A stretch of 43,493 bases of DNA from a virus, in the IMG/VR virus record IMGVR_UViG_3300025419_000005, positions 1 through 43,493 of that record, one strand, 5' to 3'. The stretch's first letter is position 1, and every line of letters begins with the position of its first letter. The notes under the pieces are model-generated. The model had not been told where the DNA came from, made no database searches, and saw only the letters and a program-made list of their open reading frames with translations. This document shows positions 1 through 43,493 of the stretch, one piece after another. A program made the position numbers and the translations under genes.

Positions 1-2432
1 TGGCACGGGTCGAAAAAGGTGATTTGGTTGTGTCTGACTATTACGATCCGAAGAAGGCCATGGGCGTCTTGAGAAAGGTTTGTGGCCTACAAAACGAGCT
101 TCTCGTGACGGCTAGTGGGAAGCGTACCGGCGCAGTGTGGCATAACTTGCAAGGCCAAGTCGAAGCGCATGTCGGTGACGATGAAATATCCGATGTACAG
201 GTTCCCCGGCAGTTCGACATTCCAGCGGAGCGTACAAATCTAGCCGCTCCTACGGACGTGGAAGGGTTTCTTTTTCGGTCGGGGTTTTCCGGCTTGGCTG
301 CGTGTTGCCGTGAGGCACGCCTGACTTCGTATGACAAAGAGTTTCGTGGGTACGAACTCTTGCAAGCACAGGTCAATTTTCCGTTCCTGTTTCTCTGCGG
401 CATTCTGCTTCATGCGAAATTGGACGGCGTAACGAGCGTTTTGATGTCGAGCCGTGATTGCTGCCTTTGGTTTTCCTTGATGCGAAAGGTGTGTAAGCTG
501 CTTGGAGGCAAATACCACCTTCATTATTATCTGAGCAGCCGGCTGTCGCGCTTGAAGGCGTCCCCGGAGCATCTAGCCTATACAAATTCTTTGCTTGGAG
601 GACCTCTGCGGCCTTCTCCGGCAGTGGTAGATTTTGTATGGTACGGAGGAACGCTAGCGAAGTTACTCGCTAAGACATCCGCTCCGAACGTGCCGATCTT
701 CGTTTTGGGAAAGTACACTTCGGCGAATACGCGCTCTGAGGCGCTGTTGCCCGAGACTAGAATGCTGTCGCACATCGAAGGTGCGAATCGGGCGCGTCAT
801 GCGATGGTTGCGGACACCGACGAGAAAGGCCATCCGACATACTACAACCCCTCAGGATTCCAGTGGGAGAAGTCAAAAGAGATTCAGGCCGGGCATGAGA
901 CTTTTCGGCTTGCCGAAGAAGCGATGTCTAATTATGATTTTTCTAAGGACATCGCACAGCCTCTTGAGCATATACGGGCGACGGCTTTTACTTTGGCGGA
1001 ACGTTTCGAGCAGTTCGGTACTGAGATTGACTATCTGGACCGGCGCTTGATGAACATCGAAGAGGGGGCTATAAAGGCTGCGGTTAATGCGCTGGACCCG
1101 AAGTATTATGACACGCCGTGGTCTCCCATGTGGGGCGGGTCTGCTCCTGTGCCAGAACCTCCGCCTCTGCATACTTTGCAGGTGAAGGATGGAGTGCGGG
1201 TTTCGATTTTCACGCCGACGCACAACCCGGTGTGGTTGCGCGAGGCTTACAACTCAATCAAGAACCAGCCGTTTTACGAATGGGTGATCGTGTACAACTC
1301 AGGTTCACCCCGGATTGGGTTTGACAAGGACCCGCGAGTTAAAGAGTTTGATCTTCTGGACAAAGGAAGGGGATTTACAGAGCCGTTCAAGATTGGGTTC
1401 CTGAAGAACGATGCGTGCTTACGCTGTACTGGCGACGTAATGCTGGAACTGGACCACGACGACATGTTGCTGCCCGGCGCTATCGAGGAAGTCCAGAGAG
1501 CCTTCGAGGACCCGGCGGTCGGGTTTGTCTATTCCAACGATGTGCTGTTTACGCCGACCTTTGAGCGCCCGACCCGATTTAATCCTGCGTGTGGATGGCA
1601 GTGGCGGGAGTACGATTACAACGGCCATTCTTTGGACGAGGTAGTTCAATGGGAACCACATCCGGCTAATGTGGGCCGCATCTGGTTTGCGCCGGATCAT
1701 CTACGATCATGGCGCAGTGATTTGTATAGGTCGATTGGCGGGCATGATAAGAATCGAGGCTGGCTTGACGATTTGGACTTGATGTGCCGACTGTATCCAT
1801 TAACTACTTTCAAACATATCGACAAGCCCCTGTACATGTACCGCATTCATGGCGGGAATACGTGGCTACGGCCTGAGATTAATAAGGCAATTCAGGAAGA
1901 TGTATGGCCGACGTGGGATATGTATATTCAAGGAATGGCGGAGGTGTGGGCTAAAAGGAAAGGATTAAAGCTGCTAGAACTAGGTGGTAGGATGGCAGCA
2001 AAGCTTGGCTATATTACAGTTGATTTGAAAGATGCAGATGTGATTACAGACCTTAACAAACCATGGCCGTGGGAAGATTCAACGGTTGGTGTAGTAAGAG
2101 CTTATGATGTGTTTGAGCATCTTACTGATTCATTGCACACTTTCAAAGAATTGTATCGAGTGCTTTCACCGGGAGGTATGGCTTTCATTCAAGTTCCTTC
2201 AACAGATGGTAGAGGGGCGTGGGCCGATCCTACACATAAAACGTTCTACAACGTAAATTCTTTTTATTACTTTATGGATCGTAATTTTGCAAAGTATATT
2301 GACACGCCTGTACGATTTTACATGCCCCGATTGTTTACGACTACGAAAGATGGGAGCGGGACTTGCTGGGTCAGGGCCGATGCAATTTCTTTGAAAAATG
2401 GATTTCGCCCCGGCGGAGAGATTACAATTTAG
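1..2432 (+). CDS. HAD-like / GT2 glycosyltransferase / SAM methyltransferase fusion, 5' end cut by window
   Basis: The reading frame is open from base 3, so the true start lies left of the window; a TTG at 24 is only an internal codon. About 809 residues are visible. Counting from that TTG, the first ~250 residues (VVSDYYDP, then VLMSSRD) resemble HAD-like domains found fused to glycosyltransferases. A GT2 domain starts near residue 390 (VSIFTPTHNP) with the nucleotide-sugar motif LELDHDD near 473. A class I methyltransferase starts near 645 (KLLELGG, AYDVFEHL, LSPGGMAFIQVPS). The last ~500 bases are clearly more A+T rich than the rest, which suggests the methyltransferase was added later. 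A role in glycan synthesis or decoration is inferred from the domains. The exact substrate is unknown. Confidence 0.75.
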   Translation, partial: ARVEKGDLVVSDYYDPKKAMGVLRKVCGLQNELLVTASGKRTGAVWHNLQGQVEAHVGDDEISDVQVPRQFDIPAERTNLAAPTDVEGFLFRSGFSGLAACCREARLTSYDKEFRGYELLQAQVNFPFLFLCGILLHAKLDGVTSVLMSSRDCCLWFSLMRKVCKLLGGKYHLHYYLSSRLSRLKASPEHLAYTNSLLGGPLRPSPAVVDFVWYGGTLAKLLAKTSAPNVPIFVLGKYTSANTRSEALLPETRMLSHIEGANRARHAMVADTDEKGHPTYYNPSGFQWEKSKEIQAGHETFRLAEEAMSNYDFSKDIAQPLEHIRATAFTLAERFEQFGTEIDYLDRRLMNIEEGAIKAAVNALDPKYYDTPWSPMWGGSAPVPEPPPLHTLQVKDGVRVSIFTPTHNPVWLREAYNSIKNQPFYEWVIVYNSGSPRIGFDKDPRVKEFDLLDKGRGFTEPFKIGFLKNDACLRCTGDVMLELDHDDMLLPGAIEEVQRAFEDPAVGFVYSNDVLFTPTFERPTRFNPACGWQWREYDYNGHSLDEVVQWEPHPANVGRIWFAPDHLRSWRSDLYRSIGGHDKNRGWLDDLDLMCRLYPLTTFKHIDKPLYMYRIHGGNTWLRPEINKAIQEDVWPTWDMYIQGMAEVWAKRKGLKLLELGGRMAAKLGYITVDLKDADVITDLNKPWPWEDSTVGVVRAYDVFEHLTDSLHTFKELYRVLSPGGMAFIQVPSTDGRGAWADPTHKTFYNVNSFYYFMDRNFAKYIDTPVRFYMPRLFTTTKDGSGTCWVRADAISLKNGFRPGGEITI

Positions 2433-2442
2433 AGGCGTATAA

Positions 2443-2835
2443 ATGGCTTTCAAAAACATCGAAGAAAGACGTGCATATCGTAGAAAGTGGTATAAATTAC
2501 ATCCAGAAAAGTGGAAAATTTATTATGAAAATAAGAAGAAAAAGGGCTTGAAAAAACTTAGAAAACAAGAAAGAAACCAATATTTACGGCGTGAATATGG
2601 TATAACAACAATTAAGTGGGGTATGCTTTTTGAAAAACAAGGTAGACGTTGTGCTAATCCGGGATGCCGTGCTAGCATTCCCGGCTATCGTAATTGGCAT
2701 ACCGATCACAAGCCCGGAAGCAACCCTCCTATTGTACGTGGTATTCTGTGCCACGGTTGTAATACCGCTCTTGGACTGGCCAAAGATAACCCTGTTGTAT
2801 TACGTGGTCTAGCTGATTATTTGGAGACTCATTAG
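2443..2835 (+). CDS. recombination endonuclease VII family protein
   Basis: The 130-residue protein has a very basic N-terminal half followed by a zinc-held His-Me finger: C70, C75, then TDHKPG (D88, H89) and the pair CHGC (C103, C106) followed by N107. This is the arrangement of the T4 endonuclease VII family, which cuts branched DNA such as Holliday junctions. In T4 the enzyme clears DNA before packaging, but many short relatives behave as mobile or homing nucleases. It starts 10 bases after the upstream stop with GAGGCG as ribosome site. It is more A+T rich than the flanking virion genes, consistent with recent insertion. Resolvase versus homing role cannot be decided here. Confidence 0.8.
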   Translation: MAFKNIEERRAYRRKWYKLHPEKWKIYYENKKKKGLKKLRKQERNQYLRREYGITTIKWGMLFEKQGRRCANPGCRASIPGYRNWHTDHKPGSNPPIVRGILCHGCNTALGLAKDNPVVLRGLADYLETH

Positions 2836-2836
2836 A

Positions 2837-3961
2837 ATGCAAAAAGTCTGGCTAAACATGATTGTCAAAGATGGTGCTTCTACGATTAAACGCTGTCTTG
2901 ATTCTGTAAAGCCGATTCTTAAGGGCTATGCGATTGTTGACACGGGTTCTACAGACGGAACGCAAGACATTATTCGGATGGAGTTGGCTGATTTACCCGG
3001 CAAATTGATTGAGATTCCGTTCCAAGATTTTTCTCAGGCTCGCAATGAAGCTCTGAAACTAGTTAAGGAATTGTGCGAGAAAAACGATTACATTCTTTTA
3101 CTCGATGCTGACGAAGAGCTTTGTTACCATGCAGAGCACAGCATTCCAGACTTGAAGGCTGATTGCTATGACTCGCTTATTCGTCTTCGGAATTTGGAAT
3201 ATTGGCGGATGCTTATCGTGCGGGCAGGGTTGCCTTGGTGTTGGCGGGGTGCGTGCCATGAGTATTTAGATTGCGCCGGATTATTTCGCAGAGAGAGACT
3301 AGATTGCTGGCGTCAAGCTTACGAGCATCCCGAGAGAAGCGGCAAGGAAGTTTCGCTTGCCCACGCCGCCTTGCTGGAAAAGAGCCTAAAGGAAAACCCC
3401 GGAGATTCGCGGTCGGTGTTCTACTACGCGCAGTGTTTGCGAGACGCGGGCAGCCTCATGCAGGCCGAGGCGCAGTATCAGCGGCGCGTACAGATGGGCG
3501 GGTTTCAGGAAGAAGTCTACGTCTCGCTGTTGGAGATTGGCCGCATCTGTGAACGCGGTGCCAAACAGCCGGGCGTAGTGATCGACGCTTACCTTCGTGC
3601 ATACGCATTTCGACCGGGGCGTGCTGAGGCTTTGGGAAGTCTGTTGCAGTTTCTTCGTAAGCAGCGCCGGTATTACGAAGCGACGATGTTTGCTTCTGAG
3701 GCTCTGTCGTTGAGGCTGTCTCACGATGTTCTCTTCGTCGAAGGGGACTGGTTGAAGTGGAGGTTGTTAGACGAGATCACGTTCTGTGCGTATTGGGCTA
3801 ACCGGCTTGATCTGGCAAAGATGTGTTCCGAAAAATTGCTCTTGTGCGATGTTCCGTCTACGGAGAGGACTCGCATTGACTGTAACCATAAAGTGATTTT
3901 GGATGCTTCGCTTGGCATTACAAATCCTCACGCAAAACAAATCTTCAAAGCATCTGCATAG
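2837..3961 (+). CDS. GT2 glycosyltransferase with TPR-like C-terminal region
   Basis: A 374-residue protein. Residues 1-100 are a GT-A fold family 2 glycosyltransferase core: NMIVKDG, VDTGSTDGT (34-42) and the metal/nucleotide motif LLLDADEE (87-94). This is the style of SunS and related protein or glycan glycosyltransferases. From about residue 170 the sequence becomes helical repeats (PGDSRSVFYYAQCLRDAG and similar), as in TPR arrays that bind protein partners. It begins one base after the endonuclease VII stop, so it is likely co-translated. A plausible but unproven role is glycosylating a virion or host surface molecule. Confidence 0.8.
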   Translation: MQKVWLNMIVKDGASTIKRCLDSVKPILKGYAIVDTGSTDGTQDIIRMELADLPGKLIEIPFQDFSQARNEALKLVKELCEKNDYILLLDADEELCYHAEHSIPDLKADCYDSLIRLRNLEYWRMLIVRAGLPWCWRGACHEYLDCAGLFRRERLDCWRQAYEHPERSGKEVSLAHAALLEKSLKENPGDSRSVFYYAQCLRDAGSLMQAEAQYQRRVQMGGFQEEVYVSLLEIGRICERGAKQPGVVIDAYLRAYAFRPGRAEALGSLLQFLRKQRRYYEATMFASEALSLRLSHDVLFVEGDWLKWRLLDEITFCAYWANRLDLAKMCSEKLLLCDVPSTERTRIDCNHKVILDASLGITNPHAKQIFKASA

Positions 3962-3982
3962 TTTGCGGTAGGAGACAACGGC

Positions 3983-4363
3983 ATGTACCGAAAACTGACG
4001 GCAGAGGACTATGCTTTGCTTAAAGCGGAAATCCTCAAGGACGAAGTGCATAGCAAGGATTCTGCGTTTTCTTTGGATATTTTTACAAATCCTGATACTC
4101 GAAGTATTGTATTTGAGGATTCCAAAGGTGTGGTGTTTTATGCCAATCTTTGTAAAGAGATGCGTATTACCATTCAATTTTGTAATGGCGTTGAGAAAGA
4201 ACGCATCCGAAGAATATTTGAACAGCACATTCCAGAATTTGCGACTGCTTTCAAAAAAGCAGGCTACATAGCATTTGTATATGAAACCAAAAGTAAAGTG
4301 CTTTCTTGGTTTCTACGTCGTTTTGGATTTAGATCAACGGAAATTCAGCGAAAAGAGTTGTAA
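3983..4363 (+). CDS. small protein, possibly GNAT-like
   Basis: The 126-residue protein starts with MYRKLTAEDY and ends with a GNAT-like tail (WFLRRFGFRSTEIQRK). The length and alternating strand/helix pattern fit small acetyltransferase-fold proteins that sit next to T7-like internal virion genes, but no clear acetyl-CoA loop can be pointed out. AGGAGA lies upstream as the ribosome site. It sits between a glycosyltransferase and a virion-type gene. Treat the family call as weak. Confidence 0.55.
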   Translation: MYRKLTAEDYALLKAEILKDEVHSKDSAFSLDIFTNPDTRSIVFEDSKGVVFYANLCKEMRITIQFCNGVEKERIRRIFEQHIPEFATAFKKAGYIAFVYETKSKVLSWFLRRFGFRSTEIQRKEL

Positions 4364-4390
4364 TAAGTTAGGCTCGTGAGAGGCATAAAA

Positions 4391-5080
4391 ATGAAAATTC
4401 ACATTAAGACTACATGGGACTGGCAAGGCAATGTTCTTGAAGACGTTTGGTATGAATGGAGTGGCCCTGTTGAAAGATGTTGTGGTGCCCCGTCTGGCCA
4501 AACTGCACTAGCCTCTGCTCAATCTAGCTACTATGGTACTTTGACCTCTCAGGCAGAACAAGAGTTTGGACAGGCCAGTGCTCTTGCTGCTGAGTTTAAG
4601 AGCGAGTTCGAGCCTATCTTCGCTGCCGGGCCAAGTCAAAAAGGCTGGTCGCCAGAAGAAGCAACTGCTGTTAATACCAACACTCTTACTACTGAGGGAC
4701 AAGCCACGGCGAATGCTTTGCAAGCCTCGAATTTGAAGACTAACGCGCTTGGTGGTGGAAATGAGTATGTACCACAAGGTACGGTAAAAGAATTACAAAC
4801 CGGAATAAACGTCTCTGGCGCAGAAGCTACTGCGACTGCACAACAAAATAACTTGATTCAGAATTACGAACAAGGCTTCCAGAACTTCGAGATGGCGGCG
4901 CAAGGACTTGAAAGTATTCCATCGTTGTATTCAGGATCGACTGGCGCAGCAGGCGCAGCAACTCAAAGTGGCGCAGCAGCGGGGCAAACGTACAATGAAA
5001 TTGCTCAAGAATCATTTGCGCCATGGGGTGCGGCGCTTGGTGCGGTTAGCTCTGTAGCCGCAGGCTCGAAGTATGTGTAA
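4391..5080 (+). CDS. predicted virion interior protein (Ala/Gln-rich)
   Basis: A 229-residue protein rich in Ala, Gln, Ser and Thr, with a C-terminal small-residue stretch (GAALGAVSSVAAGS) able to insert in or lie on membrane. Composition, size and position just before two very large proteins match the ejection or internal-core protein modules of podovirus-like phages. That is inference from context; no family signature is visible. A GTG 15 bases further upstream is open in frame, but GAGAGG at 4378-4383 is placed correctly for the ATG at 4391, so I use that start. Confidence 0.6.
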   Translation: MKIHIKTTWDWQGNVLEDVWYEWSGPVERCCGAPSGQTALASAQSSYYGTLTSQAEQEFGQASALAAEFKSEFEPIFAAGPSQKGWSPEEATAVNTNTLTTEGQATANALQASNLKTNALGGGNEYVPQGTVKELQTGINVSGAEATATAQQNNLIQNYEQGFQNFEMAAQGLESIPSLYSGSTGAAGAATQSGAAAGQTYNEIAQESFAPWGAALGAVSSVAAGSKYV

Positions 5081-5106
5081 AATTCTTTGAAGGACGGTAA
5101 GAAAGT

Positions 5107-5451
5107 ATGACAGCGCAAACGCTAGAGCTAGTGGCCTTGGCCGTGGCCGAAATGAACGGTGCTTTCATTCCAAGGAGTGAGGCATTTTTGTATCGTAATC
5201 CGGGGAAGTTGCGCGAGGCGAATGGAAACCTTCGCATGTTCTCCACATGGGCTGGTGGTTTGAAGAGCCTGATTAGTGATCTCTCGCGTTGGCCTGAGTA
5301 CACCCCTGTATTGACGGTGTTCGAGAAATACGGTTGTGACTCCATCGAGAAAGAGTTCGTTGTTCTGGATTATCTTGGCCGGGCGGCTGATCGAGAGTTG
5401 AGCCAAGAGTCTACGTTGTCTGACGTAGAAGCGCCGAAGGAAGGAAACTAA
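5107..5451 (+). CDS. hypothetical protein in virion module
   Basis: A 114-residue protein of unknown family. It is mixed alpha/beta in appearance, with the central sequence WAGGLKSLISDLSRWPEY, no Cys-pair motif and no membrane segment. It is encoded between two virion-type genes in the same direction and stops one base before the next start, so it is likely translated with the 793-residue protein. It could be a small structural or chaperone protein of the particle, but nothing in the sequence proves this. Confidence 0.55.
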   Translation: MTAQTLELVALAVAEMNGAFIPRSEAFLYRNPGKLREANGNLRMFSTWAGGLKSLISDLSRWPEYTPVLTVFEKYGCDSIEKEFVVLDYLGRAADRELSQESTLSDVEAPKEGN

Positions 5452-5452
5452 A

Positions 5453-7834
5453 ATGTCATTGGAATCAATGCAAGACCCTATCATAAAAACTCCTACGCCG
5501 GTTACCACGGCTACGCCGCCTCCCGCGCCTGCTGAGCCAGCGCCGGGGCAAGGGCAAGACCCTGCGGCTTTGCTTGGAGGAAACACGGCTGGTCCAGTTG
5601 TGCCTGCAAATCTGGCTCCCAAAGCCACGCCGCAACCTTCTTTGGCAAAGCAACAGCAGATAAGGTCTGCGGCTGAGGCTGCGGCTGCTCCAAATGCTCA
5701 AACACAGGTGAAAAGTCACCTATCAGGAATCTTGCACGCGATTGGTGATGCACTTGGCGGACCTAAGACTGTAGAGACCGGCGGTGTGGCGTTTGACAAA
5801 CAGGGCAACCCTGTCCCTGAGACTCGGACTCGTGGTACAGGCGAGCGTGTGATGGGAGTTATCGGGCGTGCTTTGACTGGCGCAGCAGCAGGAGCGGGAG
5901 CAGCGCAAGGTCCGGGTGGACTAGGAAAAGCTGCGGCGGCTGGCGCTCGTGTTGGAACGGAAATGAACGAGGCTGACCAAAAGCGGCGCATGGCGAATTT
6001 TGAAATGTTTCGTACTCATGCTGGTATGATCTCCGCATATCGGCATGAAGGAATGGAAGAGACCAGTGCTCTACAGTCAATTGCTGACCATGCGCTTCCT
6101 ACACGGGATGCCATGTTGAACATGGGAACGATTAAGAGTGTCTTTGGTGAAGTTCCTGTAGATAGTGCTACAATGCAGGAAGAGTTGAACAAAGGAATCA
6201 AAGCAGGTTATGGAGCAGCCAAGCAATTTGCTTCACCCGGCCCGCCTATCCCTGACCCAACTCGTCCGGGCAAGATGCAGCAAAGCTGGTTTATTCTGCG
6301 AGCAACGTCGCCTGACATGGATTTGGCTTCGCAAACCGTCACGGTCAATTCGGAAGACTTGCGCCAGCAATTGAGCAAGCAGCTTGGTGTCGAAGTCAAG
6401 ATGGGAGCCGAAGTCCCTGCCATCACTTTGTACAACTTGAATGGGCAGGCTCTTAACGCGATCTCTTCAATGGAGACTGCGCAAAAGGAACTTAAAGACG
6501 CGGGCATCGAGAACAAGACTCCGTTTACGGTCAAGGATTTCTACAACCTAAAAGGCTCCGAATTGTTCGTCGCGCAGCGCGCTTTGAACCAGTGGTCCAC
6601 GAAGTACAAGGGAAGCACCGGTGACGTGGTAACCGATCTGCAAAAGATGGATAAGGACAACCCGTGGGGAGCCACGTGGATTGCCAAGAATCTGTACCAA
6701 AGCAAGCAAAAAGAGTTGGCCGATTTCCGCGAAGAAAAGAAAGCAGCAGAGCGTTCCGAATTGGAAGAAAAGCAAAAATTGCAAGTGGGTGCTCTTACTG
6801 AAGACGGGGCTAACAACATCCTTGCAACGAATGCTGCGGAAATTAAAGCCGGTATAAAAACACACACCTTTACTACTCAGCGTGTGGATGCGGCTGAAGA
6901 TTTCATCAAAAAGAAACATGATCCTTTAGTAAAAATCGAATCAGATGACAATGCGTTTACTGGGGATAAAGCCGCAGGAACTTTGGCGATGTTAGGTGAA
7001 CTGCGCCAGACTGAGACTGACCCCGCTCGCCTTGTTCGTATCAACCACGGCATCGCTGCGGCTAAGGCCGGGCACTCGGCATGGATGAATGACAAGTACA
7101 CTCAGGCGAAGTTTGAACAAGACATCAAAGTAGGAGACCCTAAATCAGCGGCAGAATTTCTTGCAAATCGTACTATGACTATTGCGGATTTTAAGAACCG
7201 GGGCATGACCACAGACTGGATTACTCAAGCATTACATGCTACTCAGCAATATTGCAAAGATCACGGACTTCCTCCGTATGACGCTGTGGCCGAAGACGTG
7301 GCAGAGCGTCAGTCGCAAGGCGTCCAAAACGTTCAATTCTTTACTAATGCTAATTCTCTTGTTAGCGAACATGGAACTTTAGCACAGTTGCGAACGGCAT
7401 CAGAAGGACTAGCTGGTCAGACACAACTTCCCATGCTTAATAAGTGGGAAGACATTGTGCAAATGGCAACGGGTGGTGGAGCGCCAGCGAAGGTTGCTGC
7501 GTTGGCCATCGGTGCGGCGGACGATCTTTCACAAGTCATGGGCGGTGGCGGAACGGATACGGCCCGCGCTCAGGTGTTGAAGGTAGTGGACACAAAGTTG
7601 TCGCCGGAGCAACGTAAGCAAGCCTTTGACGGCATCATCAACATGGTTAATTCAAAACGTGTTGCACGGTTTGGACGCAATATGTATCTGCGTCGGTTAT
7701 ATGGTTTGAATGAACAAGAAACTGGCGGATTTGGTGAGATGGACGGACAGCACCCAAGATTTCAACAAGGCGAACAACAAAACATTCTAGACAAAGTAAA
7801 ACAAGCCGCTCCGGGGCTTGTAATCAGTCAGTAA
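5453..7834 (+). CDS. large predicted internal virion / ejection protein
   Basis: A 793-residue protein. Residues 1-80 are a Pro/Ala-rich disordered leader, followed by a Gly/Ala patch (GRALTGAAAGAGAAQGPGG) and then long predicted helices rich in Lys, Glu and Gln up to the C terminus. No enzyme motif is visible. Size and position between a small Ala/Gln-rich gene and an 1133-residue gene are like the T7 gp14-gp15-gp16 order of core proteins ejected into the cell with DNA. That comparison is by architecture only. Confidence 0.6.
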   Translation: MSLESMQDPIIKTPTPVTTATPPPAPAEPAPGQGQDPAALLGGNTAGPVVPANLAPKATPQPSLAKQQQIRSAAEAAAAPNAQTQVKSHLSGILHAIGDALGGPKTVETGGVAFDKQGNPVPETRTRGTGERVMGVIGRALTGAAAGAGAAQGPGGLGKAAAAGARVGTEMNEADQKRRMANFEMFRTHAGMISAYRHEGMEETSALQSIADHALPTRDAMLNMGTIKSVFGEVPVDSATMQEELNKGIKAGYGAAKQFASPGPPIPDPTRPGKMQQSWFILRATSPDMDLASQTVTVNSEDLRQQLSKQLGVEVKMGAEVPAITLYNLNGQALNAISSMETAQKELKDAGIENKTPFTVKDFYNLKGSELFVAQRALNQWSTKYKGSTGDVVTDLQKMDKDNPWGATWIAKNLYQSKQKELADFREEKKAAERSELEEKQKLQVGALTEDGANNILATNAAEIKAGIKTHTFTTQRVDAAEDFIKKKHDPLVKIESDDNAFTGDKAAGTLAMLGELRQTETDPARLVRINHGIAAAKAGHSAWMNDKYTQAKFEQDIKVGDPKSAAEFLANRTMTIADFKNRGMTTDWITQALHATQQYCKDHGLPPYDAVAEDVAERQSQGVQNVQFFTNANSLVSEHGTLAQLRTASEGLAGQTQLPMLNKWEDIVQMATGGGAPAKVAALAIGAADDLSQVMGGGGTDTARAQVLKVVDTKLSPEQRKQAFDGIINMVNSKRVARFGRNMYLRRLYGLNEQETGGFGEMDGQHPRFQQGEQQNILDKVKQAAPGLVISQ

Positions 7835-7844
7835 GTGAGGGACT

Positions 7845-10800
7845 ATGGCAGATCAAGAACAAGGCATTCAAACTCCGGCAACACCAAACTTGGAAGAGCC
7901 GGTAGCAGTTAATGTGCCGTCTGAGGCCGCTCCTGCGCCTCCGACGCAATCTTTGATTCCAGCGGCCCCGGTGACTATTCCTACCGTTGACGAACTTGCG
8001 AAGGCCGGGGAACAGGTGTCGCATATTCCAGACAACCGTGTTATCCGCCTGAGCACTGGGCACATCGCAGTCGGGAATAGTGAGGACATCGAAAAGGCTC
8101 TGAAGGTCGATCCCGGAGCCACGGAGATTCCTAATGCGCCCGGCTACGTTACTGTCCGGTTGTCCAGTGGACACATCGGAAGAATGCCTAAAGAGCAAGT
8201 CATCGACGCAATGAAGGCAGACCCTAAGATGCGTGTGCTCGCCGGAGACACGAAGGGAATGCTTGACCCGAACGCAAAACAAGATCAGGCGTTGAAGGAA
8301 CTTGCTAAGCCGCCGGATGCGCATCAAATGGGCATGGGTCCAGAGGCCGAGTTTGTGACCGGCATGGGAAAAGGTGCGGTCGAGACGCTGCGTGGTTTAA
8401 AGGGCGTGATTGCGCATGTTGTTGGAGAAAAAGTTGCCGACGACTGGACTACAAACAACATGCCGAAGATCATGACTGTGGATACCGAAGGCAAGACGGC
8501 GTATGAAAGCGCCGGTAAGTTTGCCGAAGGTATTGCGGAGTGGATTTCTGGTGACGCAGCATTGAAAGGTTTGAGCGTTGCTGCGAAGCTCGGGCTGGCC
8601 GGGAAGATTGCTGACTTGGCAAAAACAAGTCCATACGCCGCTCGCTTTATCAGTCTTGGTTTGGACGCCGTGCGTGGTGCCACGGTTGGTGGTGCTATCG
8701 GCGGAGTCAAGGGCGCTGCGGGTAGTGAAGGTTTGAAGGGAGCCGCCGAGGGAGCCGTTGGAGGAGCCTTGATGATCGGCACAGCCGGTTTGACGGGCAT
8801 GGGCCTTGAGGCCGTGGACAAAGCTGCGGGAATTTGGCTTGCAAAGTATGCAGCCGCTCCGCCTAAAGAAGGTGCGCCGTCGCTTGGACAACTCGCTGTG
8901 AAATACGGGACCCGTGCTACGGCAGGGGCTATCCTATGGAAAGTGCGAGACTCCGCGCCTGTGCCAGTGAAGGGTCTCGTGACCATGATGTTGTACGGCC
9001 TTGGCTTCGAGTCTATGGGAGCCTTGGCGAGAGACATTCCTAAAGAGCTTTCAGAAAATCCGACTGTGGTTAGCGGCGCACAAAAGGCCGCGCACAACCT
9101 AGCTCCTATCTTCAATCGCATCGCTGGGGAGAGGGGTTTTGAAGAGGTTCCGGGAGAAGAGGCTGCTGCGCCGACTGAGAAGGCTGCGCCCGAGGCTACG
9201 CCGAAGGCCATGGTTGCGCCTGCCGCGCCTGCCCCTGCTCCAACTGAAGGAACTGCCTTTAAGACCCCTCCGGTAGGCCAGCCTACGGCGGCAGGAAACG
9301 TTGATTTTGGAAAGATTACGCCAGAGCCTACCCTGGGCGAGCATCCGGCTACGCCTATTCTGCGGGCAGAGCAAGAAGCGAAGGCGCGTGAGGCCAACGG
9401 CCAGCCAGCGCCGGGCACGCCTGCGAAGGCTACAGGTGAGGAAGTAAGGGATGTGGAAGAGGCTAAGCCAGCAGAGCCAGCCAAGGCACCGGCCAAACCC
9501 GGAACACAGAAACAGACGCCTCCAAATCACGTTGAGGCCCATGCAAAAGCAGCAGAGGCTACAGCCGTAGACGGTGCAAAGCCCATGGTGTACAACGGGA
9601 CCGTGGAAGGAACTGCGTACTTTACGGACCCCGAACGTGGTAACACAACGTACACGCTTTCTGAGAAGGAAGTCACGCCTGAGAACTTGATGATGCGCCG
9701 CGACCTGACTCCTCCGCCAGAGATCGCTCCGGCGGTAAGAGCATTTCAGGAAGTAGCTGCGCCGTCTCACGCCGAAGGCGAAGTGCCCAAAGTTAAGACT
9801 CCTAAAATTGAGGCCCCGCCGCCTCAAGAATCTAGTACTCGTGTTATAGAAAGTTACTTGAACACCAGAAATAATCAACGTGTTAATGTGATAGAAACTA
9901 CTGAAGGAAGGCGTTACATTGAATATCCAGACAATATATCAGAACTATCGGGAGCAGGAACTGGAATTTACAGCAAAAGTTTCATAGATGACGCTGTGTC
10001 AAGAGGCATATTGAAAAAAATAACAATAGTTCCACTAGGCTCAGCCGAAGGTGTTGGAGAACCACCTCTTCCTAAGAGCAAGATTACGGCAGGAACACCT
10101 GAAGCAGACAATTACATCAAACAGTTCAAAGAATCTCACCCCGAAGCTGTCGCGCCTAAAGCAAAGGGCGTCGCTCCGATGACAGACGAGGAAATTCTTG
10201 CCACACAGCAGGCCAACAAAGGCACCATGGATTTCCGTGGGAAGTTTGACAGCGAGGCCGAGGCGCAGAAAAAGATCGACACCAGCGGCGAAAAATATAA
10301 GGGCTGGAAGCCGTTCCAGATCAAGTACGGAAACAGGGCTGGTGAATGGCGTATTGCACGACCGATTATTACTAATGAAAATCTTAATTCATTTGATATT
10401 AGTAAAGAGGAAGTAATTTTCGGCCATGAAGCCGCAGGCCATTGTTTAATGGCAGATATTACTGATACACCCACGAAAGAAGGGATTGAATTTACTCCGA
10501 CAGGGGCACGCACACGTATTGATTTTGATAAAATAGTCCAAGCAGAGGCAGACCATCCTGAAGAAATAAGCAATCTGTTGGCGACGTTTGCGGGAACTCG
10601 TGCTATTGAAATTGGGAAAAATAATCCTATACAAAGCAAACTTCTTACATTTGCAGCCGGGCCTCGTATAGACGAGATCATGGGTTATACTAGTCGTAAT
10701 GCAGACATGAATGTAATTGGAAGCGACGGCTACAGATTTAAGAAAGTTTTAGAGGCGTTAGGAATACCGAAAGAACTTCACCAGCAAGCGTGGGACACAT

Positions 10801-11246
10801 ATTCACAGCACGCTAAGGAATTGTTGCGTCATTATCCAAACGCCGTCAGTCAGGCTATTAACTTCTTTAGAGACCCTGAGAATGTTGGTCGGAGGAAATT
10901 TTCTCAGGAGGAAGTGCAAAAACTCGTTAATGATATTCGTGGTAAAGAAGCTATTCCTGACAGAGTTAATGATGCTCTTAAAACTACTGACCTCGAAGCT
11001 CGGAGACAAAAGTTTTGGGACCTAATGAAAGATCAGCCTGTTGAGGACGAGTCAAAGCTCGCTTACCAGAGGAAGTATGGTCCGACCGGCGGAGAAGCGA
11101 TTTGGCTGGCTAAACAAGCTATGAAAGGCGCGGACGAGCATGCCGCTGCTCCAATAAAAGGAGCAAGCACGTTCGCCAGCAACACGTCTCAGGCTCAAAG
11201 AATGAAGCGCCTTGAGGCCATTGGCAAAGCTGGAAGAGGGTATTGA
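7845..11246 (+). CDS. very large virion protein with HEAAGH zincin-like domain
   Basis: An 1133-residue protein. After a Pro/Ala leader it has two copies of a ~25-residue repeat (VIRLSTGHI at 66, TVRLSSGHI at 103, each ending in DP). A long Gly/Ala-rich, partly hydrophobic stretch (about 270-400) follows, then a Pro/Ala/Glu linker (about 430-570). The C-terminal third carries H861-E-A-A-G-H866 in an otherwise metallopeptidase-like context (IFGHEAAGHCLMA), with ATFAGTRAIE and DMNVIGSD downstream, reminiscent of M41. The spacing is HExxxH rather than HExxH. DNA coding for ~9830-11000 is visibly more A+T rich than the first two thirds, which suggests a grafted domain. Probable ejected virion protein. 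Confidence 0.6.
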   Translation: MADQEQGIQTPATPNLEEPVAVNVPSEAAPAPPTQSLIPAAPVTIPTVDELAKAGEQVSHIPDNRVIRLSTGHIAVGNSEDIEKALKVDPGATEIPNAPGYVTVRLSSGHIGRMPKEQVIDAMKADPKMRVLAGDTKGMLDPNAKQDQALKELAKPPDAHQMGMGPEAEFVTGMGKGAVETLRGLKGVIAHVVGEKVADDWTTNNMPKIMTVDTEGKTAYESAGKFAEGIAEWISGDAALKGLSVAAKLGLAGKIADLAKTSPYAARFISLGLDAVRGATVGGAIGGVKGAAGSEGLKGAAEGAVGGALMIGTAGLTGMGLEAVDKAAGIWLAKYAAAPPKEGAPSLGQLAVKYGTRATAGAILWKVRDSAPVPVKGLVTMMLYGLGFESMGALARDIPKELSENPTVVSGAQKAAHNLAPIFNRIAGERGFEEVPGEEAAAPTEKAAPEATPKAMVAPAAPAPAPTEGTAFKTPPVGQPTAAGNVDFGKITPEPTLGEHPATPILRAEQEAKAREANGQPAPGTPAKATGEEVRDVEEAKPAEPAKAPAKPGTQKQTPPNHVEAHAKAAEATAVDGAKPMVYNGTVEGTAYFTDPERGNTTYTLSEKEVTPENLMMRRDLTPPPEIAPAVRAFQEVAAPSHAEGEVPKVKTPKIEAPPPQESSTRVIESYLNTRNNQRVNVIETTEGRRYIEYPDNISELSGAGTGIYSKSFIDDAVSRGILKKITIVPLGSAEGVGEPPLPKSKITAGTPEADNYIKQFKESHPEAVAPKAKGVAPMTDEEILATQQANKGTMDFRGKFDSEAEAQKKIDTSGEKYKGWKPFQIKYGNRAGEWRIARPIITNENLNSFDISKEEVIFGHEAAGHCLMADITDTPTKEGIEFTPTGARTRIDFDKIVQAEADHPEEISNLLATFAGTRAIEIGKNNPIQSKLLTFAAGPRIDEIMGYTSRNADMNVIGSDGYRFKKVLEALGIPKELHQQAWDTYSQHAKELLRHYPNAVSQAINFFRDPENVGRRKFSQEEVQKLVNDIRGKEAIPDRVNDALKTTDLEARRQKFWDLMKDQPVEDESKLAYQRKYGPTGGEAIWLAKQAMKGADEHAAAPIKGASTFASNTSQAQRMKRLEAIGKAGRGY

Positions 11247-11271
11247 CATCCGCTTTTAGTTTTGCTATACT
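11243..11271 (+). promoter_or_regulatory. sigma70-type promoter, canonical
   Basis: TTGACA at 11243-11248, a 17-base spacer, then TATACT at 11266-11271. The -35 box overlaps the stop codon of the preceding 1133-residue gene. It should drive the 48-residue gene, the GIY-YIG gene and the two genes after it. Confidence 0.8.
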
Positions 11272-11309
11272 GTAAGGAGGTGAGTTATGAAGGAAAGAAG
11301 AGGTGATAT

Positions 11310-11456
11310 ATGCGCCCAGATGAGTTAGAATTTCAAAAGCTGTTGGGCAGGCTACGGATGTTGCCTGAGTCTGAGAAGGCAAAGATTCGGGAACGCATCT
11401 ACAAAGACATTCGCATAAAGCCGAAGACTACAAACTCCCCTAAAGAGAAAAAGTAA
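11310..11456 (+). CDS. 48-residue hypothetical protein
   Basis: A short charged, helical protein beginning MRPDELEFQKLLGRLRMLPE and ending in KEKK. GAGGTG at 11300-11305 is a good ribosome site. A 13-codon reading frame with an even stronger site (AAGGAGGTGA at 11274-11283) starts at 11287 and ends at 11328, overlapping this start, so it could act as a translated leader. It is the first gene after the canonical promoter at 11243. Function unknown. Confidence 0.6.
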   Translation: MRPDELEFQKLLGRLRMLPESEKAKIRERIYKDIRIKPKTTNSPKEKK

Positions 11457-11461
11457 CCTAT

Positions 11462-11962
11462 ATGGTTATTTATCTAATTCGCAACAAAATCAACGGAAAA
11501 GAATACGTCGGACAGACTGTGCAAAGTTTAGAACGACGTTGGCAAATCCATTTGTGTGGAAAACAACAAGCTATTGATCTGGCTATTAAGAAGTATGGTG
11601 CTGAAAATTTTGAATTATCAACATTAGCATGGCCACGAACTTTAGAAGAAATGAATGTTGGAGAAGAGGCCCATATATTTTCACGCCATACGATAGCTCC
11701 GAAGGGATACAACCTACTTCCCGGAGGCAACAATCATCGCCCTACCTCCGAAACTAGAGCCAAACTTCGAGCATCTCGTGCTGGCCAAATACGCCCTTCT
11801 TGTACTGAAGAAACAAAATTAAAAATGAGACTAGCACATTTGGGAAAACCCGGAACCATGTTGGGAAAGAAGTTTACACAGGAACACAGAAAAAAATTAA
11901 GCATTGCGGCGTTTAAGCGCGAAGCAGTAAGGAGACAAATTCGTGCCTCTTCCAATATATGA
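11462..11962 (+). CDS. GIY-YIG homing endonuclease with NUMOD3 repeats
   Basis: The 166-residue protein opens with a GIY-YIG nuclease core written here as VIYLIRN...KEYVGQT, with a catalytic-type arginine in LERRW and a Glu in the GEEAHIF segment. Three NUMOD3-like DNA-binding repeats follow from about residue 96 (SETRAKLRASRAGQ, TEETKLKMRLAHLGK, TQEHRKKLSIAA). This is the domain order of T4 Seg-type free-standing homing endonucleases. The gene is more A+T rich than its neighbours and its 3' end overlaps the next gene by 20 bases, as expected for a mobile insertion. Confidence 0.88.
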   Translation: MVIYLIRNKINGKEYVGQTVQSLERRWQIHLCGKQQAIDLAIKKYGAENFELSTLAWPRTLEEMNVGEEAHIFSRHTIAPKGYNLLPGGNNHRPTSETRAKLRASRAGQIRPSCTEETKLKMRLAHLGKPGTMLGKKFTQEHRKKLSIAAFKREAVRRQIRASSNI

Positions 11963-12611
11963 AGGAGGGTCTTTAGCTAGAAAGATAGACGCCTACCAGC
12001 CCGACATCGAAACGCAGATTCGCATCGAGCATGAGATTTTGCAAGCGCAAGAGGCTGCCCCAAGCATTTATTCTAGCCATGTCTCAAAAAGAGCCAAAGA
12101 TGCTTGGGAAGAAAAATTTTTTTTGAACTGTGAGCGCCATCGTCATTTCCGGGTTCGAGACCAAGATGAGATTACTTCGGAGCGCCCCGGGCGCCGTCTG
12201 CACATTCAGCAGTTCGTACAGATGTTGAATACGCTGCCACGCAGACGCTTCATTCTCAATTCTTGGGGAGTGAGGGGCATGAGGGGCCTGAATGCCAGCG
12301 TAGGAGGCGGCAAACCGCGCTATGTACTGGCTCTGGATGACGGTGTGATGCCGGAATGGTCCTACATTACCCTTGACGAGCATGGCCTGCCGAAGAAGCT
12401 CGCGGCGCGAGGCTGGCGGGCGGTGTTGCTCGTCTTGCTCAGGTCCGGCCTGATTACGGAGTCTGAAATGCAAAAGCTGTTCGGCTTCGCCACAGGGACG
12501 CCCGGCGCATTGTTTCGGAAGTATCTTTTTGAGCAGCGCAACCATCGGTTTGCCGATGGAGAGGAGTGGGTCGAACGTGCCCGCATTCGACCGAATGAGA
12601 GGTATGAATGA
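11943..12611 (+). CDS. hypothetical protein
   Basis: A 222-residue protein of unknown family. It starts at a GTG because TAAGGAG at 11928-11934 is correctly spaced, and the start lies inside the end of the GIY-YIG gene. It is rich in Arg and Glu, with a glycine-rich segment (LNASVGGGKPRYVL). A C-terminal helical part (WRAVLLVLLRSGLITESEMQKLFG) resembles a DNA-binding helix-turn-helix by eye only. Its stop overlaps the next start (ATGA). Confidence 0.6.
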   Translation: MPLPIYEGGSLARKIDAYQPDIETQIRIEHEILQAQEAAPSIYSSHVSKRAKDAWEEKFFLNCERHRHFRVRDQDEITSERPGRRLHIQQFVQMLNTLPRRRFILNSWGVRGMRGLNASVGGGKPRYVLALDDGVMPEWSYITLDEHGLPKKLAARGWRAVLLVLLRSGLITESEMQKLFGFATGTPGALFRKYLFEQRNHRFADGEEWVERARIRPNERYE

Positions 12612-13084
12612 CGAAGGAAAATTTCGAGAAAGCACAATTGTTTATGAAAGTCTGGCAGGAAGCGGGCCATCTTGGTGAGCAGGCAATGATGGCAGTGGCC
12701 TTTGCTATTAGAAATAGACAAAGGGCTGGGTGGGAAGGCGGGTTCTGGCTGAAGGTGATCGAATATGCTGGCAGACTGCGGTATAACGATGCCCCACTTA
12801 ATTTGGACTGGCCGGACCTGAGAGACCCAATTGTGCATCGGGTCTTGGCGAGGATTGACGGCGTATATGATGGGTCTGCGTCCGACAACCTTACGAGCGT
12901 CACAGCGCCGATGCCCATCGAGCGGTATGCTTGGCAGGGCGGAGATTCCGCGCAGGTTCGTACTGGAAAGTATTGGGCGGAACTCTCGGGCATAACAAAC
13001 AAAGAATTTTTGGAAAGAATTGTTCGGGACCCGGCAAGTCACCCCAAGACTTCTACAGTCGGAAGTCTGACGTTCTTTGCATAG
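12608..13084 (+). CDS. hypothetical protein, weakly SleB/cell-wall-hydrolase-like
   Basis: A 158-residue protein. The N-terminal segment WQEAGHLGEQAMMAVAFAIRN has the look of the catalytic helix of SleB-type cell wall hydrolases (a Glu followed by an alanine-rich helix and NR), and the C terminus VGSLTFFA could be the matching strand. This is pattern resemblance, not a firm assignment. It is the last rightward gene and sits opposite a small membrane protein gene, an arrangement that would suit a lysis pair. ATGA overlap with the upstream gene. Confidence 0.5.
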   Translation: MTKENFEKAQLFMKVWQEAGHLGEQAMMAVAFAIRNRQRAGWEGGFWLKVIEYAGRLRYNDAPLNLDWPDLRDPIVHRVLARIDGVYDGSASDNLTSVTAPMPIERYAWQGGDSAQVRTGKYWAELSGITNKEFLERIVRDPASHPKTSTVGSLTFFA

Positions 13085-13106
13085 GAGCGATACGATTGCC
13101 GCTGTT

Positions 13107-13283
13107 TTAAGAAGTTTTCTGGTCTGAGGGAAAATTCTTTTGCCATGCTTCGTTGACTCCAGCCGCCGTTGTAATAGTTTGAATCGCTATACGTCCTACC
13201 CATTCTATCAAAGCAGGCACAAACCAAGCAACAACCAGAATCAATCCCAAAAATACCCAAATAGCCCCATCTAAGTTGTTCAT
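13107..13283 (-). CDS. 58-residue single-span membrane protein, holin candidate
   Basis: It starts at the ATG at 13283-13281, preceded by a perfect GGAGG. The protein begins MNNLDGAIWV and has one strongly hydrophobic span (about residues 6-27, WVFLGLILVVAWFVPALI), then a short amphipathic tail ending KTS. Size, single span and a tail are compatible with small phage holins or membrane-targeting proteins, but no family can be named. It is the last gene of the leftward block, just after a GT2 gene, and faces a possible cell-wall hydrolase gene. Confidence 0.65.
   Translation of the reverse strand: MNNLDGAIWVFLGLILVVAWFVPALIEWVGRIAIQTITTAAGVNEAWQKNFPSDQKTS
13109..13139. terminator. possible bidirectional terminator hairpin
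   Basis: AAGAAGTTTTC at 13109-13119 pairs with GAAAATTCTT at 13130-13139 (10 bp, one bulged G, 10-base loop), with short T runs outside on both sides. It lies exactly where rightward and leftward gene blocks converge, inside the 3' end of the small leftward membrane gene. The stem is A+T rich, so this is a weak candidate. Confidence 0.35.
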
Positions 13284-13294
13284 TTTTTCCTCCG

Positions 13295-14026
13295 TTAGCC
13301 TTGGTCTATTGTTCTTCCTTTTGGAAGTACTTTTACTACTTTTCCTGTTTCATCTAGCTCCGTCACATGGCCATCTCGCATTACATATTGGTGGTTAGAC
13401 GCGATGTTAGGCCGGATATTCATTAAGGAAGGCTTAGTCAGCGTCTCTTGCGTGCGGTAGTCGTAATGATACAAAGGAACGTCGATCATAACAAAGGTTT
13501 TAATTTTGTTAGAAATTTTAGCACTCCATGCAGCGTCTTCCCCTTTTTGAACATCTGGAAACTTTTCAGACTTCGCAATGCTCGCCTTTGTCGGGTTCCA
13601 GTGAGCTGTTCTCCCACCTGTAACAGTCTGGTCGGTGTCTTTCACAAACCAAAGCGTCTTGTACTCAGGAGTACGCACTAACAAGCGAGGCTTTTTGTAA
13701 ATGTCTTCTGTCCAGAAGATGGTCATTCCTATTACGTCAACATCTGGATGCGAATGCAAAGTATCTATGATAAGTTCCAAATAGTCTGAGAATACACGGT
13801 CATCATCGTCGATATAGCAGAGGTGGGTTCCGTTTGCCATATCAAGTAATTTATTACGCTTTGCACCTATCGTTATTTCGCCGTTGTCTTCTAGCGTTAT
13901 GATCTCGACTTCCTCGGGGTTCGGCAATGCATTCTTTTGTGCATTTAATCCACGCAGTAGCCTATTAAACTTTTCTTTTCGTGAGGGCACCGTAGGAATA
14001 AGAATACTTAATAATGGTTGCTTCAT
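13295..14026 (-). CDS. GT2 family glycosyltransferase
   Basis: A 243-residue GT-A glycosyltransferase. It shows the N-terminal strand SILIPTVPSR, then an acidic metal/nucleotide-sugar motif CYIDDDDRV near residue 70-78, and a C-terminal part with YHYDYRTQETL. It transfers a sugar from a nucleotide donor. It is translationally coupled to the epimerase upstream through an ATGA overlap and is the last enzyme of a five-gene sugar cassette (13295-18377). Confidence 0.85.
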   Translation of the reverse strand: MKQPLLSILIPTVPSRKEKFNRLLRGLNAQKNALPNPEEVEIITLEDNGEITIGAKRNKLLDMANGTHLCYIDDDDRVFSDYLELIIDTLHSHPDVDVIGMTIFWTEDIYKKPRLLVRTPEYKTLWFVKDTDQTVTGGRTAHWNPTKASIAKSEKFPDVQKGEDAAWSAKISNKIKTFVMIDVPLYHYDYRTQETLTKPSLMNIRPNIASNHQYVMRDGHVTELDETGKVVKVLPKGRTIDQG

Positions 14027-15045
14027 GATTGTTTTGCCTCGATATACTCCAAAGCCCTAGCCAGACCTTCTTTAAGCGTGATCTTCGGCTCAAGGCCAAA
14101 GTGTTTTTGTTTTGCGGTGTCTCCAACCCTTGCAAAGACGCCCTCTGGCTGGTGTATATTACCGACCACTTGTGGAACGTATCCGCACAACTTTGCAGCG
14201 GTGGAAGTCAGCGTCTTTATGCTGGTGGCTATTCCGGTCGAGAGGTTGAGGGTATCTCCCGCGTGCATCACGTCCATGGTTTTGAATATGCCGTCAACAC
14301 AGTCTTCGATGTGAATGAAGTCCCGAATCTGATTGCCGGTCCCCCACACCATAATGATCGGGGAGTGCCGGTAGTCCAGCACTCGTTTGCAAATGCTCCG
14401 GTAGTCCAGCACTCGTTTGCAGATGCTAGGGAACGGATAGGTCATATCTTGATCTTCTCCGTACCCGGAGAATGGGCGGTACACCACGGAGTCTAGCCCG
14501 TGTTTTTCGTAGGCTAGGTGGGCCAGAAATTCATGCGTTAGCTTCGCCCATCCGTAGCTCATGTCCGGTATACCAATCTCTTGTGCCTTAAAATCTAACA
14601 TATTTTCTTTTAATAATAATATGCCTCGTATATCCTCGTTTTGCAGACAAACGGGGTATGCGGCGCTGGAACTGAAACACAGCGTCTTGCGTGGCCGAGC
14701 CTTGGCTGCCCATTGCCAGTACGCGGCGTCGATGGCTAGATCCTCTGCTACGGCGAGAGGGTTGTCTTCGATCATAAGCCGACCACCGACAATGGCGGCT
14801 AGGTGGACGGCGTAGTCGAACTCAGCCTCCATGTTGTGAGCGAAGTATTCCCGGCAATCCATCTTGAAGAAGTAAAAGTTGTTGTAGTCGTAAGGCATGT
14901 AAAAGGGCCATTTAACGGGGTCAATCGCTCCCGTTTTGGGTACGAGCGGGTCCACAACGCATACTTTGTCGCCTCGGTCCAGAAACCGTTTAGTGATGTG
15001 GCGTCCGACGAAGCCCGCGCCTCCGCTAATTAGTACGGTGTTCAT
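14023..15045 (-). CDS. NAD-dependent nucleotide-sugar epimerase/dehydratase (extended SDR)
   Basis: A 340-residue protein. The Rossmann motif SGGAGFVGRH (7-16) binds NAD(P). Catalytic-type S126 (FSSSAAYP) and Y164-x3-K168 (YGWAK) are present, as in GDP-fucose synthase and UDP-glucose epimerase relatives. An AGGAGA site precedes the ATG. An in-frame 30-base tandem duplication repeats the ten residues SICKRVLDYR around residue 207-226. It falls in the substrate-side domain and may alter activity. Next to a GT10 domain, supply of a fucose-type donor is a reasonable guess. Confidence 0.85.
   Translation of the reverse strand: MNTVLISGGAGFVGRHITKRFLDRGDKVCVVDPLVPKTGAIDPVKWPFYMPYDYNNFYFFKMDCREYFAHNMEAEFDYAVHLAAIVGGRLMIEDNPLAVAEDLAIDAAYWQWAAKARPRKTLCFSSSAAYPVCLQNEDIRGILLLKENMLDFKAQEIGIPDMSYGWAKLTHEFLAHLAYEKHGLDSVVYRPFSGYGEDQDMTYPFPSICKRVLDYRSICKRVLDYRHSPIIMVWGTGNQIRDFIHIEDCVDGIFKTMDVMHAGDTLNLSTGIATSIKTLTSTAAKLCGYVPQVVGNIHQPEGVFARVGDTAKQKHFGLEPKITLKEGLARALEYIEAKQS
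14368..14427. repeat. 30-bp in-frame tandem duplication
   Basis: Two copies (14368-14397 and 14398-14427) differ at one base and encode the same ten residues inside the epimerase gene. The near identity points to a recent event or an assembly artefact. Confidence 0.9.
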
Positions 15046-15062
15046 TGTGTTTTCTCCTGTGG

Positions 15063-15770
15063 TTAAATCTCTGCTTTGAAAAAGCCGCGAGCACAGTTTG
15101 GAATACTAAAATCGGAATGCATCGGTTCTAAAGAAAGCAAGGTTATATTACTAAATCCTGCAATCTTTAACCAGCTTATCATACAAGGCACGTTCGGTCC
15201 TGTCCAACATGAAAAGTCGGTGTTACATTGGTCAGCGTCATAAAAGGCGCAGGCCGGAGTTTTGACCTCTTGCAAATCAATGTGTCCTTCGATTAAAGCA
15301 TACTCTTTGCAAATTGCTCTAACCTTTTCAAAAGCTAAGAGAGGGTGTTTTAGATGGTAATAAACCCCAAACATAAAAACAATGTCGAACATTCCAACAT
15401 TTTTTGGGTTTATATCATATACACTCATTTGCATGGATTCTACTTTTGAATGTAAAGCATCGTGAGCAAAATCAAAAGGCTCTTTTGAAGGTCCGGTTTT
15501 TACAAGGCTAGGATCGTAAAAATATCCTAAGTCTCCTTGTGATGTATCCCATTTATCAAGAGCAACAACTCGTGATGCGCCTCGTTTTTCTGCTAAAAAA
15601 GAATTGAAGCCATCCCACGCCCCAATATCAAGAATGCTTTTTCCAGCAAGGTTTTGAGGAAGGTTAGGATAGTAATAATGTAAATCTTCTACCCTAAACA
15701 TGCCGGGAGTAGTGATTCCATTTCCAAGGTCAATGCAGTGAAACCAATGAAAATCATTTACAGATTTCAC
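15063..15770 (-). CDS. SAM-dependent methyltransferase, CmoB/DUF1698-like
   Basis: A 235-residue protein. Class I methyltransferase motif I is ILDIGAWDGFNSFLAEKRGA (about 44-63), the acidic residue after strand 2 is in VVALDKW, and the GVYYHLKHPLLAF segment is typical of CmoB/Methyltransf_9 proteins. In phage sugar clusters such proteins probably methylate a sugar or glycan rather than tRNA; that is inference. It starts at GTG in a GTGA overlap with the preceding gene, with GAGAGGA upstream. It is more A+T rich than the GT4-GT10 gene. Confidence 0.8.
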   Translation of the reverse strand: MKSVNDFHWFHCIDLGNGITTPGMFRVEDLHYYYPNLPQNLAGKSILDIGAWDGFNSFLAEKRGASRVVALDKWDTSQGDLGYFYDPSLVKTGPSKEPFDFAHDALHSKVESMQMSVYDINPKNVGMFDIVFMFGVYYHLKHPLLAFEKVRAICKEYALIEGHIDLQEVKTPACAFYDADQCNTDFSCWTGPNVPCMISWLKIAGFSNITLLSLEPMHSDFSIPNCARGFFKAEI

Positions 15771-16396
15771 AGGGAATCCTCTCTTTCATTGTTAAAAAAA
15801 TCACAGCCGTGTGAAATGACAGCCATGCAGTATAGTTTGTATACGTGGAAGCCTTGCGCCGTAGCATAGTGGATTGTATCTTCGCCTCTGCAAAAGCCTT
15901 CGAGGGACGGCATATTCAAGCCCGGCGTTTCGTAACAATCGTCGATGACTACTAAAGCTGGCTCACGTAAGAGTTTGGAAACGGCTTTGTACTCTTCGAG
16001 GTTTATTGCATAGCTCCCGCCGTCCAAAAAAGCCAAGTCTATCGGGGTAGTCGAAGCAGAGATTGTACTTACTGAGTCCGCACAGATGAGGTTAACAAAC
16101 GGGTGCAGGCCCTCTTGTACAAGGTATGCAGAGCATGTGGCGACAGCGCTGGGGTCGTTGTCAATCGAAGTGAAGGCCCCGCCATGCTCTTTAATCCATT
16201 GAGCGATGTAATAGGTACTGTGGCCGTCTCCGATGCGGAACTCAGTATTGCGTAGACAGCCTGCTTCTACTACGTTCAACGGAATCTGTTTGAGTTTGAG
16301 AAGGGCGTTTAGAAATTGTGCAAGATACCAACCACGTCCTTCGTTTTTCGGCGGTAGAGTAGAAAAGATATTATGCAAAGGGCACCCCTTTGGCAT
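15767..16396 (-). CDS. class I SAM methyltransferase (TylF / Methyltransf_24 style)
   Basis: A 209-residue protein with VVEAGCLRNTEF as motif I, FTSIDNDP after strand 2 and IDLAFLDGGSY plus VVIDDCYE further on, the pattern of metal-dependent O-methyltransferases of the macrocin/TylF type. It overlaps the upstream GT4-GT10 gene by 26 bases and runs into the next methyltransferase by GTGA. The start is not certain: no strong ribosome site precedes the ATG at 16396. Probable target is a sugar hydroxyl. Confidence 0.75.
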   Translation of the reverse strand: MPKGCPLHNIFSTLPPKNEGRGWYLAQFLNALLKLKQIPLNVVEAGCLRNTEFRIGDGHSTYYIAQWIKEHGGAFTSIDNDPSAVATCSAYLVQEGLHPFVNLICADSVSTISASTTPIDLAFLDGGSYAINLEEYKAVSKLLREPALVVIDDCYETPGLNMPSLEGFCRGEDTIHYATAQGFHVYKLYCMAVISHGCDFFNNEREDSL

Positions 16397-18377
16397 TAAG
16401 CTGAATTACTTTTCCATCCCTGAAAACTTTGGGTCCTAGCGTCAGCTTTTCTGTCGGTGTTTTCAAAAGCGCGGCAGTGAGCGTCTTTTCAAGCCGGTCA
16501 TTTAGACTAGCCCATTTGAGTGCGCGGGCGTGATTCTCTTCGATCACGGGAAGCATTTTGTGATACGTGTCCGGCGTAATGTCTTCCATCTTCTCCATCA
16601 AGTCTTCGTAGTTCGAGAAACGGATGATGCCGGATTCGTCAAACCACTGCCCTATATTTGGGCATCCCCAATAGAACGGTACAGTCTTGGCGATGAAGGC
16701 GTCGATGATCTTTTCGGAGAAGTAGTTTTCCTCGAAAGAGTTTTCGACGACGATGCTGTACTCGTAAGAGTACATCATCTTGCGCTTGTCTAGCCATGGC
16801 TGTGTTTTGTTCATGACGAGGCCGGAGGTCTTGACTGATTCGAGCACGAGCTTGCTTGGAAGCGGCGCTTTCACTTTGTCAAAGAGTGCAAGGCGGAAGC
16901 GATGGCCCAGCGTCCAATTCTTGGCGCTGACTTGGAAAGATACGCCGTAATCTCTTTCCGGCAGGTCGGTGTACGTTAGGTTGAAAGGCTTCGCCATGTT
17001 TTCGTACCACGAATTTTCGTCGCCGGGGCCTGCGCCTTGGCCGTTCCAACTGCAACACGCTGGCCCATTGAAGTAGACCGCGTTCGGGCACTTGGAAAGG
17101 ATTTGTGGGTTCCAACCCAAGACCACGTTGTAGTTATTGCAGTCCTTAATAATATGAAGCAGGTTTACTCTGTTCGGGCCTTCAAGCGTGAGCACGCACT
17201 GCGGCTCGTATTGAAGAAAGACTTTGAAGGCAGCCGGGTCCTCGATGGTCTTGACGGCGTAGTCAACGTTGATGACTACTTTTCGATCTCGCGGAACAAG
17301 CGCGGGCTTCCAAGGAAACCGAGCATGGAAGATCGGCGTGAATTGTACAGACTTGAATACGCGGTAGCGCATGGTAGACGAAGTCTCTCGCCCGTACTGT
17401 GGAGGCTCGATTTTTATCCACGGCAGGTTAAACACCTTTGGATACGGCAGACTATTGCCTTGCTCAATAACAGTCTTAAATCGTTGTTGTGCGGCGGCGC
17501 GTTCTCGAAGAAACTTCTCTCTGGCATCAGCAGAGATTTTGGAAACCTCTTCCGACTTCAGCTGCATAGTTTGCAATACAGCTTCATAAACAGCCTCGGC
17601 TGTAATAAGTCCTACAACTGCCCGCCCCATTCTGCGGTAGGTCGCTGGTTTCACTTGTGGAACACGAGGGTCGGCGGCTTCATTCATCGGCGGCATCGCT
17701 GTCGTAACCAGCACAGCACCGACACTCAGGCCCTCCCACAGCGCATGGCCGTAGCCCTCGTAAGCGGAAGGCATGATGTGGTACTGGCAGGCGTTCATGA
17801 GGTTCTTGAGCGCGGGAAAGGCTATGCTTCCAGTGAAGAAAACGTTCTTAAGCGTTTCGTCTTTGTAATCGTTCCCGCGAGCGCCGACTACGTACAAGCG
17901 CGGAGGTTTGTCAAACATCTTCCACGTGGCTAACGTCGCTTCGGTGTTCTTCTGTCCGGCTCCGCCGACTAGGTGCATCCAGATTGGCTCCCGTTTGATG
18001 GAGGGATCGTACAGGTCCCGTGTCCAATATCCGGTGTAGACGGCCTTCTCCGTGACGGCGCTTATGATGCGGTGTGAGTCGTGTGTCTTGCACAGGACCC
18101 GCGTGAGTCCGGCGAACTCTCGATCACACGTGGACCATTCCGGGTTGATGATTAGGTAGTTGTCACAGGCCATCCCAAAGAGATTGGCATCGCAGATTTC
18201 GTTGAAGAGATTGATGTCCGCTGGATGGACACTCTGAAACGCTTTGGGATTTTTCGGATGTAGGTTGACCGCGTTGAGTTTCGCGTCAGGGAACTCTTTG
18301 GTGAAAAATTCTCGAAGCAACTCATACTCCATCTCTAGTCCACAGCCGTTGTACCACGAAATTAGATTGACGAGCAT
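16371..18377 (-). CDS. GT4-like / GT10 fucosyltransferase fusion
   Basis: A 668-residue two-domain protein. Residues 1-330 look like a GT-B glycosyltransferase of family 4 (LYVVGARG, then MPSAYEGYGHALWEG near 203 as the donor-site segment). Residues ~350-640 match alpha-1,3-fucosyltransferases of family GT10: YSIVVENSFEENYFSEKI near 550 is the donor motif, followed by AKTVPFYWG. Fusing a GT-B enzyme to GT10 suggests two consecutive transfer steps on one glycan. GAGGGTG precedes the ATG. It is the first gene of the sugar cassette after the small gene at 18403. Confidence 0.85.
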   Translation of the reverse strand: MLVNLISWYNGCGLEMEYELLREFFTKEFPDAKLNAVNLHPKNPKAFQSVHPADINLFNEICDANLFGMACDNYLIINPEWSTCDREFAGLTRVLCKTHDSHRIISAVTEKAVYTGYWTRDLYDPSIKREPIWMHLVGGAGQKNTEATLATWKMFDKPPRLYVVGARGNDYKDETLKNVFFTGSIAFPALKNLMNACQYHIMPSAYEGYGHALWEGLSVGAVLVTTAMPPMNEAADPRVPQVKPATYRRMGRAVVGLITAEAVYEAVLQTMQLKSEEVSKISADAREKFLRERAAAQQRFKTVIEQGNSLPYPKVFNLPWIKIEPPQYGRETSSTMRYRVFKSVQFTPIFHARFPWKPALVPRDRKVVINVDYAVKTIEDPAAFKVFLQYEPQCVLTLEGPNRVNLLHIIKDCNNYNVVLGWNPQILSKCPNAVYFNGPACCSWNGQGAGPGDENSWYENMAKPFNLTYTDLPERDYGVSFQVSAKNWTLGHRFRLALFDKVKAPLPSKLVLESVKTSGLVMNKTQPWLDKRKMMYSYEYSIVVENSFEENYFSEKIIDAFIAKTVPFYWGCPNIGQWFDESGIIRFSNYEDLMEKMEDITPDTYHKMLPVIEENHARALKWASLNDRLEKTLTAALLKTPTEKLTLGPKVFRDGKVIQLNAKGVPFA

Positions 18378-18402
18378 TAAGCACCCTCGGCTGCATATTT
18401 TT

Positions 18403-18786
18403 TCATTTGGCCTCTCCCATGGTGGTGAGCGTCACATGGGCACGCTCTTCACTGGTAGGGCAACGGAGCAAGTTGAGCATGTCCTTGACCAGAATGCCGT
18501 AGGCTACGTATTTCTTAACCGGCAAGAATAGAGGAATGGCTGGCCGTGTTGCCTTGCCATTACGCATTGGTTTGCGATGACTTGGCACCAGTTTGCCCTG
18601 CATGTAGCGCAGAAAAATATCGTCTGCCAAGTCCATGTGAGTCTGGCCTTTGAGGGCCAGCCGCGTAGTATAGCGCGGGGTCCTGAATTTCTGTGCGACC
18701 ACGCAAAGAAGAAGATACACGTCCTCATGCGTTCTGAGGATCGTAGGTACGTCTTTGTAGCTTGGGGTTTTGTTTGTCGGTCTCAT
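18403..18786 (-). CDS. hypothetical basic protein
   Basis: A 127-residue, Lys/Arg-rich protein beginning MRPTNKTPSYK, of unknown family. The frame stays open to a GTG at 18813, but that would overlap the -10 box of the promoter at 18804-18832, so I use the ATG at 18786. It is the first gene after that promoter and leads the sugar cassette. No catalytic motif is visible. Confidence 0.6.
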   Translation of the reverse strand: MRPTNKTPSYKDVPTILRTHEDVYLLLCVVAQKFRTPRYTTRLALKGQTHMDLADDIFLRYMQGKLVPSHRKPMRNGKATRPAIPLFLPVKKYVAYGILVKDMLNLLRCPTSEERAHVTLTTMGEAK

Positions 18787-18803
18787 ATTTACCTTTCCCT
18801 TCC

Positions 18804-18832
18804 AGTGTAACACAACCTTGCCCGGAAGTCAA
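18804..18832 (-). promoter_or_regulatory. sigma70-like phage promoter
   Basis: TTGACT (18832-18827), a 17-base spacer, TACACT (18809-18804), then GGAAGG. It shares GTTGTGTTA before the -10 region with the tmRNA promoter and GGAA after it with three other sites in this window. Confidence 0.75.
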
Positions 18833-18900
18833 CCCCGTAGATGTCTGGGCAAGAACCCGGCGTAGGTTCGGACGTATTGAGGAAGGTAAGCGTCTCTCAT
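18829..18900 (-). CDS. possible 23-residue leader-type ORF
   Basis: A reading frame of 23 residues (starts MRDAYLPQYVRT) begins in an ATGA overlap with the stop of the DNA polymerase gene and has GGAGCAAGGA before it. It ends inside the -35 box of the promoter for the next unit. It may be a real micro-protein or just a chance frame. Confidence 0.25.
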   Translation of the reverse strand: MRDAYLPQYVRTYAGFLPRHLRG

Positions 18901-21140
18901 TCCTTGCTCCAATGATCGTCGATGTGCGCGTCTGACTTCATGATGACGCTCTTGTAAATCTCTGCTCCGGCCCGCGTGATGCAGTCTTGAATCAGTTCGC
19001 TGATGGCTTCTGCGTTTTGTTCCGGGCTTTCTGTGACCAATTCGTCGTGGACGAGGTTTTCCAGCTTGCCTTCGTATTTAGGCTCAAGCGTGTGCCATAG
19101 GAAGGGTTTGCCATTACTGTCAAATCCACAACCAATCGCTAATTTAATAAGGTCCCCGTTCCCGCCCTGTACCGGCGCATTACGTGCCTCACGCCCGATG
19201 CTTGCCCACATGCCTGCCATCTCACGGCGAACCTCAGCGTCAATTGGATCACGTCCATATTTTTTTCTATATTTCTGTATCCAGTGCTTCCTTGCCCGGT
19301 CGAAGGTTGGGCGTTTGAATAGACGGCGGCGTCCTAGCGTAGTCCTGCTTTCCAGATTCATCGTGGCGTAGGTGCTCAAACCTTCTAGGAACTTCCACAA
19401 GGTGGGTACCCACTTTTGGAAACGAACCAAGTCTTTATGTGCTTCTGGCCGGGTCTTGCCGGTGTTGTTGGCGTAGCCTACCTCGCCCAAGCCGTAAATT
19501 ACACCGAAGTTTCTGGACTTGATCGGAGTACGGACTTCGTTATGCGCCTTGCATTTGCACTTGTGCTTGTTTCTGTAGTATGCGCAGTCCGGCTCCGCTT
19601 TTTGCTTCCAGATTTCAGGATAGGCATCCTCAGCGCCCATTGCGTGAACGTCCCAATCTTTCTCGAAGGCTTCGAGCCAGACACGTTCATTCGACATGTC
19701 CGCAGCGATGCGAAGTTCGCACCCTGAAATATCAACGGTGATGATCTTGTAACCTTCCCGTGCTTTGAAGCAAGCGCGGTAGGCTTCGTCACTTGGGATG
19801 TTTTGGATGTTCGGGTTGTCGGAAGAAGTTCGTCCGGTGCCTGCACCTATTTGGTTAATACTGGAATGGATGCGACCCGAGATTGTTGATATGTACTTTT
19901 TTATGAACTCTTCGCCATACGTGCCAACCGCTTTGCTCAGTCCACGCAGTTGACGAACCAGTTTAACCGCCGGATGCTTTTGCAATTTCTCAAGCGTCTT
20001 ATCGTTTGTGTCCGGCAAGGACCGCGCTTTGATGCCCATCTTCAACAGAGCGGCGCGTAGCTGCTGATTGGAATCGTAATTGATAGCAGCCTCGCCTTGG
20101 TATTCTTCTTGGACCTTCTTAGCTTCGCTGATCTCTCCACGGGCTACAAGGTATGCCCGGCGGTATTTGGCGCGGAGTTCTTTGTCCGTCTCTAGCCGCC
20201 AGCGCGTCTCCATCGAATTTAGATCGTAGGTGGGCATGACGAAGCGGCCTACGACCGGGATGAACAGTTCGTCGAGTTGCTTGATTACACTGGTTAGCTC
20301 TTTCAGCTTGTCTCGGAACACGTCCATCCATGATTCTTTATGGCAGAAGAAACCGTGGACCCGCATGTCGCCGAAGGCGGGAATGGCGTCGAACTCGACT
20401 TGTGCTGTTGGAGTCAAGCCATCCAGTTCCAGCAGGCGCATCTGCTTATCTCGGATGCTGAATACTAGGCGAACGTCGAGGGCGGCGTAAATGATTTGCT
20501 CCGGCGTGAGTGGCTTGCCAAGATCGTCAAAAGACGTTTGCAGGCTTTTGTCGATGTTGACCTTGCCGTACTTCCGCATCAAATCGTCTAATGCAAAGTA
20601 GCCTACCGTCTTGGCGGCTACGAGACCGCAGAGCAGAACTTGCTCCGCAATCATCGTGTCCCAAAAATGCCAAGGACGCAGACCGAATCCCATGCGCGAG
20701 TTTTCATATTCAAACTGTAGGAAGTGGCCTAGCTTGAGCCAGTCCCGGCTTTCCAGCGCCGGGCGAAGTGCGGCGATGATGGGTCCAAAAACATCTTCGC
20801 GCAGCTTAGACTCTCGCTGTGCGTGCTTGAGCACCCACATTGCGGCCTCGGGGGAAGAGTTGCCGGTCATTTCTGCGTAGGCTTGTGCGAAAGCTAGAAG
20901 GTTGATTACGTATTGCTCTTCCCGGTCGCCGACCTGAATGGTACGGACGTAGCGGTCGTTGATGTCCTTGACAACGTTTGTCTCCACGTCAAAGCCAAAC
21001 GTTTTCTTGCGAGAGAAGAAGTCAGTAATCAGGCTCAGCTTTTCGTTTGTGTCCACCAAGGTAACGTTCATTGGTGGATTGAGGGCAGAAATATCCAACG
21101 ATTTGTAGAACTCTGAAGGCTGAGGAGTAGTATTAGTCAT
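18897..21140 (-). CDS. family A DNA polymerase with 3'-5' exonuclease
   Basis: The 747-residue replicative polymerase of the phage. The proofreading exonuclease has D51 and E53 (FDVET) and the YAALD motif. Polymerase motif A is VDISGCELRIAA (near 467), closer to T7 (DASGLELR) than to E. coli (DYSQIELR). Motif B is R-x3-K-x2-NFGVIYG (near 535-548), with Phe at the position that disfavours dideoxynucleotides. Motif C is LVHDELV (near 697). No 5' nuclease domain is present. A Cys/His-rich insert (CAYYRNKHKCKCKAH) lies just before motif B. The start overlaps the preceding gene's stop. Confidence 0.95.
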   Translation of the reverse strand: MTNTTPQPSEFYKSLDISALNPPMNVTLVDTNEKLSLITDFFSRKKTFGFDVETNVVKDINDRYVRTIQVGDREEQYVINLLAFAQAYAEMTGNSSPEAAMWVLKHAQRESKLREDVFGPIIAALRPALESRDWLKLGHFLQFEYENSRMGFGLRPWHFWDTMIAEQVLLCGLVAAKTVGYFALDDLMRKYGKVNIDKSLQTSFDDLGKPLTPEQIIYAALDVRLVFSIRDKQMRLLELDGLTPTAQVEFDAIPAFGDMRVHGFFCHKESWMDVFRDKLKELTSVIKQLDELFIPVVGRFVMPTYDLNSMETRWRLETDKELRAKYRRAYLVARGEISEAKKVQEEYQGEAAINYDSNQQLRAALLKMGIKARSLPDTNDKTLEKLQKHPAVKLVRQLRGLSKAVGTYGEEFIKKYISTISGRIHSSINQIGAGTGRTSSDNPNIQNIPSDEAYRACFKAREGYKIITVDISGCELRIAADMSNERVWLEAFEKDWDVHAMGAEDAYPEIWKQKAEPDCAYYRNKHKCKCKAHNEVRTPIKSRNFGVIYGLGEVGYANNTGKTRPEAHKDLVRFQKWVPTLWKFLEGLSTYATMNLESRTTLGRRRLFKRPTFDRARKHWIQKYRKKYGRDPIDAEVRREMAGMWASIGREARNAPVQGGNGDLIKLAIGCGFDSNGKPFLWHTLEPKYEGKLENLVHDELVTESPEQNAEAISELIQDCITRAGAEIYKSVIMKSDAHIDDHWSKE

Positions 21141-21561
21141 GGATTTTGACAGCCTCGTTTATCATTTGATGTTTTTTTATACGTGAATTCAGTCTAGACA
21201 AAACTTTAGTGCAAGTGCCTTTTATAGGACGATCATCTTCTAGATTTTTTCCTTCTTGTGCGTCCAATAAAATTGCACAACAAGCCATGACATGGCCTAG
21301 ATGATGCACTTTGCTATCGGAGGCTACTTCTTCTCCATCTAGCCACGCTAATAAATGGCGCATCGCTGCTGCTACATAGATTCTTGCCTTCACATTATTT
21401 TTTCGCCAATTGTAAGGATCGTATTTACGTGCTCCGTCCATCATGCCTGTAGCACAATGAACTATAGCTATAGGAGGCACAAGTGATAAATCTACTTTCA
21501 AAACTCCTAGCCTGTCTTTCGGGTTTTCCCCCTTTTTACAATGCTTGTTTTTGTTAGCCAT
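21133..21561 (-). CDS. DUF5664 / dATP-dGTP diphosphohydrolase-like protein
   Basis: A 142-residue protein with the family pattern NPKDRLG, LSLVPP, MMDGARKYDPYNWR, AAAMRHLLAWLDGE and HHLGHVMACCAILLDA. This matches the phage family known as DUF5664, described as the N-terminal part of dATP/dGTP diphosphohydrolases. It would act on the dNTP pool. The frame extends upstream to 21684, but the ATG at 21561 has a well-placed AGAAGG. It lies between a deoxyribosyltransferase-like gene and the DNA polymerase, which supports a nucleotide role. No PurZ is present, so an aminoadenine genome is not implied. Confidence 0.7.
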   Translation of the reverse strand: MANKNKHCKKGENPKDRLGVLKVDLSLVPPIAIVHCATGMMDGARKYDPYNWRKNNVKARIYVAAAMRHLLAWLDGEEVASDSKVHHLGHVMACCAILLDAQEGKNLEDDRPIKGTCTKVLSRLNSRIKKHQMINEAVKIHD

Positions 21562-21938
21562 TGAAAAGCCTTCTTCCATGTCATAAAATGTTTTTTTCCA
21601 CGAAGATAGTGAAATATGTGCTGTCGTGGTCCTACAATCACTGTTTTCTTTTTTAGAGCATCCGCAAAACCATTTTCCCAACAATGGCCTCCACGGGTGA
21701 AAAGAGTGTCCGGACTAACTGTAAACAAAACAAAATGTGTTGCTTTGTATAGTTCCTTTTTATCTCGTATAGCTGCTTTTCTTAAAAAAGATTCTGAAAG
21801 ATTTGAAATACTAACTTTCGAAATTATGTGTTCATTTAACCACGTTGAAACAACTTTAATACCTACTGATTTCAAATCGTTAGCTGCTTTAGAAATTTCT
21901 TTTTTTCGAGAATAATGACCGGCGAGATATACCTTCAT
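21507..21938 (-). CDS. nucleoside 2-deoxyribosyltransferase-like protein
   Basis: A 143-residue protein starting MKVYLAGHYSRKKEI, the first strand and loop typical of nucleoside 2-deoxyribosyltransferases, followed by THFVLFTVSPDTLFTRGGHCWENGFADAL and KKTVIVGP, the active-site Glu and C-terminal strand pattern of that fold. It may exchange bases on deoxynucleosides or hydrolyse nucleotides. The start at 21938 makes an ATGA overlap with the metallophosphoesterase; an ATG four codons upstream is the alternative. Confidence 0.7.
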   Translation of the reverse strand: MKVYLAGHYSRKKEISKAANDLKSVGIKVVSTWLNEHIISKVSISNLSESFLRKAAIRDKKELYKATHFVLFTVSPDTLFTRGGHCWENGFADALKKKTVIVGPRQHIFHYLRGKKHFMTWKKAFQWLTKTSIVKRGKTRKTG

Positions 21939-22540
21939 ACTTTTTTCCATGAAAAGATGTATCGGATAGCCTGCATCGCCGCACTGTGAACGACGAATGG
22001 CTTTTCTCGATTGATACTACTTACGAAACTGCTGATGATGCGAGGTTCATATCTTTCGTACTCAAGCGCAAACAGACGGCAGTGCGGATACACACGTAGT
22101 CCACGAGGCCAGCGGTTGTGGCAGTGGCCGTGAATGTTGAGAGTCGCCCCGGCAGGAAGATGCTTGGACGGACGATGAGAAAAGTAAATTCCGCTCATGA
22201 CGAGGCCGTCGCAAGCGTAGGCAAACCCGCTGTGCTTCATCCACCAGCTTATAGACTTACTATCGTGGTTGCCTCGTATTAGAATCTTCATGCCCGGCAA
22301 GGTCTGTATCCAGCCTTGCTTGACGGCGAAGAGCCAAGCTACATCGCCTAGATGAATGATGATGTCTTGTGGAGCTACCAGCCTGCGCCAGTTCCGGCAG
22401 ATGCGGGCATCCACGTCCTCCGGTCGGCGAGTGTGTTTCTTGATTTCGCTATGGCCGAAGTGCGTGTCTCCGATTACCCAATAGCGCACTTTCTCCGGTT
22501 GCACGTTGTGCAGTTCACTGAGCGGTAGCAGGGCTGACAC
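21935..22540 (-). CDS. calcineurin-like metallophosphoesterase
   Basis: A 201-residue protein with all five motifs of the binuclear metallophosphoesterase fold in order: GDTHFGH, HLGDVAW, IRGNHD, FSHRP and IHGHCHNRW. It hydrolyses phosphoesters, but the substrate (nucleotide, nucleic acid end or protein) cannot be told from sequence. It is embedded in a nucleotide-metabolism run. Its start overlaps the 3' end of the zinc-ribbon gene at 22515. Confidence 0.9.
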   Translation of the reverse strand: MSALLPLSELHNVQPEKVRYWVIGDTHFGHSEIKKHTRRPEDVDARICRNWRRLVAPQDIIIHLGDVAWLFAVKQGWIQTLPGMKILIRGNHDSKSISWWMKHSGFAYACDGLVMSGIYFSHRPSKHLPAGATLNIHGHCHNRWPRGLRVYPHCRLFALEYERYEPRIISSFVSSINREKPFVVHSAAMQAIRYIFSWKKV

Positions 22541-22946
22541 TGGCAGCCTCCTGAGTGAAGGGTTTGGTTACCACTGGCACCGCATGGAGCCGCGCCAGCG
22601 CAGTTCTGGCGTTGTACAGCTTGCGGGCTAGGCGCACGGCTTTACGCGCAAGAGACCTCTGCATGTGCCGGTTGGAGAGACCGACTACGCGAGGCGGGCA
22701 CTTGACTAGCTCGCCGTCCGGCCCTTTGATCGTATCAGCGGCCTTGCAGCTACACAAGGCGTCGCCCTTGTAGAAGATGCGCCCGCACATGGGGCATTCA
22801 CACTCGATGGCTCGGATAGGAGCCAAAGGCGGAGTCTTGAGGCGGGTTTCGATTTCAATTTGCTCCGCCGTGGTGTCAACGTCTGGATTCTCCACTAGCG
22901 TTGTCAGGCGGTCAATCAGAATCATACGGTCAAAAGCGCGGCTCAT
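22515..22946 (-). CDS. zinc-ribbon hypothetical protein
   Basis: A 143-residue protein beginning MSRAFDRM. A central ribbon (CECPMCGRIFYKGDALCSC) has Cys pairs able to hold one zinc. The C-terminal half is basic and helical (SLARKAVRLARKLYNARTAL), suggestive of nucleic-acid binding. The ATG at 22946 overlaps the preceding stop (ATGA) and has GAGGTG upstream. Function unknown. Confidence 0.65.
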   Translation of the reverse strand: MSRAFDRMILIDRLTTLVENPDVDTTAEQIEIETRLKTPPLAPIRAIECECPMCGRIFYKGDALCSCKAADTIKGPDGELVKCPPRVVGLSNRHMQRSLARKAVRLARKLYNARTALARLHAVPVVTKPFTQEAASVSPATAQ

Positions 22947-23179
22947 TGCAGCCACCTCGGAAAGATGAGATTGTACCACGGAAGCCGCTCACGGCGTTCC
23001 ACAGCAAGGATGTCTTGCACGAGGGAACTGATTGCCTCCGCCGTTATCTTTTCCCACTCGAATGTGGGAATGGGCGTGCCGGACCACGCAAGACGTAGAG
23101 CACTCTGTTCGAGTTGCTCGACTATCTCACCGGCTACATCTATAATCAGCCTCTCGTAGTTCTTCCCGTTTGCGTTCAT
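22943..23179 (-). CDS. hypothetical protein
   Basis: A 78-residue mostly helical protein of unknown family. It is the first gene after the promoter at 23198-23227. AGGAGAATGAC provides the ribosome site for the ATG at 23179. No motif is recognisable. Confidence 0.6.
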   Translation of the reverse strand: MNANGKNYERLIIDVAGEIVEQLEQSALRLAWSGTPIPTFEWEKITAEAISSLVQDILAVERRERLPWYNLIFPRWLQ

Positions 23180-23197
23180 GTCATTCTCCTACATTCC

Positions 23198-23227
23198 AGA
23201 CTACAATAAAATGGCTTGTGTTGTCAA
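23198..23227 (-). promoter_or_regulatory. sigma70-like phage promoter
   Basis: TTGACA (23227-23222), an 18-base spacer, TAGTCT (23203-23198), then GGAA. The stretch CTTTTCGCTTGACA upstream is shared with the promoter at 42804-42832. It begins 8 bases after the 3' end of the tRNA-His gene. Confidence 0.75.
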
Positions 23228-23235
23228 GCGAAAAG

Positions 23236-23309
23236 TGGGTTGCCGGACGGGAATCGAACCCGCGTAGCAAGAGCCACGGTCCTGCGCTCTACCACTGAGC
23301 TACCGGCAA
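23236..23309 (-). tRNA. tRNA-His (GTG), CCA encoded
   Basis: A complete cloverleaf: acceptor TTGCCGG with CCGGCAA, D-arm GCTC/GAGC, anticodon stem CAGGA/TCTTG, and T-arm with TTCGATT loop. The anticodon GTG is at 23277-23275. The discriminator is C, as expected for histidine tRNAs, and CCA is encoded. Two oddities: position 33 is C instead of U, and the base before position 1 is T rather than the usual G-1. Confidence 0.85.
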
Positions 23310-23314
23310 ACTCG

Positions 23315-23614
23315 TTAAGGCATAAATAGCTTGCCTCGTGGATTCTGCGGAGGGGGAAAGCCGTACCCGCCTTGAAACATTCCGGGAGGGAAGTTTCCTG
23401 ATGAGGCGATTTCCGGCATCTTTATCCCGGCCATTGCAATGTTGAATACCGCGCCGCACTTCGCACAGTAGATGACTTGCAAGATGGGGATAGGTTGGCC
23501 CGCCGGTATGTCAGGGACTTCCTTTGTGGCCGCGTTCAATTGCAGCGGTTCGTTGTGACAGTACTGGCATTTGGGTAAGACTTTTGGCGGCTGTTTGGCT
23601 GCATCTTCGCTCAT
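23315..23614 (-). CDS. zinc-ribbon hypothetical protein
   Basis: A 99-residue protein with two Cys pairs (CQYCHN near residue 16 and YCAKCG near residue 49) that should form a zinc ribbon, then a Gly/Pro/Met/Phe-rich disordered tail (GMFQGGYGFPPPQNPRG). It starts in an ATGA overlap with the lysozyme stop. Unknown function. tRNA-His lies directly after it. Confidence 0.65.
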   Translation of the reverse strand: MSEDAAKQPPKVLPKCQYCHNEPLQLNAATKEVPDIPAGQPIPILQVIYCAKCGAVFNIAMAGIKMPEIASSGNFPPGMFQGGYGFPPPQNPRGKLFMP

Positions 23615-24051
23615 GTGTTGTCTCCTGATTCAAATAAGGCTTCCTCTGCCTTGCGCCTTTTGAGTAGGCCAGCCAAGTGCTGTCCGCCTGCCATGTCCCA
23701 CATCTCTAGCACCTTGGCTGCGCCGTGATAGTCTTTGTTGTTGAGCAGCCGGAGTGTTGTTGACTTCTCGAAATTTCCGCTTCCAGCATTGAACACGAAG
23801 TCCACAAGGCCATCGAACTCCGGCTGCGTTAGTGGAACATGCACGACGCGGTTGACTTCGGATTCAGCCCATGCCACGTCTGAGAGTAGCCAAGCATCGG
23901 CTTGTTCCTGCGTGCAGGTCATGCCCTCGACCACTTTATAGGTATGCCCCCAACCAATGGTATAGACCTTTCCGTTGGCGTCCCAATAGGCTACAAGCCT
24001 GCATTGCTCGAAGTTTTCAGTTAACTTCATTCCGTCTTTGGAATATCGCAT
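23611..24051 (-). CDS. endolysin, GH24 (T4-type) lysozyme
   Basis: A 146-residue glycoside hydrolase family 24 muramidase that cuts the peptidoglycan glycan chain. The catalytic set is E15 (ENFEQ), D24 (AYWD) and T31 (YTIGWGHT). Further conserved segments are FDGLVDFVFNAGSGNF and LLKRRKAEEALF. No signal peptide is present, so it needs a holin to reach the wall. AAGGAAAA precedes the ATG, which lies inside the end of the ClpB-like gene. Confidence 0.92.
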   Translation of the reverse strand: MRYSKDGMKLTENFEQCRLVAYWDANGKVYTIGWGHTYKVVEGMTCTQEQADAWLLSDVAWAESEVNRVVHVPLTQPEFDGLVDFVFNAGSGNFEKSTTLRLLNNKDYHGAAKVLEMWDMAGGQHLAGLLKRRKAEEALFESGDNT

Positions 24052-25178
24052 ACTGCTTTTTCCTTCCCATCGTCTTCCTCGATCACTTGGCAGGCGGCTG
24101 GTACGATTTCGTCTGTGTTCTGTTCTTTGAATATGGCTGTAATGGCTTTGTCTTGTATGTCAAGAACGACCATGCCCGGCTTGCGTAGTTGGCCTGTGCC
24201 GATGATCGTTGCCAAAGGACTGACGATGTGTTCCTCGATCATGCGCTTGATGTTGCGAGCGCCGTGTTTCGGGTCAGACCCCTTGCTCAGAAACTCATTC
24301 AATTTCGTAGTCACGCCAAGTGTGAACACGAGTTGTTGTGGGGTGGGACTGCGTTCGTTTGCAGCCATCACGACACTCAACCCGCGATTCCATACTTTCC
24401 AAACTTCGATGTTAATGATTCGGTTAATGGCCTCGGCGGTGAGAGGCTTGTATACCAGAATCTTGTTGATACGCCCCATGAACTCAGGGTCGAACTTTCG
24501 TTTCGCGGCGGAGGTAGCCTGCTTTGAAATGTCCCTGAAAGCCTCGACGTAATCCCTAGCCTCGGCGAAGCCAATGGACTCTTGGTTGATGACCCGGCTA
24601 CCTACGTTGCTGGTGAGAAAGATGAGCGCCCGCGTCAAGTCGATGCGCATATTGCGGCCATCGTACATCTCACCTTTGTCCAGAATGCCCAACAGAAGCT
24701 CCCACAGGCGTGGGCTGGCCTTCTCAATTTCATCGAAGAGTATTACGCTCACCTTCGGGCCTTCTTGCGTCCAGCCACGTTGTAGGTTCTCGGGACATAG
24801 AAGTGGGCGTGTACCCTTGTTTCCGGCCTCGGCGGGGTTGTAGTGCCCAGCATAGCCCGGTGGAGACCCTATAATGCGAGCTACTTGGTGATCTTCGGTA
24901 TATTCTGCGCAGTTGATCTTTATCATGCAATCCGGGTCTCCGTGGATTGCTTCGGCGATTGACTCTACGGTCAACGTCTTGCCAACCCCAGTCGGTCCCA
25001 AAAGTAAAGAATTAAACATTGGTTTAGACGGGTCTGACAGGCCAACCCACGCAACCTCGAATGACCTGCTAAGATCATTTAAGGCGTCGTCCTGACCCAC
25101 TATGCGCTTGAAGAGCAAGTCTTCAAACTTTTGCCGCGCTTTGGTTTTAAGTGTCAGGTCCAGCGGAATGTTAGCCAT
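24027..25178 (-). CDS. ClpB/ClpA-type AAA+ ATPase
   Basis: A 383-residue single AAA+ module of the Clp class 1 second-domain type: Walker A GPTGVGKT (61-68), pore-loop-like segment GSPPGYAGH, Walker B VILFDEIEKA (145-154), sensor 1 LTSNVGS, arginine finger region MGRINKILVY and sensor 2 GARNIKRMIE. It lacks the N-domain and first ATPase domain of ClpB. It may remodel or unfold protein complexes during replication or assembly. The substrate is unknown. Confidence 0.85.
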   Translation of the reverse strand: MANIPLDLTLKTKARQKFEDLLFKRIVGQDDALNDLSRSFEVAWVGLSDPSKPMFNSLLLGPTGVGKTLTVESIAEAIHGDPDCMIKINCAEYTEDHQVARIIGSPPGYAGHYNPAEAGNKGTRPLLCPENLQRGWTQEGPKVSVILFDEIEKASPRLWELLLGILDKGEMYDGRNMRIDLTRALIFLTSNVGSRVINQESIGFAEARDYVEAFRDISKQATSAAKRKFDPEFMGRINKILVYKPLTAEAINRIINIEVWKVWNRGLSVVMAANERSPTPQQLVFTLGVTTKLNEFLSKGSDPKHGARNIKRMIEEHIVSPLATIIGTGQLRKPGMVVLDIQDKAITAIFKEQNTDEIVPAACQVIEEDDGKEKAVCDIPKTE

Positions 25179-25214
25179 TTTTATCCTGTAAATAATGAAT
25201 AGTAGCTTTAAGAA

Positions 25215-25886
25215 TTAAAATACTATCCTTAAAACCGGATTATGAATTTTATAGACATAGCAATGTTTCCCCGGCAATTCAATCGAAATCAATTCTCCTT
25301 GGTCATACTTTGCTCGAAGTTTTTTCACGAACGGTTTGTAATCCCCATTGTATTTCGTCCTAAGTGCGCGGGAATGATAAGTCCGTCCGGTTTCGGGGTC
25401 TGTGAATCCTCTGTCCTTTCCGCTGAGACCTATATATTCAAAATTGGATGCTTTGTAGATTACACCGCTATGTCCGTGCATCGGGTCAGCATAACTAACA
25501 ACAATTTTGATTTCAGGCGCATTCTTTTTAATCCAACGCAAGGTATAGCCGATCATGCGGCTTTCAGCGTTTTTCCCCACCGAATCAAGGAAAACTAATC
25601 GCCGTAATTCCAGTACCTCTTTTTCGGATTCTCCAAATCTTTTCCAAGCCGTAGTTGAAAATTGACCGTAAACAACCGCACCGACCAACGCGCCTTTATA
25701 CGTGGCCGAAAAGCAGAAAGAAATTTTCACCCCATTCAAATTATGTGAGTAATGATGCTGTTCTACAAACATCCGAATATCCGAAAGTTTGCATTGCGCA
25801 ATTACAAAATCTGTCGCTGAAATTTGGAGCGAAGGAGTCGGAATCGAACCGCTACCTGACTGCTGGTTGACAGTCTGTCCTACCAT
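25215..25886 (-). CDS. mom: Mom-like DNA modification protein (GNAT fold)
   Basis: The core EQHHYSHNLNGVKISFCFS, then LVGAVVYGQFS, ELRRLVFLDSVGKNAESRMI, VSYADPMHGHSGVIYKASNF and EYIGLSGK, is the pattern of phage Mu Mom relatives, which convert adenine in DNA to a carbamoylmethyl form and so block restriction. The start is unclear. The frame runs unbroken through the tRNA-like gene upstream, the first ATG after that gene (25772) would remove the first strand of the fold, and I give the ATG at 25886. The gene is A+T rich compared with recA. Confidence 0.75.
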   Translation of the reverse strand: MVGQTVNQQSGSGSIPTPSLQISATDFVIAQCKLSDIRMFVEQHHYSHNLNGVKISFCFSATYKGALVGAVVYGQFSTTAWKRFGESEKEVLELRRLVFLDSVGKNAESRMIGYTLRWIKKNAPEIKIVVSYADPMHGHSGVIYKASNFEYIGLSGKDRGFTDPETGRTYHSRALRTKYNGDYKPFVKKLRAKYDQGELISIELPGKHCYVYKIHNPVLRIVF

Positions 25887-25900
25887 TAAACGACCTCCGC
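25825..25900 (-). tRNA. tRNA-like gene with abnormal anticodon loop
   Basis: Acceptor GCGGAGG pairs with CCTTCGC (one G-T), followed by T and an encoded CCA. D-arm GTTT/GGAC with AATGGTA loop, and T-loop TTCGATT. The anticodon stem GACTG/CAGTC is perfect, but the loop is eight bases (TCAACCAG) with no U at the usual place. The T-stem closes only with one bulged A. No amino acid can be assigned. It could be a decayed tRNA or a specialised one. It overlaps the 5' part of the mom frame. Confidence 0.6.
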
Positions 25901-25914
25901 ACTTCTGCAAATTT

Positions 25915-26097
25915 TCATATTTTACCTTCGCACCAACAAGGCATCCATATTAGCCCGTAGTGGGGGCACTTAAAGTCTTCGTGCTCCCACCACTGACCGC
26001 AATTAGGACAACGGTGTGGGTGAAGGGCCGTTCGTTCTTTCTTTACCGGCCCTTCTTTTGCGTCATTTGCTAGCTTCGCTCGTTTTACTGACGCCAT
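25915..26097 (-). CDS. 60-residue zinc-finger protein
   Basis: A small basic protein with HPHRCPNCGQWW and FKCPHYGLIWMPCWCEG. The Cys/His pairs suggest one zinc site. GGAGG lies six bases before the ATG. It overlaps the last 35 bases of recA. Probable regulator or nucleic-acid binder; family unknown. Confidence 0.65.
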   Translation of the reverse strand: MASVKRAKLANDAKEGPVKKERTALHPHRCPNCGQWWEHEDFKCPHYGLIWMPCWCEGKI

Positions 26098-27145
26098 CTT
26101 TGGCCTCCGTTTGTTTCAGGCGCTCTGTCATGGCTGTGAGAACTTTTTGGTACGTCTCAGTCACAGCCGGGGTATTCAAGGTGTCAATGGCGTTGCGCCG
26201 TCCTTGACCGAGGCGTTCGTTGTTAAAAGCGTACCATGCGCCCGATTTTTCTACTATACCATACTCCACGGCATTGTCAAGCAAATTCCCGGTCACGTCC
26301 AAACCCCGGTCAAACAGCAGGTCTATTTCAACTTCGCGGAACGGCGTCCCTACTTTGTTCTTTACGGCTTTGATGCGAGTCCTGTTTCCAATTATTGGAG
26401 CATCTTCGCCAGACCCTTCTTTGATTGCGCCGATGCGCCGCATGTCCAGCCGGACAGAGGCATAGAACTTCAAAGCACGTCCGCCGGTGGTGGTCTCCGG
26501 CGAGCCGAACATAACACCAATCTTTTCGCGGATTTGGTTGATAAATATCACGACCGTCTTGCTCTTGTTGATCTTGCTCCGCAGCATCCGCATAGCCTGT
26601 GACATGAGCCTAGCCTGTAAGCCTACGTTGGCATCGCCGATCTCGCCGTCAAGCTCGGCTTGGGGCACCAGTGCGGCAACGGAGTCTACAACGATCACTC
26701 CGAAGGCGGCGGATTCGACAAGCATGTCCAAAATTCCAAGAGCTTCTTCTCCGCTGTCCGGCTGGCTAATCATGAGAGCTTTAACATTGACTCCGTTTGT
26801 CGATGCCCACTTCGGGTCTACGGAGTTTTCTGCGTCGATGTACGCGGCTAGCTCGCCCACAGCTTGTGCAGCGCCGACAATGTGCAGCGCGAGGGTGGTC
26901 TTGCCGCTGGCTTCTGGTCCGAAGATTTCGATGATGCGTCCTCGGGGTACTCCGCCTATACCGAGAAGATCGTGATCGACGCTCCAAATGCCGGTAGGTA
27001 TATGCGGCATCGGTATGCCTAGTTGTCTGGCCATAGAGAAGATCGCTCCCTTGCCGTACTTCTCTTCAACTTTCCCAAAAACTTGACTGGCTGCTTTCAG
27101 CTTGTCCTGTTTGGTTTGCGGTGTTTCGACAGGTACGTCGCTCAT
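26063..27145 (-). CDS. recA: RecA recombinase
   Basis: A 360-residue bacterial-type RecA. Walker A is GPEASGKTT (76-84), and the catalytic Glu region reads AYIDAENSVDP, a variant of the usual AEHALDP. Walker B is FGVIVVDSVAALVP, loop 2 is FGSPETTTGGRALKFYASVRLD, and QPDSGEEAL is present. It should form filaments on single-stranded DNA and drive strand exchange, working with the phage SSB-like protein, nuclease and polymerase in recombination-linked replication. The C-terminal tail is Lys/Glu/Thr-rich rather than strongly acidic. Confidence 0.95.
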   Translation of the reverse strand: MSDVPVETPQTKQDKLKAASQVFGKVEEKYGKGAIFSMARQLGIPMPHIPTGIWSVDHDLLGIGGVPRGRIIEIFGPEASGKTTLALHIVGAAQAVGELAAYIDAENSVDPKWASTNGVNVKALMISQPDSGEEALGILDMLVESAAFGVIVVDSVAALVPQAELDGEIGDANVGLQARLMSQAMRMLRSKINKSKTVVIFINQIREKIGVMFGSPETTTGGRALKFYASVRLDMRRIGAIKEGSGEDAPIIGNRTRIKAVKNKVGTPFREVEIDLLFDRGLDVTGNLLDNAVEYGIVEKSGAWYAFNNERLGQGRRNAIDTLNTPAVTETYQKVLTAMTERLKQTEAKDGVSKTSEASK

Positions 27146-27413
27146 GTTTCTTTTTCTCCGGTTTCAAAAGGTCTTTAACGAGAGATGTTACAAAATCTCG
27201 TATTGCTTCTTCACGAACGTTCTGCGCTCGCATGATCTTGACTTCGTAGGCGTAGTATTCGCAGGCTGTTTGGAAAAGCAGTTTTGCTAATTCTTGTGTT
27301 TTTTTAAAAGAAAAGATTTCTTCAGACAAATCCCCATATTGTGCATGGTCAGGTCCGGGGGTGATGATGTGAAGCTGGCCGTGCTTGTCAACACGAAACT
27401 CAGGAAGAGCCAT
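27066..27413 (-). CDS. hypothetical protein overlapping recA start
   Basis: A 115-residue protein with a helical middle (FSFKKTQELAKLLFQTACEY) and a Lys/Arg-rich end. The last 80 bases overlap the start of recA in another frame, so expression of the two may be linked. No family recognised. Confidence 0.6.
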   Translation of the reverse strand: MALPEFRVDKHGQLHIITPGPDHAQYGDLSEEIFSFKKTQELAKLLFQTACEYYAYEVKIMRAQNVREEAIRDFVTSLVKDLLKPEKKKHERRTCRNTANQTGQAESSQSSFWES

Positions 27414-27846
27414 TGCGGGTCGTCCTTTCCGGCCTGTTGTAGGTCTCGCTAAAGTAGTCCTTGATTGGGTAGATGCCCCGGCGCTTGAAGGCTTCTCCTA
27501 GCCGGTCAATCAGAAAGACGTACTTCTGCGTTTCTGGAATGGAAACGCGCACGGTATCTACTAGGTGATAAAATAACCGGCGGTGGTGCGGAGGCAACGT
27601 GTGTTTTACGGTGAGGTCAACGTCCGTGATGAAATCACTTTGCGTTGGTTTGATTCTTCCCTCAGCGCGGGTAGCTGGCGACTCTCCCGGATTGCGACCG
27701 GGGTTGATCGACGGCACGCATCCTGATATACGCAAGGATTCCTGATAAGGAAAGAATACACCTTCAAACACGCTTTGCCAGTACGAACGCACTGGCGTCG
27801 GCTTTTTTGGCTTAGGCTTGTCTTTGTGTTTACGCAGACGCTTCAT
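27400..27846 (-). CDS. hypothetical protein
   Basis: A 148-residue protein with a Lys/Pro-rich N terminus (MKRLRKHKDKPKPKKPTP) and a helical C-terminal half (YVFLIDRLGEAFKRRGIYP). It overlaps both neighbours by about 15 bases, consistent with one transcript. Function unknown. It is not SmpB-like. Confidence 0.6.
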   Translation of the reverse strand: MKRLRKHKDKPKPKKPTPVRSYWQSVFEGVFFPYQESLRISGCVPSINPGRNPGESPATRAEGRIKPTQSDFITDVDLTVKHTLPPHHRRLFYHLVDTVRVSIPETQKYVFLIDRLGEAFKRRGIYPIKDYFSETYNRPERTTRNGSS

Positions 27847-28273
27847 TGGGGTCTCCTGTCTGAATGACTACGCCAGTCGCTCCGTTTGGACTCGACGGTG
27901 AGGTTGGAAAGATCACGCATTGTAGCAGCCTCAGAAAGTCTATCCAGTTCATCGTGACCATCGGCTCCGTCTTATTGCGAGAGTGAATGAGAAGGAGCAT
28001 GAAAGCACTGTTTTGGTAGACCTCTTTATAATCCTGAAACGTCTTGGCGACGTTTAGATGCTCGACGTTTTTGCATTCTATATTGAATGGCAATATCTTA
28101 CGAGCCGCCGGGCTGAGCATGATGTCGGAAAAGCCTTCTCCGCCTTGCGTAGCCATTGGCCGTGATACGATGTCATCAGCCACTAGGCCAAGATTCTTCA
28201 CAAGCTGTAAAAGATCGAAGGCTACTCGTTTCTGTAGCCTACGGCCTTTTGCTTTGCAACTTGATGTTTTCAT
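27830..28273 (-). CDS. PD-(D/E)XK nuclease-like protein
   Basis: A 147-residue protein. After a basic helix (KGRRLQKRVAFDLLQL) come GGEGFSDIML and LPFNIECKN, giving the Glu-Asp-(x)n-Glu-x-Lys signature of restriction-endonuclease-fold nucleases; this phage family is often labelled Holliday junction resolvase or nuclease. The ATG at 28273 overlaps the upstream stop (ATGA) and has GGAGG. It lies next to RecA, which supports a recombination role. Confidence 0.7.
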   Translation of the reverse strand: MKTSSCKAKGRRLQKRVAFDLLQLVKNLGLVADDIVSRPMATQGGEGFSDIMLSPAARKILPFNIECKNVEHLNVAKTFQDYKEVYQNSAFMLLLIHSRNKTEPMVTMNWIDFLRLLQCVIFPTSPSSPNGATGVVIQTGDPNEASA

Positions 28274-28839
28274 GAACAACCCTCCGTCCAATTCATGCAA
28301 ACGTAACACGCTCCGTTGCGAACGGTGATGGCCCCGCAATCTTTGCAGGCTGGCGCGTCTGTAGTTTGTGTAGAAATGGTGACGCCTTCAGGGTGCTCAG
28401 CGGAGATAAGCATGGCTCCGGCAGATTCGTTTGACGACGGGGGCACAGCCTTTTTATTTTCTTGTTGTTGTGATGGGGGCTTAAGGAATTTAGAAATAAG
28501 CCATCGCCCAACATAGTCCATGGGACTTTTAGCAAATTTTATATCTTGATTTTTCGTCCATCCGCTAGGCTCGAACCGTGTGTGAGCGAGCTTGCTGCAC
28601 AAGTCTTCCAGCGGCACACCGTATTGCAGCGCAAGAGAAGCAACAATGGCAAAACAGTCCATCACGCCTGAGATTGTTGAACCTTCTTTGGACATGTTAA
28701 TGAAAAGTTCACCGGGAGTTCCGTCTTCGTATAGACCTACAGTGATGTAGCCTTCGTGACCGGCAATGTCCATCTTGTGAGTGATGGCTTGACGCTCATT
28801 GGGCAGCCTACGGCGTTCTGGCATTGGTTGAGTCCTCAT
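28270..28839 (-). CDS. stand-alone NrdJ (class II ribonucleotide reductase) C-terminal domain, TSCPD type
   Basis: The 189-residue protein matches only the C-terminal portion of adenosylcobalamin-dependent ribonucleotide reductase: RRRLPNERQAITHKMDIAGH, EGYITVGLYEDG, FINMSKEGSTISGVMDCFA, ALQYGVPLE and TRFEPSGWTKN. A Cys-rich end (CKDCG ... CYVC ... GCS) corresponds to the redox-active tail. The catalytic barrel is absent here. It may act as a regulator or accessory subunit, or complement a reductase encoded elsewhere. ATGA overlap with the primase-helicase stop. Confidence 0.8.
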   Translation of the reverse strand: MRTQPMPERRRLPNERQAITHKMDIAGHEGYITVGLYEDGTPGELFINMSKEGSTISGVMDCFAIVASLALQYGVPLEDLCSKLAHTRFEPSGWTKNQDIKFAKSPMDYVGRWLISKFLKPPSQQQENKKAVPPSSNESAGAMLISAEHPEGVTISTQTTDAPACKDCGAITVRNGACYVCMNWTEGCS

Positions 28840-30797
28840 ATAGATTTGTCCTGTACTTGCGGCTCGACCGGGACGGCGGAGCCAATCGAAGGAACGCTAT
28901 CACGTTGACGCATTTCCTCCGGCTTCACTTCACGGACTGTGGACGTACCCCCTTCCATGAATAGTGTCGTAGCTCCTCCCGGAGAGTACCGGCTCAAGTC
29001 TACGCGGGCTAGCATGTATGGCCCAAAGTTCTGTTCCTCCTCGACAAATCCTTCAAACTCATTTGCCTTAATAACGCCGACGCGGTTGCGATGCAGGCAG
29101 ATCATAGCATCAACGTTCTTTTCGATTGCGGCGGAGCCAGAGGCGTGTCGGCTAGCGACGATCTCATTGGCCTCGGGTCGGCGTGGTTGAATGACTAGAA
29201 CGATGAACAGCCCAAGTTCCATGGCAGTAGCCTTGATGCGGGCACTGAGGTTGGAGATTTCTTGGGCTTGATGTTGGATGCTTTTGCACATCAACTGAAG
29301 GTTGTCCAGCACCATGAACTTGATTCCGTATCGGCGGACGGCTTGCCGGATTAGGTCAAAAACTTTTTCGGTGTCCTGCGGGTTAGTCTTTCCAAGCAGC
29401 AGGTCTGCCGTTCTTTGGCGCAAGACTTCTCTAGCCTTTTCGGTTGTCTCTTTCGTGTACTGGCTTCGCCCCGGTGTGTCATCGGTCTGTGTTACGTGGC
29501 AAACCCATTTACGAGCGATGCGACGCGGCGGCATCTCGAAGCACAAGAATAATCCCGGCTGATTTAGCTTCACTGTGAGGTAGTCGAACCAGTTCATGCA
29601 GAACGTAGTCTTACCGACCTTGCCCTCCGCAATGACTCCGCATACGTCGCCGTACTCATTTCCCCCGAGCACGATGTCCAGCGATTTCCACGGCGTATCA
29701 ATCGGCGCATCACTGGTCCCACGCTTGTCAATCTCGGCGTCGATCTCGTCCAGCGCCGTGAACATATCAGAGACGCCCGGCACTTCCAGCGGCTTTGCTT
29801 CGCTCTTCAACTGTGCGAAGTCTTCGGCGGTATGCCCGGCCTGAATCCATTCGCCAAGGTCCTTGCCGTCCTGCCCATCTTTGCGTTTGAAGGCGGGTAG
29901 TTTAATCAGCAGGCATTTCTCGATTCCGATGCGCTTGATGATTTCTGCGGCGGCGTCCTGCCCGGCCTTGTCAGAGTCGTACAAGATGTAGATTTGACGA
30001 TGTGGGTCCGGCGCTAATGCCCGCTGGTCCCACCATACGTCTAGCCGGTCAATCCACGTAGCTTTCTTCATGTTCGCGCCGGGCACACCAAGTACATTGT
30101 CGTAGCCAAGGCTCATGAGTGAAATGCAATCGGCCTCTCCCTCGACGAGGATTAGCTCCGTGGTGTCGGAGTGAATTACATCGGCGTGGTAGATCGGATT
30201 TTCGCGGCCTTTGGAGCCAAGGAATCGTGGTTCCTTGCTACCGTCCGGGCGTGTTTCGAGCCTATGCAAGGCACGCATCTTGGCGTACTGGTAGTTTCCG
30301 GCATTGATGTACGGATAGACTAGCCAGCGCCGGGCTTCATTGTTTACGCCTAGCAGAAGGCCGAGCTTCATACGCTTGATAACGTCCAATGAGAAGCCGC
30401 GCTCCGTGACGTAGCGGAATGCCTCGGCGTCATTCAGCAGGCGTTGATGACACTCTTCCAGCGGAGGCAGAGGCAGCGTTTCTCTTGGAACGGCGTCAAG
30501 CATGGAGCGAATTTCTACGCCGGGGATAGTCGCATCGCCTAGCTCTTTCTTGAGGCTTTTTAGCGTTCCTGACCGTCCGCATACTTTGCAGTCGAAAAGA
30601 TAGTCCGGCTGGTTTTCCGGGTGGTTGGCGTTGACCTTCGGGTCCGTGCTGACGTAGAAGTGCTGCTCTTTCCCGCACAGCGGGCAATCAGTTAGAATCT
30701 GTGAGTCATTCGAGCACAGCTTGTGAGGCCAGCCCTTCGACTTCACGTAGACTAGCGCCTGAGATTCTTCGACCGGCATTGGTTCTTCGTAAGGCAT
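28836..30797 (-). CDS. primase-helicase (T7 gp4 / Twinkle type)
   Basis: A 653-residue replisome protein. The N-terminal zinc site is C38/C41 and C70/C73. TOPRIM primase motifs are LILVEGEAD (215-223) and LYDSDKAGQDAA (272-283). The RecA-like helicase domain has Walker A AEGKVGKTT (390-398), LFLCFEMPP, MVLDNLQL and FIVLVIQPRR. It unwinds DNA 5'-3' and lays primers for the family A polymerase, the same pairing seen in T7. The C-terminal tail is acidic/polar, as in proteins that dock polymerase. Confidence 0.92.
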   Translation of the reverse strand: MPYEEPMPVEESQALVYVKSKGWPHKLCSNDSQILTDCPLCGKEQHFYVSTDPKVNANHPENQPDYLFDCKVCGRSGTLKSLKKELGDATIPGVEIRSMLDAVPRETLPLPPLEECHQRLLNDAEAFRYVTERGFSLDVIKRMKLGLLLGVNNEARRWLVYPYINAGNYQYAKMRALHRLETRPDGSKEPRFLGSKGRENPIYHADVIHSDTTELILVEGEADCISLMSLGYDNVLGVPGANMKKATWIDRLDVWWDQRALAPDPHRQIYILYDSDKAGQDAAAEIIKRIGIEKCLLIKLPAFKRKDGQDGKDLGEWIQAGHTAEDFAQLKSEAKPLEVPGVSDMFTALDEIDAEIDKRGTSDAPIDTPWKSLDIVLGGNEYGDVCGVIAEGKVGKTTFCMNWFDYLTVKLNQPGLFLCFEMPPRRIARKWVCHVTQTDDTPGRSQYTKETTEKAREVLRQRTADLLLGKTNPQDTEKVFDLIRQAVRRYGIKFMVLDNLQLMCKSIQHQAQEISNLSARIKATAMELGLFIVLVIQPRRPEANEIVASRHASGSAAIEKNVDAMICLHRNRVGVIKANEFEGFVEEEQNFGPYMLARVDLSRYSPGGATTLFMEGGTSTVREVKPEEMRQRDSVPSIGSAVPVEPQVQDKSI

Positions 30798-30821
30798 TAC
30801 GCTCCTTGGTTTTCAAAGTGT

Positions 30822-30995
30822 TCATCGCAAAGATGAATGGTTTCGTTTCCAGACTGTACTGTATGGTTCCCGTCTTTGTCGCATTGTTCGTACTGTGCTC
30901 CATTCAAAATGTTGGCCCGGCGCTCCGATGGTAGCGATTGTTGCGAGAAAAAGGTATAGGCTTCCGACCGTAAATACGTTCAACCAGTGGCTCAT
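30822..30995 (-). CDS. 57-residue single-span membrane protein
   Basis: It starts at 30995 in an ATGA overlap with the upstream gene, with GAGGAT before it. The N-terminal third is one hydrophobic span (WLNVFTVGSLYLFLATIATI), followed by a polar, basic tail. It may be a membrane anchor or a host-takeover peptide. No family recognised. Confidence 0.55.
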   Translation of the reverse strand: MSHWLNVFTVGSLYLFLATIATIGAPGQHFEWSTVRTMRQRREPYSTVWKRNHSSLR

Positions 30996-31354
30996 TTGTT
31001 TATCCTCAGCCCGAGTTTGCGCCGGAGCTTCCGGCACATGATCTCGAATTTTTCCCTAAGCTCATCGGTCTCGTTGGCGTAGATCGTGTGCGAGCCGATG
31101 CGGATAGCGTAGTGTGGGCCTTTCGGCGGAGCATCCTCAAGACGCGAGGCATACGAAGTAAAGTAGTTCCAGCGTTCCAAGCTGTTCATTACCGCCACTT
31201 GCTTTGCATCAAGACCTAGCAGCGCCATTGGACCCCCTTCTTTACCAGTAGAGGCCGGTGTTACCCGGCCCCACCCGGCTCCGCGTCGGCGTGACGAAGC
31301 ATACACCCCAATCTTGCCCGTCGAAACCGTAACAGGCCCACAATAATCAGCCAT
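30992..31354 (-). CDS. hypothetical protein, start codon within a long inverted repeat
   Basis: A 120-residue protein beginning MADYCGPVTVSTG, with a Gly/Arg-rich N-terminal third and a basic helical end (KFEIMCRKLRRKLGL). AGGGAA precedes the ATG at 31354; the frame is open to 31432, but without a ribosome site. The first 22 coding bases are a near-perfect inverted copy of 31440-31461 at the tmRNA 3' end, so a folded transcript could hide the start. Unknown function. Confidence 0.6.
   Translation of the reverse strand: MADYCGPVTVSTGKIGVYASSRRRGAGWGRVTPASTGKEGGPMALLGLDAKQVAVMNSLERWNYFTSYASRLEDAPPKGPHYAIRIGSHTIYANETDELREKFEIMCRKLRRKLGLRINK
31333..31354. repeat. inverted repeat, left arm (20 of 22 match)
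   Basis: It matches the reverse complement of 31440-31461 at 20 of 22 positions, separated by 85 bases. This arm holds the first seven codons of the 120-residue gene; the other holds the end of the tmRNA locus. Confidence 0.85.
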
Positions 31355-31439
31355 AATTTCCCTACGGTCATGGCACGATGTTGTCTGTATACGCCTTGCT
31401 TTGCAACACACGTCTAAGAACTTGCCTAACAACTAGGGT

Positions 31440-31461
31440 ATGGCTGATTATGGTGGACCTG
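31440..31461. repeat. inverted repeat, right arm
   Basis: Partner of 31333-31354. On the minus-strand transcript it lies at the 3' end of the tmRNA coding segment and includes TCCACCAT, which also complements the 5' end of the tmRNA precursor. Confidence 0.85.
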
Positions 31462-31800
31462 CGGAGGCGGTGAACGCCGTCCATTAAACTCGGTAGGGGA
31501 GTCCTTCGACTCCCCATCCTTGTATGCAAACTACGCATTTGCGTAAAGCACCTTCGTGTTTTTCGCAGTTAGTTTTGAGAGTTGATTTCGGAAGTCTCCC
31601 ACTCCCGGCTCAAATAAGCGCCGTTTCCTCTTACCCCGGTCGATGCCATTATACCCCCGTATGGTGGAGGTAGAGAGAATCGAACTCTCGTGTCGTTGTA
31701 TAGTCATACGGCCTGTTTATGAGCGTACTTTATAATAGCTCTCGGCGGACCAGAACGCCGGGCTACTGCCAGTACCAAGGGGCCTCACGGCCTCCACCAT
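31450..31800 (-). ncRNA. ssrA: circularly permuted (two-piece type) tmRNA
   Basis: In transcript order: a hairpin-rich 5' part, P2 strand (31724-31708), T-arm GAGAG-TTCGATT-CTCTC (31689-31673), acceptor strand TACCTCC (31672-31666), A, CCA (31664-31662), three spacer bases, then GGGGGTA (31658-31652) pairing with TACCTCC (7 bp, one G-U) and TGGCATCGACCGGGG (31648-31634), close to the tmRNA signature TGGATTCGACGGG. P2 strands 31624-31608 pair with 31724-31708 (13 bp, one loop, one bulge). PK1: CGGGAGT/ACTTCCG with loop GGGAG pairing to CTCTC at 31581-31577. Resume codon GCG is at 31566, ten bases later. The halves are in reversed order relative to a standard tmRNA. Confidence 0.88.
31531..31566 (-). 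other. tmRNA proteolysis-tag reading frame
   Basis: GCG AAA AAC ... GCG TAG encodes AKNTKVLYANA. The stop sits in the loop of hairpin GCAAA/TTTGC (31542-31526), as in other tmRNAs. The tag ends in ANA, not the usual AA. Confidence 0.85.
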
Positions 31801-31813
31801 CTGATCTACCTAC

Positions 31814-31842
31814 AGGATAACACAACCCCTTGCTCAAGTCAA
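31814..31842 (-). promoter_or_regulatory. promoter of the tmRNA locus
   Basis: TTGACT (31842-31837), a 17-base spacer ending GGTTGTGT, then TATCCT (31819-31814). Transcription would start near 31806, just before the tmRNA acceptor segment. The -35 box touches the stop codon of the helicase gene. Confidence 0.75.
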
Positions 31843-33512
31843 GACTTTCTTAAAACTTTTGAAAGAGCAATTTGAGCCATTCCTTTAGTTATCCCTTGTG
31901 GAATAGGTATTCTAAATCTCCGTAAAAGTCTAAGTTGTGCAAGCGTAGCTTCATCTTTATGCCAACGCGCCTCTCGTCTCACCAGTGTCATTTCTTCGGG
32001 GCAAAGCAATCTTACAAATTCTTCAGCGATTCGGAGAGCTTCTGGCAAATCATTGATGTTATGTTCGTCAACATGATTTATTTTTTCGCCCAATTGCCCA
32101 CTTACATGCCATTTCTGTACAAGGTCTTCATACACATCTAGCCTACCGCTTTTCAAATATAGCATGTAATGGCCGTCTGTAGACTTATGCCACTGTAACT
32201 TTGATGCTCCAAGAATTTCTTCTGCCCATTTGAAAGAAAACAAATCGACGCTTACCGCGTAGCTTCTGAGCTTCAACAGGTCTTGTGCGTCTTTCAGGTT
32301 GGCGTTCGGATGCTCTTCTTGAACCTTGTTGAAATAGTCCAGCGCCGCTGTTACTGTCCGCCCTTGCATGTCCATGCGTTCCGACATACCGAAGAGTTTG
32401 GGGACTGTGATGAGCGAGTGCTTCGTAGTGGCGTCCACAACGTCCAGTAAGATGCAGTCTTCCTTTTTAATAGGCGTATTGTCGGCTCTGGCTTCAAGCA
32501 GATTATTGAGACCGTCCGGGATGCGCGTGCCCCGGCCTGTGCATTGGACGTAGAGGAGTTGGGACTTGGTTGGCCGGGCCATGACGATGCAGCCGATGTG
32601 CCAATCGTCGTATCCTTCGGTGAGGACGGCGCAGTTGCATAGAACTTTAATGGTTCCATTTCGCAGCGCCATAAGTTTAAAGGCCCGGTTGACATCCTCT
32701 CCCCATACGGCAGCCGCCGCGATTCCATGGGCTTGGAAAACAGCCGCCATTTGTTGAGAATGGCTAATTCCGACGCAGAAAACCAAGGTAGGTCGTCCTT
32801 GCGCTTTTTCGAGCCAGTGCTTGACGACAAGCTCATTCCGCTGAGAGTTGTTAACAGCATTTTCCAATTCATCTGTAGCAAAGTCGCCAGCGCGGGTATG
32901 TACTCCATCCAGCGATTGATCTGTTGTAATCTTGTAGCCTCGGAGGTTGACGAGCCACCCTTGTTTGATGGCATCGAGAATGCCCATCTGGTAAGTGACC
33001 TCTGAAAACACTTCGGCAAGGCCCTTTCCATCCGCACGATTAGGCGTAGCGGTAACTCCAACATGTAGGATGTGGCTCGTGTCGGCCAGCACTCCGAAGT
33101 ACTGGTAAATGGTTTGGTAACTGTCTGCGATTGCATGATGAGCCTCGTCTGTGACTATGATTCCAAAGTCTTCCGGCCTCAGTGCTTGCAAGCGGTTTGA
33201 ATTCGCCCGGCTGAGTGTGGGCACGCTACCGACTACAATCTGCGAATTGTTGTCGTCGCGCAGATAACCCATCTCAATTGCCACTGACAATTCAGGATTC
33301 CATTTCTTGATCTTGTCTGCGGCCTGCTGCGCAAGCTCCTCCCTATGCACTAGAACTAACATACGCTTATTTGGTATCAGTCGGGGAAGATTCGCAAAAA
33401 CTACAGTCTTACCGACGCCGGTAGGCATGGTAACCAATTGACGCTTCACGCCTAAATACCATTTGTTAGTGATCGCTTGGAGGGCATCGACTTGGTACGG
33501 ACGCAGTTTCAT
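31839..33512 (-). CDS. superfamily II DNA/RNA helicase
   Basis: A 557-residue protein. Motif I is PTGVGKT (30-36), motif II DEAH (122-125), motif III VTATPNR, motif IV LVFCVGI, and motif VI is seen in VQCTGRGTR. It resembles UvsW/RecG-like and type III restriction helicases (start LRPYQVDALQAI). It may unwind branched DNA during recombination-dependent replication. I use the ATG at 33512, which overlaps the RlpA stop (TGATG) and matches the usual N terminus of the family. The 3' ~450 bases are more A+T rich and encode an extra helical domain of unknown role. Confidence 0.9.
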   Translation of the reverse strand: MKLRPYQVDALQAITNKWYLGVKRQLVTMPTGVGKTVVFANLPRLIPNKRMLVLVHREELAQQAADKIKKWNPELSVAIEMGYLRDDNNSQIVVGSVPTLSRANSNRLQALRPEDFGIIVTDEAHHAIADSYQTIYQYFGVLADTSHILHVGVTATPNRADGKGLAEVFSEVTYQMGILDAIKQGWLVNLRGYKITTDQSLDGVHTRAGDFATDELENAVNNSQRNELVVKHWLEKAQGRPTLVFCVGISHSQQMAAVFQAHGIAAAAVWGEDVNRAFKLMALRNGTIKVLCNCAVLTEGYDDWHIGCIVMARPTKSQLLYVQCTGRGTRIPDGLNNLLEARADNTPIKKEDCILLDVVDATTKHSLITVPKLFGMSERMDMQGRTVTAALDYFNKVQEEHPNANLKDAQDLLKLRSYAVSVDLFSFKWAEEILGASKLQWHKSTDGHYMLYLKSGRLDVYEDLVQKWHVSGQLGEKINHVDEHNINDLPEALRIAEEFVRLLCPEEMTLVRREARWHKDEATLAQLRLLRRFRIPIPQGITKGMAQIALSKVLRKS

Positions 33513-33913
33513 CAATGTCTCTTGTAAGGTTTGGGATAGCTGAGGATTTCTACTCTGACCCATGCGAGGCCAGCGTCTACAAAGTCTAGCTTCTTTGCTG
33601 CGGCCTGAGAAATGTCGAGCATCCTTCGGGCTACGTAAGGACCACGATCATTGATGCGCAGGTTAACGCTTTTGCCATTTCCAAGATTCGTAACACGAAT
33701 TATAGTACCGAATGGCAGTGTCAGATTCGCGGCAGTCGTCACGTTACGGTTGAAGTGTTCCCCGTTCGCAGTTTCGTTGCCTTGAAATTCTTGCCCGTAC
33801 CAACTTGCTCGGCTAACAGTGTAAGGCGGCGGAGGAAAGTATTCCTTCGTATCAGACTTGGAGGGCGCACCAAGTAAGATGATGAAGGCAATGATTGTGA
33901 GCCTCAGCTTCAT
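33512..33913 (-). CDS. RlpA-like double-psi beta-barrel protein with signal peptide
   Basis: A 133-residue protein. Residues 1-18 form a signal sequence (MKLRLTIIAFIILLGAPS). The rest is an RlpA barrel: ASWYGQEFQGNETANGEHF, LPFGTIIRVTNLGNG and INDRGPYVARRMLDIS. In bacterial RlpA lytic transglycosylases a Glu, a His and an Asp are required. Here E52 and D89 are present, but the expected His in the AAH-x-TLPFG motif is N63. It may bind denuded glycan without cutting, or cut weakly. The frame extends upstream, but the signal peptide fixes the start at 33913 (ATGA overlap). Confidence 0.85.
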   Translation of the reverse strand: MKLRLTIIAFIILLGAPSKSDTKEYFPPPPYTVSRASWYGQEFQGNETANGEHFNRNVTTAANLTLPFGTIIRVTNLGNGKSVNLRINDRGPYVARRMLDISQAAAKKLDFVDAGLAWVRVEILSYPKPYKRH

Positions 33914-34200
33914 ATATGGACCGAGTGTACCACAACTCCGTCCTTTATCCAAGAAAAAATTACAATCCCATTTGCGTTGCCCACGATCATGCGTTTGTGA
34001 GAATGAACTAATTCGTGATCTCGTAGACAAAGAGTAATGAGGTTGCTGGCATCGTCGGTGCTGCCTTTACGGGAGCGAAAAACGATGTGGTGAACATGCA
34101 GTGTGTTCCTTCGACCACAGAGCCTACAGCGCCAGCCGTCGCGTTGCAGCACTTCTTTGCATCGGGTTTTGTATTCATCCGGTGGAAGGCGATTTTCCAT
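33910..34200 (-). CDS. HNH endonuclease
   Basis: A 96-residue protein starting MENRLPPDEYK. A compact HNH domain: CRLCGRRN, HVHHIVFRS, then DDASNLITLCLRDHELVHS, with both zinc knuckles and the His-His-Asn-His set. It could be a homing enzyme or a packaging/repair nicking enzyme; the gene fits its operon without a composition change. It sits just upstream of RlpA and overlaps the zincin gene by 26 bases. Confidence 0.85.
   Translation of the reverse strand: MENRLPPDEYKTRCKEVLQRDGWRCRLCGRRNTLHVHHIVFRSRKGSTDDASNLITLCLRDHELVHSHKRMIVGNANGIVIFSWIKDGVVVHSVHI
33924..33952 (-). promoter_or_regulatory. weak promoter candidate before rlpA-like gene
   Basis: TTGGAT (33952-33947), a 17-base spacer ending GTTGTGG, then TACACT (33929-33924). 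The -10 area resembles that at 18804, but the -35 box is poorer and it lies inside the HNH coding region. Confidence 0.4.
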
Positions 34201-34621
34201 GCTCCCCTTTGATGAGATACTGATAGAGAAAGTTTTCAAGAGTCACGACCAGACCTTCCTCTATCTTAGAAACGAACACATCTTCAAGTTCCTTGGGGTC
34301 GGTCTTCATCTTGTAGGCATAGTGTGCTAGCCCTTGGTAGCCTTCACATAACTCAGCAAGCAAGACGTGTAAGACTTCGTGAGCGGCGGCGCTTTCAATT
34401 TCTGCGAGGATCGGTTTGCGAACCCATTTCTTGCTGATAGAAAAGTGCGCCGTGCGCGTCGTTGTGTTGACGTAGACATGGGCAGAGGCTTTTCCAAGCG
34501 CCTTGGACCCACAGCCAACGATGTAATTCTTGATGCCGAACCGGGCGAGCCATTTGCTTACGTACTTTTCAAACTGCTTTACCTCGCGCTCTCCGATTCG
34601 GTACTCTTTCTCCGCAGCCAT
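34175..34621 (-). CDS. zincin-like metalloprotein (HEVLH)
   Basis: A 148-residue protein. The motif IESAAAHEVLHVLLAEL gives the HExxH zinc and catalytic set near residues 79-83. A basic N-terminal half (KQFEKYVSKWLARFG) precedes it. Such short phage zincins are known from many genomes without a defined substrate. Next to HNH and RlpA-like genes it could process a host or virion protein, but this is open. Confidence 0.75.
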   Translation of the reverse strand: MAAEKEYRIGEREVKQFEKYVSKWLARFGIKNYIVGCGSKALGKASAHVYVNTTTRTAHFSISKKWVRKPILAEIESAAAHEVLHVLLAELCEGYQGLAHYAYKMKTDPKELEDVFVSKIEEGLVVTLENFLYQYLIKGEHGKSPSTG

Positions 34622-34625
34622 TGGG

Positions 34626-35975
34626 TCACCCTATGATGATCTTAGCTAGCCTCTGCCAGTCCTCTTCGGTTGCGCCGAAGCCCCGGATGGCTAGGTTGGT
34701 GCGGGCAGCAGGTTGGAGCAAGATATTTCCGATGTTTGTGTTTGCAGCCGCACTCATGATCTTGTTGGCGCGTTGCTCGTCGTGATTGCAGAAGTGGTTG
34801 TAGATTTCCTCCACGGTATCGCCCTTGCCTTTGGTGATGACTTCTACATTACCAACGAAAGGTTCTGGCTCCGGCTCTTCTTCAACCGGCGCTGGCTCCG
34901 GCGGACCGGGAGCAATCACTTCTACTTCCAGCGCGAGGGGAGGCTGTACACCGACAATCTCGGCCTCCATTACGTCGCCAGACGGAGTAGACGTTATCAG
35001 TTCCTCGGCCACTTCAACGTCCGACTTTGGAACGATCTCAGCGTCGATTGGCTCCGTGGGCGGCAGCACGACTGGTTTAGGCGCAGGCTCCGGCTTGTCA
35101 CTCAACTCTTCCTTGAGAGCTTCCAGCTTCTCTTGGAAAGTGCCCCACTTGATGTCGGCGGTAGGTTCCTTGGCGCTGTCTGCATATTGCGGAGGAGCTT
35201 CGTTGGACACTGGCGCAGGGGTGGCTTCGAGCGACTGCACACTTTGCGCTAACGTAGCTTCGATCTCAGCCACGTTGACTTCGATAGGTGCGGCAGGCAG
35301 AGCTTTTTGCTCCGGCTCGACCGGGACGCCTTGCTCCGGCTCGTGGTTCCCGGCTAGGTAGTCGGCGCAGATTAGCTCGATGGCTTTGCCGATAGAGATT
35401 TCAATCGGGTTTCCCTCGGAGTCAACTGTGTCGCCGTGCTCAGCCCGGCATAGCTCGATAGCCTCTTCGATGCTTTCCTTGCATGACGAGGTAACTTTGA
35501 TCGTCATGTAGACGAAAGTGTCGATCTTCTCATTCCCGGCCTTGAGCTTCTGGACATTGATGCGAACGTCTTCCAGCGACATCTCTTCGCCGTTCTTGTC
35601 CGGGATGCACGCTTTCACCAGTTCCTTGATCTGAGCCTTGTGTTTCTTCGGATCTAAGCTCACGATTTCACGGAGCTTGCTCAGCTTGCATTGCTCCAAC
35701 TTCTCACGGGGGATGTTCAACTTCTTCCCGGTCTCGACGATCTTGATAAGGTAATACGCGGCCCGTTCGCTCATGTCAAGGCCGGACTGGTCAATCCACT
35801 CGCCGAAGTTCTTGAAGCCCCAATTCAGATGGTAGCCTCCGTCTCTGATCTCGGCGAGCAATTCTCCCAAATCAAAAAACCGACCTGTGATGTTCTTGCG
35901 AATCTCTTCGATCTTTTGGCGCACAGTTTCAATGTGCTTGGGAGTTGCTTTCACGATCTTCGTTTCTTCTGCCAT
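34626..35975 (-). CDS. large hypothetical protein with acidic Pro-rich region
   Basis: A 449-residue protein. The N-terminal ~150 residues are helical (RFFDLGELLAEIRDGGYHL, then FGEWIDQSGLDMSERAAYYL) and resemble phage DUF3102-type or ParB-tail-like helical domains by eye. Residues ~215-375 are a Pro/Glu/Ala/Val-rich acidic linker. The last ~75 residues form a small folded domain (TVEEIYNHFCNHDEQRANKI). GAGGG precedes the ATG. Position next to the SSB-like gene suggests a replication or recombination partner. Function unknown. Confidence 0.65.
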   Translation of the reverse strand: MAEETKIVKATPKHIETVRQKIEEIRKNITGRFFDLGELLAEIRDGGYHLNWGFKNFGEWIDQSGLDMSERAAYYLIKIVETGKKLNIPREKLEQCKLSKLREIVSLDPKKHKAQIKELVKACIPDKNGEEMSLEDVRINVQKLKAGNEKIDTFVYMTIKVTSSCKESIEEAIELCRAEHGDTVDSEGNPIEISIGKAIELICADYLAGNHEPEQGVPVEPEQKALPAAPIEVNVAEIEATLAQSVQSLEATPAPVSNEAPPQYADSAKEPTADIKWGTFQEKLEALKEELSDKPEPAPKPVVLPPTEPIDAEIVPKSDVEVAEELITSTPSGDVMEAEIVGVQPPLALEVEVIAPGPPEPAPVEEEPEPEPFVGNVEVITKGKGDTVEEIYNHFCNHDEQRANKIMSAAANTNIGNILLQPAARTNLAIRGFGATEEDWQRLAKIIIG

Positions 35976-35999
35976 GTGATTTCCCTCTTTTGTTGGGAT

Positions 36000-36043
36000 G
36001 CCGGGCGCATGAATGCCTCATGAGCTACCGATTAACACCCGGC
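36000..36043 (-). other. structured intergenic RNA hairpin
   Basis: GCCGGGTG (36043-36036) pairs with CGCCCGGC (36007-36000), 8 bp with one G-U, enclosing a second stem CATGA/TCATG. It lies between the SSB-like gene and the 449-residue gene, with no U tract, so it is more likely an mRNA processing or attenuation element than a simple terminator. Confidence 0.4.
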
Positions 36044-36071
36044 TCCGAAAGCTACGCCACGGATTGGCGCG

Positions 36072-36953
36072 TCAGAATGGTACGTCTTCGTCAACGATCT
36101 CGGATTGCGCCGTTGGCACGGCAGGCTGAGACCCTTCGGTCACAGGTTGCGCGTCGATCACGGTGTCTTCCTCAGCGCCAACTTCAGGCGCATTAGCCAG
36201 AGCGTCGCGTGACTTGACTAGCTCTTGGTACAGTGGCCCAAACTCGCCAATGTTGCGGACCCGCATCGGGTTCTTAAACAGAACCACGTAGTAGGTTCCT
36301 TTGGCGTCGGTGATCTTCTTGAGGGTCATCTCAGTGGTGAAGTCGTAGATGCCAGTCTTGATGCCGTCTGACAGCGACTTCTGCGCGAGGCGCATGATCG
36401 CTTTCAGCAAGGTCTTGACCGGCGTAACGCTTCGCCCGCCGAAGGTGATGATAAAGGGCAGCCCGGTGGTGCGCTCCACAAATAGGACACGTGCTTTTTC
36501 TTTGCACTCCGGCGGCTTGCGTGTCTTGGCGAATACCTTCCACATCAAGTCACCGTACTTGCAATTCTTGCACAGTTCGCTTTGCGGTTGCGCAGCATTG
36601 ACCGCTGGACGGTAGCCGTCATTGGACCGACAGATAGGGTCCGCTCCGAATATCGGCTTGCCAGTGTCAGGGTCGTTGGGGAACAGCACGCGGGGTCCGG
36701 GTGAGGTTTGAATGCGCAGAGGAACAATCTGCAAGGTGGTATACTCCTGCCCTGTGATTGTGTCCTTGAACGTACCGGGGTGGGCCTCTTCGTCTCGCGT
36801 AGTGGCCTGCACCATGACCATCGTGGCCGGTGTCACTACGGCGTCCTCGAAGCCTTCCAAGTCGCTCACTTGGGTTGTAGGATCGAACGTGGCCAAGCCA
36901 GTTGGCGCATCGCTTGGGGGTTTTTCTTGATACTTTTGAAGTTCTTCATTCAT
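36072..36953 (-). CDS. putative single-stranded DNA-binding protein with SSB-type tail
   Basis: The 293-residue protein ends in EIVDEDVPF, the acidic aromatic tip by which SSB proteins recruit partners (DDDIPF in E. coli). The body has strand-rich segments (YTTLQIVPLRIQ, YYVVLFKNPMRV) and a Cys4 site, C108, C128, C131, C150, recalling the zinc-containing T4 gp32. It should coat single-stranded DNA and hand partners to RecA, nuclease and polymerase. I use the ATG at 36953 because GAGGA precedes it; an ATG at 36989 lies too close to the promoter start site. Confidence 0.7.
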   Translation of the reverse strand: MNEELQKYQEKPPSDAPTGLATFDPTTQVSDLEGFEDAVVTPATMVMVQATTRDEEAHPGTFKDTITGQEYTTLQIVPLRIQTSPGPRVLFPNDPDTGKPIFGADPICRSNDGYRPAVNAAQPQSELCKNCKYGDLMWKVFAKTRKPPECKEKARVLFVERTTGLPFIITFGGRSVTPVKTLLKAIMRLAQKSLSDGIKTGIYDFTTEMTLKKITDAKGTYYVVLFKNPMRVRNIGEFGPLYQELVKSRDALANAPEVGAEEDTVIDAQPVTEGSQPAVPTAQSEIVDEDVPF

Positions 36954-36997
36954 AGGTTTTGTCCTCGTTTGTTGTGGCAAAGTTGCCATTCCCTTCC

Positions 36998-37026
36998 AGT
37001 ATGACACAGGCTACCGGGAAAGTCAA
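36998..37026 (-). promoter_or_regulatory. sigma70-like phage promoter
   Basis: TTGACT (37026-37021), a 17-base spacer, CATACT (37003-36998), then GGAAGGGA. The same GGAAGG downstream element appears at the 18804 promoter. It drives the SSB-like gene. Confidence 0.7.
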
Positions 37027-37029
37027 GTA

Positions 37030-37245
37030 CTAAATTTGAAGCAAAGAATAGGCGGCTTGATACGCAACCCAGCCTTTCACGGTGACCTCGTATTGATTAA
37101 GGGGTCCGCCATTGTATGATTCCTTTGGGCGCAAGAAGCCAGCGTTAATCATCTTTCGTACAATCACTTTCTCCCCGGCCTCATTGAATCCGTAGCTTGG
37201 CTGGTGACGCAGGCAAAGAACAACAGCACGTTCTTCTGGTTTCAT
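37030..37245 (-). CDS. hypothetical small protein, possible winged helix
   Basis: A 71-residue protein starting MKPEERAVV with a strong AGGAGG site. The arrangement helix (VIVRKMINAGFL) then strands (QYEVTVKGWVAYQ) is that of a small winged-helix fold by eye. Its stop lies just upstream of the SSB promoter. Confidence 0.55.
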   Translation of the reverse strand: MKPEERAVVLCLRHQPSYGFNEAGEKVIVRKMINAGFLRPKESYNGGPLNQYEVTVKGWVAYQAAYSLLQI

Positions 37246-37253
37246 AGGTCCTC

Positions 37254-37409
37254 CTATAAAGTGACAACGATGGTTAGGCCCACTGCAAGGAGCCAGTACA
37301 GGCCGTGCTTCCAATCCCCGCCGATGAAGTAGCGTACCTAGGCCATGATAGATAACACGGCCAAGGTGACCAGGAATAATCGCGGAGAGACGTGGTTAAT
37401 AATTTTCAT
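37254..37409 (-). pseudogene. two-span membrane protein gene split by an in-frame amber codon
   Basis: From the ATG at 37409, 23 codons end at TAG (37340-37338). The same frame then continues without interruption for 27 more codons to TAG at 37254. Both halves are hydrophobic (RLFLVTLAVLSIMA before; GLYWLLAVGLTIVVTL after) and together look like one small two-span phage membrane protein with a GDWKHGLYWLL segment. GAGG precedes the ATG. Either a recent nonsense mutation, programmed readthrough or a sequencing error. Confidence 0.65.
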
Positions 37410-37605
37410 CCATCCTCTTCAGCTTAGCTTGCAGTTTTTCTACACGATGTTCGATACGAGAAACCCATACAGTACCAGAACGTTTCCATCCATGTGTCTC
37501 CCAAAAACAGGCCTCGTGTAGCCTAGCTTTCAGGCGCTCACGCCTGACGTAGTTTTTGATGATGGCCAACAGCGCATTCTGCGTTAGGGGTTTAGACTTC
37601 GTCAT
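37396..37605 (-). CDS. hypothetical basic protein
   Basis: A 69-residue Lys/Arg-rich helical protein starting MTKSKPLTQNALL. GGAGGAG precedes the ATG at 37605, and it overlaps the RNA ligase 3' end by 14 bases. The WETHGWKRSGTVWVSR segment and a coiled end suggest a nucleic-acid binder. No family recognised. Confidence 0.55.
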   Translation of the reverse strand: MTKSKPLTQNALLAIIKNYVRRERLKARLHEACFWETHGWKRSGTVWVSRIEHRVEKLQAKLKRMDENY

Positions 37606-38824
37606 TGGACTCCTCCGCGTGATAGGTGCCCTGTGAGAAGAATTCTGCCCGCGCCGGACGCAGTATCTTCCAAATAACTTTGGCGTAGTCCTTTCCATCG
37701 TACATCAAAAACAGTACAGGCGCTAGGAATATCATTTCGGGGCCTTCCGCCGGATGCTGCATCAACACCTGCTGTTTGAAAAACTCGGCCACGGCCTTGC
37801 GATTCCAATCTCCCCGGCTTCCGGCGATGCGAGCTAGCGCGATGCTCTCCTGCTCGATGTACTTGAACATCAGCGTGTAATATGCAATCTTGCCGGTCAG
37901 CCATTCGGTGAACTCAGGCGGAGTGAACGGAGTCAACGAGGCAACATCAATAGTCTTGCCTTGGCTCAGCGTCTCCCACACATCACGGTTCGTCATCCCA
38001 AACATCGCCCGGTGACTCAGCTTGTAGTTCTCGAACTTGATTTTGACGCGCAGAGGAGCCTTGTGAGGAATCGCCAGCGACCAGTTCAAAGGTTCCGACT
38101 CCTTCAATCGGATGTAGCCTCCGTGCGAAAGGAATTTAGCTACGTATCCTTCGCGGTTTTTGTCGTTCTCTTCCGCACACTGTGCAACAGTCTTGGTAAA
38201 CAGGGGCACGAGTTCCAGACCGAAGTATCGTCCGTTGTCGAACGCCATTTCTTCGTAGGCCAACTCTTCGCCGGTCTCTTTGTAAATCACTGCGAAGAGC
38301 ACCAGAGACTCGCGTTTGCCGTAGTCTACTACGATCTGGTTGCCCGGCATGATGATCTCCACCAGCAACGTTTGATGGCGCGGCATCTGGAAGCAGGGCA
38401 GAGCTTGCAGGAAGGCAGTAGCCCACTTCGCTTGCTCGCTGTCGAAGGACCCGCGAGTCGCCACTTCCGGCGGATTGTCCTTGTACTGGAAAATGACGCC
38501 CATGCTTCCGTCCATCTTCTCGGTGATCTCGATCTTGTTCTTGAGAGGATTCAACGGAAGGTTGTCCAGCATCGTCTCCGGGTAGCGCGTGTCATTGATG
38601 TTGAAGAAAGCTTCCATTGGCCGGGCCACGATCTCCCCGGTCTCCCGGTCCACGATCAGACCACGGCAGCGGCGGAGCGTAACATCGTCATGCGTCTTCG
38701 TCATCGCTTCGCTCGTATAGTTGTATATGTCTAAAGGCCATTTGGGATGAGGGCGTTTAGAAACAAGCCCGTTAGAAACTCCTCCTTCTAGCTCATTTGC
38801 ATCGACATATTGATTAAGTAGCAT
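37592..38824 (-). CDS. RNA ligase, T4 Rnl1-like
   Basis: A 410-residue ATP-dependent RNA ligase. Adenylation lysine K103 is in EKMDGSMG (motif I, KxDGS). RRCRGLIVD comes before it, RPMEAFFNI follows as in T4 RnlA, LLVEIIMPGNQIVVDY is motif IIIa-like, EGYVAKF is motif IV and VKIKFENY is motif V. T4 uses this enzyme to reseal tRNA cut by host anticodon nucleases. No polynucleotide kinase is visible here. GGAGG precedes the ATG at 38824; the frame open further upstream is the shadow of the HNH gene. Confidence 0.88.
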   Translation of the reverse strand: MLLNQYVDANELEGGVSNGLVSKRPHPKWPLDIYNYTSEAMTKTHDDVTLRRCRGLIVDRETGEIVARPMEAFFNINDTRYPETMLDNLPLNPLKNKIEITEKMDGSMGVIFQYKDNPPEVATRGSFDSEQAKWATAFLQALPCFQMPRHQTLLVEIIMPGNQIVVDYGKRESLVLFAVIYKETGEELAYEEMAFDNGRYFGLELVPLFTKTVAQCAEENDKNREGYVAKFLSHGGYIRLKESEPLNWSLAIPHKAPLRVKIKFENYKLSHRAMFGMTNRDVWETLSQGKTIDVASLTPFTPPEFTEWLTGKIAYYTLMFKYIEQESIALARIAGSRGDWNRKAVAEFFKQQVLMQHPAEGPEMIFLAPVLFLMYDGKDYAKVIWKILRPARAEFFSQGTYHAEESNDEV

Positions 38825-39209
38825 GTAACCTCCGAAGATGCAATGCACGTTTCTTCCATTGATGATTCCAACATAGAGTTTGAAGCCCTTTTTGACGCTC
38901 TCTATGGAAGAGCCAAGAATACAACTTCGAGCCATGCATTTGGCCTTTGCGTCGTTGGTATGCGCCATCGTTGTTGACATGATCTAATGTCAACATATCT
39001 AAATCGATTTGGCTACATCCACGCCAACAACATTTTGCTTCTCCGTCCTTTCCGTAACGAGCTAGAACAATGTTCTTTGTTTGTCGCTGGTGTCTGAAGT
39101 TTATTCGGCAGCGAGAGGCTTTTCCTTTAGATGTTCGGAGATATTTTTTCTGTGCGGCTTTTCCTTTAATGCCACCATTGTATTTTCTAACTGTTTCTTT
39201 TCTGTTCAT
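38814..39209 (-). CDS. HNH homing-type endonuclease, copy 1
   Basis: A 131-residue very basic protein. The C-terminal nuclease part reads CCWRGC, IDLDMLTLDHVNNDG, LYSWL and LQTLCWNHQWKK, matching the gene at 41186-41560 almost segment by segment. The type is a zinc-held HNH nuclease typical of free-standing phage homing genes. It overlaps the RNA ligase start by 11 bases, so it is inserted tightly between genes. A+T richer than the ligase. Confidence 0.8.
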   Translation of the reverse strand: MNRKETVRKYNGGIKGKAAQKKYLRTSKGKASRCRINFRHQRQTKNIVLARYGKDGEAKCCWRGCSQIDLDMLTLDHVNNDGAYQRRKGQMHGSKLYSWLFHRERQKGLQTLCWNHQWKKRALHLRRLHAT

Positions 39210-39272
39210 TGTTATACATTCTCCGATTTTAGTCCTTACCTTTGAAGGCGTGATTGGAATTTCTAAAGAGTC

Positions 39273-39518
39273 TTACCCCTCCCAACCAAGTTCCCGCGCT
39301 TTCTGAATAGCATTCCCGTAGCCGTAGTTGGCTAGAAAAGTCAGCTTGTGCTTTGCCAAAAACTGAATGGCGCTGGCAAACAGGCAAAGGTCGTCAACAG
39401 TAAAAGCGTAAAGCTTCGAGAAGTCGCCGGACGGAGAAGAGACTTCGTAGCTCCACAGGCTGTCTACGCCTTGCCGGGCAGACTTCGTGATTGCAATTTG
39501 TTGCAAGTTACCATTCAT
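39273..39518 (-). CDS. hypothetical protein
   Basis: An 81-residue protein starting MNGNLQQIAITK, in an ATGA overlap with the preceding gene. Predicted mixed strands and helix (LYAFTVDDLCLFASAIQFLA). No family recognised. The 63 bases between its stop and the HNH gene hold no clear feature. Confidence 0.55.
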   Translation of the reverse strand: MNGNLQQIAITKSARQGVDSLWSYEVSSPSGDFSKLYAFTVDDLCLFASAIQFLAKHKLTFLANYGYGNAIQKARELGWEG

Positions 39519-39718
39519 GATCGTACTCTCCGACAGGATAGACTTTGACTCCCTCGGCTCGCCAGACCCGTCCAGTTCCACTCTTTGATGACGGAGTAAG
39601 TCAGGTTTTTGAGAGTGAGAGGGAACCTCAGCTTCCCGAAAGTGGGCGAGGTCTTTTCCATGTCTCGCTCATAGAGGGTTTCGATTTTGTGGTACTCAGT
39701 CTTGTTTGCGTTGAACAT
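39515..39718 (-). CDS. hypothetical protein, possible RNA-ligase N-terminal remnant
   Basis: A 67-residue protein. The segment YHKIETLYERDMEKT followed by KLRFPLTLKN and VIKEWNWT looks like the start of Rnl2-type RNA ligases, which should continue into a KxDG motif; here it ends instead. Another frame carries a coherent short tail (VWRAEGVKVYPVGEYDHEW), so a frameshift is possible. Against this, the stop makes a neat ATGA with the next gene, so it may be a complete small gene. Confidence 0.45.
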   Translation of the reverse strand: MFNANKTEYHKIETLYERDMEKTSPTFGKLRFPLTLKNLTYSVIKEWNWTGLASRGSQSLSCRRVRS

Positions 39719-39842
39719 CTTTGGCTCCGTTGATAAATTTACGATAACCTTTGTGGGTAATGCAAATGCAAAGAACTATGTACGCCAACCCAAAGACAAG
39801 TACAGCGTACATAAGTCGTGGGTGAAGTGTAAGCCAATTCAT
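39696..39842 (-). CDS. 48-residue membrane protein
   Basis: It starts at 39842 in an ATGA overlap with the gene before it. Residues 10-29 form one hydrophobic span (LMYAVLVFGLAYIVLCICIT), followed by a basic tail (HKGYRKF). The 3' end overlaps the next gene. No family recognised. Confidence 0.55.
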   Translation of the reverse strand: MNWLTLHPRLMYAVLVFGLAYIVLCICITHKGYRKFINGAKDVQRKQD

Positions 39843-40012
39843 TTCTTTTTAGCTCCGGCAAGACTGGCCTCTCGGCTCTTCTTCAATTCCTCCGCCAGCG
39901 CCGGGCAAGTGGCGGCGTGATTCTGCTTTTCAAGGGCATACTTCTTCCGCGTCAAATCTCCACGATGGAGATTGAAGTTGCCGCAAGAGCATCGGTATCC
40001 GTACTTGGCCAT
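39839..40012 (-). CDS. 57-residue Cys/His protein
   Basis: It starts MAKYGYRCSCGNFNLHRGD. C8/C10 with H31 and C36 (NHAATCPA) could bind one zinc, followed by a Lys/Glu helical tail ending GAKKK. AGGAG upstream overlaps the stop of the nuclease gene. Function unknown. Confidence 0.6.
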   Translation of the reverse strand: MAKYGYRCSCGNFNLHRGDLTRKKYALEKQNHAATCPALAEELKKSREASLAGAKKK

Positions 40013-40017
40013 TCTAG

Positions 40018-41205
40018 TTAGTCTCCTTCGATTGGAATTTCGTCTTTCTCCGTTTCGACCTTGGCGCGTTCTTCGCCGCGCTGTGCGCAGATGACATCAC
40101 AAAACTTCTTTACCGGGCAGTACGTGTCACATTTCCAAAGCTGCATTTCTACTGAGGGCAGCGGTGGTACTTCTCCGTGATCGAATGCCCGGAAGAGGAT
40201 CGTCGCTTTATCGACCACGAATTTGTAAACTTCGTCCAAGTCCAACAGCCTAACATCAGGCACAGCGTATGTCAAGCGATATTTTGTTTTGTGGGAAAGC
40301 TGGTAATCGTTAGGGTCGTTGCTTCCCCGGCGCTTCCCGCGCTTGACCACGACATCATCGCGTTCATTGAGCACTTCGCGGCTTACTTCGCTGCTGTACG
40401 TCTTTGGCTCGGAGGCTAGCCACGGCGTTTGTTCAACCATGGTTGCTCCAGTTCCTATGATTTGCATCATAGAAAGATAATATGCTTTGATTCTTTTGAC
40501 TTGGAAAGGTACGTAAGTATCTCGCTGGCCCACAGGCCAACCGCGCTCTGCCAGCAGCCGGTAAATGTTGAACTGTATTTCATGCTCTGGCTTCACCCCG
40601 TACTTGCCGATGTACGGCAGGCCCTTATCCGCCATCGTTTTGTAGTCGATGATCTCTTGTGCCGCCCGGCGGATAACGTCTAGGGTCCCATGAATCCAGC
40701 GTTCTTTTCCGTCGATCACCCCGAGAGACATTTCATATTCGACTTCTGATTCCCAATCAGGAACGTGGTATTGCTCAGGAAGCAGGTTCGCCAATTGCAG
40801 CAAATTGGCCTCCGCTTCCAGCCATAGGCGCATCACCTTGGGGTTAATCATTTCGGCCTTAGTGAGGCGCAGCAAGTACCTGCCCATGTCATCCACTAGC
40901 CCACGGAAGTCCGGGTTTTCAAGGATGGTATGCAAGAGCGTCCCACGGATGCTGTACCACGATGTAGGCGGCTCCTGATACCAGTTCTCAGTTCTTTCCA
41001 GATACAACTCGCGTAGACAGCCAAGAAGTGATGTGACGCTAATATAATCGCCTACGTGTTTTTCTGTCCACGCCTTGTTTGCGATGTGGACTAGAACACT
41101 GGCCGGGACGCATTGGCGTTCCGCTCCGCATTCACGCAAACAAAATTGACTTTCAAATGTGTGGTACTCTTCTCGTGAGGGGCACTTATTCCCGAGCTTT
41201 GGCAC
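40018..41205 (-). CDS. Cas4/RecB-like PD-(D/E)XK exonuclease with Fe-S cysteines
   Basis: A 395-residue protein. RGTLLHTILE (87-96) supplies the early His, HGTLDVIRRA the Asp, and EIIDYKTMA the Asp-x-Lys motif, then QFNIYRLLA as the QxxxY motif of RecB nucleases. C63 (GCLRELYLE) and the C-terminal set CDTYCPVKKFCDVIC fit a 4Fe-4S cluster as in Cas4/AddB. Extra N-terminal cysteines (C8, C22, C26, C32) may bind zinc. It probably resects DNA for RecA. GTG start at 41205 with GGAGAAAA; no CRISPR array is present. Confidence 0.85.
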   Translation of the reverse strand: MPKLGNKCPSREEYHTFESQFCLRECGAERQCVPASVLVHIANKAWTEKHVGDYISVTSLLGCLRELYLERTENWYQEPPTSWYSIRGTLLHTILENPDFRGLVDDMGRYLLRLTKAEMINPKVMRLWLEAEANLLQLANLLPEQYHVPDWESEVEYEMSLGVIDGKERWIHGTLDVIRRAAQEIIDYKTMADKGLPYIGKYGVKPEHEIQFNIYRLLAERGWPVGQRDTYVPFQVKRIKAYYLSMMQIIGTGATMVEQTPWLASEPKTYSSEVSREVLNERDDVVVKRGKRRGSNDPNDYQLSHKTKYRLTYAVPDVRLLDLDEVYKFVVDKATILFRAFDHGEVPPLPSVEMQLWKCDTYCPVKKFCDVICAQRGEERAKVETEKDEIPIEGD

Positions 41206-41560
41206 GTTGTTTTCTCCTGCATTCCTTAATTCTTTTCTTCCATTGATGATTCCAGCACAGGGTTTGAAACCCATTAGGAAAGTTATGGGATTTTATCCAT
41301 TTGTAAAGATGATATTTTACAAATTTTCTATGCTTAGCACCATCATTATTGATATGGTCAAGAGTAAGCATGTCTAAATCTATTACGTTACACTTTGGCC
41401 AACAGCATTTAGATTGCTTATTTTTGCCATAAAAAGTCAAAACGATTTTTTTTATTTTTTGTTGATAAAGGCACTCTCTAAGTTGGCGTGTTCTTTTGCC
41501 TTTTTCGGATTGGTCATAGCGTTTTTTAGACGCTATTCGTGCAGCCGTTCCCCACGGCAT
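41186..41560 (-). CDS. HNH homing-type endonuclease, copy 2
   Basis: A 124-residue basic protein related to the gene at 38814-39209: CCWPKC, IDLDMLTLDHINNDG, LYKWI, FQTLCWNHQWKKR. The start at 41560 has AGGAG and makes the two copies similar in length. It overlaps both neighbours. Strongly A+T rich compared with the nuclease gene, consistent with a mobile origin. Confidence 0.8.
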   Translation of the reverse strand: MPWGTAARIASKKRYDQSEKGKRTRQLRECLYQQKIKKIVLTFYGKNKQSKCCWPKCNVIDLDMLTLDHINNDGAKHRKFVKYHLYKWIKSHNFPNGFQTLCWNHQWKKRIKECRRKQRAKARE

Positions 41561-41939
41561 GGGTAATCTCCTCGTCTTCCGCAAACTCTGAGTCAGCCGG
41601 GTTGCCCGTAGAGACAAAACAGGCTCTATTTTCAAACGATGAATACAGCGCGTGACTGTGGGGGATAGATTGCCCATCCCACGACGCAGATGAAGTAAAG
41701 GCCGAACCCTTCGCCAATCTATGAATGGCTCTTTCAAAATAGATGTTGTGAACGAAGTAGGTTTCCACGCAAACCAAGTTTTCTGGCTTGCCTGTATGGT
41801 CGTCTAGGCGCTTGATTTTTGCTACGTCATTCTTCGTCGCGCACTCTATGCAGAGTGTAGCGCCCGGCAACGCTCTGAGCCGTGCGGATGAAATGTGATT
41901 CCCGCAAGGACACAGAGGAATCATAAGATCATAATCCAT
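41526..41939 (-). CDS. DksA/TraR-type zinc-finger protein
   Basis: A 137-residue protein. Residues 10-34 are CPCGNHISSARLRALPGATLCIECA, with C10, C12, C30 and C33, the zinc finger of DksA/TraR proteins that bind the RNA polymerase secondary channel. The coiled-coil arm of DksA is not present N-terminally; the remaining ~100 residues are of unknown type. It could retune host transcription. AAGGAA precedes the ATG at 41939. Confidence 0.7.
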   Translation of the reverse strand: MDYDLMIPLCPCGNHISSARLRALPGATLCIECATKNDVAKIKRLDDHTGKPENLVCVETYFVHNIYFERAIHRLAKGSAFTSSASWDGQSIPHSHALYSSFENRACFVSTGNPADSEFAEDEEITHAVGNGCTNSV

Positions 41940-42228
41940 TAGTGTTCCTTTCCGCCGTACCAGCCGGTACGTGCATTTGAATCCACGAGGGCGTCGCTTC
42001 CCAAGCAATCGCTGTGCGCCCGTTCTTTGTCTTGCGAGTGAGTGAGGAGTTTCGGACCTCGCCCTTTGCGCGTAGCTCAGCCCGGCGGGTCCGCAAGCTC
42101 GAAGGTGTGATGTGATCTTTCGTCCAGAGTTGCCAGCGTGTTAGCAACTCGTCGTCGGTTAGAGGACCGAAGGTTTTCAAGATTTGAAGGATGCGTGCTT
42201 GAACTGGCGTTAGATTTCCCTTACCCAT
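41929..42228 (-). CDS. winged-helix DNA-binding protein
   Basis: A 99-residue protein starting MGKGNLTPVQARILQILKTF. The helix-turn-helix plus wing pattern (PLTDDELLTRW, SSLRTRRAELRAKGEV, GRTAIAWEA) is that of MarR/LexA-like winged helices. GGAGG precedes the ATG at 42228. Likely an early transcription regulator. Confidence 0.7.
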   Translation of the reverse strand: MGKGNLTPVQARILQILKTFGPLTDDELLTRWQLWTKDHITPSSLRTRRAELRAKGEVRNSSLTRKTKNGRTAIAWEATPSWIQMHVPAGTAERNTNGL

Positions 42229-42271
42229 GTAGCCTCCAATAAAGTAATCAGGGAAGGTCGGCAAGACACAA

Positions 42272-42342
42272 GCTGCTCGGCAGGGATCGAACCTCCGAGT
42301 TCGGCCCTGTGGACCGGAACTCTACCGCTGAGTTACGTGTGG
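42272..42342 (-). tRNA. tRNA-like sequence, probably degenerate
   Basis: The D-arm (ACTC-AGCGGTA-GAGT) and T-loop (GG-TTCGATC-CC) are convincing. The anticodon stem has a mismatch or an 8-base loop with no U33, the T-stem closes only with a bulged G, and the acceptor pairs at only four of seven positions. No CCA at the expected place. No amino acid assigned. Confidence 0.45.
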
Positions 42343-42415
42343 CATGGCCGCTGGCTTGCCTTGTACTTCGGCGAAACCAGAATCCAAGGCAGTTATGCCT
42401 TGCCGACCTTCCCCG

Positions 42416-42766
42416 TTACCGTCTCAAAGACTGCGGAGGGCCTATCGGGCCTCCGACCAAATCGAAAAAAGCGGCCAACAGCGAAGGTGCTCCGAACAGG
42501 TCAACCAAGACCTTGATTGTGCCAATGTGTTTGCACACTTTGCGCTGAGGCCATTCCCGGAAATGGAAGTCCGGGCAAGAGCACAGATATTCGTTGTTGT
42601 CGGTGCCGTAGGTGAAAGGCAGAGTCAGACGTGTGGTGACCACGTATTCCTTCTCGGGGTCCGATTGCGAAGTCACGTAGAAAATCTGTGAATACCGCAC
42701 GGGACCCAGCTTCTTTGTGGTTCTGACTTCCATGCCGTTGAGTGAAAGAACTTTTGTTTTGTCCAT
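42416..42766 (-). CDS. SWIM zinc-finger protein
   Basis: A 116-residue protein. The SWIM signature C62-x-C64 ... C78-x-H80 (YLCSCPDFHF, KVCKH) is preceded by a strand-rich half. SWIM fingers bind DNA or protein in recombination and transposition factors. AAGGA precedes the ATG at 42766. First gene after the promoter at 42804. Confidence 0.75.
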   Translation of the reverse strand: MDKTKVLSLNGMEVRTTKKLGPVRYSQIFYVTSQSDPEKEYVVTTRLTLPFTYGTDNNEYLCSCPDFHFREWPQRKVCKHIGTIKVLVDLFGAPSLLAAFFDLVGGPIGPPQSLRR

Positions 42767-42803
42767 GTCGTTGTCCTTTTTCGTTAAATCATTTCCAGCT
42801 TCC

Positions 42804-42832
42804 AGACTAACATAATTCAGGCCAACTGTCAA
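42804..42832 (-). promoter_or_regulatory. sigma70-like phage promoter
   Basis: TTGACA (42832-42827), a 17-base spacer, TAGTCT (42809-42804), then GGAA. The upstream CTTTTCGC and the TAGTCTGGAA block are the same as in the 23198 promoter. Confidence 0.75.
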
Positions 42833-42841
42833 GCGAAAAGT

Positions 42842-43153
42842 TTAGGCGGGCCTTTTGAGCAAGTAACCCAGTGCTCGGGTTAATTCTGGCGAAGTCCTAG
42901 CCTTACGACGCTGGCTTTTTTGAATTTGTTGAGTGAGGAATTGAAGAGGCCGGTCGTAGAATTTCGCCGGTACAGACTCAGGCAATTTGGAATGCAGAAC
43001 TGCGTCAGTCCACGAGAGGTATAACGGAGTCCTGCTTCCCTTTGCAGCAAACGAAAGACCGTCAGCCGTAAGTGTGACAATGATCGGTCCTTCAAGAATG
43101 CGCAAAGAGATTTCACGTCGAAGTTTCTTTTCTCCGTTCAACTTCGCTGGCAT
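42842..43153 (-). CDS. hypothetical protein
   Basis: A 103-residue protein with a strand-rich N-terminal half (IIVTLTADGLSFAAKG, LYLSWTDAVLH) and a basic helical end. AGGAGA precedes the ATG. Bases 43154-43319 between it and the tRNA genes hold only short frames that I do not accept as genes. Confidence 0.6.
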   Translation of the reverse strand: MPAKLNGEKKLRREISLRILEGPIIVTLTADGLSFAAKGSRTPLYLSWTDAVLHSKLPESVPAKFYDRPLQFLTQQIQKSQRRKARTSPELTRALGYLLKRPA

Positions 43154-43319
43154 TGTTCATCTCCTCGAATTTAATTTCAAAAGACGCATGACGTTGTAGG
43201 CGTCCTCCACGCCTCGTTATCCTTCGCTGGCAGGCACTTCTTCCTTACTACTCTGCTGAGCATTGATGTGATCTCCCTCAGTCGAGTCGGTCCAACGACT
43301 CCGGCCATGCGTCTTGTCT

Positions 43320-43393
43320 TGGTTTCCGGGGCTGGACTCGAACCAACGTTCTCAGGTTCAAAGCCTGATGTCCTACCATTGGACGACCCGGAA
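43320..43393 (-). tRNA. tRNA-Gln (TTG), CCA encoded
   Basis: A regular cloverleaf: acceptor TTCCGGG/CCCGGAA, D-arm GTCC/GGAC, anticodon arm TCAGG-CTTTGAA-CCTGA with TTG at 43361-43359, T-arm GTTGG/CCAGC. Discriminator A and CCA are encoded. Confidence 0.93.
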
Positions 43394-43398
43394 AAAAT

Positions 43399-43493
43399 TG
43401 GTGGGGTGTAGTGGAGTCGAACCACCTGCCCACAAGTGAGCACGGGTTCCCATGGTTGCCCACTGGTTTCTAAGACCAGCGCGTCTGCCAATT
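43399..43493 (-). tRNA. tRNA-Leu (TAG), 5' end beyond window
   Basis: The anticodon arm CTGGT-CTTAGAA-ACCAG has TAG at 43472-43470; T-arm, acceptor strand ACACCCC, A and CCA are all present. The 5' acceptor and start of the D-arm lie right of the window. The variable region is about 36 bases (43427-43462), longer than in ordinary leucine tRNAs. Confidence 0.85.

Follow-up and report, generated by a model that had tools for sequence, protein, structure and literature searches.

A circularly permuted tmRNA gene followed by a damaged tandem element in a tailed phage

A tailed phage carries a circularly permuted tmRNA gene, here called tmRNA 1, on the minus strand at about 31,754 to 31,492 of the window, by which we mean the whole stretch of viral DNA analysed (43,493 nucleotides; IMG/VR record IMGVR_UViG_3300025419_000005). 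The identification draws on the sequence, a covariance model match, the structure, the tag frame and the occurrence of the same sequence in other contigs. tmRNA 1 is probably one complete permuted tmRNA that is processed, alanylated and rescues ribosomes together with the SmpB of the host. Directly downstream lies a second permuted-tmRNA element (element 2), which is damaged. The kind of gene is already known; new here are the permuted tmRNAs of the phages Tunturi_3 and Tunturi_4, the damaged tandem element 2 and a tag that lacks an -AA end.

Results

Identification of tmRNA 1

The Rfam model of the permuted form, RF04321 (tmRNA_permuted), matches tmRNA 1 at 31724-31531 with 64.8 bits against a cut-off of 47 (E = 2.2e-10 over the whole window) and scores 65.1 bits on a 551-base stretch that contains the gene. 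This match, on a tailed-phage genome, bears out the permuted phage tmRNA gene proposed in a preliminary description of the window from its letters alone. The score is moderate, one bacterial tmRNA scored for comparison reaching 160.4 bits. The beta_tmRNA model RF01850 aligns over 31775-31492, terminal hairpin included, with 35.8 bits, and stays short of its cut-off (84). ARAGORN, suggested as a check alongside the Rfam models, gives a divided answer: at its default setting it does not report tmRNA 1, and at -ps95 it makes a single permuted call (window 31440-31754, minus strand, tag AKNTKVLYANA) printed as tmRNAp*, the "p" presumably standing for a possible pseudogene with a low score. When the threshold is lowered to -ps85 or further, extra and doubtful calls appear both in the tmRNA 1 region and in control loci, the latter run at thresholds other than -ps95, and therefore the -ps95 result alone is used.

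An unconstrained fold of 31810-31440 contains the acceptor stem, the T stem, P2 and stem 1 of pseudoknot PK1, with a z score of -4.26 (100 shuffles). Four other contigs (3300025441, 3300025469, 3300018025 and 3300040758) cover the region with 0-1 mismatches to the window and none at 31316-31842; elsewhere they show at most 3 mismatches in 6.2 kb, and they may not be independent samples. The preliminary description needs correction on strand and extent. Sequence reading and model match both place the gene on the minus strand, the beta-model alignment ends it at the hairpin 31515-31496, and element 2 starts inside the range originally given (31450-31800) and extends past it.

Anatomy of tmRNA 1

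The features of tmRNA 1 and its upstream region are as follows, all on the minus strand.

31814-31842: site resembling a promoter, TTGACT-17-TATCCT with a TG preceding the -10, immediately before tmRNA 1 (9 of 12 matches)
31791-31800: AUGGUGGAGG in the leader, fully complementary to the acceptor end CCUCCACCAU
31608-31724: tRNA-like domain, P2 5′ strand to P2 3′ strand (RF04321/RF01850 match, fold)
31724-31720 with 31612-31608: outer P2, GCUCA/UGAGC (model match, fold)
31662-31689: T arm, acceptor 3′ strand, discriminator A and encoded CCA (model match, reading, T-stem covariation)
31689-31673: T stem GAGAG, loop UUCGAUU, CUCUC (sequence reading)
31672-31666: acceptor 3′ strand UACCUCC, followed by the discriminator A
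31664-31662: CCA, encoded
31659-31661: intervening sequence (link) UAC, 3 nt (sequence reading)
31639-31658: 5′ half, from the acceptor 5′ strand GGGGGUA to UGGCAUCGAC (model match, reading)
31658-31652: acceptor 5′ strand GGGGGUA, 7 pairs with UACCUCC including a G-U at the third
31648-31639: UGGCAUCGAC (sequence reading)
31577-31607: pseudoknot PK1, stem 1 of 7 bp and stem 2 of 5 bp (reading; fold for stem 1)
31607-31601 with 31595-31589: PK1 stem 1, CGGGAGU/ACUUCCG (reading, unconstrained fold)
31600-31596 with 31581-31577: PK1 stem 2, GGGAG/CUCUC (by eye)
31531-31566: tag frame GCG..TAG, AKNTKVLYANA (own rule and ARAGORN -ps95)
31496-31515: 8-bp terminal hairpin GGGGAGUC-GAAG-GACUCCCC, at which the beta_tmRNA alignment has the coding RNA finish (RF01850 alignment, fold)

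Several defining features of a permuted tmRNA are present: the CCA-bearing acceptor half precedes the tag half, the 7-bp acceptor has its G-U at the third pair, and the T loop is of the form UUCRAUY. The spacer between PK1 and the resume codon, GCG at 31566, is 10 nt, and the stop TAG (31533-31531) sits in the loop of a hairpin GCAAA-UGCGUAG-UUUGC. The order of the halves, the acceptor stem, P2, the 10-base spacing and the stop-in-loop hairpin can all be read in the sequence as first described, and both stems of PK1 can form. tmRNA 1 shares gene order, acceptor with G-U, T loop, P2 and tag frame with the permuted tmRNA of RF04321 and differs from it by GGCAUCGAC in place of the conserved GGUUUCGAC and by a tag ending in -ANA; in addition, the GGAC before the T stem is replaced by ACAC.

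Upstream, the leader forms a 17-nt inverted repeat with the acceptor end (31784-31800 with 31661-31677, 82%, 10 perfect pairs), a pairing that perhaps has a precursor role like that of the paired spacer of relatives. The promoter-like site is weak evidence, since 4 such sites are found in 1.3 kb where 1.2 are expected. A scan for intrinsic terminators after tmRNA 1 found none.

Compensatory changes

In 29 permuted tmRNAs with short links, chosen to have a UUCRA loop and no more than one unpaired position among the 7 of the acceptor, the T stem is 100% paired, with double changes in 3 of its 5 pairs. In the other two pairs the search patterns dictate all or some of the bases, namely the closing T pair and one further base, which leaves the three free pairs as the independent evidence. 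The acceptor is paired in 97.5% of cells with double changes in 4 of 7 pairs, statistics that are biased because the sequences were chosen for acceptor pairing. For P2, a duplex-energy swap test (mean -17.1 versus -15.3; own partner best in 6 of 74; window at rank 8) and a longest-helix test (6.76 own versus 6.60 swapped) yielded nothing useful, and an anchored test of six bases showed a weak excess (11.8 versus 9.8, sd 4.7), the window being beaten by 7 of 13 swaps. A five-base test separates own partners (11 of 14 family members) from swapped ones (65 of 182) and leans towards this result, because its place and length were chosen after the six-base test. Compensatory changes among relatives are seen in the T stem and in the last of the P2 tests, the three earlier P2 tests carrying little or no signal; with these changes and the covariance model match, the refuting conditions named in the preliminary description do not overturn the tmRNA reading.

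The tag peptide

The window tag, AKNTKVLYANA, has 11 residues, which is short for its family, and ends in -YANA instead of the usual -AA; a protease signal such as -LAA, usual though not strictly defining, is absent. The family consists of the window, 11 related contigs and the two Tunturi phages, 14 in all, and our own rule gives a confident reading in 11, of which 8 have at least 20 residues (median 26) and 9 end in -AA. ARAGORN at default returns the same tags for L177, L179, L181, L185 and Tunturi_4, finds a tag in L178 that our rule missed, gives a different one for L180, and reports none for the other five related contigs or Tunturi_3. The -AA end is absent from 3 of the 13 other family members (L178, L182 and L186). 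By eye, the window tag gives the impression of the start of relatives' tags (..KLAKVLMFA.. in L184) cut before their -ALAA end.

Tags of 20-36 residues are frequent in phage permuted tmRNAs (L177, L179, L181, L182, L185, L307, L308 and others). In a second viral class, marked by GGGCCTG, 30 of 76 confident tags have at least 20 residues and 71 of 76 end in -AA, from a set of 80 entries with one locus entered twice. The tags of bacterial permuted tmRNAs with short links are uniform: all 31 distinct sequences, from 39 loci of which the rest are identical or cut, have 10 residues, end in -AA, and read ANDERFALAA or close to it.

The link between CCA and the 5′ G

A pattern search in viral sequences returned 36 stretches with links of 1 to 28 nt. 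Leaving aside the four stretches of the window phage, 11 of 32 have a link of 1-4 nt; these 11 form about six groups of near-copies, and none of them is among the 3 of the 32 that lack a tmRNA 5′ half. In a genome collection with one genome for each of 84,980 species, a pattern with a 0-5 nt link matched 39 stretches, 37 with 4 nt, one with 3 nt and one with 0 nt; the pattern spanned only this range of links, and 37 of 39 is thus no measure of how common 4 nt is. The 0-nt match lies at the end of an Actinomycetota contig and is probably no tmRNA. The titles of 33 of the 39 name Accumulibacter or other taxa that we take to be Rhodocyclales. Since other viral contigs, and bacteria too, have links of 1-4 nt, the 3-nt link of tmRNA 1 is not exceptional: the preliminary description called it unusually short, and short it is, though not unusual, so it is rejected as a sign of novelty. 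A member of the GGGCCTG viral class (L285, 10128-10341, minus strand) also has a 4-nt link, and short links may therefore arise more than once.

The Rhodocyclales-type beta tmRNA (RF01850) resembles tmRNA 1 in its short link (4 nt in 37 of 39) and in its acceptor CACCUCC/GGGGGUG, the acceptor having been part of the search pattern. It differs in its tag, and the window reaches only 35.8 bits against the beta cut-off of 84. A beta-type assignment, or capture from such bacteria, is not supported, with RF01850 below its cut-off and the tag unlike all 31 distinct bacterial tags.

A damaged permuted element directly downstream

Element 2 occupies 31,482-31,316 and has neither an intact T loop nor a recognised tag domain. 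Its parts, on the minus strand, are:

31451-31482: acceptor half, GGAC, altered T arm (no UUCRA loop), CAGGUCC, A, CCA
31340-31450: intervening sequence of 111 nt, whose ends pair and extend the acceptor stem (23-nt inverted repeat, 91%)
31316-31339: 5′ half GGGCCUGUUACGGUUUCGACGGGC, followed by no recognised tag domain

The two strands of its acceptor stem form 7 base pairs, the third of them a G-U (fold z -4.85). The T arm reads GGACGGCGUUCACCGCCUCCG, without a UUCRA loop, a coding frame MALLGLD.. follows the 5′ half where the tag domain would be sought, and RF04321 scores 15.9 bits (E = 0.34), below the cut-off of 47. Because T loop and tag domain are missing, element 2 is rejected as a working gene. 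A motif combining CCA, a 7-bp acceptor and GG[TC]TTCGA within 200 nt, composed after element 2 had been seen, occurs once in the window, at element 2, and does not catch tmRNA 1; it is absent from 17.4 Mb of mononucleotide-shuffled window and from 3.4 Mb of reversed loci. Among the 79 other viral loci listed for GGGCCTGNNNNGGTTTCGAC, the same acceptor and 5′ half as in element 2 stand in permuted order in at least 61, in standard order in 3, and have neither assignment in 15; the spacers in the permuted loci measure 29-220 nt, with ends likewise paired in those inspected. Within 1.5-kb flanks of L051 and L176-L186, no tandem tmRNA pair was seen in relatives. From its sequence, element 2 reads as a relic, probably a decayed copy of the permuted tmRNA type carried by relatives, and we infer an order of events in which tmRNA 1 has overrun its 5′ part.

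The phage, its relatives and its host

The window is DNA of a real, tailed phage. Its largest contig, of 91,922 bases, has genes for a major head protein, a portal or head-tail protein, the large terminase subunit and a GroEL-family chaperonin (L339 1803-3461), and the window itself encodes a DNA polymerase, a UvsX-like recombinase, a primase-helicase, a helicase and an endolysin. Other window genes, all on the minus strand, specify a Mom-family protein (PF25680, 25215-25910), an RNA ligase (phrog_562, RNA ligase and tail fiber attachment, 37592-38980), here in a phage with a two-piece RNA, and a match to a phage ATP-dependent protease family (phrog_4871, 24027-25178) that may bear on what becomes of tagged proteins.

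In a set of 50,697 deposited phages the polymerase is matched best by those of Tunturi_4 (34% over 98%) and Tunturi_3 (31% over 98%), isolated Tunturiibacter phages that infect Acidobacteriota (PMC11924767). Both have a permuted tmRNA above the RF04321 cut-off (79.2 and 63.3 bits), unannotated in their records; tmRNA is not mentioned in the main text of PMC11924767, which describes tRNAs whose type is unknown. As in the window phage, no SmpB was found in either. Tunturi_3 and Tunturi_4 differ from the window in links of 25 and 154 nt, in tags of 29 and 33 residues, and in an RF-1 domain gene that adjoins the tmRNA of Tunturi_4:

PP885687 43532-43941: Tunturi_4 permuted tmRNA (RF04321), same strand as the RF-1 gene
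PP885687 43946-44293: Tunturi_4 RF-1 domain release factor as deposited (PF00472, GGQ kept), 4 nt from the tmRNA, same strand
PP885686 88172-88396: Tunturi_3 permuted tmRNA (RF04321), with an RF-1 domain frame with GGQ elsewhere in the genome

Two possible ribosome-rescue factors thus adjoin at PP885687 43532-44293. PF00472 occurs in 3 of 20 records: the two Tunturi phages, both with GGQ, and G008 (35.4 bits against a cut-off of 35), in whose frame no GGQ was seen and whose record has no RF04321 match. No RF-1 rescue factor was found in records G000, G002 and G004 of the window phage, nor a GPGGQ-like frame in the loci read.

More widely, the search for viral homologues that had been proposed as a check was positive. 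In 75 related phage records (the best 80 of 562 loci from a search with the window recombinase, less five of the window phage), RF04321 matches 12 at E <= 0.001 and 11 above its cut-off, in addition to both Tunturi isolates. The twelfth, G028, is a standard tmRNA (RF00023, 118 bits). Among the 15 related records of at least 90 kb, 10 have an RF04321 tmRNA. The T loop departs from the usual form in two related tmRNAs above the cut-off (L051, UAGCAUA-like; L176, UGCGAU-like), and may therefore be relaxed in the group. SmpB (PF01668) was found in none of 13 phage records, most of which may be fragments, comprising the window and 12 others with two further contigs of the same phage among them; this agrees with the earlier remark that no SmpB gene is visible, so SmpB of the host would be needed.

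An acidobacterial host is a lead from the polymerase and not a result. The recombinase is unusable as a pointer to the host: unannotated human-faecal contigs come first and Tunturi_3 third at 54%, all identities but those of one record lie below 60%, and the polymerase alone singles out the Tunturi phages. Acidobacteriota mostly have a one-piece tmRNA.

Protein frames within intervening sequences

The link of tmRNA 1 has no room for a frame, and element 2 (copy L018) has none by the rule used here. Of the 84 distinct intervening sequences of the GGGCCTG class, 23 start with a Shine-Dalgarno-like stretch and an ATG that opens a frame of 22-84 residues, whereas 200 trials with shuffled intervening sequences gave a mean of 1.5 such frames and a maximum of 7; the rule (at least 20 residues) was set after examples had been seen, and several of the 23 are near-copies. 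The frames stop 1-13 nt before the coding RNA in 18 cases and run 27-28 nt into it in 5. Nine of the peptides have no clear PHROG match. On one IMG/VR contig (L289, 28-539, minus strand), an 84-residue thioredoxin (PF00085, 4.1e-21) lies wholly inside the intervening sequence of a tmRNA gene that scores 136 bits.

Discussion

The novelty that the preliminary description implied for a permuted phage tmRNA does not hold, as two-piece tmRNAs were reported in 2022 in marine phages including the OM43 phage Melnitz (PMC9004378). That study lists 133 unique tmRNA structures in 402 phages, 53 of them suggested by ARAGORN to be two-piece and 50 of these 53 from marine or aquatic samples (PMC9004378). 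RF04321 models the permuted form, with 79 phage tmRNA sequences counted (PMC11915505), and a Lacusarx tmRNA is also on record (PMC5648845). Like the window, Melnitz has a permuted tmRNA on a tailed-phage genome; its tmRNA has its closest counterparts in Alphaproteobacteria and is associated with a glutamine riboswitch, whereas the window polymerase points to Tunturi_3 and Tunturi_4 and an Rfam scan of the window reports no riboswitch. In largely open-access literature we found no report of a permuted tmRNA in Acidobacteriota phages or of open frames in a permuted-tmRNA intervening sequence, which is weak evidence of novelty in both cases.

For the known two-piece tmRNAs it is established that a precursor is cut into two RNAs that act in SmpB-dependent rescue. 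By analogy, tmRNA 1 would be transcribed as a single precursor and cut at the 3-nt link by host tRNA-processing enzymes, giving an acceptor RNA that ends in CCA and a coding RNA that starts with G, held together by the acceptor and P2 helices. The alanyl-tRNA synthetase of the host would charge it, the G-U at the third acceptor pair being present, and host SmpB would deliver it to stalled ribosomes, leading to release and to the tag AKNTKVLYANA after the charged alanine. During infection, ribosomes stalled on broken mRNAs would in this way be recycled. Transcription, processing, charging and function are what we infer by this analogy.

A less favourable reading is that tmRNA 1 is itself decaying, a recent pseudogene beside the older element 2. 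The departures at GGUUUCGAC, at GGAC and at the tag end, the tmRNAp* mark of ARAGORN, the moderate RF04321 score and the clear relic directly after the gene all fit such decay. We nevertheless regard it as unlikely, as acceptor stem, T loop, P2, PK1, resume codon, and stop-in-loop and terminal hairpins are all intact together, and 3 of the 13 other family members likewise lack an -AA end.

Either element might instead inhibit host trans-translation by titrating SmpB. A molecule of the kind found in mycobacteriophage DS6A, an RNA with the tRNA-like domain only, is reported to inhibit tmRNA, perhaps in this manner, in a paper that also treats tmRNA pseudogenes (PMC4131195), and element 2, though it lacks a tag domain, has retained an acceptor stem and 5′ half; with a full tag frame in tmRNA 1, and with the T loop of element 2 lost and its RF04321 score at 15.9 bits, such inhibition seems highly improbable. 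Acquisition of a host tmRNA sequence at an integration site, as attP or by imprecise excision, would suit the frequent use of tmRNA genes as integration sites (PMC11915505). It is the least probable account, given that tmRNA 1 is complete and not a 3′ fragment and that its tag is unlike all 31 distinct bacterial tags read. The preferred reading remains a complete tmRNA 1 followed by a relic.

A more speculative and very unlikely extension would make the pair a two-part device, in which tmRNA 1 frees ribosomes with a tag that escapes host proteases of the ClpXP type and a tRNA-like, tagless RNA from element 2 occupies SmpB or blocks the host tmRNA; if true, it would place ribosome rescue in infected cells under phage control. 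Perhaps of more general interest than the window gene are the protein frames that other phage permuted tmRNAs hold in their intervening sequences. With the gene described here, a phage group related by its polymerase to isolated Acidobacteriota phages joins the known carriers of permuted tmRNA, the tags of this group differ from the bacterial tags read, and a permuted gene is seen in tandem with a decayed one. Since Tunturi_3 and Tunturi_4 are isolates, experiments in culture can now address why phages retain a tmRNA.
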